A DNA stretch of 64,000 bases. Source: Siculibacillus lacustris (GTDB lineage Bacteria > Pseudomonadota > Alphaproteobacteria > Rhizobiales > Ancalomicrobiaceae). Position 1 is the stretch's first letter; each line of letters starts with the position of its first letter. Positions 1-64,000 of the stretch are shown here, piece by piece. Location: NCBI RefSeq assembly GCF_004328075.1, contig NZ_SJFN01000003.1, forward strand, positions 132,293 through 196,292, written 5' to 3'. The position numbers were made by a program, and so were the translations under genes. Under the pieces are notes generated by a model. It saw nothing but the letters and a program-made list of their open reading frames with translations, ran no database searches and was not told where the DNA came from.

Positions 1-890
1 TGCGCATCGTCGAGGACTTCGTCTCCGAACCGGCCTTCGATCTCCTCACGCCGACGCCGATCCGCGCGCCGTTTCTGTTCGACGCGCCGCACAGCGGGCG
101 GGCCTATCCGGCCGCCTTCCTCGCCGAGAGCCGGCTCGACGCCCATGCCATCCGCGCCTCCGAGGACGCCCATGTCGACGCGCTGGTGCGGTCCTGCGTC
201 GATCGCGGCATGCCGCTCCTACGGGCGCGCTTTCCGCGGGCCTTTCTCGACGTCAATCGCGAGCCGCTCGAACTCGATCCGCGGATGTTCGACGGCCGCC
301 TGCCGGTCGACGCCAACACCCGGTCGCCACGGGTGACCGGCGGTCTGGGCACGATCCCGCGGCTGGTGTCGGAATCCGACGAGATCTATCGCGGGCGGAT
401 CCCGGTCGCCGAGGCGCTCGGGCGGATCGAAGGGATCTACCGGCCCTATCACGAGACGCTGCGGCGGACGCTGGGCGAGATCCACGGTCGTTTCGGCGTG
501 GCGGTGCTGATCGATTGTCATTCGATGCCGTCGGTGCAGCGCATGACCGAGACCGGCGGCCGGCCCGACGTGGTGCTCGGCGACCGCCACGGCACCAGTT
601 GCCATCCCGGGCTGATCGACGTGGTCTCGGCGCTGCTGCGCACCGCCGGCTACCGGGTGGCGCGCAACAAGCCCTATGCCGGCGGCTTCATCACCGAACA
701 CTACGGCCGGCCGGCCAAGGGCCTGCACGCCCTGCAGATCGAGATCGCCCGCGGCCTCTACATGGACGAGACGACGCTCGAACCGAATGGCGGCTTTTCC
801 TTGCTGCAGCGCGATCTGGACCGCTTGATCGGCGAGCTCGCCGGCAACTGGGGTCTGATCCTCGCCGGCGACGCCCAGGCCGCCGAATGA
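1..890 (+). CDS. N-formylglutamate amidohydrolase family protein (first base missing)
   Basis: The protein of about 296 residues matches the N-formylglutamate amidohydrolase family, zinc-dependent enzymes that release formate from N-formyl-L-glutamate at the end of one histidine-degradation route. Visible hallmarks are FDAPHSGRAYP near the N-terminus, DCHSMPS at about residue 172 and ALQIEIARGLYMDE near the C-terminus. The window opens with TG followed in frame by CGC ATC GTC, so the start codon is probably ATG or GTG with only its first base outside the window. No other hut gene lies in the window, so the substrate is inferred from the family; relatives in this clade can act on other N-acyl amino acids. 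Confidence 0.85.
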   Translation, partial: RIVEDFVSEPAFDLLTPTPIRAPFLFDAPHSGRAYPAAFLAESRLDAHAIRASEDAHVDALVRSCVDRGMPLLRARFPRAFLDVNREPLELDPRMFDGRLPVDANTRSPRVTGGLGTIPRLVSESDEIYRGRIPVAEALGRIEGIYRPYHETLRRTLGEIHGRFGVAVLIDCHSMPSVQRMTETGGRPDVVLGDRHGTSCHPGLIDVVSALLRTAGYRVARNKPYAGGFITEHYGRPAKGLHALQIEIARGLYMDETTLEPNGGFSLLQRDLDRLIGELAGNWGLILAGDAQAAE

Positions 891-925
891 GCCGCCGGCC
901 ATCCCGGCAACCCTCTGATCGCACA

Positions 926-1023
926 TAAAAAACGGGCCGCGCGCGAGAGCGGCGGCCCGAAAGTGGTATCAGGGAGGAAACGCCCGAGAAGGGCGGCGGC
1001 CGGACGCGAGCCCGACCGCCATG
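926..1023 (-). ncRNA. Candidate trans-acting small RNA (~97 nt) with CCUCC anti-Shine-Dalgarno linker
   Basis: On the minus strand a near-consensus promoter (TTGACA at 1057-1052, 16-nt spacer, TAAATT at 1035-1030) points into a gap that ends in an intrinsic terminator. The predicted transcript starts near 1023. It can form a first hairpin (CGCCC, loop TTCTC, GGGCG), then an unpaired linker TTTCCTCCCTGATACC, then a terminator stem of 8 bp followed by six U. A single-stranded CCUCC between two hairpins is typical of anti-Shine-Dalgarno sRNAs of Rhizobiales and Rhodobacter, such as the alpha-r14 and cuckoo types; homology to those families was not tested. A 17-codon ORF starting ATGGCGGTC lies inside but has no ribosome site. 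Confidence 0.6.
927..959 (-). terminator. Intrinsic terminator of the sRNA candidate / DUF2332 gene
   Basis: CGGGCCGC (933-940) and GCGGCCCG (952-959) form a perfect 8-bp stem. On the minus strand the stem is followed by six T residues (complement of A 927-932), a textbook Rho-independent terminator. It would also stop read-through from the DUF2332 gene. Confidence 0.85.
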
Positions 1024-1029
1024 TCTTAA

Positions 1030-1057
1030 AATTTATATTGCGTCGCACAAATGTCAA
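1030..1057 (-). promoter_or_regulatory. Housekeeping-type promoter for the candidate sRNA
   Basis: Minus-strand TTGACA (1057-1052), 16-nt spacer and TAAATT (1035-1030). The -10 region sits in an AT-rich patch (1026-1039) that stands out from the surrounding GC-rich sequence. The -35 box contains the stop codon of the upstream DUF2332 gene, so the promoter is embedded in that gene's 3' end. Confidence 0.6.
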
Positions 1058-2133
1058 GGGCTTTCGCGAACGTTTCGCAAGTGTCCGATGGTCCACGCGA
1101 CCCAGCGACCGTGGAAGTCGGCGCGGCCGAGCGCGCGGGTCTCGCCGCCCGGCCACAGCGTGAGCAGGACGGCGGCGGACTCGGGGGCGACGGCATCGCC
1201 CTCCATGCGCAACCAGGCGAGCGGCGCCGCGGCGGTGGCCGCCGCGCCCGCCGCGGCGAGCCGGTCGGTGATGCGGGCGCGGGTCGCCTCGGCCATGTAT
1301 TGCCAGGCGACCGAATGCATCACCACGCGGACGCGGCCGGAACGGGGCGGGGCGGCGAGATGATCCTCCGTCCAATCGCCGGCTTCGGCGCGCTCGACCC
1401 GGAGGCCGGCCGCGGCCGCCGCTTCGAGAGCGGCGCGGGTGCGCTCCAGGCGTTCGGTCTGGTCGGCCCAGATGTAGGCGAGCAGGCGGCGCCGGTCGTG
1501 CGGATCGCCGGGATCGATCGGCATCAGGTCGCAGCCGGCACGCGCGATCACCGCGAGCGGGGCGTCGAGCGGCGGCGGCGTGCCGCGCCAGTCGCAGGCG
1601 ATGCGGACGGCCGACGCGGCCGGCCCCCAGGTGCCGACCCCGAGGTCGTAGCGATGGCGGTCGAACAGCAGGTTGAGCCCGGCGCTCGCCCCGATTTCGA
1701 AGAGTTCGAGCGGCAGCCCGGTCTCGGCGGCGACGACCAGTGCGCCGCCGAGCAGCACCGCCGAGCGGCCGACCTCGTTGGTCTGCGGTGGGCTCGCGAG
1801 GCCTTCGGTGAGGCGGAGATCGAAGCGCGGCAGGATGTCGGCGATCACCCCGGCGAGGCGATGGTCGTCGACCCGCTCGGGTGGCCACACCGCGGCGAGT
1901 TCGGCGGCGTCGCCGGAATGGGCGAGGGCATTGAGGGCGCCGCAGGCGCGCAGCGCCAGGGCATCGCGCCGGGGATCGCCGGTCCAGGTCAGGATGCGGC
2001 GACCGAACGCGGTGGTCCGGTCGAGGTCCCGGGCGAGGATGTCGCAGAGGCGCGCCGTGAAGGGCGAGCCGAGGTCGCGGCACATCCGCGCCTGGTTGTG
2101 CAGAGCTTCCACGATCGCCGCGGATTCGGTCAT
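1054..2133 (-). CDS. DUF2332 family protein
   Basis: A 359-residue protein that I recognise as the uncharacterised DUF2332 family. Features resembling that family are ARMCRDLGSPFTARLCD near the N-terminus, the LFEIGASAGLNLLFDR stretch in the middle and the C-terminal WRMEGD-like segment (LRMEGDAVAPESAA). LFEIGASAGLNL resembles the glycine-rich loop of SAM-dependent methyltransferases, but no function is established. I chose the ATG at 2133 because GGGAG lies 7 nt upstream; the frame stays open further upstream only as a shadow of the divergent hisN gene. The stop codon lies inside the -35 box of the sRNA candidate. The gene is probably transcribed alone. Confidence 0.85.
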   Translation of the reverse strand: MTESAAIVEALHNQARMCRDLGSPFTARLCDILARDLDRTTAFGRRILTWTGDPRRDALALRACGALNALAHSGDAAELAAVWPPERVDDHRLAGVIADILPRFDLRLTEGLASPPQTNEVGRSAVLLGGALVVAAETGLPLELFEIGASAGLNLLFDRHRYDLGVGTWGPAASAVRIACDWRGTPPPLDAPLAVIARAGCDLMPIDPGDPHDRRRLLAYIWADQTERLERTRAALEAAAAAGLRVERAEAGDWTEDHLAAPPRSGRVRVVMHSVAWQYMAEATRARITDRLAAAGAAATAAAPLAWLRMEGDAVAPESAAVLLTLWPGGETRALGRADFHGRWVAWTIGHLRNVRESP

Positions 2134-2301
2134 GTTCGAACTCCCGAAAGGGCCGACGGCCCATCCTAGGCCGATCGGCGGCGGGCGTGCAGCGGAAACC
2201 CGGGCACACGGCGGGTCGGGGTGGTTCGGACTTGCCAAGCGCCCGCCGCGGCGCCAAGGCTTGCCCCACCACGTCCGCGTTTCAGTCCAGAGGATCCTCC
2301 G

Positions 2302-3099
2302 ATGACCGATCATCCGTCGCCCGCCGAGCTCGTCGCCTTCCTCGACGAGATGGCCGACGTCTCGGGCCGCGCCATTCTGCCGCACTTCCGGTCGCGGATG
2401 ATCGTCGAGAACAAGCTCGGGGTCGGCGCCTTCGATCCGGTCACGGTGGCCGATCGGGCGGCGGAGACGGCGATGCGCACCCTGCTCGCCGAACGCTATC
2501 CCGCGCACGGCATCCTCGGCGAGGAGTTCGGCCGCGAGCGCGAGGACGCCGAGCACGTGTGGGTGCTCGATCCGATCGACGGCACGAGAGCCTTCATCAG
2601 CGGGTTGCCGGTGTGGGGGACGCTGATCGGCCTGAAGCGCGACGGGCGGCCGATCCTCGGCATGATGCATCAGCCGTTCACCGGCGAGCGCTTCGTCGGC
2701 GACGGGCGGCGGGCGTGGTATCGCGGTCCCGACGGCGCGCGCGACCTCGCCACCCGTCCCTGTAGCGATCTCGCCGACGCGGTGCTGTTCACCACCACGC
2801 CGATGATGCTCAAGGGCGAGGAGCGGATCGCCTACGACCGGGTCGAATCACGGGTGCGGCTCGCGCGCTACGGGGTCGACTGCTACGCCTATTGCATGGT
2901 CGCCGCCGGCTTCGTCGACACGGTGATCGAGGCCGGGCTCCAGCCCTACGACATCGTCGCCCTGATCCCGGTGATCGAGGGGGCCGGCGGTGTCGTCACC
3001 TCCTGGACCGGCGGCAGCGCCGTCGACGGCGGCCGGGTCGTCGCCTCCGGCGATCCCCGGCTGCACGAGCGGGTGCTCGCCCTCCTCGCTCGAGGTTGA
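2302..3099 (+). CDS. hisN: Histidinol-phosphatase (inositol monophosphatase family)
   Basis: The 265-residue protein belongs to the Mg-dependent inositol monophosphatase-like phosphatases. It shows the metal-binding motifs GILGEEFG (residues ~71-78) and DPIDGT at 90-95. The text around the second motif (DPIDGTRAFISGLPVWGTLI) is the variant seen in HisN-type histidinol-phosphatases rather than the DPLDGTTNF of true IMPases; HisN converts histidinol phosphate to histidinol, the penultimate step of histidine synthesis. The third Asp lies in LQPYDIVALIPVIEGAGG. The ATG at 2302 is preceded by AGAGGATCC. The last 252 bases overlap the convergent hydrolase gene. Substrate assignment is inferred from the motif variant. 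Confidence 0.85.
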   Translation: MTDHPSPAELVAFLDEMADVSGRAILPHFRSRMIVENKLGVGAFDPVTVADRAAETAMRTLLAERYPAHGILGEEFGREREDAEHVWVLDPIDGTRAFISGLPVWGTLIGLKRDGRPILGMMHQPFTGERFVGDGRRAWYRGPDGARDLATRPCSDLADAVLFTTTPMMLKGEERIAYDRVESRVRLARYGVDCYAYCMVAAGFVDTVIEAGLQPYDIVALIPVIEGAGGVVTSWTGGSAVDGGRVVASGDPRLHERVLALLARG

Positions 3100-4065
3100 G
3101 GCGACCGGCGCGGCCGCGTCGCCGCCGGGCACGAAGGCGTCGAAGGCCGCCCAGAACGGCTCGCGGTAGCGATCGCGCTCGTGCAGCAGCTCGTGGCGGG
3201 CGCCGGGAATCACCAGATGATCGGTGAAGCGGGTCGAGATCGAGAAGCGCTCGATCGCCCGATTCGACACCACCCGGTCGGCGCCGCAGACGACCAGCAG
3301 GGTCGGCAGGCGCCAGGCGGCGAGGGCGCGTTCGGCGAAGGCGCGATCGAAGGCGGCGAAGGCCCCGGCGACCCAGCCGACGGTCGGCGAGCCGATCGCC
3401 AGATCGGGGTTGCGCCAGGAGAGATCGGCGCTGAGCGCATGGCGGCGGGGATCGGAGGTCAGCCGGTTGCGCGCGAAGGGCTTGGTGTGGACCGCCGTGG
3501 CGCCGCCGCCGGGGATCCAGGAGCGCGCCATACCGAGGGCGCGCAGGACGCCGGCGAGGCGGCGGATCACCGGCGCCGGCAGGCCGAAGTCGCCGAGGCC
3601 GAGGAACGGGGCGATCAGCACGGCGCGTTCGAATACCGGCAGCAGGCGCTCGGCCGCCTCGATCGCCACCAGACCGCCGGTCGAATGGGCGAGCAGCCAG
3701 CGCGGCGCCGGAGTGCGCGGCAGGACCTCGCGCAGGATCGCGTCGAGATCGAGCCCGTATTTGCGGAAGTCGGCGACGTGGCCCTTGCGGCGATCGGGCA
3801 GCAGGCGCTGCGATCCGCCCTGGCCGCGCCAGTCGAAGGCGACGACGACGAAGCCGCGGGCCTGAAGATCGCGCACCGTCTCGAACCAGCGTTCGATGAA
3901 TTCGGCGCGGCCCTGGAGCACCAGCACGGTGCCGCGCGGCGGACCGGCGGGGCGGAACATCGCCCAGCGCAGGGCGATGCCGTCGGCGGCGCGGACGATG
4001 CCGCAGGTGGCGCCGGGCGGCACCGGGGCGTCGGGATGGTCGATCAGCCGATCGCAGACCTGCAT
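2848..4065 (-). CDS. Alpha/beta hydrolase (monoacylglycerol lipase / lysophospholipase-like) with antisense-encoded tail
   Basis: A 405-residue open frame. Residues 1-320 are a serine-hydrolase fold of the lysophospholipase L2 / monoglyceride lipase group: oxyanion region LQGRAEFIERW, FDWRGQGGS, nucleophile S128 in AHSTGG, acid D263 in GADRVV and H291 in GARHELL. The nucleophile elbow has Ala in the first glycine position. The frame has no stop at the natural domain end: residues 323-405 are read from the strand opposite hisN and are rich in Gly, Asp and Ala, unlike a folded domain. The start at 4065 is preceded by GGAG-rich sequence. Substrate is not known; a lipid ester is likely from family membership. 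Confidence 0.8.
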   Translation of the reverse strand: MQVCDRLIDHPDAPVPPGATCGIVRAADGIALRWAMFRPAGPPRGTVLVLQGRAEFIERWFETVRDLQARGFVVVAFDWRGQGGSQRLLPDRRKGHVADFRKYGLDLDAILREVLPRTPAPRWLLAHSTGGLVAIEAAERLLPVFERAVLIAPFLGLGDFGLPAPVIRRLAGVLRALGMARSWIPGGGATAVHTKPFARNRLTSDPRRHALSADLSWRNPDLAIGSPTVGWVAGAFAAFDRAFAERALAAWRLPTLLVVCGADRVVSNRAIERFSISTRFTDHLVIPGARHELLHERDRYREPFWAAFDAFVPGGDAAAPVASTSSEEGEHPLVQPGIAGGDDPAAVDGAAAGPGGDDTAGPLDHRDQGDDVVGLEPGLDHRVDEAGGDHAIGVAVDPVAREPHP

Positions 4066-4230
4066 CGCTCCACGCTCCCTCGCCCGCGGACCCGGCCGAA
4101 TCGGGCACATCCGCGCGTTCGAACCCGCCCGCCCCCGAGATAGCGCGTGGGCGCGGCGCTCACAACCGGGGCCGGCGGGAAGGGCGCGCGGCGGCGGCAG
4201 GACCCCCCCGCGAAATTCGAGCGGAGCACT

Positions 4231-4259
4231 CTTGAAAGCACTCGGACAGCATCCCACAT
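4231..4259 (+). promoter_or_regulatory. RpoH (sigma-32) heat-shock promoter of hsp20
   Basis: CTTGAA at 4231-4236, a 16-nt spacer and CCCACAT at 4253-4259 match the alphaproteobacterial RpoH pattern. The predicted start, near 4266, coincides with the first hairpin of the leader, supporting the pairing of promoter and thermometer. Confidence 0.65.
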
Positions 4260-4265
4260 CGATCG

Positions 4266-4401
4266 ACGTGGACGCCGCAAGGGTCCACGAGGCCATCGCA
4301 TCTGCGGCCAGGTTCCGGCGCGCCCGAGTGGGCGTCGGAGGGTGAGACAGACCATTGCGATCGCCTCCAACCCTGTCGCTCGTCTTTCAGGAGGACACAT
4401 C
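4266..4401 (+). ncRNA. ROSE-like RNA thermometer in the hsp20 leader
   Basis: The ~136-nt leader starts with a hairpin of 7 bp (CGTGGAC 4267-4273 with GTCCACG 4283-4289), followed by a weaker GGCC/GGCC hairpin (4291-4309). The last stem pairs GTC 4375-4377 and CTC 4379-4381 with GAG 4391-4393 and GAC 4394-4396, masking the Shine-Dalgarno AGGAGG (4389-4394). G4378 is left as a single bulge, and the segment TCGCT (4376-4380) fits the U(U/C)GCU signature of ROSE elements, in which exactly this G is bulged opposite the Shine-Dalgarno. At high temperature this helix would melt and free the ribosome site. Confidence 0.7.
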
Positions 4402-4893
4402 ATGCGCATCGATTTCTCTCCGCTCTATCGGTCCACCGTCGGTTTCGACCGTCTCTTCTCGTTGATGGACGGCGTCGGCGCGGGCGATGCCTCGCAGCCG
4501 GCCTATCCGCCCTACAACATCGAGCGCACCGCCGAGAACGCCTACCGCATCACCATGGCGGTGGCCGGCTTCGCGGCCGAGGACCTCGGCGTCGAGCTCA
4601 AGGAGAACACCCTGACGATCAAGGGTGAGAAGACGTCGACCGACGAGACCCGGGACGTGCTCTATCGCGGCATCGCGTCGCGCAGCTTCGAACGTCGCTT
4701 CCAGCTCGCCGACCACATGCTGGTCGAGGGCGCGGGCCTCGAGAACGGCCTGCTCCACATCGATCTGGCGCGCCGGATCCCCGAGGAGCTGAAGCCGCGG
4801 CGGATTCCGATCGCCCATACCGTCTCGGCCGCCCGCCTGTCGAACCCGACGGTCGTCGGTGACGAGACGGCCCCCAAGGTCGAAGCCGCCTGA
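4402..4893 (+). CDS. Small heat-shock protein, Hsp20 family
   Basis: A 163-residue cytoplasmic ATP-independent chaperone. The N-terminus MRIDFSPLYRSTVGFDRLF is characteristic of rhizobial class A sHsps; the alpha-crystallin domain spans about residues 35-130 (PPYNIERT, YRITMAVAGF, LKENTLTIKGEK, FERRFQLADHM, LENGLLHIDL). The C-terminal PRRIPI contains an I-P-I tail anchor. The ATG at 4402 follows AGGAGG at 7-nt spacing. Expression is probably controlled twice, by the RpoH promoter and by the leader thermometer. It stands alone between repeat-rich intergenic DNA and the convergent hydrolase gene. Confidence 0.93.
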   Translation: MRIDFSPLYRSTVGFDRLFSLMDGVGAGDASQPAYPPYNIERTAENAYRITMAVAGFAAEDLGVELKENTLTIKGEKTSTDETRDVLYRGIASRSFERRFQLADHMLVEGAGLENGLLHIDLARRIPEELKPRRIPIAHTVSAARLSNPTVVGDETAPKVEAA

Positions 4894-5081
4894 CGGCCCG
4901 ACCGATCGTCGGGCCCAGGCCCCCCCGTTTCGGGCCCGACGCCAGCCTCGCCGATCGCGCCCCCCGATCGGATGGACCGGATCCGCCCCGTACGTCGCCC
5001 CGACGTGCGGGGCGGTCTCCGTTTGGGGGGGTAGCGAAGCGATGGCGCGGCCCGATCCGTTTCGACGGCGGAGCGGAAAAT

Positions 5082-5226
5082 CCTTCTCCCCTCGAGGGAG
5101 AAGGTGCGAAGGCCGGATGAGGGGTCGGACGCTTCTCCGGAACTCCGGGACCGCGGTTTCGGCGCGCTCGCCGCTGCGCGGCGCCCCCTCATCCGCCGCT
5201 TCGCGGGACCTTCTCCCGCGAGGGGG
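5082..5226. repeat. Long palindromic intergenic repeat (REP/BIME-like)
   Basis: Left arm 5082-5124 starts CCTTCTCCCCTCGAGGGAG and ends GGATGAGGGG; right arm 5185-5226 starts CCCCTCATCC and ends TTCTCCCGCGAGGGG. The outer parts are inverted copies of each other and each arm also folds on itself. Such CCTTCTCCC/GGATGAGGG palindromes are common dispersed intergenic repeats in alphaproteobacteria. No coding potential was recognised in it. Confidence 0.7.
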
Positions 5227-5270
5227 CCTTTGCGCAATTTCCCGATTCTCTTCCCTGGAGATCGATCTCT

Positions 5271-5383
5271 ACCGTCGCTCCCGGCGAGCGCAGCGAGGGA
5301 AGGGAGCCCAGATATTCGGTAAGCTACTGAAAATATTATGGATCCCCTTCCCGGCGCGTGCCGCGCCGCCGGGGATGACGGCG
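5271..5383. repeat. Core fragment of the dispersed MITE-like element (copy 1, inverted)
   Basis: The stretch CCCGGCGAGCGCAGCGAGGG at 5280 and TGGATCCCCTTCCC at 5339 to GGGGATGACGG near 5381 are the reverse complement of the two inner arms of the elements at 20623 and 62482. The outer terminal repeats are not recognisable, and the loop between the arms (5311-5338) is unusually AT-rich. The rest of the gap 4894-5653 holds only the palindrome at 5082 and no gene that I can support. Confidence 0.6.
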
Positions 5384-5653
5384 GTGGGTGTGCACCCTCT
5401 CGGGTATCCGTTCGAGCGGATCGAAGACCCTGGGACAGATTGTGCAAAGGTCCCACGAGGGGAGAAGGGACGCCCGCAGCGGGTGTGGGTCGAATACCGC
5501 CCCGGTCGGGCCTCCCGCGCCCTCCCGAAAGGCGCCTGCGCCGGTTTGTCTCGCGGCGCCGAACGCGCTAGGTGTTCGTCGAACCGGCGGCGCCCGCCGT
5601 CCGGGACGATGCCGCCCCGCCGGACGGGCCGGCGTCCGCGAACGAGGTTCCCC

Positions 5654-5941
5654 TTGATCCGCCACGTCGTGTTCTTCTCCGTCCCCAACGCCGACGATCG
5701 CGACGCGGTCGCGGCCGGGCTGGCGATCCTGACCCGCAATCCCCATGCCCTGCGGCTCGAGGTGCGGCCGAATCTGCGGCGTGACAGCTGGTCGGGCGAA
5801 GTCGACTTCGTGGTCTACGGCGAATTCGCCGACGAGGCGGCGCTCGCCGCCTACAAGGCCCACCCGACCTACGCCGAGGCGATCGCCGCGGTGCGCCCCC
5901 TGCGCGATCTGCGCATCGCCGCCGACTTCGTGCTCGATTGA
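5654..5941 (+). CDS. Dabb (dimeric alpha/beta-barrel, stress-responsive) domain protein
   Basis: A 95-residue protein with the Dabb fold: IRHVVFFSV as strand 1, LEVRPNLRRD, DFVVYGEFADEAALAAYKAHP and a terminal strand DLRIAADFVLD. Family members are small dimeric cytoplasmic proteins of mostly unknown role. The frame is open far upstream, but homology begins at the TTG at 5654, where relatives read MIRHVV; CGAGG at 5643 gives a ribosome site 7 nt away and no ATG is available nearby. A TTG start is therefore the best choice. The upstream ~270 bases carry no recognisable gene. Confidence 0.8.
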   Translation: MIRHVVFFSVPNADDRDAVAAGLAILTRNPHALRLEVRPNLRRDSWSGEVDFVVYGEFADEAALAAYKAHPTYAEAIAAVRPLRDLRIAADFVLD

Positions 5942-5981
5942 GCGCCGGACCCGCGCCTCAGGCCGTTGGGGTCGCGGTGGC

Positions 5982-7046
5982 TCAGGCCGTCGGCGTCGCG
6001 GCGAGGGCGGCGAGCAGGGCGTCGACGTCCGCGTCGGTGGTGGCGAAGCTGGTGACGAAGCGATGGAGCGCCTCGCCGTCGCGCGGCAGGTCGTCGCCGG
6101 CGAGGGCGGCGGTCGACCAGTCGTAGAAGTGGGCGCCGGCGGTCTGCAGCGCTGCGGCGGTGGTGACCGGCAGGAAGGCGAAGACCTCGTTGGCCTGCGG
6201 CTGCCAGGCGAGGCGGGCGCGGTCGCTCGCCGCGAAACCGGCGGCGAGGCGGGCGGCGCGGGCGTTGGCCCGGGCGGCGAGGTCGAGCCACAGATCGCCG
6301 GCGAGCCAGGCGTCGAACTGGGCGGCGACGAAGCGGTGCTTGGAGACCAGCTGGCCGGCGCGTTTGCGCAGGTAGGTCAGGGTCTCGCGGCGGGCGGGAT
6401 CGAAGGCGACGATCGCCTCGGCCATCGGGCAGCCGCCCTTGGTGCCGCCGAAGGACAGGAGGTCGACGCCGGCCCTCCAGGTGGCTTCGGCCGGGGTGCA
6501 GCCGAGATGGGCCAGCGCATTGCCGAATCGCGCGCCGTCCATGTGGACGGCGAGGCCGTGGGCGCGCGCGGCTTGCGCGAGCGCCGCGGTCTCGGCCGGG
6601 GTGTAGACCAGACCGAATTCGTTGGGCTGGGTCAGCGACAGCACCGACAGGCGGCCGTGATGGGTGCCCTGTGGGGAGGCGGCGAGGCGGCGGGCGACGT
6701 CGTCGGCGGCGAGTTTGCCGCGCACGCCGGGCCAGCGCAGGGTACGGGTGCCGGCGAAGAACTCCGGCGCGCCGCATTCGTCGATCGCCAGATGGCCCTC
6801 CTCGTGGGCGACTACCGCGCCCCACGGCGGCGCCAGCGCGGCGACCGACAGGGCGTTGGCGGCGGTGCCGGTGGTGACCAGGATCACCGCGACCTCGCGC
6901 TCGAAGATCTCGCAGAGGCGCGCCTCGACGCGGGCGGTCAGCGGGTCCTGGCCATAGGCGGGGACGGCCGCGGGGCGGGCGGCGGCGATCATCGCCTCGA
7001 GGACCGGCTCGCAGGCCCCGGCCCAGTTGTCGGACGCGAAATTCAT
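5982..7046 (-). CDS. Low-specificity L-threonine aldolase
   Basis: A 354-residue PLP enzyme of the threonine-aldolase / beta-eliminating lyase family, converting L-threonine or L-allo-threonine to glycine and acetaldehyde. Motifs: MNFASDNWAGA at the start, YGQDPLTARVE, VTTGTAANALS, HLAIDECGAPEFF, HMDGARFGNAL with the cofactor Asp, and FGGTKGG with the Schiff-base lysine. The ATG at 7046 fits the family N-terminus. It is convergent with the Dabb gene (40-nt gap) and divergent from gltB. The cysteine in DECGAPEF is typical of this alphaproteobacterial branch. Confidence 0.92.
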   Translation of the reverse strand: MNFASDNWAGACEPVLEAMIAAARPAAVPAYGQDPLTARVEARLCEIFEREVAVILVTTGTAANALSVAALAPPWGAVVAHEEGHLAIDECGAPEFFAGTRTLRWPGVRGKLAADDVARRLAASPQGTHHGRLSVLSLTQPNEFGLVYTPAETAALAQAARAHGLAVHMDGARFGNALAHLGCTPAEATWRAGVDLLSFGGTKGGCPMAEAIVAFDPARRETLTYLRKRAGQLVSKHRFVAAQFDAWLAGDLWLDLAARANARAARLAAGFAASDRARLAWQPQANEVFAFLPVTTAAALQTAGAHFYDWSTAALAGDDLPRDGEALHRFVTSFATTDADVDALLAALAATPTA

Positions 7047-7538
7047 GACGGCGATCCCGGTGGTGGAGCGGCCCGGCGGGGCCGCGGAGAGCTCCGCTCT
7101 AGCACGCGGGCGCGGGGCTGCGAACCGTCGGCGGAGGCGCATCTGCCGAAGGAATCGGCGGTCCGCCCGTTTCCTGGTCGAATTATCGGCACCTGCATGG
7201 ATTCGCGCTGCTTGCGAGCGGTTCCAATTTCTGCGATGTTCCGCCGATGAGAGATAGGTCAGTGTCCCTGACCTAATTCTCCGGTTCGGGGAAAAGACGG
7301 CGGATTTCCGCGGTTTTCCCTCCGGAGTTCGTCCTCGGGGGACGGGCTCGGTGCCCGTTGCGTGCGCCTTGCGCCGCCCGCGGCCCGGACCTTGCCCTGC
7401 GGGAGGCCCCGGAACGCCCGGCCCGCGACCTTCGCCGACGCTCGCCCACCCGTCCGACGGGACCGGGTGGGGGGACGGGGGCCGCGGCACTTGACGTCAG
7501 GTCGCGCCGCGAGGCGCTGCAACGCGAGGAATGGATCC
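7047..7538. other. Divergent intergenic region between threonine aldolase and gltB
   Basis: This 492-base gap contains no gene that I can support. It should hold the promoters of both divergent genes. The only clear structure is a perfect operator-like palindrome at 7255-7275; the rest is GC-rich and featureless to the eye. Confidence 0.6.
7255..7275. promoter_or_regulatory. Perfect operator-like inverted repeat upstream of gltB
   Basis: TAGGTCAG (7255-7262), 5-nt spacer TGTCC, CTGACCTA (7268-7275): a perfect 8-bp inverted repeat about 264 bases before the gltB start. Its size and odd spacer fit a dimeric repressor or activator site. The cognate regulator is unknown; it could act on gltB or on the divergent threonine aldolase. 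Confidence 0.5.
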
Positions 7539-12284
<4,746 letters not shown>

Positions 12285-12403
12285 CGCGCCGCCGCTGAGG
12301 CGGCGGATCGAAGGGGACTTGCGACCCACCGGCCGGGTCGGCGCGGGCGAGAACGCCCGGCGCGGCCGCCGGTGGAAGTCAGGGCAGACGAACGGAGCGC
12401 GAA

Positions 12404-13822
12404 ATGGGCAAGGTCACCGGTTTCCTCGAGTTCGACCGGCAGGAACTCAAGTATCAGCCGGCAGGCGACCGGGTTCGCCACTACGGCGAATTCACGCTGC
12501 CGCTGAGCGACGTCGACGTGGAGCGCCAGGGCGCACGCTGCATGGACTGCGGTATTCCCTATTGCCACCGCGGCTGTCCGGTGAACAACCAGATCCCGGA
12601 CTGGAACGACCTCGTCTACAACGGCGACTACGAGCAGGCCTCGCGCAACCTGCATTCGACCAACAACTTCCCGGACTTCACCGGCAAGATCTGTCCGGCG
12701 CCGTGCGAGGCGGCCTGCACCCTCAACCTGTTCGACTCGCCGGTGACGATCAAGACGATCGAGAGCACCATCGTCGAGCGGGCCTGGGAGAACGGCTGGC
12801 TCGCGCCGGAGATCGCCAAGGTGCGCACCGGCAAGAAGGTGGCGGTGGTCGGCGCCGGCCCGGCGGGGCTCGCGGCGGCGCAGCAGCTCGCCCGCGTCGG
12901 CCACGAGGTCCACGTCTACGAGAAGAACCTGAAGGCCGGCGGCCTGCTGCGCTACGGCATCCCCGACTTCAAGCTCGACAAGGGCGTGGTCGAACGGCGC
13001 GTCCAACAGCTGGTCGCCGAGGGCGTCGTGTTCCACTTCGGGGTGATGATCGGCCGCGACGTGGCGGTCGAGACGCTGCAGGCCGACCACGACGCGGTGC
13101 TGCTGTCGGGCGGTTCGGAGAAGCCGCGCGATCTGCCGGTGCCGGGGCGCGAGCTGTCGGGCGTGCATTTCGCCATGGAGTTCCTGCCGCAGCAGAACCG
13201 GCGGGTCTCCGACGAGCCGCTCGGCGACGTCGCGCCGATTCTGGCGACCGGCAAGCACGTGGTGGTGATCGGCGGCGGCGACACCGGCTCGGACTGCATC
13301 GGCACCTCGGTGCGCCAGGGCGCGCTCAGCGTGACCCAGCTCGAGATCATGCCGCGTCCCCCCGAGAAGGAGGACAAGCTGACCACTTGGCCGAACTGGC
13401 CGCTGAAGCTCAGGACCTCGTCGTCGCACGAGGAGGGCGCCGAGCGCCGCTTCGCGACCACCGCGGTGCGTTTCGACGGTGCCGACGGGCGGGTCAAGGA
13501 AGTGCGGGTGACGGAAGTCGACGGGCGCTTCCAGCCGGTGCCGGGCACCGAGCAGGTGCTGCGCGCCGATCTGGTGCTGCTCGCCATGGGCTTCGTCTCG
13601 CCGGTGCACGAGGGCATGATCGCCGCCCTCGGCGTCGAGACCGACGGTCGCGGCAACGTCAAGGCCAACGAGGACGACTATCGCACCTCGATCCCCAAGG
13701 TGTGGGCGGCCGGCGACATGCGGCGCGGCCAGAGCCTGGTGGTGTGGGCGATCCGCGAAGGTCGGCAGGCGGCGCGCGCCATCGATCTGGCGCTGATGGG
13801 CAAGACCCTGCTGCCGCGCTGA
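12404..13822 (+). CDS. gltD: Glutamate synthase (NADPH) small subunit
   Basis: A 472-residue FAD/NADPH-binding subunit that feeds electrons through its iron-sulphur clusters to GltB. It shows the N-terminal cysteine cluster C46, C49, C54, C58 (C-x2-C-x4-C-x3-C), a second set in [10 protein letters not shown] near residue 97, the FAD dinucleotide fold [13 protein letters not shown], the NADPH fold GGGDTGSDC and the C-terminal [20 protein letters not shown] motif. Length equals that of typical bacterial GltD. The start is an ATG with GGAG nearby. It is co-directional with gltB and followed by a strong terminator hairpin. Confidence 0.97.
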
Positions 13823-13846
13823 GACGAATTACGATCGAACTTCGGC

Positions 13847-13870
13847 GGCGCGTCCCTCGCGGGGCGCGCC
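13847..13870. terminator. Terminator hairpin between convergent gltD and SGNH gene
   Basis: GGCGCGTCCC (13847-13856) pairs with GGGGCGCGCC (13861-13870) in a 10-bp stem with one G-U pair and a TCGC tetraloop. It lies between two convergent genes and could serve both, although the downstream U-run is short. Confidence 0.6.
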
Positions 13871-13898
13871 GTCGGCGTTTCTGCGCGGGGCTCGGCGC

Positions 13899-15077
13899 TC
13901 AGGGCGTGCGGCGGACGATGTCGTCGACGCGGCCGGGCGGGCCGTCGATCGGCAGGCCCTCGACCAGCCGCCGCCAGCCCGGCGAGGCGGCGACGGGGAA
14001 GCCGCCGGGCAGTTCGGCGCGCGGTTTCCGATCGGGGCCGCCGGCCAGGGTGACCGGCGCGTCGGGGGCGGCGTCGCCGAGCGGCAGGACCGGGCCGATC
14101 AGGCTCCAGGGGGCCGGCGGCAAGGGCGGCGGGCCGGCGACGATCGCCTCCTCGGGCTTGGGCGCCACCACCGTCTCCTCGGGCACCGCCGGGGCGGTGG
14201 TCGGGGTGTCGCCGCGCATCACCTTGCGGATCCCCTCCTCGACGAAGAAGGCGAGTTTGCGCTGGCCGGCGCGGGTGAACAGGATGCCGTCGGAGGCGCG
14301 CAAGCGCTTGACCTGGCCGTCGACGTCGGGGCCGTTGGCGGTGTAGTGGCCCTCTTCGTCGGTGAAGGCGTTCCAGATGTCGACGAAGGTGCCGCCGGCC
14401 GCCTGGACGCGGGGGCGGGCGAGGTCGTTGAGACCCGACAGGAAGGCGGCGTAGTTGGCCCGCGCCGTCGGTTTGAGGTCGGGATCGGCGGTCGGCGGCA
14501 GGCCGACCCACCAGAAGGGTTTGCCGCTGGCCTTGAGTACGGCGACGTAGCGGTCGAGGCGTTCGCCGTAGAGGCGCTTCCAGTCGTCGGTGGCCATGTC
14601 GAAGGGCTTGGCACCGGGGACCGGGAACGGCTGCCAGTCGTTGACGCCGATCATGGTGACGACGAAGTCGGCCTTGGTGTCGGCGATGATCTTGGTCGCC
14701 GCCTGGGTCCAGTCGGCGTCGCCGTCGCGAATCAGGCCGGCCGAGGCGCGGGCCTTGGCGACCACCACCAGCGAGGGCTCGTCGGCGAAGGCCATCTGCA
14801 GGCCGAAGGCGAGGCCCTGGGCCTGGACGTCGCCGATCACCGCGATCACCTGGGCGTCGGAATTCTTGGGGATCTCGACGATCTTGGGTTCGGGCGGGCG
14901 CACCTTGCGCGGCGGCTCGACGGCCGCCGGCGGCGGCGCGGCGCGCTGCGGGGGCGCGCCGAACAACATGCGGAAGAAGCCGCCGATCGGGTCGTTCTGG
15001 GCGGCCGCCGGGACCGGCGTCAGGGCGAGCATCGCCGCCGCGAGCAGGCCGAACAGCGGGATCGACAGACGGCGCAT
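13899..15077 (-). CDS. DUF459 SGNH-fold periplasmic protein, probable pseudoenzyme
   Basis: A 392-residue exported protein: signal peptide 1-26 ending AAAQ, a Pro-rich linker to ~70, then a DUF459 SGNH-hydrolase-like domain and a Pro-rich tail from ~300. Block I reads GDVQAQG (82-88), so the position of the catalytic Ser of GDS is V84. Block III GVND (144-147) is intact. Block V reads DGILFT (263-268), where esterases have DGxHxT, so the catalytic His is replaced by L266. With nucleophile and base both missing, an esterase activity is unlikely; a binding or structural envelope role is inferred. It is followed 52 bases away by the lytic transglycosylase gene upstream in the same direction, so the two may be cotranscribed. 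Confidence 0.8.
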   Translation of the reverse strand: MRRLSIPLFGLLAAAMLALTPVPAAAQNDPIGGFFRMLFGAPPQRAAPPPAAVEPPRKVRPPEPKIVEIPKNSDAQVIAVIGDVQAQGLAFGLQMAFADEPSLVVVAKARASAGLIRDGDADWTQAATKIIADTKADFVVTMIGVNDWQPFPVPGAKPFDMATDDWKRLYGERLDRYVAVLKASGKPFWWVGLPPTADPDLKPTARANYAAFLSGLNDLARPRVQAAGGTFVDIWNAFTDEEGHYTANGPDVDGQVKRLRASDGILFTRAGQRKLAFFVEEGIRKVMRGDTPTTAPAVPEETVVAPKPEEAIVAGPPPLPPAPWSLIGPVLPLGDAAPDAPVTLAGGPDRKPRAELPGGFPVAASPGWRRLVEGLPIDGPPGRVDDIVRRTP

Positions 15078-15129
15078 CGCGAGGTCCTACCGGTGCGGGG
15101 GCCGGCGCGGCGCGTCGGCGTGCCCCAGT

Positions 15130-16398
15130 CTAGCTCCCGCGCAGCCGCTCGAGAACCTTGTCGGAGGGGTAACCGTCGGGCGGCGCCATGCCGGTGGCCT
15201 TCTGCCAGGCCTGGATCGCTCCTCGGGTCTTCTCGCCGAAGCGGCCGTCGACGCCGCCGGTGTCGTAACCGAGCGCGGTCAGGCGCTCCTGCATCTCCTG
15301 GGTCTCGGCGAGCGACAGCAGGCGCTCCTCGGTCGGCCAGGGGTGGATGAAGGGACCGCCGCCGCGCAGCCGATCGGCGAGGTGGCAGATCGCCAGCGCA
15401 TATTTGTAGGAGGGATTGTAGGACTTCACCGCTTGGAAGTTCTGGAGGAGGGCGAAGGCCGGCCCGTTGGCGCCGGCCGGCAGCGACAGGCGGGCGGCAT
15501 CCTCCAGGCGCGGGAACGGCTGGCCGTTGGCGCGCGAGACGCCGCGCGCCTGCCAGTCGCGCAGAGGGCGCTGGGTGTGACCATCGGCGAGGCCGACGTC
15601 GAAACCGGGGGCGAGCGAGATCTCGTAACCCCAGGCCTCGCCGCGGCGGTATTTGCCGCGTTCGACCAGATAGCGGGCGGTGCCGGCGAGGCTGTCGTCG
15701 GGGCGACCGAAGGGCGAGACGCGGCCGTCGCCGTCGAAGTCGACGCCCATGGCGAGCCAAACCTCGGGCATCCATTGGGTGTGGCCCATGGCGCCGGCCC
15801 AGGAGCCGATCATCTCGGCCGGTTCGGCCCAACCGCGGTCGATGATGATCAGCGCGTTGATCAGTTCCGCTTCCCAATAGCTGCGCCGGCGCGGATCGCC
15901 CCAGGCCAGGGCGGCGAGGCAGGGCATCACCGGGCGATTGTACTTCGGCGTCACCACCAGATCGCCGAACGAGGTCTCCAGGCCCCACAGGGCGCACAGG
16001 ATGTGGCGATCGACGCCGTAGACGCGCTCGAGGCGGGTCCACAGCTCGTCGTATTCGCGGATCCGCTTGCGCCCGGTGTCGACGTTCCATTCGTTGGTGC
16101 GCTTGTCGATGTAGCGCCAGATCGGCTCCTGGACCTCCGGCTGGGCCTGATCGGACTTGTAGACCGAGGTGTCCGGTTCGATCGCCGCCATCACCCGGTC
16201 GTAGGTCGCCGCCGAGACGCCCTTGGCGAGCGCCCGCGGGCGAAAGACGCGGACCCAGTCGGGAAAGGTCAGATCGGAGACCTGGGCGAGAGCCGGCAGT
16301 CCGGCGGTCGTCAGAGCGGTTCCGGCGACGAGCGCCAGAAAGCGGCGCCGGTCGGGCGTCGGACCGCGCCGGCGCGGCTGCGTCGGTGTCGGCGTCAT
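15130..16398 (-). CDS. Lytic murein transglycosylase (MltB-like) with peptidoglycan-binding domain
   Basis: A 422-residue exported enzyme cleaving the glycan backbone to 1,6-anhydromuramyl products. The N-terminus carries a Tat-like signal (DRRRFLALVAG, cleavage near PALAQ). The SLT_2 domain covers ~40-335; the catalytic Glu lies in ALWGLETSFGD, and MGHTQWMPEVWL and SYNPSYKYALAI are typical. A C-terminal PG_binding_1 repeat (LTALGYDTGGVDGRFGEKT) covers ~350-420. The start ATG at 16398 is followed at once by the signal. Two overlapping CtrA-type boxes lie 88-113 bases upstream, suggesting cell-cycle control. Confidence 0.92.
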   Translation of the reverse strand: MTPTPTQPRRRGPTPDRRRFLALVAGTALTTAGLPALAQVSDLTFPDWVRVFRPRALAKGVSAATYDRVMAAIEPDTSVYKSDQAQPEVQEPIWRYIDKRTNEWNVDTGRKRIREYDELWTRLERVYGVDRHILCALWGLETSFGDLVVTPKYNRPVMPCLAALAWGDPRRRSYWEAELINALIIIDRGWAEPAEMIGSWAGAMGHTQWMPEVWLAMGVDFDGDGRVSPFGRPDDSLAGTARYLVERGKYRRGEAWGYEISLAPGFDVGLADGHTQRPLRDWQARGVSRANGQPFPRLEDAARLSLPAGANGPAFALLQNFQAVKSYNPSYKYALAICHLADRLRGGGPFIHPWPTEERLLSLAETQEMQERLTALGYDTGGVDGRFGEKTRGAIQAWQKATGMAPPDGYPSDKVLERLRGS

Positions 16399-16485
16399 GG
16401 GTCTCTCCTCCTCTGCGCGGCCGTGGCGGCGTGCCGGGCCGCGGCGGCCGGTCGCCCGGTCCCTCCCGCTTCGGGGAAATCATGG

Positions 16486-16512
16486 TTAATCCCGCCTTAA
16501 CGTCGCCTTAAC
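16486..16512. promoter_or_regulatory. Tandem CtrA-type boxes (TTAA-N7-TTAA-N7-TTAA)
   Basis: Three TTAA blocks at 16486-16489, 16497-16500 and 16508-16511 are separated by exactly 7 nt each, giving two overlapping full TTAA-N7-TTAA CtrA sites; the first block is part of ATGGTTAA, the reverse complement of the TTAACCAT form of the site. The surrounding sequence is GC-rich, so TTAA is rare here. The rest of the gap 16399-16712, between divergent mltB-like and galU genes, shows no gene. Confidence 0.7.
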
Positions 16513-16712
16513 GACGGACTGAAGTGGCACCGATCGGGGTGACGGAGGCGTTCGACGGAAGTAGTATCCCTGATGGGTTCGGCCATCGATCGACCGGCCG
16601 ATCGGGTGCGCCACGGCAGGGCTTGTCGCAGTGGAACCGATCGACTACCGATGAACCCCACTCCGCCGGTCGGACCCCGTCGCCTCGCGTTTCAACAGGG
16701 ACAGCCATCGAC

Positions 16713-17594
16713 ATGACGAAAAAGATCCGCAAAGCCGTCTTCCCCGTCGCCGGTCTCGGCACCCGCTTCCTCCCCGCCACCAAGGCGATGCCGAAGGAAA
16801 TGTTGACCGTCGTCGACAAGCCGGTCCTGCAGTACGTGGTCGACGAGGCCCGCGAGGCGGGGATCGAACACCTGATCTTCGTCACCGGCCGCAACAAGGG
16901 CGTCATCGAAGACCATTTCGACATCGCCTTCGAGCTCGAAGCGACGCTGAAGGCGCGCGGCAAGACCAAGGAACTCGAGATCCTCGCGGCCCAGCGGCCG
17001 GACGCCGGCACCACCAGCTTCACCCGCCAGCAGGAGCCGCTCGGCCTCGGCCACGCCGTGTGGTGTGCGCGCGAACTGGTCGGCGACGAGCCCTTCGCGG
17101 TACTGCTGCCCGACATGATCATGAAGGGCCGCATCAAGAGCTGTCTCGCCCAGATGGTCGACGTCTACGAACAGACCGGCGGCAACGTCGTGGCGGTCGA
17201 GGAATGCGCGCCCGAACAGGCCCATCAATACGGGATCGTTGGGGTCGGCGAGAGCCGCGGCAACGCCTTCCGGATCACCTCGATGGTCGAGAAGCCGAAG
17301 CCGGGCACGGCGCCGTCGAACTTCTTCATCAACGGCCGCTACATCCTGCAGCCGGCGATCTTCGATCTGCTCGCCGCCCAGGAACGCGGCGCCGGCAACG
17401 AGATTCAGCTGACCGACTCGATGCTCAAGCTGCTCGATCGCGACGCCTTCTGGGGCGCCACCTTCGACGGCAAGACCTACGACTGCGGCTCCAAGGTCGG
17501 CTTCCTCGCCGCCAACGTCGCCTATGGCATGGAACACGCGGAACTCGCCGACGAGTTCCGCGCCGAGATCGCCCACATCCTCGACGCGATCTGA
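16713..17594 (+). CDS. galU: UTP--glucose-1-phosphate uridylyltransferase
   Basis: A 293-residue nucleotidyltransferase making UDP-glucose for exopolysaccharide, LPS and glucans. Motifs: [19 protein letters not shown] (nucleotide-binding loop), [66 protein letters not shown] and [10 protein letters not shown]. The ATG at 16713 matches the family start ([14 protein letters not shown]); the frame extends upstream only as open shadow. It may share cell-cycle control through the CtrA boxes in the divergent region. UDP-glucose also feeds periplasmic glucan synthesis, to which opgD at 46164 belongs. Confidence 0.96.
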
Positions 17595-17603
17595 GCCGCG
17601 CGA

Positions 17604-17631
17604 CCCGGCCGTGCCTCGCGGTGCGGCCGGG
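17604..17631. terminator. Terminator hairpin between galU and the convergent outer-membrane gene
   Basis: CCCGGCCG (17604-17611) pairs perfectly with CGGCCGGG (17624-17631). It sits in the 38-base gap between convergent stop codons and is likely shared. No long U-run is visible on either side. Confidence 0.5.
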
Positions 17632-17632
17632 G

Positions 17633-19360
17633 TCAGCGTTGCAGGCGGACGCCGACCATGACGACGGCGGTGTCGTAGCCGACGTCGGCGAGCGAGCCGG
17701 AGAATCGCTCGAACGACCCCTTCACGAAGGTCTGGAGATTGCGGTCGACCTTCCAGGTCAGGCCGCTCGACAGAATCACGTCGCGCTCCTCGCGGTTCAA
17801 TCCGACGAAGCCGCGGGTGGTGAGGCTCGCCCCGAGGCTCGCCACCAGGTCGCGACGCAGCGAGCGCTCGACGGTGACCGCCACGGTGCGGGCGAGCGAG
17901 CCGGTCGCCGCGGCCAGCGTGGTCGGCTCGAAGGCGGTCTTGGCCTCGAGCTTGACCGAGGTCAGGCGATCGGGCGACCAGATCAGCGATCCGTCGAGCA
18001 GCCAGCCGGCCATCTGCGGCAGTGATCCGTGATCGGGGCGTTCCGAGCCCCAGCCGGTGGCGAGTTCGCCGCGCAGCATCGGGCCGAGATCGGCGACCAC
18101 GCCGACCACGCCGGCGCGGCCGGTGGCGTCGCGCGGCGAGCCCGAGACCACCGCCTCGTCGTAGGTCCGGCGGGTCGAGCGCACCTCGACGAAGGGCCGG
18201 AGGCCGCCCGTCGGGCCGAGGGTGGCGCGCAGGGCGCCGGTCCAGCGGGTGTTGTTCTGCGCCTCCGAGCCGAGCGGGGTGCCGCCGGTGGTGAGGCCCC
18301 CGGAGTAGTCGGCGCGTTCGACGTCGCCGCGCAGGGTGAGCGCCACGAGGCCGATGTCGCGGGTCAATCCCAGGGTGGCGGTGCGGGTGGCGAGATCGGC
18401 GCCGACCGCGGTCGAGGTCGGATCGTCGGATTTGGCGGCGGTCTGGCGTTCGCGCGACCAACCGGCGCCGACGTCGACGCGCATCTCCTCGCCGAGATCG
18501 ATGCGGCCGCGCAGCGCGGCGCGGAACGACGGGCGGTCGTAATCGTGATCGTCGGCGTCGACGAGGCGGCTGCCGCGCAATTCGAAGCGCAGGTCGTGGC
18601 GCGACCAGTCGGAGCGGCCGAGGAGTTCCGGCGAGACCTGCCACAGGGTGGCGCCGGGTCCGGCGTGTTTGCCGGCGACGTTGGTGGTGCGGCCGGCCGA
18701 GAGCTCCAGCGCCGGCAGCCACAGGAACGAGCCGGTGCGCAGGCCGAGCGGCTCGAGGCCCTCGTCGGCCGGCTCGATCTCCTGGCGCAAGGTGGAAAGC
18801 GCATCGCGGGGCACCGGTTCGGTCGCCGGCGCGGCGATCGCCGGGCCGCCGTCCGGCACCGAGGGGCTGCGCGGCTGGGGATCGACCGGGCCTTTGGCCC
18901 GCAGCGGCGTGGGGGCCGCGCCGGTGGTGCGGGTCGCGGGACGACCCGGCGCCGGGGTCGGCAAGGGGGTGGCCGCAGCGCCGGCGGCCGGGGCACCGGC
19001 CGCGCCGGGCGTCGCGGGGGCGGTGCCGGGGGTCGGCGGGATGGATTCGAGCGGCGGCGGATCGGTGGCGTCGAGGGTCTCGGTGTCGACGGCGGCGCGC
19101 GGCCGGGTCGGCGCGGCGGCGCGCCCGGTCTCGTCGAAGGGCGAGGGGGTCGCGCCGGTGTCCTCGAGATTGCCGCGCAAACCGCCGGTCCGCCAGGGCG
19201 GGCGCGTCGGGTCGCCGGCGGTCTGGGCGAGGGCGAGGCCGGCGGCGAACAGCAGAGCGGCGGCGGCGAGCGACGGCACGAGGGCATGCGGCGTCGACCG
19301 GCGGCCGAGGGCGCGACGGCGGATCGACGGGGACGCGGGGGCGTGCGGACGACGCGGCAT
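17633..19360 (-). CDS. Outer-membrane beta-barrel protein with Pro/Ala-rich N-terminal linker
   Basis: A 575-residue protein with a signal peptide after a 26-residue basic extension (hydrophobic SLAAAALLFAAGLALAQ, ~29-46), a disordered Pro/Ala/Thr-rich region to ~195, and a C-terminal barrel of repeated amphipathic strands (LPALELSAGRTTN, LRFELRGSRLVD, LTLRGDVERADYSG, VGVRLQR). This layout matches the BBP2-like outer-membrane barrel family of Rhizobiales, of unknown function. The chain ends in Gln-Arg instead of the usual aromatic residue recognised by the BAM machinery. A CtrA-like site lies 67-81 bases upstream. A shorter start inside the basic extension is possible. Confidence 0.75.
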   Translation of the reverse strand: MPRRPHAPASPSIRRRALGRRSTPHALVPSLAAAALLFAAGLALAQTAGDPTRPPWRTGGLRGNLEDTGATPSPFDETGRAAAPTRPRAAVDTETLDATDPPPLESIPPTPGTAPATPGAAGAPAAGAAATPLPTPAPGRPATRTTGAAPTPLRAKGPVDPQPRSPSVPDGGPAIAAPATEPVPRDALSTLRQEIEPADEGLEPLGLRTGSFLWLPALELSAGRTTNVAGKHAGPGATLWQVSPELLGRSDWSRHDLRFELRGSRLVDADDHDYDRPSFRAALRGRIDLGEEMRVDVGAGWSRERQTAAKSDDPTSTAVGADLATRTATLGLTRDIGLVALTLRGDVERADYSGGLTTGGTPLGSEAQNNTRWTGALRATLGPTGGLRPFVEVRSTRRTYDEAVVSGSPRDATGRAGVVGVVADLGPMLRGELATGWGSERPDHGSLPQMAGWLLDGSLIWSPDRLTSVKLEAKTAFEPTTLAAATGSLARTVAVTVERSLRRDLVASLGASLTTRGFVGLNREERDVILSSGLTWKVDRNLQTFVKGSFERFSGSLADVGYDTAVVMVGVRLQR

Positions 19361-19422
19361 GGATCCTCGGGGCTCCTCCGGCGGTGGCCCGCGGCCGGAG
19401 TCTTGCCGAAAGGTAAAGGGTC

Positions 19423-19441
19423 ATGGTTAAGGCTTGGTTAG
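19423..19441. promoter_or_regulatory. CtrA-like site upstream of the outer-membrane barrel gene
   Basis: ATGGTTAA (19423-19430) followed by 7 nt and TTAG (19438-19441): one mismatch from TTAA-N7-TTAA. On the minus strand this reads TTAACCAT, oriented toward the barrel gene that starts at 19360. The same 10-mer TCATGGTTAA occurs at the CtrA boxes upstream of the transglycosylase gene. Confidence 0.5.
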
Positions 19442-19641
19442 CCGCACCCCGAGGGGCCGAGACGCGGCGGATCCCGCGGCGGCGAGAACCGGCCGGGGGG
19501 CGGGGCGGCGCCGTCGCCCTGCGGCGGGTGCGGCGCCCCTGCGCGTCCGACGCGGTGGGCGGCGCGCCGATTCGTGCTATGGAGCCGCCGTCGACGCCGC
19601 CGATCCGGCGGCCGTGCCTCTTCCTCGTCCGGACCTCGCCG

Positions 19642-20610
19642 ATGACCTCCCCAGCGCTCTCCTCCGTCCGTCGCGCGATCGACACCGAAACCGAAGGCAT
19701 GCGGGCGCTCGCCGCGGCCCTCGACGGGGCGCTCGGCGCCGCGGTGACGGCGGCGGTCGAGACCATGGCGGCGGCGCGGGCGCGGGTGATCGTCACCGGC
19801 ATGGGCAAGAGCGGCCACGTCTGCCGCAAGATCGCCGCGACGCTGGCCTCGACCGGCACGCCGGCCTATTTCGTCCACCCGGCCGAGGCCGGCCATGGCG
19901 ATCTCGGCATGATCACCCCCGACGACGTGATCCTCGCCGCCTCGTGGTCGGGTGAATCGACCGAATTGGCGGCGATCATCGCCTTCGCCGGGCGCTTCCG
20001 GGTGCCGCTGCTGGCGATCACCTCGAATGCGGCTTCGGCGCTGGGGCGCGCCGCCGACGTGGTGATGGAACTGCCGCGGGTCGAGGAGGCCTGTCCGCAC
20101 GGACTGGCGCCGACCACCTCGACGCTCTTGCAACTGGCGCTCGGCGACGCCATCGCCATCGCCCTGCTGGAGGGCCGCGGCTTCACCGCCCAGGACTTCC
20201 GCATCTTCCACCCCGGCGGCAAGCTCGGGGCGAGCCTGCGCATGGTGCGCGACGTGATGCACGTCGGCGACTCGCTGCCGCTGGTGGCGAGCGGCACGTC
20301 GATGAAGGAGGCGATCGTCGCGATGTCGCGCAAGGGCTTCGGTTGCGTCGGGGTGATCGACGACACCGGGTTGCTGATCGGCATCGTCACCGACGGCGAT
20401 CTGCGCCGCCACCTCTCCGACGGGCTGCTCGCCCTGACCGTCGACGCGGTGATGACCCGCAATCCGAAGACGACGCGGCCGGAGATCCTGCTCGGGCGGG
20501 TGATCGAGACCCTCAACGTCGCGTCGATCACCGCGCTGTTCGTGCTCGACGCCGGCCGCCCGGTCGGCATCGTCCACGTCCACGACCTGCTCCGCGTCGG
20601 CGTCGCCTGA
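19642..20610 (+). CDS. kdsD: D-arabinose-5-phosphate isomerase (KpsF/GutQ family)
   Basis: A 322-residue enzyme converting ribulose-5-phosphate to arabinose-5-phosphate, first step of Kdo synthesis for LPS. The SIS domain shows VIVTGMGKSGHVCRKIAATL, SWSGESTELAAII and the ACPHGLAPTTSTLLQLALGD signature; two CBS domains follow (VRDVMHVGDSLPLV and VDAVMTRNPKTTRPE). The ATG at 19642 gives the normal family length; earlier in-frame starts add intergenic-like sequence. Neighbouring galU and envelope genes fit an outer-membrane biogenesis context. Confidence 0.92.
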   Translation: MTSPALSSVRRAIDTETEGMRALAAALDGALGAAVTAAVETMAAARARVIVTGMGKSGHVCRKIAATLASTGTPAYFVHPAEAGHGDLGMITPDDVILAASWSGESTELAAIIAFAGRFRVPLLAITSNAASALGRAADVVMELPRVEEACPHGLAPTTSTLLQLALGDAIAIALLEGRGFTAQDFRIFHPGGKLGASLRMVRDVMHVGDSLPLVASGTSMKEAIVAMSRKGFGCVGVIDDTGLLIGIVTDGDLRRHLSDGLLALTVDAVMTRNPKTTRPEILLGRVIETLNVASITALFVLDAGRPVGIVHVHDLLRVGVA

Positions 20611-20622
20611 GGGACGCCGCCC

Positions 20623-20854
20623 GGTCGGCCATGAGCCGGCCCGATCCTCGGCCGTCATCCCCGGCCGGAGCCGGCCTGCCGGCGGAGGGGAAAGGGGATC
20701 CAGGACTTGGGCCGGTGTGCCTTCGGCTTTTCCCGTGTGGCCTCTGGGTCCCCTTCCCTCGCCCTGCGGGCTCGCCGGGGACGACCGCCGAGGCGGGGGT
20801 GCGACCGGCCGGCAGGACGTGAGTTTCGACGAAATCCGACTGCAATTGCCCTGC
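20623..20854. mobile_element. Degenerate MITE-like element (copy 2)
   Basis: About 232 bp closely similar inside to the element at 62482: shared blocks include GTCATCCCCGGCCGGAGCC, GGGGATCCAGG, TTTCCCGTGTGG, TGGGTCCCCTTCCCTCGCCC and TTTCGACGAAAT. The right terminal repeat (20838-20854) matches the intact end at 13 of 17 positions; the left end has lost about 8 bases (GGCCAT then GAGCC), and no target duplication remains. It is older than copy 3. No ORF is supported inside. Confidence 0.7.
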
Positions 20855-20861
20855 CAGAGCG

Positions 20862-20883
20862 GCGACGCCCGGTCGGGCGTCGC
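20862..20883 (-). terminator. Hairpin just after the nfeD stop
   Basis: GCGACGCCC (20862-20870), loop GGTC, GGGCGTCGC (20875-20883): a perfect 9-bp stem starting 2 bases past the nfeD stop codon on the minus strand. No U-run follows, so termination efficiency is uncertain. Confidence 0.55.
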
Positions 20884-20884
20884 G

Positions 20885-21349
20885 TCAGTCGGGAGCGGCT
20901 TCGACGATCAACAGATTGCCGTCGACGGCGCGGACCACGACCCGGGTGCCGGCCGGCAGCAGCGGGCCGGTGATCCGCCACATGCCGTCGTCGATCGCCA
21001 GATGCCCGCCGTTCTCCCCGAGCGGTTCGGCGAGGGTGAAGATCCGCCCGACCAGCCGCCCGCCGCGATCGTTGAGGAGGGGATCGTCGGTGGCCTGCGG
21101 CGCCGTCCGGCGGAACCAGGTCCGGCCGGCGACCAACAGGACGATCGAGGTCGCCGCCCAGATCAGGGCGAGCGTCTGGATCGACCAGTGGACGGTCAGG
21201 GCGAGCACGCCGACCACCAGCGCGGCGACGCCGAACCACAGCAGCACGAAGCCCGGCATCGCCAATTCGAGCCCGAGCAGCAGGAAGCCGAGGAGCCACC
21301 AGCTCCAGGCTCCGTAGCGGACGAACAGTTCGGCGATGGTGTCGATCAT
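20885..21349 (-). CDS. NfeD family membrane protein
   Basis: A 154-residue short NfeD (YbbK/NfeD1b type). The N-terminal half has three to four membrane helices (about 14-34, 38-54, 58-76), and the C-terminal half is an OB-fold domain (RGGRLVGRIFTLAEPLG, GMWRITGPLLPAGTRVVVRAVDGNLLIVE). NfeD proteins work with SPFH proteins in membrane quality control and microdomain organisation. The SPFH gene lies 43 bases upstream in the same direction, so the pair forms an operon. Confidence 0.9.
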   Translation of the reverse strand: MIDTIAELFVRYGAWSWWLLGFLLLGLELAMPGFVLLWFGVAALVVGVLALTVHWSIQTLALIWAATSIVLLVAGRTWFRRTAPQATDDPLLNDRGGRLVGRIFTLAEPLGENGGHLAIDDGMWRITGPLLPAGTRVVVRAVDGNLLIVEAAPD

Positions 21350-21392
21350 GGTCGGACCTCGAGATTCCGGTTCGGGCGCGCGTCGACGTCAC

Positions 21393-22370
<978 letters not shown>

Positions 22371-22499
22371 CGCACTCTCCCACCCGTGCCGCACGCGGCG
22401 GTGCGGATTCGCCCGTCGATCGGCGGGCGCGAATCTGCGCAACCATCATGACCGAAGCGCGACGGAAACGGCGGGAAGACTTCGTGGTGCGACGACGTT

Positions 22500-23546
22500 T
22501 CAGACCCAGCCGGCGAGTTCTCGGGTCACCACCGCCTCGAGAACGTCGAGGCCGCGGGGCGAATCGTTGAAACAGGGCACCAACTGGAAGTCCTCACCGC
22601 CGGCGGCGAGGAAGGCCGCGCGGTTCTCGTGGCCGAGTTCCTCGAGGGTCTCGAGGCAATCGGCGACGAAGCCGGGTGCGATCACCATCAGCCGCCGCAC
22701 GCCGGAGCGGGCCAGCGCGACGATGGTCTCGTCGGTATAGGGCTGCAACCACGGTTCACGGCCGAAGCGCGACTGGAAGGTCATGCGCAGGCGGTCGCCG
22801 AGCCCGGTCGCCTCGCGCAGCAGCCGCACGGTCTTGGCGCAGTGGCAGAAATACGGATCGCCGGCGTCGAGGAAGCGCTTGGGGATGCCGTGGAACGAGG
22901 CGAGGATCACCTCGGGCTCGTGGTCGGCGGCGGCGATCGCGGCCGTGAGGTCGGCGGCGAGGCGGTCGATGTAGGTCGGATCGTCGTACCACGGCGGGGC
23001 GACGCGCAGGGCCGGCTGGCGGCGCATCGCCTTCAGGGCATCGAAGGCGGCATCGGCCACGGTCGCCGAGGTCGCGGCGGCATATTGCGGATAGAGCGGC
23101 ACCAGCAGGATGCGCTCGCAGCCCTGGGCGAGCAGCGCCGCGATGCGGTCGGCGATGGTCGGGCGGCCGTAGCGCATCGCCCAGTCGACGACGATGCGGT
23201 CGGAGAGACCGGCGAGGCGCTCGCCGAGGTGCGCGGCCTGGGATCGGGTGATCGTCTTGAGCGGGCCTTCGCCGAGTTCGTGGTTCCATATGGTGTCGTA
23301 GTCGCGACCCTTGCGGCCCGGCCGGGTGGTGAGGATCACCAGATTGAGCAGCGGCCACCAGATCAGCCGCGGCACGTCGACGACCCGGCGGTCGGACAGG
23401 AATTCGCGCAGGTACCGCCGCATCGACCAGTAGTCGGTGGCTTCCGGCGTGCCGAGATTGACGATCAGCACGCCGATCCGGCCGGTCGCCACCTCGGGGT
23501 GGCCGGCAGGGCGGGCGGCGCGGGCGGCGGTCTCGGAGGGCGTCAT
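22500..23546 (-). CDS. hemH: Ferrochelatase
   Basis: A 348-residue enzyme inserting Fe(II) into protoporphyrin IX, last step of haem synthesis. Motifs: VLIVNLGTPEATDYWSMRRY, RDYDTIWNHELGEGPLKTIT, RYGRPTIADRI, LVPLYPQYAAATSATVAD, catalytic His in ASFHGIPKR, and IAPGFVADCLETLEE with the acidic catalytic residues. A Cys-containing segment DPYFCHCAKT is typical of the proteobacterial family. It is transcribed away from cowN and lies 130 bases before the SPFH start; separate promoters are likely. Confidence 0.96.
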   Translation of the reverse strand: MTPSETAARAARPAGHPEVATGRIGVLIVNLGTPEATDYWSMRRYLREFLSDRRVVDVPRLIWWPLLNLVILTTRPGRKGRDYDTIWNHELGEGPLKTITRSQAAHLGERLAGLSDRIVVDWAMRYGRPTIADRIAALLAQGCERILLVPLYPQYAAATSATVADAAFDALKAMRRQPALRVAPPWYDDPTYIDRLAADLTAAIAAADHEPEVILASFHGIPKRFLDAGDPYFCHCAKTVRLLREATGLGDRLRMTFQSRFGREPWLQPYTDETIVALARSGVRRLMVIAPGFVADCLETLEELGHENRAAFLAAGGEDFQLVPCFNDSPRGLDVLEAVVTRELAGWV

Positions 23547-23628
23547 CGCGGGGCTCGTTCGGTTCGGCCGACGGTGTCCCGCCGGCCCCTGTCCTACGCC
23601 GCGCGAGGCGCGGCGGATCGCTCGCGGC

Positions 23629-23934
23629 TCAGAAACACTCGCGCTCGAGCTTGGCCAGCGCCGCGATCGCTTCGGCGTCGTCGCGATCCTCGAACAGGTC
23701 CGACATGTAAGTGACGTGGGAATGCATCAAGAGCAGGCGGTCGGCGATCGATGTGGTGCCGGCGTCCGCCGCCGCGAGCCGTTCCTCGAAGCGCTGCCAA
23801 AACGGATCGGGCACGCCGTCGACGGCGACGAGGCGGCGCAGATGGCCGAGGACTGCGGTCATGTTGGCTTCGAAGTCGATGCCGCGGAAGGAGACGTACC
23901 GGTCGGGGGCGGCAGCGGGGGACGGCACGGACAT
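23629..23934 (-). CDS. cowN: N2-fixation sustaining protein CowN
   Basis: A 101-residue protein resembling CowN, which binds nitrogenase and lets N2 fixation proceed in the presence of carbon monoxide. Family-like segments are DRYVSFRGIDFEANM, HLRRLV, FWQRFEERLAA, LLLMHSHVTYMSDLFE and LAKLERECF at the C-terminus. The start is uncertain: ATG 23934 gives usual length, ATG 23979 would add 15 residues; neither has a good ribosome site. No nif gene is in this window, so the gene is separated from the main nif cluster, if there is one. It is divergent from the zinc operon and shares its operator-bearing gap. Confidence 0.75.
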   Translation of the reverse strand: MSVPSPAAAPDRYVSFRGIDFEANMTAVLGHLRRLVAVDGVPDPFWQRFEERLAAADAGTTSIADRLLLMHSHVTYMSDLFEDRDDAEAIAALAKLERECF

Positions 23935-24017
23935 CGCATCGCTTTCGGACGGAGGAGGGGCAGCGCGGGCGGCGATCATACGGGGTTCGCGGCCGCGGGC
24001 AATCCCGCCGGGACGGC

Positions 24018-24046
24018 TTGTCGGGGCGAAAGTGTTACGTTATAAC
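24018..24046 (+). promoter_or_regulatory. Promoter of the zinc operon, predicted leaderless transcript
   Basis: TTGTCG (24018-24023), 17-nt spacer, TATAAC (24041-24046). The predicted start falls at 24052-24054, on the ATG of the first gene, which also has no Shine-Dalgarno. The -10 box is inside the Zur-like palindrome, so a bound repressor would block it directly. Confidence 0.55.
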
Positions 24047-24050
24047 ATTC
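24030..24050. promoter_or_regulatory. Zur-like operator
   Basis: TGTTA (24033-24037), CGTTA, TAACA (24043-24047) inside GAAAGTGTTACGTTATAACATTC. The GTTATAACA core is the alphaproteobacterial Zur box pattern, and the site stands in an AT-rich island. It controls the downstream zinc-uptake genes by inference and may also touch the divergent cowN promoter. Confidence 0.7.
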
Positions 24051-24053
24051 GCC

Positions 24054-24371
24054 ATGACCGATGCCCCGCGCCTCTCCGAACCGTTCCTCGTCGCCGCCCG
24101 CGCGACTCAGTCTCCGACTCCGCCCGTCCAAGGCGCGGCGGGAAGGGCCGAGCACGGCCATGCTCGCCACGATCACGCCCATACCCATGCTCATGACCAT
24201 GCCCACGGGCATCGTCCGGCGCACGGTCCCGTCGCACGGCCGCGGCCGGCGGCGGTGCCGTTCTCGCTGCTGCGCGCCTCGCTCGCCGTGCGGCTGGCGA
24301 TCGCCGGCGGCGCCGCGGCGGCGATCTGGGCGGCGGTCGCCTGGGCGACCACACCGATTTCCGGGCTCTGA
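24054..24371 (+). CDS. Small His-rich single-pass membrane protein, first gene of the zinc operon
   Basis: A 105-residue protein. Residues 34-57 hold eleven histidines in HGH/HDH/HAH repeats, an evident metal-binding tract; residues ~77-98 form one membrane helix (LAVRLAIAGGAAAAIWAAVAW), with a short tail TTPISGL. The His tract precedes the helix, so its side of the membrane is not fixed by the sequence; no signal peptide precedes it. It lies directly behind a Zur-like operator, 16 bases before znuC. Zinc buffering or delivery to the ZnuCB channel is inferred. I do not recognise a named family. Confidence 0.7.
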   Translation: MTDAPRLSEPFLVAARATQSPTPPVQGAAGRAEHGHARHDHAHTHAHDHAHGHRPAHGPVARPRPAAVPFSLLRASLAVRLAIAGGAAAAIWAAVAWATTPISGL

Positions 24372-24387
24372 TCGAAAGACGCGCGCC

Positions 24388-25131
24388 ATGACCCTCGCCA
24401 TCGAACTCGACGATCTGACGCTCGGCTACGACCGCCATCCGGCGGTCCACCATCTCTCCGGCCGCATCGCCCAGGGCACGCTGACCGCGGTGATCGGTCC
24501 CAACGGCGCCGGCAAGTCGACGCTGCTCAAGGGCATCGTCGGGGCGCTGCCGCCGCTCGGCGGGACACTGCGCTTCGTCGGCTGCGATCGCCGCGACATC
24601 GCCTATCTGCCACAGACCGCCGAGATCGACCGCAGCTTCCCCGTGACCGTGTGGGACTTCGTCGCCATGGGCCTGTGGCGGCGGGTCGGAGCCTTCGGCG
24701 GCATCGGGCGCGGCGCCGCCGGGCCGATCGCCACGGCGCTCGAAACCGTCGGGCTCGAAGGCTTCGAGACGCGGCCGATCGGCACCCTGTCGGGCGGCCA
24801 GATGCAGCGCACCCTGTTCGCCCGCCTTCTGGTGCAGGACACCGCGGTGATCCTGCTCGACGAACCGTTCAACGCCGTCGACGGGCGCACCGTCGAGGAC
24901 CTCCTGGTGCTGGTGGAACGCTGGCACGCCGAGGGCCGCACCGTGGTGGCGGTGCTGCACGACCACGCGATGGTGCGCCGGGTGTTCCCCGACGCGCTGC
25001 TGATCGCCCGCGAACCGGTCGCCTGGGGCGCCACCGGGACGGTGGTGACCCCGGACAATCTGTCGCTCGCCCGGCGGATGATCGAAGCCTTCGATGCCGG
25101 CGCGCCGGTCTGCGCCCGCGACGCCGCCTGA
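24388..25131 (+). CDS. znuC: Zinc ABC transporter ATP-binding protein
   Basis: A 247-residue ABC ATPase with Walker A GPNGAGKST, Q-loop YLPQTAEID, signature LSGGQMQRT, Walker B VILLDEPF and H-loop VLHDHAMV. It energises import of Zn(II) through the adjacent permease. The Mn/Zn/Fe group is indicated by the neighbours: a cluster A-I binding protein and a FecCD-like MntB/ZnuB permease. The ATG at 24388 is 16 bases after the His-rich gene; the znuB start is 16 bases downstream, so cotranscription is clear. Confidence 0.9.
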   Translation: MTLAIELDDLTLGYDRHPAVHHLSGRIAQGTLTAVIGPNGAGKSTLLKGIVGALPPLGGTLRFVGCDRRDIAYLPQTAEIDRSFPVTVWDFVAMGLWRRVGAFGGIGRGAAGPIATALETVGLEGFETRPIGTLSGGQMQRTLFARLLVQDTAVILLDEPFNAVDGRTVEDLLVLVERWHAEGRTVVAVLHDHAMVRRVFPDALLIAREPVAWGATGTVVTPDNLSLARRMIEAFDAGAPVCARDAA

Positions 25132-25147
25132 CCCCCGAGGACGCCCG

Positions 25148-26023
25148 ATGTTCGCTCTGTTCCACGATCTGGTGATCGCGCCCTTCGCCGAATTCGAATT
25201 CATGCGCCGGGCCCTGGTCGGGGCGGTGGCGCTGGCGATCGCCGCGGCGCCGATCGGGGTGTTCCTGATGCTGCGGCGGATGTCGCTGACCGGCGACGCG
25301 ATGGCCCATGCGATCCTGCCCGGGGCGGCGCTCGGCTATCTGGTGGCCGGACTGTCGCTGCCGGCGATGACCTTCGGCGGACTGGTCGCCGGGGTCACGG
25401 TGGCGGTCGGGGCGGGGGCGGTGGCGCGCGCCTCGGTGCTCAAGGAAGACACCACGCTCGCCGCCTTCTATCTGCTGTCGCTGGCGCTGGGTGTGACCAT
25501 CGTGTCCCTCAAGGGCTCCAATGTCGACCTGTTGCACGTGCTGTTCGGCTCGGTGCTGGCGCTCGACGACACGGCGCTGGTGCTGATCGCGGCGATCGCC
25601 ACGCTGACGCTGTTCGCCATGGCGGCGATCTTCCGGCCCCTGGTGCTCGAATCGGTCGATCCGGTGTTCCTGCGCTCGGTCGGGCGGGTCGGCGCGCCGG
25701 TCCATCTGATCTTCATGGCGCTGGTCGTGCTCAATCTGGTCGGCGGCTTCCTGGCGCTCGGCACCCTGCTGGCGGTCGGCATGATGATGCTGCCGGCGGC
25801 GAGCGCCCGATTGTGGACCGACGACCTCACGCAATTGGTCGGGCTCGCCGCGGCGATCGGTGCCGGTTCGGCGGTCGTCGGACTGCTGCTCTCCTACCAC
25901 CAGAGCCTGCCGGCCGGGCCGGCGATCATCCTGGTGGCGGGCGCCTTCTACCTTCTGTCGCTGATCGTCGGTCGGCGCGGACTGCTGGCCGCCCGGATCG
26001 GGCGGCGACATCTCGAAGCCTGA
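25148..26023 (+). CDS. znuB: Zinc ABC transporter permease
   Basis: A 291-residue integral membrane protein of the ABC-3 permease family, with about eight hydrophobic helices and the family stretches GVFLMLRRMSLTGDAMAHAILPG and LNLVGGFLALGTLLAVGMMMLPAASA. Homodimers form the import channel for the metal. GAGG seven bases before the ATG at 25148 gives the ribosome site. The gene lies between znuC and znuA in one transcription unit. Confidence 0.92.
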   Translation: MFALFHDLVIAPFAEFEFMRRALVGAVALAIAAAPIGVFLMLRRMSLTGDAMAHAILPGAALGYLVAGLSLPAMTFGGLVAGVTVAVGAGAVARASVLKEDTTLAAFYLLSLALGVTIVSLKGSNVDLLHVLFGSVLALDDTALVLIAAIATLTLFAMAAIFRPLVLESVDPVFLRSVGRVGAPVHLIFMALVVLNLVGGFLALGTLLAVGMMMLPAASARLWTDDLTQLVGLAAAIGAGSAVVGLLLSYHQSLPAGPAIILVAGAFYLLSLIVGRRGLLAARIGRRHLEA

Positions 26024-26072
26024 CATCCGCATCTCACGTCCTGTTCTTCCCCCAACGTCGGAGGTTCGCCCC

Positions 26073-27011
26073 ATGACGCAGGTCTCACGTCGCCTCGTTT
26101 CCGCCGCCCTCGCGGGCCTCGCCCTCCTGTCCCTCGCCGCGGTGCCGTCGGCGCGCGCCGAGGACGCCAAGCTGCCGGTGGTCGCCAGCTTCTCGATTCT
26201 CGGCGATTTCGTCACCCGGATCGGTGGCGACCGCGTCGCGCTGACCACCCTGGTCGGGCCCAACGGCGACGCCCATGTCTACGAGCCGACCCCGGCCGAC
26301 GCCCGCGCGGTGCAGGCGGCGAAGCTGGTGGTGATCAACGGCCTCGGCTTCGAGGGCTGGATCGAGCGGCTGAGCCGCGCCTCGGCGACCAAGGCGACGA
26401 TCGTCGCGGCGACCCGGGGCATCGCGCCGCGCGAGATGGAGGACGAGGACGCCAAGCCGGTCGCCGGCAAGAAGCCGATCGTCACCGACCCCCATGCCTG
26501 GCAGGCGGTGGCCAATGCCCGGATCTACGCCGCCAACATCCGCGACGCGCTCACCGCCGCCGATCCGGACGGCCGGGCGATCTATGCCGCCAATGCCGAG
26601 GCCTATCTCGCCGAACTCTCCGCTCTCGAGGGCGAGGTGCGCGCCGCGGTGGCGGCGGTGCCGCAGCCCAAGCGCCGGGTGATCACCTCGCACGACGCCT
26701 TCGGCTATTTCGCGGTGGCCTACGGCATCGAGTTCCTGGCGCCGCAGGGCGTGTCGACCGAGGCGGAGGCCAACGCCAAGGCGATCGGCAAACTGATCCG
26801 CCAGATCAAGGCGGAGAAGATCACCGCGGTGTTCATCGAGAACATGTCCGACCGGCGGCTGATCGACCGCATCGCCAAGGAGACCGGCGTGACCCCGGGC
26901 GGTGAACTCTTCGCCGACGCCCTCTCGCCGAAGGGTGGACCGGCCCCCACCTATGTCGATATGGTCCGCCACAACGTTCGGCTTCTGACCCGGGCGATGA
27001 TCGGCAGCTGA
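26073..27011 (+). CDS. znuA: Periplasmic zinc-binding protein of the ABC importer
   Basis: A 312-residue cluster A-I substrate-binding protein with signal peptide 1-30 (VPSARAED). Metal ligands expected from the family are visible: His in [10 protein letters not shown], His in TDPHAWQ, His in [10 protein letters not shown] and Asp in FADALSPKG. The loop that is His-rich in classical ZnuA is short and acidic here ([10 protein letters not shown]), so metal capture by a His loop is absent; the His-rich tract of this system sits instead in the first operon gene. Mn specificity cannot be excluded from sequence alone, but the Zur site and COG0523 neighbour favour zinc. Confidence 0.88.
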
Positions 27012-27106
27012 GCCGGTCCGTCCGAAACACCGAGGCTTCCGACGAGGCCGCGACCGGGATCGACCCGGCCGTGGCTTCGTCGTCTTCCATCGAAAGGATC
27101 TCCGTG

Positions 27107-28075
27107 ATGACCACGTCCGCTCCCGCACCGATCCCCGTGACGGTGCTCACCGGCTATCTCGGTGCCGGCAAGACGACGCTCCTCAACCGGATCCTCACCG
27201 AGGATCACGGCAAGAAATATGCGGTGATCGTCAACGAGTTCGGCGAGATCGGCATCGACAACGACCTGGTCGTCGACACCGACGAAGAGATCTTCGAGAT
27301 GAACAACGGCTGCATCTGCTGCACCGTGCGCGGCGATCTGATCCGCATCCTCGAAGGTCTGATGAAGCGCAAGGGGCGCTTCGACGGGGTGCTGATCGAG
27401 ACCACCGGCCTCGCCGATCCGGCGCCGGTCGCCCAGACCTTCTTCATGGACGACGACGTGCGCGCCAAGACCCGCCTCGACGCGATCGTCACCGTGGTCG
27501 ATGCCCTGAACCTCCTCGCCCGCATCGAGGACAGCCCGGAAGCCGAGGACCAGATCGCCTTCGCCGACGTGGTCCTGCTCAACAAGGTCGATCTGGTCGA
27601 CGCGGCCCAGCTCGCCGCAGTGCGCGCCGAGATCCGGGCGATCAATCCTTACGCCCGGGTGATCGAGACCGAGCGCTGCGACGTCGACCTCGGCGAGATC
27701 CTCGACCGCGGCGCCTTCGATCTCGGCCGCATCCTGACCGTCGAGCCGGACTTCCTGGAGGCGACCCACACCCACCACGACGAGGACGTGAAGTCGATCT
27801 CGCTCCGCGCCGGCGACATGAAGCCCGATGCCTTCTTCGACTGGATCAACCGGGCGACCCAGGAGCAGGGACCGAAGATCCGCCGCCTGAAGGGCATCAT
27901 CGCCTTCGAGAAGGATCCCGAGCGCTACGTCGTCCAAGGCGTCCACATGATCGTCGAGGGCGATCACCAGCGGCCCTGGAAGGTCGGTGAGACGCGCGAG
28001 ACGCGGCTGGTGTTCATCGGTCGCGATCTCGACTTCGCGGCGATCGCCGCCGGCTTCGACTCCTGCAAGGCGTGA
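27107..28075 (+). CDS. COG0523 (CobW/YciC-type) GTPase, putative zinc metallochaperone
   Basis: A 322-residue G3E GTPase with Walker [10 protein letters not shown], the metal-binding CICC motif in [21 protein letters not shown], the guanine motif NKVD and a C-terminal CobW_C domain. A THTHHDED stretch near residue 225 adds a small metal-binding patch. Zur-regulated members of COG0523 (ZagA/ZigA type) deliver zinc to client enzymes during shortage; that role is inferred from the operon. The ATG at 27107 has AAGGA upstream; an earlier ATG at 27071 would add a low-quality extension. Confidence 0.9.
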
Positions 28076-28076
28076 G

Positions 28077-29057
28077 ATGATGGCGACGGTCGATTCCTGG
28101 TCTCTCGAGTCCTACGTCGTCGCCACCGCCTTCGTCGGTGAGGCGGCGCTGTTCGCCTGCGGCGACGGCACGATCGAACGGCGCGAGGGTATCCGCGCCG
28201 ATCGCTCGGTGGTCCACGACGGCGGCATCCTGGCGGCGGTGGCGAGCGCCGACGGCAAGGCCTTGCTCACCGGCGGCGACGACGGGCGGGTGATGGCGAC
28301 CGGTGCCGAGGGCGCCTCGACGCTGCTGTTCGAGAAGCCCGGCAAATGGCTCGACCAGCTCGCGGTCGGGCCGCAGGGGGCGATCGCCTGCGCCGCCGGG
28401 CGCACCGCCTGGGTGCGGCTCGCCGACGGCACGATCGTCGAGTTTCCCCACGACAAGGCGGTCGGCGGCGTCGCCTTCCTGCCCAAGGGCCTGCGGCTCG
28501 CCACCGCCACCACCGACATGGCGCGGCTGCACTGGATCACCGCCAAGGGCACGCCGGTCGATCTGCCGTGGAAGGGCGCCCACACCGGCGTGGTGATCTC
28601 GCCCGACGGGCGCTTCCTGGTGACCACCATGCAGGAGCCGGCGCTGCACGGCTGGCGCATCGACGATGCCAAGAACATGCGGATGACCGGCTATCCGGCC
28701 AAGGTCAAATCGGTGTCGTGGTCGGCCAAGGGCCGGTTCCTGGCGACCGCCGGGGCCAACGCGGCGATCCTGTGGCCGTTCCTGTCCAAGGACGGACCGA
28801 TGGGCAAGGCGCCGTTGCAGCTCTCGGTGCGCGAACAGCTGGTCAGCCGGGTCGCCTGCCATCCGAGCGAGGACGTGGTGGCGATCGGCTGGGACGACGG
28901 GATGATCCTCGGCGTGCGGTTCGGCGATTCCGCCGAGGCGCTGCTGCTGGCCTCCCAAGGGTCGCCGGTCTCGGCCCTGGCCTGGGATCGCGCCGGCGTG
29001 CGGCTGGCCTACGGCTGCGAGAACGGCGCCGCCGGGGTGATCGACATCCGCGCCTGA
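28077..29057 (+). CDS. WD40-repeat beta-propeller protein linked to the COG0523 GTPase
   Basis: A 326-residue protein built of WD40-like blades (ALLTGGDDGRVMA, VAVGP-type turns, VSWSAKGRFLATAGANAAILWP, SALAWDRAGVRLAYGCENG). No signal peptide is present, so it is cytoplasmic and differs from the exported AztD zinc chaperone propeller. It starts one base after the cobW-type stop (ATG 28077, or ATG 28080), implying translational coupling. In Rhizobiales WD40 genes commonly follow COG0523 genes; a scaffold or client-binding role for the GTPase is inferred. No metal-binding cluster is obvious. Confidence 0.8.
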   Translation: MMATVDSWSLESYVVATAFVGEAALFACGDGTIERREGIRADRSVVHDGGILAAVASADGKALLTGGDDGRVMATGAEGASTLLFEKPGKWLDQLAVGPQGAIACAAGRTAWVRLADGTIVEFPHDKAVGGVAFLPKGLRLATATTDMARLHWITAKGTPVDLPWKGAHTGVVISPDGRFLVTTMQEPALHGWRIDDAKNMRMTGYPAKVKSVSWSAKGRFLATAGANAAILWPFLSKDGPMGKAPLQLSVREQLVSRVACHPSEDVVAIGWDDGMILGVRFGDSAEALLLASQGSPVSALAWDRAGVRLAYGCENGAAGVIDIRA

Positions 29058-29085
29058 GGATCGGTGCAGGCCGGACGCGCGCGGG

Positions 29086-29649
29086 TCAGCGGGTCAGGGC
29101 GCGGTTGGCCTTGCGCACCGTCACCACGTTGGTGGCGGCGGCCGGCGGGGTCCAGGCGCGGCGCAGGTTCTTCGGCTGGACGAGGCCGAAGGCGAAGCCG
29201 CCGAAGGCGGCGCAGACGGCGATCCCGAGCGGATCGAGATGGAGATAGACGAAGGGACCGCCGGCCAGTTCCAGAACCAGAAAGGTCGCCGAGGTCATCA
29301 CCGCGAAGATCGCGGCGCACCACGCCGGCTTGCCGGTCTCCCACAGCGGTTCGGCATGCCAGGCATGGTCGGCGGCGCGATAGAGGATCAGCGCGCCGAG
29401 GTTCATCACCAGATGGAACAGACAGGCGCCGAGGGCGATCAGCGGGATGGCGGTGAAGGGACCCGCCCCGCTCTGCAGGCGCGCGAAGCGGCGTCCCTGG
29501 ATCGCCAGATCGGGCAGCACCGCCCCGACCGCGTCGGGGAAGGTCAGGGCGCGGACGACGAAGGCGTCACCGATGTTCCATGAGATCAGGACCGTGGCGA
29601 GCAGGGCGCAGGCGACCGCCGCCCCGACGTAACCGATCATGTTCCGCAT
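29086..29649 (-). CDS. Small integral membrane protein of unknown function
   Basis: A 187-residue protein with four hydrophobic helices (about 4-24, 66-88, 108-127, 135-155) and a basic C-terminal tail (AWTPPAAATNVVTVRKANRALTR). I do not recognise a family. The residues between helices are not rich in metal ligands. It is convergent with the zinc operon and lies 55 bases downstream of the chemoreceptor gene on the same strand, so it could be cotranscribed with it. Confidence 0.6.
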   Translation of the reverse strand: MRNMIGYVGAAVACALLATVLISWNIGDAFVVRALTFPDAVGAVLPDLAIQGRRFARLQSGAGPFTAIPLIALGACLFHLVMNLGALILYRAADHAWHAEPLWETGKPAWCAAIFAVMTSATFLVLELAGGPFVYLHLDPLGIAVCAAFGGFAFGLVQPKNLRRAWTPPAAATNVVTVRKANRALTR

Positions 29650-29704
29650 CGTCCCCTCCGATCGTTCCCGGTCGGATCCTGCCCGATGTTTCTATCGATT
29701 CCGT

Positions 29705-31381
29705 TCACGCGGCGCGCAGCGCGCCGATGAAGGTCTCGACCCGCAGGGACAATTCGCCGGTGCGGTGGGTCAGGTTCTCGGCGAGGCCGACCAGGCCTTC
29801 GGCGCTGTGGAGGGTTCCGGCGACGACCTCGTCGACCTCACGGATGTTGGCGTCGACCTCGGCCGTGGCGCGCGCGGCGTGGGCGACGTTGCGGGCGATC
29901 TCGGTGGTCGAGGCGCCCTGTTCCTCCACCGCGGCGGCGACCGTCATGGTGATGCCGTCGATGCTGCGGATGGTGCCGCGGATCGCTTCGATGGCGTCGA
30001 CCGAGGCGCGGGCGGTCGACTGCATGTCGACGATCTGGCGGGCGATCTCCTCGGTGGCCTTGGCGGTCTGCTCGGCCAGGGCCTTGACCTCGGTGGCCAC
30101 GACCGCGAAGCCGCGGCCGGCGTCGCCGGCGCGGGCCGCCTCGATGGTGGCATTGAGGGCGAGGAGGTTGGTCTGTTCGGCGATCGAGCGGATCAGACCG
30201 ACGACGTCGCCGATGCGCTGCGCCGAACTCGACAGACCCTGGACGGCGGCCGACGAGGTCTCGGCGGTGGTGACCGCGCCCTGGGCGGTGCGTGCGGCCT
30301 CGGCGACGCGCGAATTGATCTCGGCGACCGACACCGACAGCTGTTCGGCGGCGGCGGCGACGGTCTGGACGTTTCCGGTGGCGCGATCGGAGGCGCCGGC
30401 GACCCGGCGGGTGCGGGTCGAGGCGTCGTCGGCGGCGCGGATCTGCTCGTGGGCGGCGCCCGACAGGGTCGAAGCGGCGCCGGCCAGCGCCGCGACCAGG
30501 CTCTTGATCTCGGCGTCGAAGGCGGTGACGGCCTGTTCGATCCGGTTCTGGCGATCGGCGCGGGTACGGCTCTCGTCGGAGATCTCAGCCTTCATCGCGT
30601 CGGAGCGGGCGACCGCGTCGCGGAAGGTCTCGACCGCGCCGGCGATGCGGCCGATCTCGTCGCCACGGTCGCGGCAGGGCACGACCACGGTGGTGCGGCC
30701 GGCGGCGATTTCCATCATCACCTCGATCAGGCGGCCGATCGGCCGGGTGATCTGGGCCCGGGCGATCCAGATGCCGAACAGCCCCGCGGCCATCGCCAGG
30801 GCGATCAGCACCACGGTGGCGGTCCGACTGGTGTCGGCGAGCCGGTCGAGTTCGGACGACGTGGCGGCGGCCTGGGTGGCGAGACGACCGGCGAGGGTCT
30901 CGAGGTCCTTGTTCAGCGCGGTGCGCACCGCGCGATTGGCATCGTTGTCGCCGTGTTCGCGGGCCGCCTGATGGCCGATCTCGATGCCGCGCCGGGCGGT
31001 CTCCTGGCGGAACTCGCGGAACTGGGCGACCCGGTCCTTCAGGGTGCGGAAGTCGGCCTCGAGGCCGGGCGTCAGGTTCTTCTCCCATTCGGCGACGGTG
31101 GCGACCATTCGGTCGAGCGAGCCGGACATCGCCGCGGCGTATTTCTTCAGGATGTCCTTTTCGTCGGACATGTAGATGCCGCGGCTGTCCATCACCACGG
31201 CGTAGACCAGACCGTTGAGCTTCTCGACGGTGGCCTGACCGCGCGAGGTGTCGCGCATCGTGGCGTCGAGCCGGCGCTGAGCGGATCCCGCCCATTCGGC
31301 GAAGGCGCCGAGCACCACGGCGGCGACGATGGTCGCGACGAACAGAGCCGTCAGCTTGCCGGACAGGGACCACGATTTCAT
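29705..31381 (-). CDS. Methyl-accepting chemotaxis protein
   Basis: A 558-residue chemoreceptor: N-terminal helix ~9-28, a ~150-residue helical periplasmic sensor (four-helix bundle type, unidentified ligand), second helix ~188-208 ([21 protein letters not shown]), a HAMP domain ([18 protein letters not shown]) and a signalling domain with the conserved tip [21 protein letters not shown]. The chain ends [10 protein letters not shown], without the C-terminal pentapeptide that tethers CheR/CheB. No che genes are adjacent. The ligand cannot be predicted. Confidence 0.95.
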
Positions 31382-31496
31382 GGGGATCTTCCTTCGAGTG
31401 TTTTGCCGTCGAAGGTGCGATCATCACGATGAAGAAATCGTTGAAGGCGCATATGAGATTCGCGACGATTGCCGAAATGATGGGCAAAAATGTCGA

Positions 31497-31524
31497 GGGG
31501 ACCGCAGTTTTCACCGCGGTCCCC
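31497..31524 (-). terminator. Intrinsic terminator of the homospermidine synthase gene
   Basis: GGGGACCGC (31497-31505) and GCGGTCCCC (31516-31524) form a perfect 9-bp stem 27 bases after the hss stop on the minus strand; a T5 run follows 6 nt later. Confidence 0.65.
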
Positions 31525-31550
31525 TGCGATCGTCACGGATCTGCGACGCT

Positions 31551-32981
31551 TCAGCGCACCAGGACGTTGCGGAAGGCCCAGGGCTCGGCCGGGTCGATGT
31601 CCTCGGGGAACAGGCCCGGACGGCCGTGCAGCGGCGTCCAGTCGGTGTAGTAGCCCGCGACCGGGCCGAGGTAGGGTGATTGCACCGCGAGGCAGCGCTC
31701 GTGGTCCATCTCGTCGGCCTCGACGATGCCGGCCTCCGGATTTTCCAGCGCCCAGACCATGCCGGCCAGCACGGCGGAGGAGACCTGGAGGCCGGTGGCG
31801 TTCTGGTAGGGGGCGAGCGCCCGGGTCTCTTCGATCGACAGCTGCGAGCCGAACCAATAGGCGTTGCGGGCGTGGCCGTAGAGCAGCACGCCGAGCTCGT
31901 CGATGCCGTCGACGATCTCGTGCTCGTCGAGGATGTGGTTCTCGGGCTGCTTGACGCCGGCGGCGCCGAACATCTCGTGCAGCGACAGCACCGCGTCGTC
32001 GGCGGGATGATAGGCGTAGTGACAGGTCGGGCGGAACTCCGGCGTGGCCGGCTCGCCGACCGTGTAGTAGTCGGCGATCGAGATCGACTCGTTGTGGGTC
32101 ACCAGGAAGCCGTACTGGGGGCCGGGGGTCGGGCACCAGGAGCGCACGCGGGTATTGGCCCCGGGCTGCAACAGGTAGATCGCGGCGCGGCAGCCGGCCT
32201 CGTGGCGATGGCCGTTCTGCGGCATCCAGGTCTCGTGGGTGCCCCAGCCGAGCTCGGCCGGCTGCAGACCTTCCGAGACGAAGCCTTCGACCGACCAAGT
32301 GTTGACGAAGACGCCGCGCGGCTTCGGGGTGCGGGCGCGCTGGGTGTCGCGTTCGGCGATGTGCACGCCCTTGACGCCGAGGCGCTGCATCAGTTTCGCC
32401 CAGCCCTCGCGGGTGGTCGGCTTGTCGACGGCGGCACCGGTGTCGCGGGCGAGGTTCAGCAGCGCCGCCTTGACGAACCACGAGACCATGCCGGGGTTGG
32501 CGCCGCAGCACGAGACCGCGGTCGAGCCGCCGGGGTTGGCGGCCTTCTCGGCGCGCACCGTCTCGCGCAGGGCGTAGTTGGAGCGCTCGGCGGTCTTCTT
32601 GGCAGTGTCGAAATAGAAGCCGAGCCAGGGCTCGACCACGGTGTCGATGTAGAGCGCGCCGATCTCGCGGGCATATTTCATCAGATCGAGCGACGAGGTG
32701 TCGACCGACAGGTTGACGATGAAGGGCCGGCCGCCGCCGGCGGCGAGCAGGGGCCCGAGCAGGTCGCGGTAGTTGTCGCGGGTCACCGCCTCCTGGATGA
32801 AGCTGTAGCTGCGCTCGTCGACCAGCCGGCGGTCGGCGTCGGAGGGATCGATCACCGTCAGGCGCGTTCGGTCGAAGACGAAATGACGTTCGATCAGGGG
32901 CAGGGTGCCCCGGCCGATCGAGCCGAAGCCGATCATCACGATGGGGCCGGTGATCTCGCCGTAGATCGGCCAAGTCGTCAT
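31551..32981 (-). CDS. hss: Homospermidine synthase
   Basis: A 476-residue NAD-dependent enzyme that makes sym-homospermidine from two putrescine molecules; the polyamine is characteristic of many Rhizobiales. Motifs: IVMIGFGSIGRGTLPLIERH (NAD fold), VDTSSLDLMKYA, VVEPWLGFYFD, SCCGANPGMVSWFVKAAL, WGTHETWMPQNG and NESISIADYYTVG. The ATG at 32981 has AGGAG 9 bases upstream. It lies downstream of ornithine decarboxylase on the same strand, separated by two other small genes, and would use the putrescine made there. Confidence 0.95.
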   Translation of the reverse strand: MTTWPIYGEITGPIVMIGFGSIGRGTLPLIERHFVFDRTRLTVIDPSDADRRLVDERSYSFIQEAVTRDNYRDLLGPLLAAGGGRPFIVNLSVDTSSLDLMKYAREIGALYIDTVVEPWLGFYFDTAKKTAERSNYALRETVRAEKAANPGGSTAVSCCGANPGMVSWFVKAALLNLARDTGAAVDKPTTREGWAKLMQRLGVKGVHIAERDTQRARTPKPRGVFVNTWSVEGFVSEGLQPAELGWGTHETWMPQNGHRHEAGCRAAIYLLQPGANTRVRSWCPTPGPQYGFLVTHNESISIADYYTVGEPATPEFRPTCHYAYHPADDAVLSLHEMFGAAGVKQPENHILDEHEIVDGIDELGVLLYGHARNAYWFGSQLSIEETRALAPYQNATGLQVSSAVLAGMVWALENPEAGIVEADEMDHERCLAVQSPYLGPVAGYYTDWTPLHGRPGLFPEDIDPAEPWAFRNVLVR

Positions 32982-33149
32982 GCGGGTGGTCTCCTGAAAG
33001 CGGCGGGCGCGGGCCCGAGGGAAGGGGGGAGCGCCGGTCGGCGCGTCGGATCTCACAGAACAGAGCGGGCGCCCCGGGGTCAACGGCTATTCCTGTCGGA
33101 AAACCGTCATCCGCGGCGGAGATCGACGCCGCGGGACCGGCGCCGGCGG

Positions 33150-33638
33150 TCAATCGGGGTCTTCGCGGCCGCCGCGCTCGACCACGGCGATCAGCCGCGC
33201 CGCGCCGAGGCGGTCGGCAGGATCGAGTTCGGCGACCTTGGCCAGCGCCGCGGCGCCGCCCTCGAAGTCGCCGGTGCGGATCCGGCAATAGCCCCAGGCG
33301 ACCAGCGCGTGGAGCAGGCGCCGCGGCTCGGCGTCGAAGCCGTCGAAGGCGGCGGAACGAGGCGCGATCCGGCGCCAATCCTCGTCGAGACCGAGGGCGC
33401 GGGCCGCCGCGGCGATGCAGAAGGCGGCGTGGGGGACCGCCTCGGCGAGGCGGTGGTCGTAGAAATAGAACTTGTAGGCGCCGGTCCGCACCTCCCAGGA
33501 GTCGGGCGCCAGGGCCAGCGCCGCGGCCACCGCCGCTTCTGCGGCGACCGGATCGGTGCGGGCGGCACGCGCCCCTTCGAGCGCCGCGAGCGCGGCGGCG
33601 TGGCGGTCGACGGGATCGAGCGTTTCGGAATCGGACAC
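33150..33638 (-). CDS. TPR-like protein in the polyamine gene group
   Basis: A 162-residue helical protein with tetratricopeptide-like periodicity (AAEAAVAAALALAPDSWEVRTGAYKFYF in helices ~25-55, LHALVAWGYCRIRTGDFEGGAAALAKVAELDPADR at ~105-140). The FYFYDHRLAEAVPHAAFC segment is distinctive but I cannot name its family with certainty. I chose the GTG at 33638 because GAGGAG precedes it at 8-nt spacing and no ATG is suitable. Position between hss and the GNAT gene on one strand suggests cotranscription; function is unknown. Confidence 0.65.
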   Translation of the reverse strand: MSDSETLDPVDRHAAALAALEGARAARTDPVAAEAAVAAALALAPDSWEVRTGAYKFYFYDHRLAEAVPHAAFCIAAAARALGLDEDWRRIAPRSAAFDGFDAEPRRLLHALVAWGYCRIRTGDFEGGAAALAKVAELDPADRLGAARLIAVVERGGREDPD

Positions 33639-33736
33639 GGCGAGGCTCCTCGGACGGCGGTCGAGCGCGGGACCCCGCGACCGCGGTCGCGAGGATTCGC
33701 GCCGGCCGAGCAAGATCTCGGCCAGCCGGGCGGGGA

Positions 33737-34300
33737 TCAGGCGGCGCGGACCGCGGCGAGCGGTCGGCCGGTGGCGACGACGAGGCCCCTCGCTTCGGCG
33801 AGGGCGCCCTCGACCAGTTCGAGGCCGAGGAAGCGGGCCCGTTCGACCGGGCCCGGCAGGTCGAGGCCGAGGGTGAGGTCGGGCGCGAAGCCGAAGCGGG
33901 CGTACCAGGCGGCGTCGCCGACCAGCAGGATCGAGCGATGGCCGAGACGGCCGGCGCGGGCGATGGCGGCGCGCATCAACGCCCCGCCGAGGCCGAGGGA
34001 GCGGGCGGCGGCGGCGACGGCGATCGGCCCGAGCATCAGGCTCGGCCCCGCCTCGCCCGCCTCGACGTGCCACAGGCGCACGGTGCCGATCAGGCGGCCG
34101 GCGCGGTCCTCGGCGACGAGGGCGAGACCCTCGGCCGGGCGGCGGCCTTCGCGCAGGCGCTCGCAGGTCTTGGCGAAACGGCCGGCGCCGAAGGCGGTGT
34201 CGAGCAGCGCCTCGCGCGGCGCGACGTCGAACGAACGTTCGTCGCGGATGCGAAAGGCGGCGGGGGCGAGAGCGGTCAGATGCGGGCGAAACGACGTCAT
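33737..34300 (-). CDS. GNAT N-acetyltransferase (YhbS-like)
   Basis: A 187-residue GNAT fold with the acetyl-CoA loop ARSLGLGGALMRAAIARA (Q/R-x-x-G-x-G/A region), preceded by LMLGPIAV and followed by LLVGDAAWYARFGFAP, the YhbS-type C-terminal signature. The start is ATG 34300. The gene sits between ornithine decarboxylase (139 bases upstream) and the TPR-like gene, all on the minus strand; a polyamine substrate is possible but unproven. Arg-Ala-rich C-terminus otherwise unremarkable. Confidence 0.85.
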   Translation of the reverse strand: MTSFRPHLTALAPAAFRIRDERSFDVAPREALLDTAFGAGRFAKTCERLREGRRPAEGLALVAEDRAGRLIGTVRLWHVEAGEAGPSLMLGPIAVAAAARSLGLGGALMRAAIARAGRLGHRSILLVGDAAWYARFGFAPDLTLGLDLPGPVERARFLGLELVEGALAEARGLVVATGRPLAAVRAA

Positions 34301-34439
34301 CGGTCGCGGTCCTCGGGGTGCCGAAGGGGACGACGACCCTCGTACCGGGCTGTCGCCAGCCGGCCGGTCGGGAGCGGAGGTGGGGATCACGGCTCGGGGC
34401 GCGCGAGGCTCCCGAGCCGGAGAGTGACCGATCGAGCGA

Positions 34440-35570
34440 TCAGATCACGTAGCTCTTCAAGGGCTCGAAGCCGTTGAAGGCCACCGCCGAATAGGTGGTG
34501 GTGTAGGCGCCGGTGCCTTCGATCAGGACCTCGTCGCCGATCTCAAGGGAGACGGGCAGGAAGTAGGGGTCCTTTTCGTACATCACGTCCGCCGAATCAC
34601 AGGTCGGGCCGGCGAGCACGCAGGGTGTCATCTCGTCGCCGTCCCGCTCGGTTCGGATCGGGTAGCGGATCGCCTCGTCCATGGTCTCGGCGAGACCACC
34701 GAACTTGCCGATGTCGAGATAGACCCAGCGGACGTCGTCGGTGTCGCTCTTCTTGGAGACGAGCACGACTTCCGCCTTGATGATGCCGGCCGAGCCGACC
34801 ATGCCGCGGCCGGGCTCGATGATCGTCTCGGGCACCTGATTGCCGAAGTGGGTCAGGATCGCGTCGGAGATCGCCTGGGCGTAGGCCTGGACCGCCGGCA
34901 CGTTCTTGAGATAGCGGGTCGGGAAGCCGCCGCCGAGGTTGACCATCTTCAGCGTGATGCCGCGATCGCTCATCTCGCGGAAGATCCCGGCGGCCGAGGC
35001 CACCGCGGCGTCCCAGGCGCCGGTGTTGCGCTGCTGGGAGCCGACGTGGAAGGACACGCCATAGGCCTCGAGGCCGAGACGATGGGCATGTTCGAGGATG
35101 CGCGGCGCCATCGCCGGCTCGCAGCCGAACTTGCGGCTGAGCGGCCATTCGGCGCCGGCGCCGTCCGACAGGATGCGGCAGAACACGCGGGCGCCCGGCG
35201 CCACGCGGGCGATCTTCTCGACCTCGGCTTCGCAGTCGACGGCATAGAGGCGCACGCCGAGCTCGAAGGCGGTGGCGATGTCGCGCTCCTTCTTGATGGT
35301 GTTGCCGAAGGAGATGCGGTCCGGGGTCGCGCCGGCGGCGAGCGCCATCCGGACTTCGGCCACCGAAGCGGTGTCGAAGCAGGAGCCGAGTTCGGCGAGC
35401 AGGGCGAGCACTTCCGGCGCCGGGTTGGCCTTCACCGCGTAGAACACGCGGGTGTCGGGCATCGCCTTGGCGAAGGACAGGAACTTGTCGCGGACCACGT
35501 CGAGGTCGACCACCAGGCAGGGACCATCGGGACGTCGGGTACGCAGGAACTCACGGATGCGGTCGGTCAT
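34440..35570 (-). CDS. Ornithine decarboxylase (fold type III, PLP-dependent)
   Basis: A 376-residue alanine-racemase-fold decarboxylase converting ornithine (possibly also lysine) to putrescine. Schiff-base lysine K47 in FYAVKANP, SCFDTASVAEV, FHVGSQQ, GGGFPTRY, EPGRGMVG, and the active-site Cys in GPTCDSADV are all present. The length and motifs match the short eukaryotic-like ODC/LODC clade used by alphaproteobacteria. The start at 35570 lies at the end of a ~550-nt structured leader of the speF type. With hss it forms the putrescine-homospermidine pathway. Confidence 0.93.
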   Translation of the reverse strand: MTDRIREFLRTRRPDGPCLVVDLDVVRDKFLSFAKAMPDTRVFYAVKANPAPEVLALLAELGSCFDTASVAEVRMALAAGATPDRISFGNTIKKERDIATAFELGVRLYAVDCEAEVEKIARVAPGARVFCRILSDGAGAEWPLSRKFGCEPAMAPRILEHAHRLGLEAYGVSFHVGSQQRNTGAWDAAVASAAGIFREMSDRGITLKMVNLGGGFPTRYLKNVPAVQAYAQAISDAILTHFGNQVPETIIEPGRGMVGSAGIIKAEVVLVSKKSDTDDVRWVYLDIGKFGGLAETMDEAIRYPIRTERDGDEMTPCVLAGPTCDSADVMYEKDPYFLPVSLEIGDEVLIEGTGAYTTTYSAVAFNGFEPLKSYVI

Positions 35571-36122
35571 GGTCGGGTCTCCCCCCGGGCAGAGCGTGCC
35601 GGCAGACGGGCCGGCGTTCGGTCATCCCCGCGTCGGGCCGTCGAGACGGCCTCCTTCGGGCGTTTCCTCCGCGCCGCGGATCCAACCGCTGCGCGAAAGT
35701 GTTCGGGGGGTTCGACTTCATCGTGCGGACCGCTTTGGAGACGGTCGTACGATGGCGACGAGCACCCGATGAGCCGGCGGCGAAGCCGACCCGAACCCGC
35801 GCAATCAAGGGGCGCGGACCCCTCCGATCCCCAGACGACGCCTATCGTCGGGAAGACCGGATTTGCTGCCATGGCTTGGATGGGAGAGCCCCGTCCGCAC
35901 GCCGGCAAGGAAGTAGTTGCCTCTTCAGTAACCCCGGCCTTTGGAGAGCCGGCAGAGACCAAAAAAGCCCTCTACGTCGTTGCTTCAAGCCACGTCCCCC
36001 GTGTGAGACACAGGGTGCGCCGGTTAACTCCGGCTGCCGGTTGCCCCGCTGATGGTCCGGGCCTCTTGTCCCTGGAACATCAACGACCGGCACGCGGCCA
36101 CAGGCACGTGCGAATTTGGGCG
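35571..36122 (-). ncRNA. Candidate speF-type structured leader of ornithine decarboxylase
   Basis: The minus-strand leader of ~552 nt contains an AT-richer, strongly structured part at about 35840-36122. A helix CCCTGTGT/ACACGGGG (36015-35997) closes a CTC triloop; its one non-Watson-Crick pair is G-U on the minus strand but A-C on the plus strand, pointing to a minus-strand RNA. Further stems are GCCGG/CCGGC at 36034-36019 and CCGGC/GCCGG at 35951-35933, and a T6 tract lies at 35966-35961. The alphaproteobacterial speF motif is known upstream of ornithine decarboxylase genes; identity is inferred from position and structure. A 99-codon ORF crosses this leader but is probably a by-product. 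Confidence 0.6.
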
Positions 36123-36128
36123 AGGGGT

Positions 36129-36157
36129 TATTTAGTCCCACACCCCCCCCGACACAA
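36129..36157 (-). promoter_or_regulatory. Promoter of the ornithine decarboxylase leader
   Basis: Minus-strand TTGTGT (36157-36152), exact 17-nt spacer, TAAATA (36134-36129). The spacer contains a run of eight G. The predicted start is near 36122, giving the long leader. It is divergent from the LysR gene that starts at 36297. Confidence 0.55.
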
Positions 36158-36296
36158 GAGGAAATCGCGGGGGTGCGACATTTCTCTCTAACCCCCCGCC
36201 GAGACAGGGATTCTCCAACGTTTTGCAGCGCCGAATCGAGTGAGTTCGGCCGATCGATCTGGTAGGGATGGCGGAGGTGGTCAGCGGGAGTGCGCC

Positions 36297-37205
36297 ATGG
36301 ACACGTTCACGCGGATGCAGGCCTTGATTCAGGTGGTGGAGGCCGGCGGCTTCTCGGCGGCGGCGCGCAAGGCGGGCAAGTCGAAGGCGCTCCTCTCCAA
36401 ATACGTGCGCGACCTCGAGGACGAGCTCGGGGTGCGGCTGCTCAACCGCACCACCCGGCAATTGTCGATGACCGAGGTCGGTCAGGCCTATCACCGCGAG
36501 GCGGTGGAGATCCTGCAGCGTCTCGAGGAGCTGGCGGCCTCGGTCAGCGACAGCCACGGCGAACCGCGCGGGCACCTCCGGGTGTCGGGACCGCGGTCGC
36601 TCGGCGACGCCGACCTCGGCCGGGCGGTGACCGAGTTCCTGGTGACCCATCCCGACATCACCATCGACCTGCGCCTCGACGACCGATTCGTCGATCTGGT
36701 CGAAGAAGGTTTCGACGTGGCGATCCGAGTCTCCGAACCGCTCGATTCGAGTCTGATCGCCCGACGCCTGTCGACCTTCCGGGTGGTGTGCTGCGCCTCG
36801 CCCGACTGGATCGCCCGCCACGGCCGGCCGGCGGTGCCGACCGATCTCGCCGGCCTGCCGGCGATCGTCGACACCAACGCCCGCAACTGGAGCCACTGGC
36901 CATTCCTGGTGGACAATGAACGGGTGGTGGTCGCGGTCACCGCGCGGATGAACGCCAACAGCCCGCTGGTCACCGCGGTCGCCGCCGAGGCCGGCCTGGG
37001 GGTGGCGCGGATCCCGTGGTTCGCGGTGCGCCGGGCGGTCGAGGAGGGGCGGCTCGAACTGCTGCTCGAGGCCTACGAGCCGAAGACCCTGGCGATCAAC
37101 GCGGTCTATCCGCACCGCCGGCATCTGTCGGGCAAGGTGCGGGCCTTCGTCGATTTCCTGGTCGCCTGGTTCGAACGGCGGCGCAAGATCGATCCGACGA
37201 CGTGA
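36297..37205 (+). CDS. LysR family transcriptional regulator
   Basis: A 302-residue LysR regulator of the CrgA/DntR-like subgroup. The winged HTH is at 1-60 (MDTFTRMQALIQVVEAGGFS, AARKAGKSKALLSKYVRDLE, LLNRTTRQLSMTEVG), followed by a PBP2 effector domain. The ATG at 36297 follows GGGAG at good spacing. It is divergent from the ornithine decarboxylase leader, so a link to polyamine control is possible, although the neighbours downstream (DUF1007 and NicO genes) start only 115 bases after its stop. Effector unknown. Confidence 0.92.
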   Translation: MDTFTRMQALIQVVEAGGFSAAARKAGKSKALLSKYVRDLEDELGVRLLNRTTRQLSMTEVGQAYHREAVEILQRLEELAASVSDSHGEPRGHLRVSGPRSLGDADLGRAVTEFLVTHPDITIDLRLDDRFVDLVEEGFDVAIRVSEPLDSSLIARRLSTFRVVCCASPDWIARHGRPAVPTDLAGLPAIVDTNARNWSHWPFLVDNERVVVAVTARMNANSPLVTAVAAEAGLGVARIPWFAVRRAVEEGRLELLLEAYEPKTLAINAVYPHRRHLSGKVRAFVDFLVAWFERRRKIDPTT

Positions 37206-37319
37206 TCGCCCGAGGGTCGGCGCGCCCTTGTTTCCGCCACGATCGGCGGCCGTGATGGCCGCCGCCGCCCGACGCTTCTCCCGCGTCGCCGCTGCGACCG
37301 GACACCACCCGAGGCTTCC

Positions 37320-37991
37320 ATGATCTCGTTCTTCGCGCCCTTCGCCCGCCTCGTCGGTCTCGCCGGGCTGGTGGCGGCGGCCTTCGTCGGACCGGCGGCG
37401 GCGCATCCGCACGTCTTCGTCGATGCCCGGGTCGAGGCGGTGTTCGACGGCGAGGGCCGCATCGTCGCACTGCGCCAGGTGTGGCGCTTCGACGACGCCT
37501 TCTCGGCCTTCGCCACCCAGGGCCTCGATACCGACGGCGACGGCATCCTGACGATCGAGGAGCTGAAGCCGCTGGCCAAGGTCAACATCGATTCCCTCAA
37601 GGACTACGACTATTTCACCACCCTGCGCTCGGGTGGGCGACGTGTCGGGTTCAAGATCCCGACGGAATATTGGCTGCAGATGAACGACGGCTACCTGACC
37701 CTGTTCTACACGCTCAATCTGATGCAGCCGGTCAAGCCGAGCCCCGAGGGCGTGACCATCGACGTCTACGACCCGTCCTATTTCGTCGACTACCAGTTGG
37801 TCGAGCAGGAACCGGCCCGGCTGATCGGTGCGCCGGCCGCCTGCAAGATGGAGGTCAAGCGCAAGGGCGATCCGGATGCGGCGACCGCGGCGATCCTCGG
37901 CCAGATCCCGGCGACCGAACGGGAGTTGCCGGCCTCGCTCAAGGCGCTGACCGCCGAGCTCGCCAATCGGGTGACGGTGCGATGCCCGTGA
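37320..37991 (+). CDS. DUF1007 periplasmic protein with an EF-hand loop
   Basis: A 223-residue exported protein: signal peptide to ~28 (VGPAAAHPHVFVDA), and the DUF1007 fold beginning with the conserved HPHVFVD. A canonical EF-hand loop DTDGDGILTIEE lies near residues 68-79, suggesting Ca binding. DUF1007 genes are regularly paired with NicO-type exporters, as here, where the stop codon overlaps the next start by 10 bases. HPH at the mature N-terminus is a plausible metal site, so a partner in Ni/Co/Zn traffic is inferred. Confidence 0.88.
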   Translation: MISFFAPFARLVGLAGLVAAAFVGPAAAHPHVFVDARVEAVFDGEGRIVALRQVWRFDDAFSAFATQGLDTDGDGILTIEELKPLAKVNIDSLKDYDYFTTLRSGGRRVGFKIPTEYWLQMNDGYLTLFYTLNLMQPVKPSPEGVTIDVYDPSYFVDYQLVEQEPARLIGAPAACKMEVKRKGDPDAATAAILGQIPATERELPASLKALTAELANRVTVRCP

Positions 37992-39118
37992 GTACCCCGA
38001 CCCGATTCGGCCGCGGGCTGCGGATCGCCGTGCCGGTGCTGGTGACGGCGCTGATCGCCGGGGCGATGCTGTCGGCCGCCTGCGAGCCGGCGGCGGCGCA
38101 GGCCGGGCCGTTCGGCGTGGCGGCGCCGGAGGCCGGCGGCGGCGTCGCGGCCGGCGGGATCTTCGGTTGGGTGGCGGCGCAGCAGAGCACCTTCTACCGC
38201 GGTCTGACGGCGGGGCTCAGGGCGATGCGCGCCGATCCCCACGCCGGCTGGTGGCTGGTGGCGCTGTCCTTCGCCTATGGGGTGTTCCATGCCGCCGGAC
38301 CGGGCCACGGCAAGGCGGTGATCACCTCTTATGTGCTCGCCGACGGCGAGACGCTGCGGCGCGGCATCGCTCTCGCCTTCGTCTCGGCCTTCGTCCAGGG
38401 CGCGGTGGCGATTCTCTTCGTCGGCGTCGCGGTGGGCGTGCTGCACACCACGGCGCTGCAGATGACCGACGCGACCTTGGCGCTGGAGCGGACCAGCGCC
38501 GCGGCGATCCTGGCGCTCGGCCTGTGGCTGACCTGGCAGAAGATCGTGCGGCCCCTGGTGGCGCGGCCGGTGGCGGTCGCCGCCGAGCCCGACGTCGCGG
38601 TCGCCGAGATGCGGATCGGGGTGCCGCCGGCGGCGCGCCGCGACGGGCTGGCGCGGGAGTTGCGGATCGGCGCGCCGGTGGCGGCGACGGCCGCGGTTTC
38701 GGGGTCGTCGCGGCGGATCGTCGCCGATCCTTGCGACTGTGGCGTCCTCCATGCGCCGGATCCGGCGATGCTCGGTGGTCCCTTCGATTGGCGGCGGGCG
38801 CTCGCAGCGGTGGCGGCGGTCGGCATCCGGCCCTGCACCGGCGCGCTGATCGTGCTGGTCTTCGCCTTCGCCCAAGGGCTGATCGGCGCCGGCATCCTGG
38901 CGGTGCTGGCGATGGCGCTGGGCACCGGCGCGACGGTGGCGGCACTCGCCTCGCTGGCGGTGCTGGCGCGCGGCGTCGCCCTGCGCTGGGCCGGCGACGA
39001 GGGCCCGTGGGAGCGCCGGGTGCTGCGGGCGGCCGAGATCGGCGGCGCACTGGTGGTCCTGGCGATGGGGGTGCTGCTGGCCGGCGCCGCCCTGTGGGGC
39101 GGCAGCGGCGGCGGCTGA
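37982..39118 (+). CDS. NicO/RcnA-type nickel-cobalt transporter
   Basis: A 378-residue membrane protein with six to seven helices. The NicO signature HAAGPGHGKAVITSYVLA is at about residues 103-120, and the second conserved block GIRPCTGALIVLVFAFAQGL is near 280. A cytoplasmic loop of ~110 residues between them carries DPCDCGVLHAPDP, a Cys/Asp patch that may bind metal. The N-terminus has a signal-like segment ending AAAQA. Overlap with the DUF1007 stop implies translational coupling. Direction (export is usual for RcnA) is not proven. Confidence 0.88.
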   Translation: MPVSTPTRFGRGLRIAVPVLVTALIAGAMLSAACEPAAAQAGPFGVAAPEAGGGVAAGGIFGWVAAQQSTFYRGLTAGLRAMRADPHAGWWLVALSFAYGVFHAAGPGHGKAVITSYVLADGETLRRGIALAFVSAFVQGAVAILFVGVAVGVLHTTALQMTDATLALERTSAAAILALGLWLTWQKIVRPLVARPVAVAAEPDVAVAEMRIGVPPAARRDGLARELRIGAPVAATAAVSGSSRRIVADPCDCGVLHAPDPAMLGGPFDWRRALAAVAAVGIRPCTGALIVLVFAFAQGLIGAGILAVLAMALGTGATVAALASLAVLARGVALRWAGDEGPWERRVLRAAEIGGALVVLAMGVLLAGAALWGGSGGG

Positions 39119-39120
39119 TC

Positions 39121-39873
39121 TCAGCGGGCGGCGGCGTGGGCCGCCACGGCCGCGCCGAAGGCGGCGAAGATCTTCCCCGAGGGCTTGTCCGAACGCACCC
39201 AATATTCCGGATGCCACTGCACGCCGACCGCGAAGGCGGCGGCGGCTTCGACCCGCACCGCCTCGACGGTGCCGTCGGGGGCGGTCGCCTCGACCACCAG
39301 GCCGGGCGCCAGCGTCGCCAGACCCTGATGGTGGAGCGAATTGACGGTGATCTCGTCGGCCTCGACGATCCGCCCGAGGCAGCCGTCGTCGACCAGATGG
39401 ACCGGATGACGGATGCCGTAACGCTGGTCGTCGGTGGGCGCGGCCGGGGCGCGATGATCCATGCGGCCCTCGAAGGTCTGGATCTCGGCATGGAGCGAGC
39501 CGCCGAGCGCGACGTTGAGTTCTTGGAAGCCGCGGCAGATGGCGAGCAGCGGGATGCCGCGCTCGATCGCTCGGCGGATCAGCGGCAGCGTCGTGGCGTC
39601 GCGGGCGGCGTCGAAGGGCTCGTGTTCGGGGGTCGGGTCTTCGCCGTAGAACATCGGGTGGACGTTGGAGCGGGCGCCGGTCAGGAGCACGCCGTCGACC
39701 CGGTCGAGGACGGTGTCGACGTCGATCGCGCCGCCCATCGCCGGCAGCAGGATCGGCACGGCATCGGCGCCGTAGACGATCGCCTCGACGTAAGTGGCGG
39801 GCGTGGCGTGCCACGTGGTGCCGTCGACGGTGCGCTGGTCGCAGGTGAGGAGGACGAGCGGACGGGGAGCCAT
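39121..39873 (-). CDS. Gamma-glutamyl-GABA hydrolase-like class I amidotransferase (peptidase C26)
   Basis: A 250-residue enzyme with the C26 triad: nucleophile C113 in LLAICRGFQELNVALGG, and H221 and E223 in VQWHPEY. The PuuD family hydrolyses gamma-glutamyl-GABA in putrescine degradation, which fits the polyamine genes nearby, though they are not in one operon and a different gamma-glutamyl amide is possible. It stops 3 bases after the convergent NicO gene. The ATG at 39873 has GAGG 4 bases upstream, a rather short spacing. Confidence 0.85.
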   Translation of the reverse strand: MAPRPLVLLTCDQRTVDGTTWHATPATYVEAIVYGADAVPILLPAMGGAIDVDTVLDRVDGVLLTGARSNVHPMFYGEDPTPEHEPFDAARDATTLPLIRRAIERGIPLLAICRGFQELNVALGGSLHAEIQTFEGRMDHRAPAAPTDDQRYGIRHPVHLVDDGCLGRIVEADEITVNSLHHQGLATLAPGLVVEATAPDGTVEAVRVEAAAAFAVGVQWHPEYWVRSDKPSGKIFAAFGAAVAAHAAAR

Positions 39874-40061
39874 GGAACCTCGCAGGCGTTCGATGTCGGT
39901 GCCGGCACGGGGTCGGCCGATCGGCAGATATGCCACGATCGACGACGATTGACGATAGCTGCGCGCGCAGGGCGGATCTCAGGCATCTTGCGTGCTCGAC
40001 CCACCGCCGTGGCCCGTCTATGAAAGGGCCTTTCGGGGCAACGGCAGTGCGGGCGGACGCG

Positions 40062-40607
40062 ATGTATGGACTGGCCGACGGTATCGACGGGCTGAACCGA
40101 TGGATCGGGCGCACCATCGCCTGGGGCACCATCGTGATGGGCGTCCTGCAGTTCACGATGGTGATCACCCGTTACGTGTTCGGCATCGGTTCGGTGTGGA
40201 TCCAGGAATCGATCACCTATGTTTTCGCCTCGCTGTTCATGCTCGGGGCGGCCTCGGCGCTGCTGACCGACGGCCACGTCCGGGTCGACATCTGGTACCG
40301 GGAGGCGAGCCCGCGCGGCCGGGCGATCGTCAATCTCCTCGGCACGCTGGTGTTCCTGTGGCCGGTCACCGGCCTGATCCTCTACGAGTCGTTCCCCTAC
40401 GTGGCCCGGTCTTTCGCGATCCGCGAAGGCTCGCGCGAGACCAGCGGCATTCCGCTGCTCTACCTGCTCAAGGCCGAGATCCTGATCTTCGCCGTGCTGC
40501 TGGCGCTGCAGGGCCTGTCGGCGGTGATCCGATCGATCGGGGTTCTGACCGGGCGGGTGCCGCCCGCTGAGGACGACGCTGTCCCCACCTTGCGCGTGGG
40601 GCATTGA
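40062..40607 (+). CDS. TRAP transporter small permease (DctQ family)
   Basis: A 181-residue membrane protein with four helices (about 15-35, 48-68, 85-105, 130-150), the usual DctQ topology; VWIQESITYVFASLFMLGAASALL is typical of the family. It forms the membrane complex with the large permease, which starts 4 bases later. The start is uncertain between ATG 40062 and ATG 40020. No DctP-type binding protein gene is near, so the substrate is unknown. Confidence 0.85.
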   Translation: MYGLADGIDGLNRWIGRTIAWGTIVMGVLQFTMVITRYVFGIGSVWIQESITYVFASLFMLGAASALLTDGHVRVDIWYREASPRGRAIVNLLGTLVFLWPVTGLILYESFPYVARSFAIREGSRETSGIPLLYLLKAEILIFAVLLALQGLSAVIRSIGVLTGRVPPAEDDAVPTLRVGH

Positions 40608-40611
40608 GATC

Positions 40612-42201
40612 ATGACCGGATTGGCTCATCTCCTCGACGTCCTGATGTTCGTCGTCGCCTGTCTCCTGATCCTCGCCGGCTATCCGGTGGCCTTCACCCT
40701 GGCCGGCACGGCGGTGGCCTTCGCGGCGCTCGGCTGGTCGCTCGACCTGTTCAATCCGACCTTCCTGGCGGCGATCCCGCAGCGGATCTTCGGGGTGATG
40801 ACCAACACCATCCTGATCGCCATCCCGCTGTTCGTGTTCAAGGGCGTGATGCTCGAGAAGTCGAAGGTGGCGATCCTGCTGATCGAGACCATGGGGCGGC
40901 TGTTCGGCCGGCTGCGCGGTGGGCTCGGCTATTCGGTGACCATCGTCGGCGCGCTGCTCGCCGCCTCGACCGGCATGGTCGGCGCCACCGTGGTGATGAT
41001 GGGCCTGCTCGCCCTGCCGGCGATGCTGCGCTGGGGCTACAGCCCGCGGCTGGCCGCCGGATCGATCGCCGCGGCCGGGACGCTCGGGCAGATCCTGCCG
41101 CCGGCGATCGTGCTGGTGGTGCTCGGCGACGTGCTCGGCAACGCCTATCAGAAGGCCCAGACCGACCTCGGCAACTTCGCCCCCGACACGGTGTCGGTGC
41201 CCGACCTGTTCGCCGGGGCGCTGATCCCCGGGCTGGTGTTGTCCGGGCTCTACATCCTCTATCAGGTGCTGGTGGCGATCTTCGATCCGAAGAGCTCGCC
41301 GGCGGCGCCGGAAGAGCTCGGCCGGGTGACCTTCGGCGAGGTGATGAGCGCTCTGGTGCCGCCGATCGCCCTGATCCTGTGCGTGCTCGGCTCGATCCTC
41401 GCCGGCATCGCCACGCCGTCGGAAGCGGCGTCGGTCGGCGCGGTCGGCACGGTGCTGCTCGCCGGTCAGCGTCAGTCGCCGAAGAAGGCGTGGATCTTCG
41501 TCGTCGGCTGGGCGGCGCTGGCCGGGCTGGTGGTGCTGGCCTCGACCGTCGACATGAGGCTCGGGCGCAGCGTGGTCGCCACCCGCCAGACGGTGGCGAT
41601 GATCGGTGCCGGGCTGTTGGTGGCGGTGCTGATCGTGTCGATCGCCATCGCCAGTTGGGAGACCTGGAAGAAGGGCGTGCTGGTCCCGGTGATGCGGGCG
41701 ACGACCGAGATCACCGCGATGGTGTTCGCGATCGTCATCGGCGCCGCGTTCTTCTCGCTGGTGTTCCGCGGGCTCGGCGGCGAAGACTTGGTGTCGAGCT
41801 ATCTGACGTCGCTGCCGGGCGGGGCGCTCGGCGCCACCGCGGTGGTGATGGTGGCGATGTTCGTGCTCGGCTTCTTCGTCGACTACATCGAGATCTGCTA
41901 CATCGTCGTGCCGATCGCCGCGCCGGTGCTGCTCAAGATGCCGATGCCCGACGGTTCGGGGATGAGCCCGGTGTGGCTCGGCGTGCTGATGGGCGTCAAC
42001 CTCCAGACCTCGTTCATGCATCCGCCGTTCGGCGTGGCGCTGTTCTATCTGCGCGGCGTGGCGCCGAAAGAGGTCAAGACCATCGACATCTATATCGGCA
42101 TCATCCCCTTCGTGTGCATCCAGCTGGCGATGTTGTGGGTGCTGTGGCAGTGGCCGCATCTGGCGACGTGGCTGCCGCACCTGATCTACGGCGGGCAGTG
42201 A
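40612..42201 (+). CDS. TRAP transporter large permease (DctM family)
   Basis: A 529-residue permease, about 100 residues longer than the common DctM, in the size class of the mannitol/chloroaromatic TRAP group. Conserved stretches are MTNTILIAIPLFVFKGVMLEKS, STGMVGATVVMMGLLALPAML, GTLGQILPPAIVLVVLGDVLG and NLQTSFMHPPFGVALFYLRG. An extra pair of helices lies around 295-345. Starts four bases after dctQ, so the two are coupled. A hairpin follows at 42211. Confidence 0.92.
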   Translation: MTGLAHLLDVLMFVVACLLILAGYPVAFTLAGTAVAFAALGWSLDLFNPTFLAAIPQRIFGVMTNTILIAIPLFVFKGVMLEKSKVAILLIETMGRLFGRLRGGLGYSVTIVGALLAASTGMVGATVVMMGLLALPAMLRWGYSPRLAAGSIAAAGTLGQILPPAIVLVVLGDVLGNAYQKAQTDLGNFAPDTVSVPDLFAGALIPGLVLSGLYILYQVLVAIFDPKSSPAAPEELGRVTFGEVMSALVPPIALILCVLGSILAGIATPSEAASVGAVGTVLLAGQRQSPKKAWIFVVGWAALAGLVVLASTVDMRLGRSVVATRQTVAMIGAGLLVAVLIVSIAIASWETWKKGVLVPVMRATTEITAMVFAIVIGAAFFSLVFRGLGGEDLVSSYLTSLPGGALGATAVVMVAMFVLGFFVDYIEICYIVVPIAAPVLLKMPMPDGSGMSPVWLGVLMGVNLQTSFMHPPFGVALFYLRGVAPKEVKTIDIYIGIIPFVCIQLAMLWVLWQWPHLATWLPHLIYGGQ

Positions 42202-42210
42202 CCCTCCGTT

Positions 42211-42230
42211 CGGCGCCCTCCGGGGCGCCG
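42211..42230 (+). terminator. Hairpin after the TRAP permease genes
   Basis: CGGCGCCC (42211-42218), 4-nt loop, GGGCGCCG (42223-42230), 10 bases after the dctM stop. No U-run follows, so it is a weak terminator candidate. Confidence 0.45.
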
Positions 42231-42587
42231 GGACCCGTAGCGGTGGGCGTCGCCGTTGCCGTGGCGGCAGCTCGTGCGCGAGCGGGGATCGACCGATCGG
42301 TTCGATCGGCGGCGTGATCGGTTCGTCATCACATGCATCGCGCATGCATTCCGCGTTCTGCCCCGGCCTAGACGAAAGACGGTCGGCGGGGTGCTTGCCA
42401 ACGGATTCGACAGGGTTTTTAGTCGTCGCCCGGACATCGTAGCGCGCCGAGAGGCGGGTTCGTGACGGCGCGGCGGCGCTCTCTGCACGTGAGGGTCGCG
42501 GCGGTTCGATCCATTCCATTCGCGGATGCAGATCCGCTCGGCGGACCTCGACGTCAGATCGCGGCCGCCTCCCCGGGGGGAAGACCG
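42231..42587. other. Intergenic region with small palindromes and an AT-richer patch
   Basis: This 357-base stretch has no gene I can support. It contains ATGCA/TGCAT around the CGCGCA core near 42334-42350, several GATCGG/CCGATC words near 42288-42325, and an AT-richer patch with a T5 run near 42415. It should hold the promoter of the small gene at 42588. Confidence 0.5.
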
Positions 42588-42788
42588 ATGATCGCTCCTT
42601 ACGGCCTGCTGTTCGCCGCTGCGGCTCTGGTGGTGGCGGCGCTGCCGCCGGTCCATCCGCTGCGGGTGGCCGGCGAGGTGATCGAAGCGCCGCGCCCGGC
42701 GGCGCCCGAGGCCCTGCCGGCGGAGCGCAACGGCGGCCTGACGGTTCCCCCCGACGGCCGCCTGGGCACGCCGGCCCTGCCGGTCTGA
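42588..42788 (+). CDS. Short membrane-anchored or secreted protein
   Basis: A 66-residue ORF with GGGGGAAG 7 bases before ATG 42588. Residues 3-22 (APYGLLFAAAALVVAALPPV) form a signal or anchor, followed by a Pro/Ala-rich tail (EAPRPAAPEALPAE, PDGRLGTPALPV). A perfect terminator hairpin follows 28 bases after the stop, which supports a real gene. No family recognised. Confidence 0.5.
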   Translation: MIAPYGLLFAAAALVVAALPPVHPLRVAGEVIEAPRPAAPEALPAERNGGLTVPPDGRLGTPALPV

Positions 42789-42816
42789 ACGATTCCCCCG
42801 ACGTCCGAAACGACTT

Positions 42817-42840
42817 CGGGCCCGCAATGGCGGGCCCGAG
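42817..42840. terminator. Perfect 10-bp terminator hairpin between convergent genes
   Basis: TCGGGCCCGC (42817-42826), loop AATG, GCGGGCCCGA (42831-42840). It lies between the small ORF and the minus-strand GNAT gene and can serve both directions; U-runs are absent. Confidence 0.6.
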
Positions 42841-42869
42841 CGTGATCTCGTTGCGGCTTCGTGGGCGCC

Positions 42870-43592
42870 TCAGTGGGCGCCGAGCTTTGTCTTCGACTTC
42901 GGTCGCAGATCGCCGAGCGCCGCCTTCTGATGGCCGACCGCGTCGAAGTTCTCCGGCCGCAGCCAGGCCTGGAAACCGGCGCGCACCGCCGGCCAGTCCT
43001 TGTCGGTGATGGCGTACCAGGCGGTGTCGCGGTTGCGGCCCTTGACCACCACGTGCTGGCGGAAGATGCCCTCGAAGGTGAAGCCGAAGCGGATCGCCGC
43101 GGCCCGCGACGGGGCGTTGAGGGCGTCGCACTTCCATTCGAAGCGGCGATAGCCGAGGTCGTCGAAGACGTGGCGCATCGCCAGGAAGATCGCCTCGGTG
43201 GCGGCGCGGGTGCGCTGGAGCACCGGCGCGAAGAAGATGTGGCCGATCTCGACCACGCCGAAGGCGGGGCGGGTCTCCATCAGCGTCAACACGCCGACGG
43301 CGCGGCCCGAGGCGGTGTCGATCACCGAATAATAGAGCGGATCGGTCAGCGCTTCGCGGCCGGTGAGCCAGGACAGGAACGCGCTCTCGTTCTCGAAGGG
43401 ACCGTAGCCGAGATAGGTCCAGACCGAGTCGTGGCCGTCGACGGCGGTGAACAGGTCGTGGCCGTGGCGGGCCGCGTCGAGGGGCTCGAGGCGGCCCCAG
43501 TTGCCGGCGATGGTGCCGCGGACCGGGCGGGCGCGTTCGCTCCAGCCTTCCACCAAGGGGCCGACCGGCCGCTCGTCGTTGTGTCCCGGCAT
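42870..43592 (-). CDS. GNAT N-acetyltransferase (RimJ/RimL type)
   Basis: A 240-residue protein of the RimJ/RimL-like acetyltransferases: VWTYLGYGPFENESAFLSWL, VGVLTLMETRPAFGVVEIGHIFF, then LQRTRAATEAIFLAMRHVFD in the CoA-binding region, and WKCDALNAPSRAAAIRFGFTFEG near the C-terminus, a segment common to a widespread family of uncharacterised Rhizobiales acetyltransferases. The ATG at 43592 has AAGGGA upstream at 9-nt spacing. It is divergent from copA. Substrate unknown. Confidence 0.88.
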   Translation of the reverse strand: MPGHNDERPVGPLVEGWSERARPVRGTIAGNWGRLEPLDAARHGHDLFTAVDGHDSVWTYLGYGPFENESAFLSWLTGREALTDPLYYSVIDTASGRAVGVLTLMETRPAFGVVEIGHIFFAPVLQRTRAATEAIFLAMRHVFDDLGYRRFEWKCDALNAPSRAAAIRFGFTFEGIFRQHVVVKGRNRDTAWYAITDKDWPAVRAGFQAWLRPENFDAVGHQKAALGDLRPKSKTKLGAH

Positions 43593-43775
43593 GGCGGGGA
43601 GTCCCTTCTGACTGATCGTTTCACTGTTCGTTCGATCTCCGACCTTGGCCCGCGACGGCGGGGAGATCAACGGGCATGCGGACTGTTACCGACACGACCT
43701 CCGTCGGGGGGTGATCACGCGACTGCGACCCGCGACCCCCTCGACCCGCCGGGCGCGACGCGGCACAGTGGCGCC

Positions 43776-46043
43776 ATGACCATCCCCGCCCCCCCCGCCA
43801 CCGCCGTCGCCGATCCCGCCGTGATCGACGAACCCGCGCTGTTCGACGTCACCGGCATGACCTGTGCGGCCTGCGCCGCACGCATCGAGAAGGTGGTCGG
43901 CCGGGTCTCCGGGGTCGAGCGAGCGACGGTCAATCTGGCGCTGGAGACCGCGGAGATCGACGCGCCGGGGGTTCCCACGGAAACGATCGTCGCGGCGATC
44001 GAGCGGGCCGGCTTCGGGGCGCGGCCGCGCGACCGGGCGGTGGTGGCGCGGCGCGCGGCGCTGGCGCGGGCGGCGACCGAGCGGGCGGCCGAAGAACGCC
44101 GTACACTCGCCCTGTTCGTCTTCTCGCTGATCGCGACCTTGCCGTTCCTGGCGGCGATGGTGCCGATGCTGACCGGCGGCCACGCCGAATGGCTGACGCC
44201 GTGGTGGCAACTCGGGCTCGCCACGGCGGTGCAGATCGTCGCCGGGGCGCGGTTCTATCGCGGCGCCTGGCGATCGCTCGCCGGCGGGGCCGCCAACATG
44301 GACGTCCTGGTGGCGCTCGGGACGTCGGCCGCCTGGGGCTTCTCGGTGGCTCAGGTCGTCCAGCGCGGCGATCAATCCCATGGGCATCTCTATTTCGAGG
44401 CGTCGGCGACGGTCCTGACCCTGATCCTGCTCGGCAAGGCGCTGGAGGCGCGGGCCAAGCGCTCGGCCTCCGCGGCGGTGACCAAGCTGATGGCTCTGCG
44501 GCCCGACACCGCGACGCGACTCGGCGGGAGCGGCGCCGAGACCGTGGCGATCGACGCGCTGCGCCGCGGCGACCGCATTCTGATTCGCCCCGGTGAACGG
44601 GTGGCCGCCGACGGGCGAGTGATCGAGGGGGCGAGCGAGGTCGACGAGAGCCTGGTCACCGGCGAGAGCGTACCGGTCGAAAAGAGCGTCGGCGCGGCGG
44701 TGATCGCCGGAACGATCAACGGTGTCGGCACGCTGACCGTCGAGGTCCGGGCGGTCGGTGAGGACACCACCATCGCCCGCATCGGCCATCTGGTCGAACA
44801 GGCGCAGATCGCCAAGGCGCCGGTCCAGCGGCTGGTCGACAAGGTCGCGGCGGTGTTCGTGCCGGTGATCGTGGCGATCGCCGCGGCGACCTTCGCCGGC
44901 TGGTGGCTGGCCGGGGCCGATTTCGAGGCGGCGCTGGTGCCGACGGTGGCGGTCTTGGTGATCGCCTGTCCCTGCGCGCTCGGCCTCGCCACGCCGACCG
45001 CGCTGGTCGCCGGCACGGGCGCTGCGGCCAAGGCCGGCATCCTGATCCGCGACATCGAGGCCTTGGAACGGGCCCACCGGGTCGACTGCGTGGTGTTCGA
45101 CAAGACCGGCACCCTGACCGAAGGGCGGCCGGCGATCACCGACGTGTTCACCCTCGGCGTCGACGGCGACGAGACCATCCGACTGGCCGCCTCGGTCCAG
45201 AGTTCGAGCGAACATCCGCTGGCCCGCGCCTTCGCTGCCGCCGCCACCGCACGGGGTGTGACGATCGCGCCGGTTTCGGAGTTCCGCGCGGTGGTCGGGC
45301 GCGGTGTCGTCGGCACGGTCGGGGGACGAACCATCGCCGTCGGCAATCCGGCGATGATGGCCGATCTCGGGGTCGATCTGCGGCTGTTCGAGACCGAACG
45401 GGCGCGATTGGCGGCGGCCGGGCGCACCGTGGTGGCGGTCGCCCGCGACCGCGAGGCGCTGGGGCTGGTGGCGCTCGCCGATGCGATTCGGCCGGAGGCG
45501 GCGGACGCGGTGGCGCGTCTGCACGCCGCGTCGGTCGCCACGCGTCTGCTCACCGGCGACAACCGTCGGGCGGCGGAAGCGGTGGCGACGGCACTCGGCC
45601 TCGATGCCTTCGCGGCCGAAGTTTCGCCCCAGGACAAGCTCGCCGAGATCGGCCGGCTGCGCTCGACCGGGCTGATCGTGGCGATGGTCGGCGACGGGGT
45701 CAACGATGCGCCGGCGCTGGCCTCGGCCGACGTCGGCATCGCCATGGGCTCGGGCGCCGACGTGGCGATGGAGAGCGCCGGCATCACCCTGATGCGGCCG
45801 GATCCGCGGCTGGTGCCGGCGGCGCTGGAGATCGCGCGGGCGACCTGGTCGAAGATCCGCCAGAACCTGTTCTGGGCGTTCTTCTACAATGTCGTCGGCG
45901 TGCCGCTGGCCGCCGCCGGCCACCTGACGCCGGCGCTCGCCGGTGCGGCGATGGCGGCGAGCTCGGTGTCGGTGGTGGCCAATGCTCTGACCTTGACCCG
46001 ATGGCGGCCGAAGACCACGGCAGCGACCATCAGATCCGTGTGA
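43776..46043 (+). CDS. copA: Copper-translocating P1B-type ATPase
   Basis: A 755-residue Cu(I) export pump. A single HMA domain has C30 and C33 in GMTCAAC; eight membrane helices follow with the transport motif CPC (398-400), phosphorylated D442 in DKTGT, the ATP-binding domain with SSSEHPLA, GDGVNDAPAL and the C-terminal helices with YNVVGVPLAAAG and MAASSVSVV, which define the CopA group. The ATG at 43776 precedes the HMA domain; the frame is open upstream only as shadow of the GNAT gene. No copZ or cueR gene is adjacent, so regulation is by a distant factor. Confidence 0.95.
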   Translation: MTIPAPPATAVADPAVIDEPALFDVTGMTCAACAARIEKVVGRVSGVERATVNLALETAEIDAPGVPTETIVAAIERAGFGARPRDRAVVARRAALARAATERAAEERRTLALFVFSLIATLPFLAAMVPMLTGGHAEWLTPWWQLGLATAVQIVAGARFYRGAWRSLAGGAANMDVLVALGTSAAWGFSVAQVVQRGDQSHGHLYFEASATVLTLILLGKALEARAKRSASAAVTKLMALRPDTATRLGGSGAETVAIDALRRGDRILIRPGERVAADGRVIEGASEVDESLVTGESVPVEKSVGAAVIAGTINGVGTLTVEVRAVGEDTTIARIGHLVEQAQIAKAPVQRLVDKVAAVFVPVIVAIAAATFAGWWLAGADFEAALVPTVAVLVIACPCALGLATPTALVAGTGAAAKAGILIRDIEALERAHRVDCVVFDKTGTLTEGRPAITDVFTLGVDGDETIRLAASVQSSSEHPLARAFAAAATARGVTIAPVSEFRAVVGRGVVGTVGGRTIAVGNPAMMADLGVDLRLFETERARLAAAGRTVVAVARDREALGLVALADAIRPEAADAVARLHAASVATRLLTGDNRRAAEAVATALGLDAFAAEVSPQDKLAEIGRLRSTGLIVAMVGDGVNDAPALASADVGIAMGSGADVAMESAGITLMRPDPRLVPAALEIARATWSKIRQNLFWAFFYNVVGVPLAAAGHLTPALAGAAMAASSVSVVANALTLTRWRPKTTAATIRSV

Positions 46044-46163
46044 TTGCCCACCATCCGCCCGATTGCGGTCGCATCCGCGGTGTCCTAGAACCATCTCGTC
46101 GCCGCTCGAACGGCCGTCCCCGGGCGGCGTGCCCTCTCGTCGGCCCTTCCTGAAGGACCCTCC

Positions 46164-47750
46164 ATGACGTCGCAGCTCTCGCGTCGAGACCTCCTCTCCG
46201 CCTCTTTCGCGACCGCCGTCGCCGGCCTGCTCGGTGTGACCGGCCCGGCCGCCGCCGCCGCTCTCAAGTTCGGCCCCGCCCGCGCCTTCGCCTTCGGCAA
46301 TCTGGTGCAGCGGGCGCGCGAGGCCGCGACCAAGGCCTATCTGCCGCCCAAGCGGCCGGCCCCGGAGATCGTCGCGGCGATCGACTACACCCAACACGGC
46401 AAGATCAAGTTCCGGCCGGATCGGGCGCTGTTCGGCGACGACAAGGGGGTCTACCCGATCACCTTCTTCCCGGTCGGCAAGTATTTCGCCAAGACCGTGA
46501 AGATGCACGCGGTCGACGGCGACAAGGCGGCCGAGGTGCTCTACGAGCCGGAATACTTCGACATGCCGGACGACAGCCCGGCGGCCAAGCTGCCGGAGGA
46601 CACCGGCTTCGCCGGCTTCCAGATCCGCGAATCGAAGAGCCGGCCGGATTGGAAGACCCAGGACTGGGTCGCCTTCCTCGGCGCCTCCTATTTCCGGGCG
46701 ATCGGCTCGCTCAACGAATACGGCCTGTCGGCGCGCGGCGTGGCGATCGATACCGCCAGCCCGCTGCCCGAGGAGTTCCCGGACTTCACCGAGTTCTACC
46801 TGCAGCCGGCCAGCGCCGAGAAGCAGCCGGTGGTGGTCTATGCCCTGCTCGACGGTCCGTCGATCACCGGCGCCTACAAGTTCACCATCCGCCGCACCGA
46901 CGGCGTGATCGTCGACGTCGAGGCCAACCTGTTCCCGCGCAAGGACATCGTCAAACTCGGCATTGCGCCGATGACCTCGATGTACTGGTTCTCCGAATAC
47001 GACCGCAGCTATCAGCTCGAGTGGCGCCGCGGCGCTCACGATTCCGATGGCCTGGCGATCTGGACAGGTGCCGGCGAACGCATCTGGCGGCCGATCGTCA
47101 ATCCGCCGGGGCCGTCGACCTCGACCTTCGTCGACGAGAATCCGCGCGGCTTCGGGCTGATGCAGCGCAACCGCGACCCCAAGACCTATCTCGATCGCTA
47201 TCTCAACTACGAGCGGCGGCCGAGCCTGTGGATCGAACCGATCGGCGGCTGGGGCGGCGGCTCGGTGCATCTGGTCGAGTTCCCGACCGATCACGAGGAC
47301 TTCGACAATCTCGGCTGTTTCTGGGTGCCGCGCGATCCGATCAAGGCGGGCCAAGCGCTCGAATTCCGCTACCGGATGCACTGGAACGCCGACGAGCCCA
47401 ATCCGCCGACCAATCTGGCGCGGCCGATCGCCACACGCATCGGACGCGGCGGCTTCCCCTATACCCGCGCCAACCCGCCCGAGATCAAGCGCTTCTCGAT
47501 CGAGTTCGCCGGCGGCCCGCTCGAGGCCTTCCCGAAGGACCGCAAGCCCGAGGCGGTGATCTCGACCTCGCGCGGCGAGATCTCGTCGATCTTCTGCGAG
47601 ACCACCTCGTGGAACAACGCCTGGCGGCTGCAGTTCGACATCAAGTCGGAGGGCGCCGATCCGATCGACCTGCGGGTGTTCCTGCGCGACGGCGAGACGG
47701 CCCTGACCGAAACTTGGCTGTTCAAACTGCACCCGCAGAAGACCTACTGA
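46164..47750 (+). CDS. opgD: Periplasmic glucan biosynthesis protein (OpgD/MdoD type)
   Basis: A 528-residue protein of the OpgG/OpgD family, which shapes osmoregulated periplasmic beta-glucans. A Tat signal (SRRDLLSASFATAVAGLLG) is followed by the beta-sandwich domain; AFLGASYFRAIGSLNEYGLSARG and MYWFSEYDRSYQLEWRRGAHDSDGL are family hallmarks. The Tat signal favours OpgD over OpgG. No opgH synthase is in the window. UDP-glucose from GalU (16713) is the expected precursor for the glucan backbone. The DUF3293 gene follows 10 bases after the stop. Confidence 0.93.
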   Translation: MTSQLSRRDLLSASFATAVAGLLGVTGPAAAAALKFGPARAFAFGNLVQRAREAATKAYLPPKRPAPEIVAAIDYTQHGKIKFRPDRALFGDDKGVYPITFFPVGKYFAKTVKMHAVDGDKAAEVLYEPEYFDMPDDSPAAKLPEDTGFAGFQIRESKSRPDWKTQDWVAFLGASYFRAIGSLNEYGLSARGVAIDTASPLPEEFPDFTEFYLQPASAEKQPVVVYALLDGPSITGAYKFTIRRTDGVIVDVEANLFPRKDIVKLGIAPMTSMYWFSEYDRSYQLEWRRGAHDSDGLAIWTGAGERIWRPIVNPPGPSTSTFVDENPRGFGLMQRNRDPKTYLDRYLNYERRPSLWIEPIGGWGGGSVHLVEFPTDHEDFDNLGCFWVPRDPIKAGQALEFRYRMHWNADEPNPPTNLARPIATRIGRGGFPYTRANPPEIKRFSIEFAGGPLEAFPKDRKPEAVISTSRGEISSIFCETTSWNNAWRLQFDIKSEGADPIDLRVFLRDGETALTETWLFKLHPQKTY

Positions 47751-47760
47751 GCCGACCGTC

Positions 47761-48201
47761 ATGGGCGTCGATCCGGCGGAAAGCGCCGTGGCCGCCGAGC
47801 TGATCGCGGCTTACGGCGGCGCGCGCTACCGCATCGAAGCGCCGGAGGGGGCCTTCACGGTCGTCTGCAGTGAGTGCCACGCCGGGCTCGAGCGGCTGCT
47901 CGCCGCCGCCGGTGCGCGTTCGGCGGCGCTGATCACCGCGCACAATCCGCGCGGCCGGCGCGCCGACCCGTCGGCCAATACGGCGGCGGAAGCGGCGCTC
48001 GGCGCGGCGATCGCCGACCTCGGTCTCGAAAGCCTCGTCACCGCCGGCGTCGATCCGAACGGGGTGTGGCCGGAGGAACTGGGGCGGCTGATCTTCGACA
48101 TCGGCCGCGCCGCGGCGATCGACATCGCGGCTCGGTTCGGCCAGGACGCGATCCTGTGGTGCGCCGTCGGAGCGGCGCCGGAGCTGGTGCTGCTGCGCTG
48201 A
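47761..48201 (+). CDS. DUF3293 domain protein
   Basis: A 146-residue protein with the DUF3293 pattern: ALITAHNPRGRRADPSANTAAEAAL followed by the short GVDPNGVWPEEL and a C-terminal ILWCAVGAAPELVLLR. Function unknown. It starts 10 bases after opgD, so it is cotranscribed, though no functional link is known. The stop is 11 bases from the stop of the convergent creatininase-like gene. Confidence 0.8.
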   Translation: MGVDPAESAVAAELIAAYGGARYRIEAPEGAFTVVCSECHAGLERLLAAAGARSAALITAHNPRGRRADPSANTAAEAALGAAIADLGLESLVTAGVDPNGVWPEELGRLIFDIGRAAAIDIAARFGQDAILWCAVGAAPELVLLR

Positions 48202-48212
48202 CGCGGGCACCG

Positions 48213-49010
48213 TCAGCCGGCGGTCCACAACCGGTCGGGATCGAAGCGGTGGACGTCGGCGAGCAGGTCGAGGAAGCCGGTGACGGCGTGATCGATCGCC
48301 GCCTGTCCCTTGGCGGCGGAGGCGACGCGGGCGTCGCCGACCGCGCCCGACGGGTTGAGATCGGCCATCCGCCAGCCGAAGGCGTGCGGCCCATAGGCGC
48401 GCAACCGGGCGAAGTCGCGCTCGAACGCCGCCTGCTGCGACGGGAAGGCGGCGCGGTCCACTTCGCGCACCAGATCCGGGCGTAACGCCAGCAGCAACGA
48501 GGTCTCGACGTCGCCGGCATGAATGCCGAGGCGGAGCTCGTCGGCCTCGAACACACCGTCCGGCCGGCCGAAGCGCGACCACGAGGTGGCGACCGCCAAC
48601 AGATCGTGGCGAACGCGCAATTCGCGGGTGACCACGTCGAGGATCGGCGAATTGCCGCCGTGGGCGTTGACGATCACCAGTTTGCGCAGACCTGCGCGGG
48701 CGACCGCGGCGCCGATCTCCAGCCAGACGCGGGTGACGGTGTCCCATTGCAGGGTCAGCGTGCCGGGGGTGGCGTCGTGTTCGATCGACCAGGCGACGGC
48801 CTGGGTCGGTAGGAAGATCGCCGGCAGGTCGGCGGGCAGGCGGGCGATGGTGGCTGCGACATGGCCGTCGGCGATGATCGTGTCGGTGCCGAGCGGCAGA
48901 TGCGGCCCGTGCTGTTCGATCGCCGCGACCGGCAACACGGCGATCCAGGTGGCGACATCGGGGGCCGCGAAGTCGGGCGCGGCGAGGTCGGACCAGTAGG
49001 GGCGGGGCAT
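48213..49010 (-). CDS. Creatininase family amidohydrolase
   Basis: A 265-residue metal-dependent cyclic amide hydrolase of the creatininase superfamily. Ligand motifs are visible: EQHGPHLPLGTDT near residue 34, VNAHGGN near 116 and HAGDVETS near 164 with the conserved Glu. Members open creatinine or related cyclic amides, or act in pterin and riboflavin routes; the true substrate is not given by sequence. The ATG at 49010 has GAGGA 6 bases upstream. It lies 200 bases downstream of 8-oxoguanine deaminase on the same strand, separated by a REP-like repeat. Confidence 0.85.
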   Translation of the reverse strand: MPRPYWSDLAAPDFAAPDVATWIAVLPVAAIEQHGPHLPLGTDTIIADGHVAATIARLPADLPAIFLPTQAVAWSIEHDATPGTLTLQWDTVTRVWLEIGAAVARAGLRKLVIVNAHGGNSPILDVVTRELRVRHDLLAVATSWSRFGRPDGVFEADELRLGIHAGDVETSLLLALRPDLVREVDRAAFPSQQAAFERDFARLRAYGPHAFGWRMADLNPSGAVGDARVASAAKGQAAIDHAVTGFLDLLADVHRFDPDRLWTAG

Positions 49011-49091
49011 GGCGGGTCCTCGGTGGCGGCCGGCGATCGGGTCTTCATACACCCGCGCCGCGACGGGGCGGAAGCGGTCGTGGAGTGCGGG

Positions 49092-49202
49092 CGTAGGGTG
49101 CATGGAGCGGAGCGACTTGCACCATGGGCGGTCGTGATGGGGAGGCCGGTGGTCGGTCACGGGCGCCGCCGGTGGAACTCGCTGCGCTCGATCCACCCTA
49201 CG
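49092..49202. repeat. REP-like inverted repeat with covarying hairpin arms
   Basis: Two 32-nt arms (49092-49123 and 49171-49202) are inverted copies with 27 of 32 identities. Each arm also folds on itself (GGTGCA with TGCACC; GGTGGA with TCCACC). The five differences sit symmetrically: positions 10/28 and 13/25 swap C-G for G-C, so each arm keeps its own pairing, and the fifth is the central base. This compensatory pattern is expected of REP/BIME palindromes. The element lies in the 200-base gap between two minus-strand genes. Confidence 0.75.
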
Positions 49203-49210
49203 GAGCCACC

Positions 49211-50548
49211 CTACGGCGCCAAGAACTTCTTCGCCGCCGCCCCATGTTCGCGGCGCAGGCGCGCCACGTCGACGTCGACCGGCAGGCCGTCGATCACCTT
49301 CCATGTGCCCGCGACCATCACCCGATCCGCCCGATGGGCGCCGCACAGGACCAGCGCCGCCAGCGGATCGCCGGCCCCGGAGAAGCGCAACTCGTCGAGC
49401 GTGAACAGTGCCAGATCGGCCTGGAGCCCGGGAGCGATGCGGCCGATGTCGTCGCGGCCGAGGCAGCGGGCCGAGCCTTGCGTCGCCCAGCGCAGCACGT
49501 CGAGATGCGACAGCGTCGCGTCGTAGCGCAGGCGGCCGAGCATCAGGGCGTGGCGTACCCCTTCCATGAGATTGGAATTGTCGTTCGACGCCGAACCGTC
49601 GACGCCGAGGCCGACCGGCACACCGGCCGCCTCCAACTCGCGGGTGCGGCACAGGCCGGAGGCGAGCACGGCGTTGGAGGTCGGGCAATGGCAGACGCCG
49701 ACGCCGTGGCGGCCGAGGCGGGCGACCTCGGCGTCGTCGAAATGGATGCCGTGGGCGAGCCAGGTGCGGTCGCTCATCCAGCCGACCTCTTCGAGATAGT
49801 CGACCGGCCGGCATTCGAACTTCGCCAGGCAGAAGGCGTTCTCGTCCTCGGTCTCGCCGAGATGGGTGTGGAGGCGGCAGTCGTGGCGGGCGGCGAGCGC
49901 GGCGGTCTGGGTCATCAGCGAGCGGGTGACCGAGAAGGGCGAGCACGGCGCCAGCGCGATGCGGATCATCGCGCCCGGCGAGGGGTCGTGGTAGGCGCCG
50001 ATCACCCGTTCGCAGTCCGCGAGGATGGTGTCCTCGTCCTGGACCGCGGTGTCGGGCGGCAAGCCGCCGTCCTTTTCCGACAGGTTCATCGAGCCGCGCG
50101 ACACGGTCATGCGCAGGCCGAGGGCGCGGGCCTCGTCGACCTCGATGTCGATGGCGTCCTCGAGACCGGCGGGGAAGATGTAGTGGTGATCGGCGGCGGT
50201 GGTGCAGCCGGACATCAGCAGTTCGGTGCCGGCGAGGCGGACCGCGAGGCGGAAGGCCTCGGGGTTCAGCCCCTTGGTCCAGATCGGATAGAGCGCCCGG
50301 AGCCAGGGAAACAGTTCCTTGTTGATCGCTCCCGGATGGGCCCGGGTCAGGGTCTGGTAGACGTGGTGATGGGTGTTGACGAGGCCCGGAATCAGCACGT
50401 GGCGGGTGGCGTCGAAGACCGCGTCGACCGGCGCCATCGGTTCGCGGCCGGCGCCGACACATTCGACGATGCGGCTGCCCTCGACGACCACGCCGCGGGC
50501 GGCCTCGTCGGCGAGCACGGCGAGCGGATCCTTGAGCCACAGGCGCAT
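49211..50548 (-). CDS. 8-oxoguanine deaminase (amidohydrolase superfamily)
   Basis: A 445-residue enzyme converting 8-oxoguanine to uric acid, part of purine salvage and degradation. Metal and catalytic motifs: NTHHHVYQTLTRAHPG, CTTAADHHYIFP, HTHLGETEDE, WLAHGIHF and GVDGSASNDNSN. The overall sequence is of the type annotated as 8-oxoguanine deaminase, closer to it than to the chlorohydrolases AtzA/AtzB. The ATG at 50548 has GAGGAG upstream. It is divergent from an ABC ATPase gene (140-base gap), suggesting import of a purine-like or amide substrate. Confidence 0.9.
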   Translation of the reverse strand: MRLWLKDPLAVLADEAARGVVVEGSRIVECVGAGREPMAPVDAVFDATRHVLIPGLVNTHHHVYQTLTRAHPGAINKELFPWLRALYPIWTKGLNPEAFRLAVRLAGTELLMSGCTTAADHHYIFPAGLEDAIDIEVDEARALGLRMTVSRGSMNLSEKDGGLPPDTAVQDEDTILADCERVIGAYHDPSPGAMIRIALAPCSPFSVTRSLMTQTAALAARHDCRLHTHLGETEDENAFCLAKFECRPVDYLEEVGWMSDRTWLAHGIHFDDAEVARLGRHGVGVCHCPTSNAVLASGLCRTRELEAAGVPVGLGVDGSASNDNSNLMEGVRHALMLGRLRYDATLSHLDVLRWATQGSARCLGRDDIGRIAPGLQADLALFTLDELRFSGAGDPLAALVLCGAHRADRVMVAGTWKVIDGLPVDVDVARLRREHGAAAKKFLAP

Positions 50549-50688
50549 GACGATCTCCTCCCTCGGGTCGGCACCAGTCTAGACGGGCCGGGCGGCAGCG
50601 TCACCCGCCCGCCCGCGGCGGCGTCGACGGCGGCCGCGCGCTCGGCTAGGGTCGATCCTTCGCCGCCCCCTGTCGCGAGGTGCCACCC

Positions 50689-51453
50689 GTGTCGCCGTCC
50701 GCCGTCGCCGCCGAACCGCCCGCCGAGGGGATCGCGGTGGCGCTCGCCGAGGTCTCCAAGTCCTTCGCCGGGCGGGTGGTGCTCGATCGGCTGTCGCTCA
50801 CCGTGGCGCGCGGCGAGATCGTGTCGCTGCTCGGCCCCTCGGGCTGCGGCAAGTCGACGACGCTCAGGATCGTCGCCGGGCTGGAGCCGGCCGACGCGGG
50901 CCGCGTGCTGCGGCCGACCGACGGGCTCGGGGTGGTGTTCCAGGATCCGACGCTGTTGCCCTGGGCGACGGCGCTCGACAACGTGACACTGCCGTTCCGG
51001 CTTTCCGGCACGGTCGACGGCGACACCGAGGCGCGGGCGCGCCGGGCACTGGCGCTGGTCGGGCTCGAGGCGGCGGCCGGGCTGTTTCCGCGCGAGCTGT
51101 CGGGGGGCATGCGGATGCGGGTGGCGATCGCCCGCGCCCTGGTGACTCGGCCGCAGTTGCTGCTGATGGACGAACCCTTCGCGGCGCTCGACGAGATCGC
51201 GCGCGTCGCGCTCGACGAGGAACTGCTGCGGCTGCGGCGGCGCCAGGGCTTCTCGGTGGTGTTCGTGACCCATTCGGTGCCCGAGGCGGTGCATCTCTCC
51301 GACCGTATCCTGGTGATGGCGGCGGGGCCCGGGCGGATCGTCGCCGAGCTGCCGGGGTGCGGTGCCGCCGCCGGCGACGGCGATCCGCGGGTGACGCGCG
51401 ACTTCGCCGAACGCTGCGCGATGGTTTCGGCGGCGTTGCGGCGGTCCCTATGA
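50689..51453 (+). CDS. ABC transporter ATP-binding protein (nitrate/sulfonate/taurine type), without a permease gene nearby
   Basis: A 254-residue ATPase of the SsuB/TauB/NrtD group: Walker A GPSGCGKST, Q-loop VFQDPTLLPWATALDNV, signature LSGGMRMRV, Walker B LLLMDEPFAALDE and H-loop THSVPEAVHL. I chose GTG 50689 (GCGAGG 8 bases upstream); GTG 50680 is also possible. Normally a permease and binding protein adjoin; here the next gene is a MarR regulator. Divergence from 8-oxoguanine deaminase suggests a purine-related substrate. The partner subunits must be elsewhere. Confidence 0.88.
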   Translation: MSPSAVAAEPPAEGIAVALAEVSKSFAGRVVLDRLSLTVARGEIVSLLGPSGCGKSTTLRIVAGLEPADAGRVLRPTDGLGVVFQDPTLLPWATALDNVTLPFRLSGTVDGDTEARARRALALVGLEAAAGLFPRELSGGMRMRVAIARALVTRPQLLLMDEPFAALDEIARVALDEELLRLRRRQGFSVVFVTHSVPEAVHLSDRILVMAAGPGRIVAELPGCGAAAGDGDPRVTRDFAERCAMVSAALRRSL

Positions 51454-51505
51454 TTGCTTCGTCGGCTGTCGTAAAATCGAAATGGGCAAACGATAGGTGT
51501 TCGGC

Positions 51506-51994
51506 ATGACCTTTCAGCACCGCAAATCCGTGACCCACCGACTGGCGATGGCCGCGAAGGCTCATCGCGCCCGTTCCGGGACGCATCTCGCCCGGATCGG
51601 TCTGCACGCCGGCCAGGAGGCGGTGCTCAAGGCACTGGCCGACGAGGACGGCCGGACCATGAGCCAATTGGCCCAGGCGCTCGGCGTTCAGCCGCCGACC
51701 GTCACCAAGATGGTGTCGCGCCTGTCCGCTCAGGGCCTGCTGCAGCGCGTCGCCTCGCAGACCGACGGACGCCTGGCGCGGGTCCACCTGACCGAGCTCG
51801 GGCGCGGCCGGATCGACGAGATCGACCGCATCTGGAAGCGGATCGAGCGCGAGGCGCTGGCCGGTTTCGACGACAAGGACCGCAAGAAGCTGCGCAAGTT
51901 CCTGCGGGCGGTCGAACGCAATCTGACCCTCCAGCTCGATTCGCTCGACGACGTGGCGATCGCCGACGAGCCCGAGGACGATCCGGAAGAGTGA
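51506..51994 (+). CDS. MarR family transcriptional regulator
   Basis: A 162-residue winged-helix regulator: GRTMSQLAQALGVQPPTVTKMVSRLSAQGLL (recognition helix) and the wing RVASQTDGRLARVHLTELGR. A long C-terminal helix with an acidic end (IADEPEDDPEE) mediates dimerisation. ATG 51506 follows AGG at 9 bases; GTG 51497 is an alternative. It lies 52 bases after the ABC ATPase and 186 bases before a DMT exporter, so it may control either. It contains no Cys, so thiol sensing is ruled out. Confidence 0.9.
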   Translation: MTFQHRKSVTHRLAMAAKAHRARSGTHLARIGLHAGQEAVLKALADEDGRTMSQLAQALGVQPPTVTKMVSRLSAQGLLQRVASQTDGRLARVHLTELGRGRIDEIDRIWKRIEREALAGFDDKDRKKLRKFLRAVERNLTLQLDSLDDVAIADEPEDDPEE

Positions 51995-52180
51995 GACCCT
52001 CGTCCGGCGGTGGTGCACGGCCGCCGGCTCTGCGTCGGACGCGCGTCTGGGATGCGGCATAACGCCCCATTTCGAGCACAATGGATGGGCACCAGCGACG
52101 GTTCGCCCGATCCTTGGGCGAACCGCCCGGTTCACCGTCGCGGTGTCGTGCCGCTCGCGAGCCGTCGAAGGAACTGCGAA

Positions 52181-53158
52181 GTGTCGAACGCGCCCCTCCC
52201 GCGCCCGGATGCCGCGGCCCTGCCGCGCCGCCTCCAGGCGATCGGTCTGATGTGTCTGGCGCTGTTCTGCTTCACCGGCATCGACGCCTCGGCCAAGTGG
52301 CTGTCGCTGACCCTGCCGACCCTCGAAGTGTCGTTCTTCCGCTATCTCGTCGCCTTCCTCGTGGCCGCGGCGGTGTTCCATCCGTTCCGCATGCCGGACG
52401 CCTGGACGACGCGGCGGCCGTGGCTGCAGGGCTTGCGCGGCCTGTGCCTGCTCGGCTCGACGGTGTTCAACTTCCTGGCCCTGCGCCATCTGCAGCTCGC
52501 CGAGACGATGTCGATCTTCTTCTCGGCGCCGCTGCTGATCGCTCTGGTGTCGGGTCCGCTGCTCGGCGAGGTGGTCGGTCCGCGGCGTTGGGCGGCGATC
52601 CTGGTCGGCTTCCTCGGGGTGCTGGTGGTCGCCCATCCGAGCCCGTCGCATCTCGATCCGGCGATGCTTCTGGCCTTCGCCAACGTCGGTTGCTACGTCG
52701 TCTATGCGTTGAGCACCCGGATCCTTTCCACCGTCGATTCCGCGGCGAGCATGCTGGTGATCTCGGCGGGGATCGCGGTGGTGCTGCTCGCCCCGGCGAT
52801 GCCGGCGATCTGGGTCTGGCCGCAAGGGGTCGTGCCCTGGGCGGTGGTGGTGCTGATGGGCTCGTGCGGGGCGATCGGCCATTTCCTGATCATCCTGGCC
52901 TTTGCGCGGGCGCCCGCCTCGGTTGTGGTGCCCTTCGCCTACAGCCAGATCCTGTGGATGACCGGGGCCGGCTGGTTCGTGTTCGGCGACGTGCCGAGCC
53001 ACGAGACGATCATCGGCACGGCGATCATCGCCGCGAGCGGCCTCTATCTGATCCATCGCGAGCGCCTGGAGACCCGCCCCCCGGCGCCGCCCGCCACCCC
53101 GGCGGTCGCGCCGGTCGAACCGCCGGTCGACGGCCGCGTCGAGGCGCCGGCGGTCTGA
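52181..53158 (+). CDS. EamA/DMT superfamily permease
   Basis: A 325-residue membrane protein with ten helices and two EamA repeats (LCLALFCFTGIDASAKWLSL at the start of the first, VLMGSCGAIGHFLIILAFARAPAS at the second). The Pro-rich tail (ATPAVAPVEPPVDG) is cytoplasmic. I chose GTG 52181 because GAAGGA lies 8 bases upstream; in-frame ATGs further upstream add residues outside the fold. Such exporters move amino acids, polyamines or drugs; the substrate is unknown. Confidence 0.9.
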   Translation: MSNAPLPRPDAAALPRRLQAIGLMCLALFCFTGIDASAKWLSLTLPTLEVSFFRYLVAFLVAAAVFHPFRMPDAWTTRRPWLQGLRGLCLLGSTVFNFLALRHLQLAETMSIFFSAPLLIALVSGPLLGEVVGPRRWAAILVGFLGVLVVAHPSPSHLDPAMLLAFANVGCYVVYALSTRILSTVDSAASMLVISAGIAVVLLAPAMPAIWVWPQGVVPWAVVVLMGSCGAIGHFLIILAFARAPASVVVPFAYSQILWMTGAGWFVFGDVPSHETIIGTAIIAASGLYLIHRERLETRPPAPPATPAVAPVEPPVDGRVEAPAV

Positions 53159-53276
53159 GGGCGGGGCCGCGACCCCTCGGCCTGTTGCGTGCGCGGCCGC
53201 TTTCCGGCACAAAGCCGCTCGGGGGCCAGCGAGGCTGCGACGGGCGACCGCCGCCGCCCGAACACCAGAGTGTGCC

Positions 53277-54311
53277 ATGGACAATCCAGGAGCGACGCCG
53301 AAGAAGCGGCTGACGCTGGCGATGATCGCCGAACGGCTCGATCTGTCGACCGCCACCGTGTCGCTGGCGCTGCGCAACTCGCCGTTGGTCGCCGAGGAGA
53401 CGCGCAAGCGCGTCCACGCGCTCGCCGAAGAGCTCGGCTACATCTACAATCGCTCGGCCGCCAGCCTGCGCACCTCGCGCACCAACATCGTCGGGCTGGT
53501 GGTCCACGACATCCTCAATCCCTATTTCGCCGAACTGGTCTCCGCCGTGGAGACCGAACTCGGCCGCCTCGGCCAGACGGTGATCCTGTTCAACCACGGC
53601 GACGATCCGGTGCGCCAGCGGGCCTTCCTGGAGACGCTGCTGCAGTATCGCGCCGACGGGATGATCCTGTGCCCGGCGGCCGGCAGTCGCGCGGCGGACG
53701 TCGAGCGGATGGTCGAGGCCGGGTTGCCGACGGTGCTGATCGCCCGGGAACTGCCCGGCCTGCCGGACGTGCCGGTGATCCGCGGCGACGACCGCGCCGG
53801 CATCCGCGCGGCGGTCGAGCATCTGATCGGGCTGGGTCACACCCGCATCGCCCTGGTCGGCGGCCATCAGGCCTCCTCCAGCGGCTCGGAGCGGCGTGCC
53901 GGCTGGGTCGACGCGCTGACCGCGGCGGGCCTGCCGATCGCGTCCGATCTGGAGTTTCCCGCCGACGCCAGCCGCCGGGCCGGGCGCGACATCTGCGGCG
54001 AGGTGCTGGCCGCGGCGCCGACCGCGATCGTCTGTTTCAACGATCTGCTGGCGCTCGGCATGCTGATGGAGCTGAAGCGGCGCGGCATCGATCCCGGCCG
54101 CGACATCTCGTTGATCGGCTACGACGACATCGACGAGGCCTCGGTGTGGTCGCCGGGCCTGACTTCGGTGTGGAACGGTCAGCAGGAGGTGGGGCGGATC
54201 GCCGCACTGACCCTGATCGACGTCATCGCCGGACGGGCGCCGGAGCAGACCCGGGTGCTGGTGCACCCGGAACTGCGCCTGCGCGAGACGGTGACCACGC
54301 CCAAGGCCTGA
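53277..54311 (+). CDS. LacI family transcriptional regulator
   Basis: A 344-residue repressor: HTH domain 11-65 (RLTLAMIAERLDLSTATVSLALRN), hinge, then a periplasmic-binding-like effector domain (VGLVVHDILNPYFAEL, NDLLALGMLMELKRRG, IGYDDIDEASVWSPGLT). The hinge sequence SRT-like segment LRTSRTNIVG is standard. The effector is probably a sugar or sugar acid. It is convergent with glcG/glcB (43-base gap) and does not adjoin an obvious sugar catabolic operon, so its target is uncertain. Confidence 0.92.
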   Translation: MDNPGATPKKRLTLAMIAERLDLSTATVSLALRNSPLVAEETRKRVHALAEELGYIYNRSAASLRTSRTNIVGLVVHDILNPYFAELVSAVETELGRLGQTVILFNHGDDPVRQRAFLETLLQYRADGMILCPAAGSRAADVERMVEAGLPTVLIARELPGLPDVPVIRGDDRAGIRAAVEHLIGLGHTRIALVGGHQASSSGSERRAGWVDALTAAGLPIASDLEFPADASRRAGRDICGEVLAAAPTAIVCFNDLLALGMLMELKRRGIDPGRDISLIGYDDIDEASVWSPGLTSVWNGQQEVGRIAALTLIDVIAGRAPEQTRVLVHPELRLRETVTTPKA

Positions 54312-54353
54312 GGAGCGCCACCCGGCGGCGGCGCGCCTTTTCGGCCCGTCGCC

Positions 54354-54785
54354 TCAGCCGACGTCGGCGATCAGGCCGGACGCCTCCACCGCGGTCACCA
54401 GCAGCGCTTCGTCGGCGTCGGAGGTGTCGCCGGAAGCACCGACCGCGCCGACCAGGACGCCGGCGCGATCGCGGATCAGAACGCCCCCGGCGACCGGCAT
54501 GGCGCCGCCGTCGATCGACGAGAGCACGCCCGCCAGGAAGTGCGGACGCTCGACGGCGAGCACGCCGAGGCGGCGCGACGACATGCCGAGCGTCAGGGCG
54601 CCGTTGGCCTTGCCCTGGGCGATCTTCCAGCGGGCGATCGGCGCGCCGTCCTCGGACGCCGCGGCCTTGAGCGAGGCGCGGGCGTCGAGCACCACCACCG
54701 CCATGGGTTTCAGATTGCGGTCGCGGGCGATCGTCAGGGCGTGGTCGACGATCGAGCGGGCGACGGAGAGGGCGAGATCGGTCAC
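54354..54785 (-). CDS. glcG: GlcG/HbpS family protein
   Basis: A 143-residue protein of the GlcG/HbpS family (DUF336): VARSIVDHALTIARDRNLKPMAVVVLDA, KANGALTLGMSSR and PVAGGVLIRDRAGVLVGAVGASG. GlcG is associated with the glycolate/glyoxylate operon; related HbpS binds haem. The start is GTG 54785 with GGAG 8 bases upstream. It lies 47 bases downstream of glcB on the same strand, which supports the name; the biochemical role is unproven. Confidence 0.85.
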   Translation of the reverse strand: MTDLALSVARSIVDHALTIARDRNLKPMAVVVLDARASLKAAASEDGAPIARWKIAQGKANGALTLGMSSRRLGVLAVERPHFLAGVLSSIDGGAMPVAGGVLIRDRAGVLVGAVGASGDTSDADEALLVTAVEASGLIADVG

Positions 54786-54832
54786 GGGACGGACTCCATT
54801 CGGGAGTGACGGGACGGGCGGTGCGGTGCGGA

Positions 54833-56989
54833 TCAGGCCCGCGCCGCCTTGGCTTCGCGACGGTAGGCGGTGAGCGTCGCCTCGGTGTAGCCGTTGGCGG
54901 CGTCGCGGCCGTCGAAGATCAGCGCCACGGCGGCGCGGAAGGCCGGTCCGTCGTAGGTCGGGGCCATCGGCCGATAGGCCGGATCGCCGGCGTTCTGACG
55001 ATCGACCACCACCGCCATGCGGCGCAGGGTGGCCATCACCTCCTCGGCGCCGACGATACAGTGGGCGAGCCAGTTGGCGATGTGCTGGGAGGAGATGCGC
55101 AAGGTGGCGCGGTCTTCCATCAGCCCGACGTCGTGGATGTCCGGCACCTTGGAACAGCCGATGCCGAGATCGACCCAGCGCACCACGTAGCCGAGGATGC
55201 CTTGCGCGTTGTTGTCGAGTTCGGCGCGGATGTCGTCGGGCGGGTAGTTCGACTGGGCGAGCGGCAAGGTCAGGATCGCGTCGAGGGACGCCGGTTCCCG
55301 AGCGGCGATGGCGCGGCGGCGGGCGGCGAGGTCGACCTCGTGATAATGCAGCGCGTGCAGCACCGCGGCGGTCGGCGACGGCACCCAGGCGGTCGACGCC
55401 CCCGACAGCGGGTGGCCGATCTTCTGCACCAGCATGTCGGCCATCCGGTCGGGGGCCGCCCACATGCCCTTGCCGATCTGGGCGCGTCCGGCGAGACCGA
55501 GCGCCAGGCCGACGTCGACGTTGTTGTCCTCGTAGGCGCCGATCCAGGGGCAGGCCTTCATCTCGGACTTGCGCACCACCGGGCCGGCGGCCATGGCGGT
55601 GTGGATCTCGTCGCCGGTGCGGTCGAGGAAGCCGGTGTTGATGAACACCACGCGGTGCTCGGCGGCGAGGATGCAGGCGGCGAGGTTGACGCTGGTGCGC
55701 CGCTCCTCGTCCATGATGCCGATCTTCAGGGTGTGGCGCGGCAGGTCGACGGCGTCCTCGACGCGGGCGAACAACGTGTCGACGAAGGCGACCTCGGCGG
55801 GGCCGTGCAGCTTGGGCTTGACGATGTAGACCGAGCCGGCCGGCGAATTGCGCGATGCCGCCGGGCGGGCGAGGTCGTGGCGGGCGATCAGCGCGGTGAC
55901 CATCGCATCGAGCAGGGTCTCGGGGATCTCGGCGCCGTCGGCGCCGCGCACCGCGTCGGTCGCCATGTGGTGGCCGACGTTGCGGGCGAGCATCAGGGCG
56001 CGGCCGGACAGGGCGAAGGCGCGGCCGTCGGGGGCGGTCCACGGGCGATCGGCGGCGAGCTTGCGGGTGACGGCGCGGCCGCCCTTGTCGAAGGTGTCGG
56101 TCAGCGTGCCCTGCATCAGGCCGAGCCAGTTGCGATAGACCCGGACCTTGTCGGCGGCGTCGACGGCGGCGACGCTGTCCTCCATGTCCATGATCGCGGT
56201 CAGCGCCGCTTCGAGGATCACGTCGGCGATGCCGGCCGGGTCGACGGCGCCGATCGGGCCCGAGCGGTCGACGACGATCTCGGCGTGGAGGCCGTGGTGG
56301 CGCAGGAGGATCGCGGTCGGCCGCTCGGGATCGCCGCGGAAGCCCGCGAAGCGCGTGGGATCGGCGAGATCGGTCTCGCGATCGTCGGCGAGCGACAGGC
56401 GCAGGGCGCCGCCCTCGACGGCGAAGCCGACCACGTCGGCCCAGCCGCCGGCGACCAGCGGGGCGATCTCGTCGAGCCGGGCCTTGGCGGCGGCGACCAC
56501 GCCGGCGGCGCGGGCCGGATCGAAGGGGCCGGGGGTCGGGGCCGCGCCGAGGGCGTCGGTGCCGTAGAGGGCGTCGTAGAGGCTGCCCCAGCGGGCATTG
56601 GCGGCGTTGAGGGCATAGCGGGCGTTGTCGATCGGCACCACCAGCTGTGGCCCGGCGAGGGTGGCGATCTCCGGATCGACGTTCGCCGTCGAGATCGGCC
56701 GCGGCGCCGGGGCCGGGACGAGATAGCCGATGGTCTCGAGGAAGGCGCGGTAGGCCGCAGGGTCGTGGGGGCGGCCGCGGCGGGCGCCGTGCCAGGCGTC
56801 GATCTCGACCTGGAGGCGGTCGCGGGTGGCGAGCAGGGCGGCATTGACCGGCGCCAGTTCGGCGAGGATCACGGCGAAGCGCGACCAGAAGGCGGCCGGC
56901 GCGATTCCCGTGCCGGGGAGGGCCTCGTCGGCGAGGAAGGCGGCGAGGTCGGCGTCGACGTCGAGGTCCTCGATGCGGACACGGGTCAT
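54833..56989 (-). CDS. glcB: Malate synthase G
   Basis: A 718-residue monomeric TIM-barrel enzyme condensing glyoxylate with acetyl-CoA to malate. Hallmarks: [54 protein letters not shown] (catalytic acidic residues), [52 protein letters not shown] and [12 protein letters not shown]. Length equals GlcB (about 720). The ATG at 56989 has GGAG 6 bases upstream. With glcG it handles glyoxylate from C2 compounds or purine degradation. No isocitrate lyase gene is in the window. Confidence 0.96.
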
Positions 56990-57144
56990 GCAGGGCTCCG
57001 GATGCTGACGGGGAACGGTTCCCCGCGGGGACTCGGGGGGGCGAGAGTGCCTCCGGATCGGGCCGACGTCAAAGGTATGACGCAGGGACACGTCTTCGTC
57101 ATTCCTTAGGCACTTTCGGGCAGGATCGAGACGGGACCCGGGGG

Positions 57145-58257
57145 ATGGTGATGTCGGCAGACAGATGGCGGATCTCGGTCCGGTGGAAACCGGACGAGGT
57201 GGCACGGCTGATCGGGCCGGACGCCGGATTGCGACGCACGCCCTTCCAGGACGCCGGCTGGCTCGCCGCTTGGCGCCACAGTCTCGGCGCCGAGCCGGGC
57301 GTCGAGCTCGTCGTGGCGGAGATCGCCGACGGGACCACCGGGGCGCCGGCCTTCGTGCTGCCGCTGATCCGGGAGACGCGCCGCGGCATCGTCCGCCTCT
57401 CCGCCTGGGACCGCGGGGTCGCCGACTACAACGGACCGCTGGTCGCCCCGGACTTTCCACCCGAAATGCTGCGGCAGCTGTGGCCGCGGCTGGTCGCCGC
57501 GCTGCCGGCCGCCGACGTGCTGATGTTCGAGAAGAGCCCCGGCCGGATCGGCGGAGCGGTCAATCCGCTGACCCTGCTCGACGGGCTGATTCCCTCGATC
57601 TTCTCCGGCCATCCGCTGCGCTTGTCGCCCGACTACGAACGCATGGCCGCGGAGCGCTTCGACGGCTCGACCCGCCGCTCGCTCGCCAAGAAGCGGCGCA
57701 AGCTCCAGGCCAAGGGGCGGCTGGAGTTCCGCATCGAAGAGGGCCCGGCGGTGCTGGACGGCCTGGTGCGGGTCCTCGAATGGCGCAGCCGCCGCTTCCC
57801 CACCGCCGCCGAGACCGCCGCCGACGGGCGTGCCTGGGCGTTCTATCGCCGTCTGGCGGCCGAGACCGGGGTGGTGCGGGTGGCGACGCTGACCCTCGAC
57901 GGCGTGCCGATCTCGGGCTGTTTCGGCACGCTGGTCGGGACCTCGTTCCAGTTGATCGCGGTCGGTCACGAGGCGCGCTGGGACAATTGGTCGGCGGGTC
58001 TCCTGGCGATCGAGAGTTCGGTCGCCTGGGCCTGCGGCGCCGGCATCGAGACCTACGACTTCACGGTCGGCGAGGAGCCCTACAAGCGCACCTTCGGGGT
58101 CGAATCGATGCCGCTGTGGGAGCTGCGGGTGCCGCTCGGGATCAAGGGGCGGCTGGTCCTGTTGGCGCTGTCGCTGCGGACGCGGTTGAAGCGTCTGCGC
58201 GACGAATGGCGGGCCCGGCGACAACGCCGCCGGGCGTCGGAGACCGCCGCGCCCTGA
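57145..58257 (+). CDS. GNAT-like CelD/BcsL family acetyltransferase
   Basis: A 370-residue protein with the double-GNAT-fold pattern of CelD-type proteins (Acetyltransf_6): [55 protein letters not shown] and a C-terminal [20 protein letters not shown]. CelD homologues are linked to cellulose or extracellular polysaccharide synthesis; no glycosyltransferase gene is adjacent, so the role is open. The N-terminal ATG pair 57145/57151 is ambiguous. The C-terminal 35 residues are Arg-rich. Confidence 0.8.
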
Positions 58258-58319
58258 GGTGGGCACATCACCCGTGGTGACGCGGCGCGCGCCTCGGATG
58301 ACGGCCGCGGCGGATATTC

Positions 58320-58335
58320 TGATGTTCGTACATCA
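58320..58335. promoter_or_regulatory. Perfect 16-bp inverted repeat in the xyl regulator region
   Basis: TGATGT (58320-58325), 4-nt spacer TCGT, ACATCA (58330-58335). Overlaps one copy of the repeated word CGTACATCA. Operator candidate for the LacI-type regulator that starts at 58512, or for a factor acting on it. Confidence 0.5.
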
Positions 58336-58344
58336 AGTTCTTTT

Positions 58345-58359
58345 GCAATGCGTCATTGC
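58345..58359. promoter_or_regulatory. Second perfect inverted repeat GCAATG-CGT-CATTGC
   Basis: GCAATG (58345-58350), CGT, CATTGC (58354-58359), with a central CG as in many LacI-family operators. It lies 10 bases from the first palindrome, forming a tandem operator candidate. Confidence 0.5.
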
Positions 58360-58479
58360 GGCAATCCGGGATCCGCGAGACCGATACGGCTGCAATTGGT
58401 GGGTTTTCGGCGATCTTCTTCGGCGATGCCGCGGGAATGGGCGGTTCGGCGTTGCGCAATGCAGCGACGAATCGAGTTG

Positions 58480-58502
58480 CGTACATCATTTTTTTGCGCA
58501 AT
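58480..58502. promoter_or_regulatory. Repeat of the operator-like sequence just before the regulator start
   Basis: CGTACATCA (58480-58488) recurs here from 58327, in both copies followed by a T-rich stretch and TTTGC. TTGCGCAAT also occurs twice, at 58452-58460 and 58494-58502, the second ending 9 bases before the ATG. These repeats suggest autoregulation. Confidence 0.45.
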
Positions 58503-58511
58503 CCATCAGGC

Positions 58512-59555
58512 ATGAGCGATCCGTTCGAAGCCACCACCGCAACACTGAAGGACGTCGCCCGTGAGGCGGGGGTGTCGACGGCGACCGTCGACCGGGTGCT
58601 GCATGGTCGCCCGGGGGTGCGGGACGCCACGATCAGGCGCGTCAAAGACACGATCGAGCGGCTCGGCTTTCGACCGCATGCCGCCGCGGCGGAGCTGGCG
58701 CGCGGGCGCAGCCATCGTTTCTGCTTCGTCATGCCGAAGAACCAGAACGTGTTCATGGCCGAGATCGTCGAGCACATCTCCAAGGTGCGGGTGTGGTTGG
58801 CGGCGCGGCGGACGCTGGTCGACGTGGTCGAGACCGACGTGTTCGACGCCGACGTGCTGGCCGAGACGCTGGAGGAGATCGGGCCGCGCTACGACGGTCT
58901 CGCCGTGGTGGCGCTCGATCATCCGCGCGTGCGGGCGGCGATCGACGAGCTGGTCGGGCTCGGGGTGCTGGTGGTGACGCTGGTCTCCGACGCGCCTTCG
59001 TCGCGCCGGGCCTATTACGTCGGCATCGACAACATCGCCGCCGGACGCACCACCGGCACGCTGATCGGCCGCTTCCTCGGCGGGCGCAGCGGCAAGGTCG
59101 CGGTGGTGGCGGGTTCGCTCAGCTTGCGCGACCATGCCGAACGCCTGTTCGGCGTGTCGCAGGTGATCTCCGCGGATTTCCCCAATCTCGATCTGTTGGC
59201 GCCGGTCGAAGGCCGCGACGACGACGATCACAACCGGGCGCTGACCCGGCGACTGCTCGACGAACATCCCGACCTGGTCGGGCTCTACAACATCGGCGCC
59301 GGCACCACCGGCATCGGCACGGCCCTGATCGAATCGGGCCGCGCCAAGGACGTGGTCTTCGTCGGCCACGATCTGACGCCGCAGACCCGGCGGTTCCTGC
59401 TGCTCGGGGTGATGGACGCGGTGATCTCGCAGAATCCCGGCCACGAGGCACGCTCGGCGACCCGCGTTCTGCTCGCCCTGTCGCGCAACGAGCCGATCGT
59501 CGCCGAGCAGGAATACATCGGCATCGACATCGTCATCCGCGACAACCTGCCCTGA
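58512..59555 (+). CDS. LacI family regulator of xylose genes
   Basis: A 347-residue regulator: HTH at ~12-60 (TLKDVAREAGVSTATVDRVLHG), then an effector domain (RFCFVMPKNQNVFMAEIVEHI, NIGAGTTGIGTALIE, FVGHDLTPQTRRFLLLG, EARSATRVLLALSRNEP). Its VDRVLHGRPGVRDATIRRV text is typical of LacI regulators beside sugar ABC transporters of the XylFGH/RbsABC type. It lies 38 bases before xylB and so is probably the xylose repressor. The ATG at 58512 has only a weak AGG. Operator-like repeats fill the upstream 200 bases. Confidence 0.88.
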   Translation: MSDPFEATTATLKDVAREAGVSTATVDRVLHGRPGVRDATIRRVKDTIERLGFRPHAAAAELARGRSHRFCFVMPKNQNVFMAEIVEHISKVRVWLAARRTLVDVVETDVFDADVLAETLEEIGPRYDGLAVVALDHPRVRAAIDELVGLGVLVVTLVSDAPSSRRAYYVGIDNIAAGRTTGTLIGRFLGGRSGKVAVVAGSLSLRDHAERLFGVSQVISADFPNLDLLAPVEGRDDDDHNRALTRRLLDEHPDLVGLYNIGAGTTGIGTALIESGRAKDVVFVGHDLTPQTRRFLLLGVMDAVISQNPGHEARSATRVLLALSRNEPIVAEQEYIGIDIVIRDNLP

Positions 59556-59593
59556 CGGCCGGTCCTCGCGGACATCGGAAGGAGCCTACGCCC

Positions 59594-61051
59594 GTGTTTC
59601 TCGGTCTCGACATCGGCACGTCCAGTGTGAAGGCGGTTCTCGTCGACGGCAACGATCGGCTGATCGCTGCGGCCGAACGCCCGCTCGTCGTCTCGCGCCC
59701 GCATCCCGGCTGGTCGGAACAGGATCCGGAAGCCTGGTGGACGGCGACCGTCGGTGCGGTCGACGGGCTGGCCGAAACCCATGCCGCGGAATTGGCGGCG
59801 GTCACCGGCATCGGCCTCTCCGGCCAGATGCACGGCGCCACCCTGCTCGATGCGGCGGGCGCCGTGCTGCGCCCGTGCATTCTGTGGAACGACGGCCGCT
59901 CGGGCGCGGAATGCCGCGAGCTCGAGGCCGCCTTCCCCGAACTCCACGCGATCACCGGCAATCTGGCGATGCCGGGCTTCACCGCGCCCAAGCTGATGTG
60001 GGTCGCCCGCCACGAGCCGGAGATCTTCGCCCGGGTCGCCAAGGTGCTGCTGCCCAAGGCCTATGTGCGCTTCCGCCTGACCGGTGAGATGGCCGAGGAC
60101 ATGTCGGACGCCTCCGGCACCCTGTGGCTCGATCCGGCGGCGCGCGACTGGTCGGACGCGGCGCTGGCCGCGACCGGGCTGACCCGCGAGCACATGCCGC
60201 GGCTGGTCGAGGGCTCGGACGTCTCGGGCACGCTGTCGGGCGAGCTCGCGAAGCGCTGGGGCATGACCACGGCGCCGGTGGTGGCCGGCGGGGCCGGCGA
60301 CAACGCCGCGACCGCGGTCGGGCTCGGGGCGATCAGCCCCGGCGATTCCTTCCTGTCGCTCGGCACCTCCGGGGTGCTGTGGGTGACCACCGACCGCTTC
60401 GCGCCCAATCCGGGCTCGGCGGTCCATGCCTTCGCCCATTGCATCCCCAACACCTGGCATCAGATGGGGGTGATGCTGTCGGCGGCGGCCTCGCTCGCCT
60501 GGTGGGCCGGGGTCACCGGCCGCAAGGAGGGTGAGTTGATGGCCGAACTCGGCGAGACGCCGCGGGGCGCCTCGTCGGTGATGTTCCTGCCCTACCTTTC
60601 GGGCGAGCGTACGCCGGCCAACGATCCCAACCTGCGGGCGGTGTTCGCGGGGATGGGCGCCGAGACCGACCGGGCGACCCTGACCCGGGCGGTGCTCGAA
60701 GGCGTCGCCCATGCGGTGCGCGACAATCGCGACGCGCTGGCCGCGGCCGGCTCGTCGGTCGCCGAGATCGACATCGTCGGCGGCGGTTCGCGGTCGCGGC
60801 TGTGGGCGCAGATGATGGCCGACATGTTGGAAATCCCGGTGCACCGGGTCGAAGAGGGCGCCGTCGGCGCCGCCCATGGAGCCGCCCGCCTGGGTCGGCT
60901 CGCGGCCACCGGCGAAGCGCCGACCGCAGTCTGCCGGCGGGCCCGCCGGCTCGAGAGTTTTCAACCCGATGCGGCGCGAGCCGCTTCCTTCAGCGAGAGT
61001 CACGCGCGCTGGCGCCACCTCGCTCCCTTCGCCAAGGAGATCAGCCGATGA
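59594..61051 (+). CDS. xylB: Xylulokinase
   Basis: A 485-residue FGGY kinase phosphorylating D-xylulose. [18 protein letters not shown] is the phosphate-1 motif; [25 protein letters not shown] (substrate site with His), LWNDGRS and [14 protein letters not shown] follow; [17 protein letters not shown] is the adenosine motif. The start is GTG 59594 with AAGGAG 9 bases upstream. Its stop overlaps the xylA ATG in an ATGA arrangement, which couples translation of the two enzymes. Confidence 0.95.
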
Positions 61052-62373
61052 ATGCCCCTTCCGTCAGTTATTTCGGTCCGATGGAGCCGGTTCGCTTCGA
61101 AGGACCGGAGAGCCGCAACCCGCTCGCCTACCGCTGGTACGACAAGGACCGGATGGTCGCCGGCCGGCGCATGGAAGATCACCTGCGCTTCGCCGTGTGC
61201 TACTGGCATTCGTTCAGCTGGCCGGGCGGCGATCCCTTCGGCGGTGAGACCTTCATGCGCCCGTGGATGCACGGCACCGATCCGATGGCGCTGGCCAAGG
61301 CCAAGGCCGACGTCGCCTTCGACCTGTTCCGCCTGCTCGACGTGCCGTTCTTCTCGTTCCACGACGCCGACGCGGCGCCGGTCGGCGAGACGCTGCCCGA
61401 GCACCTGAAGAACCTCGCCGAGATCGTCGACGTGCTCGAGGGCAAGATCGCCGGCTCGAAGACCAAGCTGCTGTGGGGCACCGCCAATCTGTTCTCGCAT
61501 CGCCGTTACATGGCGGGTGCGGCGACCAACCCCGATCCGGACGTGTTCGCCTTCGCGGCCGGCACGGTGCGCGCCTGCCTCGAGGCGACCAAGCGGCTCG
61601 GTGGCCAGAACTACGTGCTGTGGGGCGGCCGCGAGGGCTACGAGACCCTGCTCAACACGGATCTGAAGCGCGAATACCAGCAGATGGGCCGCTTCCTGTC
61701 GATGGTGGTCGAGCACAAGCACAAGATCGGCTTCGACGGCCCGCTGCTCATCGAGCCCAAGCCGCGTGAGCCGTCCAAGCACCAGTACGACTTCGACGTC
61801 GCCACGGTCTACGGCTTCCTGGAGCACTGGGGCCTGACCAAGGACGTCAAGGTCAACATCGAGCAGAACCACGCGATCCTGGCCGGACACACCTTCGAAC
61901 ACGAAGTGGCGCTGGCCTATGCGCTGGGGATCTTCGGGTCGATCGACATCAACCGCGGCGACGCCCTGCTCGGCTGGGACACCGACCAGTTCTCGATGGA
62001 CGTCGGCGAACTGACCCTGGTGTTCCACGAGCTCCTGAAGCACGGCGGCTTCACCACCGGCGGCCTCAACTTCGACGCCAAGATCCGCCGCCAGTCGATC
62101 GATCCGGTCGATCTGGTCCAGGCCCACGTCGGCTCGATGGACGCCTGTGCCAAGGCCCTGCTGATCGCCGAGAAGATGCTCGCCGAAGGCACCCTGGCCA
62201 AGCCGCTGGCCGAACGCTATGCGGGCTGGGACGGGGCCGAGGGCAAGGCGATCCTCGCCGGCGAGCGGACCCTCGATCAGGTCGCCGACCGGGCGATCGC
62301 CGAGAACCTCGCGCCGAAGCCGCGCTCCGGCAAGCAGGAATATCTCGAGACGCTGGTCGCCATGCGCCTCTGA
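61048..62373 (+). CDS. xylA: Xylose isomerase
   Basis: A 441-residue class II xylose isomerase converting D-xylose to D-xylulose. Hallmarks: [29 protein letters not shown] with the catalytic His, [74 protein letters not shown] and [17 protein letters not shown] (metal ligands). AAGGAG precedes ATG 61048. The gene overlaps xylB by four bases and is followed by a strong hairpin terminator. Confidence 0.97.
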
Positions 62374-62380
62374 CCGATCC

Positions 62381-62409
62381 CGCGGTCGACGGATCTCCCG
62401 TCGACCGCG
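62381..62409 (+). terminator. Terminator hairpin after xylA
   Basis: CGCGGTCGAC (62381-62390) and GTCGACCGCG (62400-62409): perfect 10-bp stem 8 bases after the xylA stop; no long U-run follows. Confidence 0.55.
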
Positions 62410-62421
62410 TCTCGATCCGAC

Positions 62422-62456
62422 ACGGCCGCCGAGCCCCGCGAGGGTTCGGCGGCCGT
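62422..62456 (+). terminator. Second terminator hairpin after xylA
   Basis: ACGGCCGCCGA (62422-62432) pairs with TCGGCGGCCGT (62446-62456), 11 bp, followed by CGTCGTTTCG with a short U-run. It probably completes termination of the xyl operon. Confidence 0.6.
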
Positions 62457-62473
62457 CGTCGTTTCGGGGGGAG

Positions 62474-62727
62474 GCGGTGATGCAGGGCCATCGCATTTCG
62501 AGCCGACCTGACCCTCGCCGGTCATCCCCGGCCGGAGCCGCCCTGCCGGCGGAGGGGAAGGGGATCCAGGGGGTATGCCGGTAAGCCTTCGGCGTTTCCC
62601 GTGTGGCTTCTGGGTCCCCTTCCCTCGCCCTTCGGGCTCGCCGGGGACGACGGCAGGGGCAAGATGCGATCGATTGGGAGGGTTTGGGTTTCGACGAAAT
62701 TCAAATGCGATGGCCTTGCGCGGTGAT
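62474..62727. repeat. 8-bp target-site duplication around the MITE
   Basis: GCGGTGAT directly flanks the element on both sides at 62474-62481 and 62720-62727. Outside the duplication the region up to 62961 shows no gene apart from the terminator of the permease gene. Confidence 0.8.
62482..62719. mobile_element. MITE-like non-autonomous element with TIRs (copy 3)
   Basis: The element is 238 bp. Terminal inverted repeats of 17 bp (62482-62498 and 62703-62719) differ at one position: GCAGGGCCATCGCATTT against GCAAGGCCATCGCATTT read inward. The exact 8-mer GCGGTGAT abuts both ends (62474-62481 and 62720-62727), an unambiguous target-site duplication. Internally two long inverted arms (GTCATCCCCGGCCGGAGCC and GGGGAAGGGGATCCA against TGGGTCCCCTTCCCTCG and CGCCGGGGACGAC) fold into a large hairpin. 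No transposase ORF is present, so movement would depend on a related full-length IS of a family making 8-bp duplications. Confidence 0.8.
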
Positions 62728-62913
62728 GGCGCGAGGGCGAAGCGGTGGGGCGGCCGTTGGCGGTGGCGGGCGCTCCGGCTCGCGGTCGTCCGCCGAGGGG
62801 CGTCGGGCGGCCCGCAGGGGCGCGTGGGGGGTGAAGCGCCACCGGGGCAATGCTGCCGCAAGGAGGCACCGGTTCGCCCGTCGTCGCGCTCGTGGTCGCC
62901 CAGAAACGACGAC

Positions 62914-62937
62914 GCCGCGGGGGTGAGCCCGCGGCGC
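62914..62937 (-). terminator. Terminator hairpin of the sugar permease gene
   Basis: CGCCGCGGG (62914-62922) and CCCGCGGCG (62929-62937) form a perfect 9-bp stem 24 bases past the stop on the minus strand, followed by TCGTTTCTGG. Confidence 0.6.
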
Positions 62938-62961
62938 GCGAAGAGGGAGGGGTCGGATCGA

Positions 62962-64000
62962 TCAGGCGCGCTGGTTGCCCGACGAGACGATGTCCATCCA
63001 CACCGCCAGCACCAGGATGATGCCTTTGACGATCTGCTGCCAGAAGGTGTCGACGCCGAGCATCGACATGCCGTTGTCGAGGCTGGCCATGATCACCGCG
63101 CCGACCAGCGCGCCGACCACCGAGCCGATGCCGCCGCGCATCGACGTGCCGCCGATGAAGCAGGAGGCGATGGCGTCGAGCTCGCCGCCGAAGCCGGCGG
63201 AGGGCGTGCCGGCCGCGAGGCGGGCGGTGGTGGTCAGGCCGGCGAAGGCGCACATCAGGCCCATCAGGCCGAACACCATCAGCTTGACCAGGTTGACGTT
63301 GACGCCGGAGAGCCGGGTCGCCTCCATGTTCGAGCCGACGGCGTAGATGCGGCGGCCGAACACCGTCTGGTTGCCGATCACCGTGAACACGCCGAGGATC
63401 ACCAGGAGGATCAGCACCGGGACCGGGACGCCCTGGTAGCTGTTGAGGGTCAGCACGAAGCCGAGGATGACCACGCCGATGGCCACCAGCTTGGCGATCT
63501 CGGTGGGCATCGAGGCGACCGGCAGGGCGTGCTTCTGGCGCCCGGCGCGGGTGCGGAAGGCCATCACCACCAGCAGCACGAACAGCGCCGCGGCGATCAG
63601 ATTGCCCATCGTGCCGGGGATGTAGCCCTGGCCGATGACCTTCATGCCTTCGGAGACCGGGGCGACGGTGATGCCGCCGGTGGCGCCGAGCACCGCGCCG
63701 CGGAACACCAGCATGCCGCCGAGGGTGACGATGAACGACGGGATGCCCTGATAGGCGGTCAGCCAGCCGACCAGCAGGCCCATGGCGATGCCGAGGAGGA
63801 TCACCACGGCGATCGTCCCGAACAGCGGCCAGTGATAGATCACGTCGAGGATCGCCGCGACGCCGCCGAGGAAGCCGAGCAGGGAGCCGACCGACAGGTC
63901 GATCTCACCGGCGACGATGACGAAGACCATGGCGCTGGCCAACATGCCGGTGATCGCCATCTGGCGCAGCAGGTTGGAGAAGTTGCGAGCGGTCAGGAAC
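62962..64000 (-). CDS. xylH: Sugar ABC transporter permease (XylH-like), N-terminus outside the window
   Basis: At least 345 residues of a CUT2-class permease. GEIDLSVGSLLGFLGGVAAI, GIPSFIVTLGGMLVFRGAVLGATGG, GRRIYAVGSNMEATRLSGVNV and LDAIASCFIGGTSMRGGIGSVVGALVGAVIMASLDNG are family hallmarks of the XylH/RbsC/AraH group; the large segment between 130 and 200 is typical of XylH. Name by context: it faces the xylA-xylB operon. Its start and the partner ATPase and binding-protein genes lie beyond the window end. Ends NQRA at 62962. Confidence 0.88.
   Translation of the reverse strand, partial: FLTARNFSNLLRQMAITGMLASAMVFVIVAGEIDLSVGSLLGFLGGVAAILDVIYHWPLFGTIAVVILLGIAMGLLVGWLTAYQGIPSFIVTLGGMLVFRGAVLGATGGITVAPVSEGMKVIGQGYIPGTMGNLIAAALFVLLVVMAFRTRAGRQKHALPVASMPTEIAKLVAIGVVILGFVLTLNSYQGVPVPVLILLVILGVFTVIGNQTVFGRRIYAVGSNMEATRLSGVNVNLVKLMVFGLMGLMCAFAGLTTTARLAAGTPSAGFGGELDAIASCFIGGTSMRGGIGSVVGALVGAVIMASLDNGMSMLGVDTFWQQIVKGIILVLAVWMDIVSSGNQRA

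Follow-up and report, generated by a model that had tools for sequence, protein, structure and literature searches.

A predicted FGase-linked alpha-r8 (MmgR/SisA-type) small RNA gene with a PhaR-like operator in Siculibacillus lacustris

Introduction

A preliminary description of DNA from Siculibacillus lacustris placed a hidden small RNA (sRNA) gene at positions 926-1057 of the window (the whole 64-kb stretch that was analysed, to which all coordinates refer unless a locus is named). This raises the question of whether the unit is a genuine gene and, if so, to which family it belongs and what controls it. Judged from the sequence evidence set out below, the unit is a true sRNA gene, and its promoter carries a candidate site for a known regulator.

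Results

Locus and promoter

The unit is intergenic, between a DUF2332 gene and the gene for FGase (N-formylglutamate amidohydrolase), the latter running open at the left edge of the window.

3-890, plus strand: FGase gene, convergent neighbour (Pfam PF05013, E 1.6e-76)
927-1022, minus strand: predicted alpha-r8/MmgR sRNA transcript of ~96 nt, ends inferred
1035-1030, minus strand: -10 box TAAATT (from sequence)
1051-1036, minus strand: 16-nt spacer separating the -35 and -10 boxes
1057-1052, minus strand: -35 box TTGACA, overlapping the TGA stop codon (1056-1054) of the DUF2332 gene
1054-2133, minus strand: DUF2332 gene, same direction and upstream of the sRNA (Pfam PF10094, E 3e-104; position of the start codon inferred)

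Within the first 4 kb the TTGACA/TAAATT pair is the sole sigma-70-like site, where 0.1 would be expected from shuffles. Both boxes, the 16-nt spacing and the overlap of the -35 box with the DUF2332 stop codon agree with the preliminary description. Its view that the unit sits inside the 3' end of the DUF2332 gene has to be revised, as the RNA is intergenic and the -35 box alone touches the stop codon.

Family assignment

Although the unit had been considered unassignable to any family, it matches the Rfam 15 model RF00519 (suhB/mmgR) at 52.2 bits (E 7e-8; gathering cut-off 41), the match spanning 919-1001 and covering the model end to end (1-77). The hallmarks of alpha-r8 sRNAs are the 10-mer UUUCCUCCCU located 3' of a weak hairpin, a Rho-independent terminator and, usually, adjacency to FGase (PMC12559287). 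All of these are present here, the 10-mer being unpaired and having exactly the sequence published as the alpha-r8 core (PMC12559287). On these grounds we assign the unit as an FGase-linked alpha-r8 (MmgR/SisA-type) sRNA gene of an Ancalomicrobiaceae (Hyphomicrobiales) bacterium, and thus as an additional member of an already known, widespread family, whose sRNAs act by occluding the ribosome-binding sites of mRNAs. The broader proposal of a trans-acting type of sRNA, carrying an anti-Shine-Dalgarno linker between a promoter and a terminator of its own, is upheld. Other weak Rfam matches, including RcsR1 and BjrC1505, fall far under their cut-offs. Elsewhere in the window (35792-36121, minus strand), a speF leader (RF00518) adjoins an ar45 sRNA match (RF02347), each exceeding its cut-off.

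RNA structure and sequence conservation

The predicted fold of the unit has a free energy of -53.9 kcal/mol (z = -5.5 against dinucleotide shuffles) and contains three hairpins, SL1, SL2 and the terminator, rather than the two originally claimed.

1020-995, minus strand: SL1, strong 5' stem-loop of 11 bp (predicted fold)
994-982, minus strand: SL2, weak stem-loop GCCC-UUCUC-GGGC (predicted fold, alignment)
980-971, minus strand: 10-mer UUUCCUCCCU, unpaired seed and anti-Shine-Dalgarno (alignment, fold, published core)
970-960, minus strand: extended linker GAUACCACUUU, exceeding the usual AGACUU in length (alignment)
959-927, minus strand: intrinsic terminator, 8-bp stem and U6 (fold and alignment; sequence and prediction only)

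A 5' hairpin is also predicted in orthologues. In the MFE fold the segment TTTCCTCCCTGATACC (980-965) remains single-stranded, which bears out the earlier reading of an unpaired anti-Shine-Dalgarno CCUCC linker. Equally, the perfect 8-bp hairpin and U6 described at the end of a ~97-nt unit are recovered, with the stem CGGGCCGC/GCGGCCCG pairing 959-952 with 940-933 ahead of T6 at 932-927.

Across 41 aligned copies the 10-mer is invariant. However, these copies were gathered by a match to TTTCCTCCC, which required nine of the ten letters beforehand, so that independent evidence for conservation of the 10-mer comes from the FGase loci (79 of 80, see below). At least nine of the ten seed bases are free in the predicted folds of 30 of the 41 copies. 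The two inner pairs of SL2 never change and one outer pair changes from GC to AU in three copies, while the terminator helix is paired in 100% of copies and has two pairs changed on both sides. Taken together, 98.5% of cells in the two conserved helices are paired and 15 cells are changed on both sides, compared with 3.5 in shuffles, a covariation signal of modest strength, since half of the pairs are invariant; shifting the helix partners along the alignment destroys pairing. The window copy reads GAUACCACUUUC at the place where most copies have AGACUU. This extended linker is common to copies in Pinisolibacter (G003), G009 and G013, occurs in a longer form in g3 genomes and is absent elsewhere.

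Conservation of the FGase-linked locus

When GTDB genomes were searched with the FGase protein, 80 loci came up, and 79 of them carry the core GGGAGGAAA (CCUCC) on the opposite strand, shortly beyond the FGase gene. The TTG of the -35 box is invariant in 80 scored orthologous promoters, and the aligned FGase-linked promoters have CTTGAC-n-TTTGTGC-n3-GCA in common; the -10 position of a Pinisolibacter locus (L009) reads TAATAT. A conserved promoter and CCUCC, which the preliminary description proposed to look for in relatives, are both found. At the FGase loci of Bosea and Ancylobacter (L047, 4183-4906; L085, 4182-5418), three alpha-r8 cores lie in tandem 3' of FGase.

A PhaR-like operator in the promoter

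The promoter spacer, which had been taken as empty, contains a conserved regulatory palindrome.

1033-1053, minus strand: PhaR/AniA-like operator CATTTGTGCGACGCAATATAA between the -35 and -10 boxes, core TGC-GAC-GCA at 1039-1047

Within the 16-nt spacer, TTGTGC-GAC-GCAATATAA matches the operator of PhaR (AniA), a sensor protein for the stored carbon polymer. In S. meliloti, PhaR binds the mmgR promoter in EMSA, with CAATTGTGCACCGCAGCATTA as the listed site, and the shift is lost when the palindromes are mutated (PMC12542648). The window site CATTTGTGCGACGCAATATAA fits the PhaR motif (YGCRNYGCR with AT-rich arms), including the same first-base mismatch as S. meliloti mmgR, and 94% of 85 FGase-linked promoters contain the palindrome core YGCRNYGCR, compared with 10% for Markov shuffles. 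The S. lacustris genome encodes PhaR once, together with three phasin genes that each have PhaR-type palindromes upstream. In its 5.0 Mb, exact TTGCNNYGCAAYAT palindromes are limited to two sites, both before phasin genes, and TTGTGCNNYGCAA is found three times, in the window promoter, before one phasin gene and once elsewhere. The window promoter palindrome looks like a known PhaR binding site and, as a predicted link to this regulator, extends the published S. meliloti result. The phasin-associated palindromes lie at L186 1889-1950 and at L187 1277, 1957 and 1975, and are single or paired.

Paralogs and alternative explanations

Of the six alpha-r8 copies in the S. lacustris genome, five exceed the cut-off and the sixth scores 38.7 bits; relatives within the bacterial family have one to eight matches at E 0.01, some of them weak. 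To assess control of copies that are not FGase-linked, we used a 65-nt window ending 45 nt before the 10-mer, picked after viewing the FGase-linked promoters. The PhaR-like palindrome core is present upstream of 20 of 28 such family copies (11 of 17 promoter groups, the relatives being not fully independent of each other), compared with ~8% at control positions (0-18% at twelve other offsets). Among the four unlinked S. lacustris copies tested, with the sixth, weak copy left out, the palindrome is present in one (L001) and absent in three. L002 and L004, ~5 kb apart on contig C90, have similar promoters with repeated CACAAT boxes and no PhaR-like palindrome. In Pinisolibacter G003 (L127, L128) and in G013 (L130) there are additional alpha-r8 copies with the extended form of the linker, which have in common an upstream palindrome of the type GATG-TGCATCGCA-GCATC. 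FGase was not found near these three copies, which represent an apparent duplication of the FGase-linked form.

The sRNA shares its strand with the DUF2332 gene and follows directly after that gene's stop codon, as would be the case if it were excised from the 3' UTR of the DUF2332 mRNA and the promoter-like boxes were unimportant. We consider such an origin very unlikely, since the promoter region is conserved at FGase-linked loci in many genera and, according to tblastn of the FGase loci of the family, DUF2332 occurs only at the window locus whereas the sRNA and its promoter are kept; MmgR and SisA are, moreover, independent genes. Marginally less likely again is that the window copy is decaying, its linker having drifted while one of the other five does the work. 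It does score lowest of the five above the cut-off (52 bits against 61-67 for the four paralogs) and has the longer linker, which is probably the cause of the low score. Yet its 10-mer, SL2, terminator, promoter and operator are all intact, and Pinisolibacter has further copies of the extended-linker form. Moreover, the linker is unchanged in Pinisolibacter despite an FGase protein identity of only 64%, which suggests constraint.

Alpha-r14 and cuckoo RNAs likewise combine a CCUCC anti-Shine-Dalgarno with a hairpin layout, and the preliminary description had likened the unit to them. The Rfam scan it suggested did return a family, but that family is suhB/mmgR, far ahead of all else, and no ar14- or cuckoo-named model is among the Rfam 15 matches up to E 10 (a cuckoo model is possibly absent from Rfam). 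Given also the FGase neighbour and the exact 10-mer, both alpha-r8 hallmarks (PMC12559287), the likeness is unsupported and membership of either family has a negligible probability, leaving the assignment to alpha-r8 as our preferred reading.

Targets, Hfq and sponge searches

SisA pairs in an Hfq-dependent manner via the 10-mer and represses an mRNA in its 5' UTR; Hfq is also encoded in the S. lacustris genome. The exact complement AGGGAGGAAA occurs at eight genome sites, five of them antisense to alpha-r8 copies, one antisense inside an apparent polynucleotide phosphorylase gene (identified by eye) and two at ribosome-binding sites. The full 10-base complement stands just before the start codon of an aldehyde dehydrogenase gene and of a DUF1269 protein gene, sites that we treat as leads only, since any strong Shine-Dalgarno complement would look like the core. 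No conserved target emerges, as motif-bearing ribosome-binding sites differ between S. lacustris and its relatives, with the exception of an aldehyde-dehydrogenase-like gene with the motif common to G003 and G009. The phasin ribosome-binding sites, compared by eye, offer the 10-mer 4-5 contiguous pairs at best, and direct phasin control is therefore unsupported here. For MmgR, direct pairing is likewise not established in the literature consulted, and MmgR without the 10-mer leads to more PHB. No counterpart of the CrfA sponge known for the Caulobacter siblings was seen in S. lacustris, where exact 9- and 10-mer searches of the genome revealed no CrfA-like intergenic hairpin.

Discussion

We propose that the window unit is very probably an Hfq-assisted, anti-Shine-Dalgarno alpha-r8 sRNA with a PhaR/AniA-like operator, which would be released when PHB titrates PhaR. 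PhaR would repress the sRNA promoter in the absence of PHB, and the sRNA would be made when PHB granules titrate PhaR or when nitrogen is limiting. With Hfq, the CCUCC core could then pair with Shine-Dalgarno regions and reduce protein synthesis from genes for carbon storage, uptake and metabolism, which would keep PHB build-up in check.

The unit resembles S. meliloti MmgR in its 10-mer core, weak hairpin, terminator, promoter PhaR palindrome and FGase-linked position (seen in Sinorhizobium loci). However, MmgR is 77 nt and single-copy, whereas the window unit is predicted at ~96 nt, is one of six copies and has a longer linker. SisA-D, the alpha-r8 siblings that CrfA sponges in Caulobacter crescentus, have the same 10-mer core in multiple copies, including the FGase-linked SisA. 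According to the Caulobacter paper, the sisA-D promoters have no motif in common; in contrast, a PhaR-like palindrome is common to most of the family copies here. AbcR1/2 (alpha-r15) are similar in their CU-rich anti-Shine-Dalgarno and belong to the Hfq-bound class, but form a separate family with two anti-SD motifs and, according to a review, only partial homology to suhB (PMC7143759).

The palindrome pattern at the paralogs is the one part for which we found no description in the literature consulted, and the lineage-specific longer linker is also noted. A tentative extension, to which we give somewhat less than even weight, is that most alpha-r8 copies of the bacterial family are under PhaR control, its palindrome having been kept or regained by unlinked paralogs whose promoters differ in other respects, and that the extended linker of the FGase-linked copy in one sub-lineage could lengthen or redirect target pairing. 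If true, the level of PHB would set the dose of the entire anti-Shine-Dalgarno sRNA set.

A previously unassigned unit is now placed in a known regulatory family, with a probable input named. Conservation of the PhaR-type operator at the sRNA promoter extends across Hyphomicrobiales, the operator reappears at unlinked paralogs, and a circuit leading from PHB to an sRNA becomes testable beyond S. meliloti.
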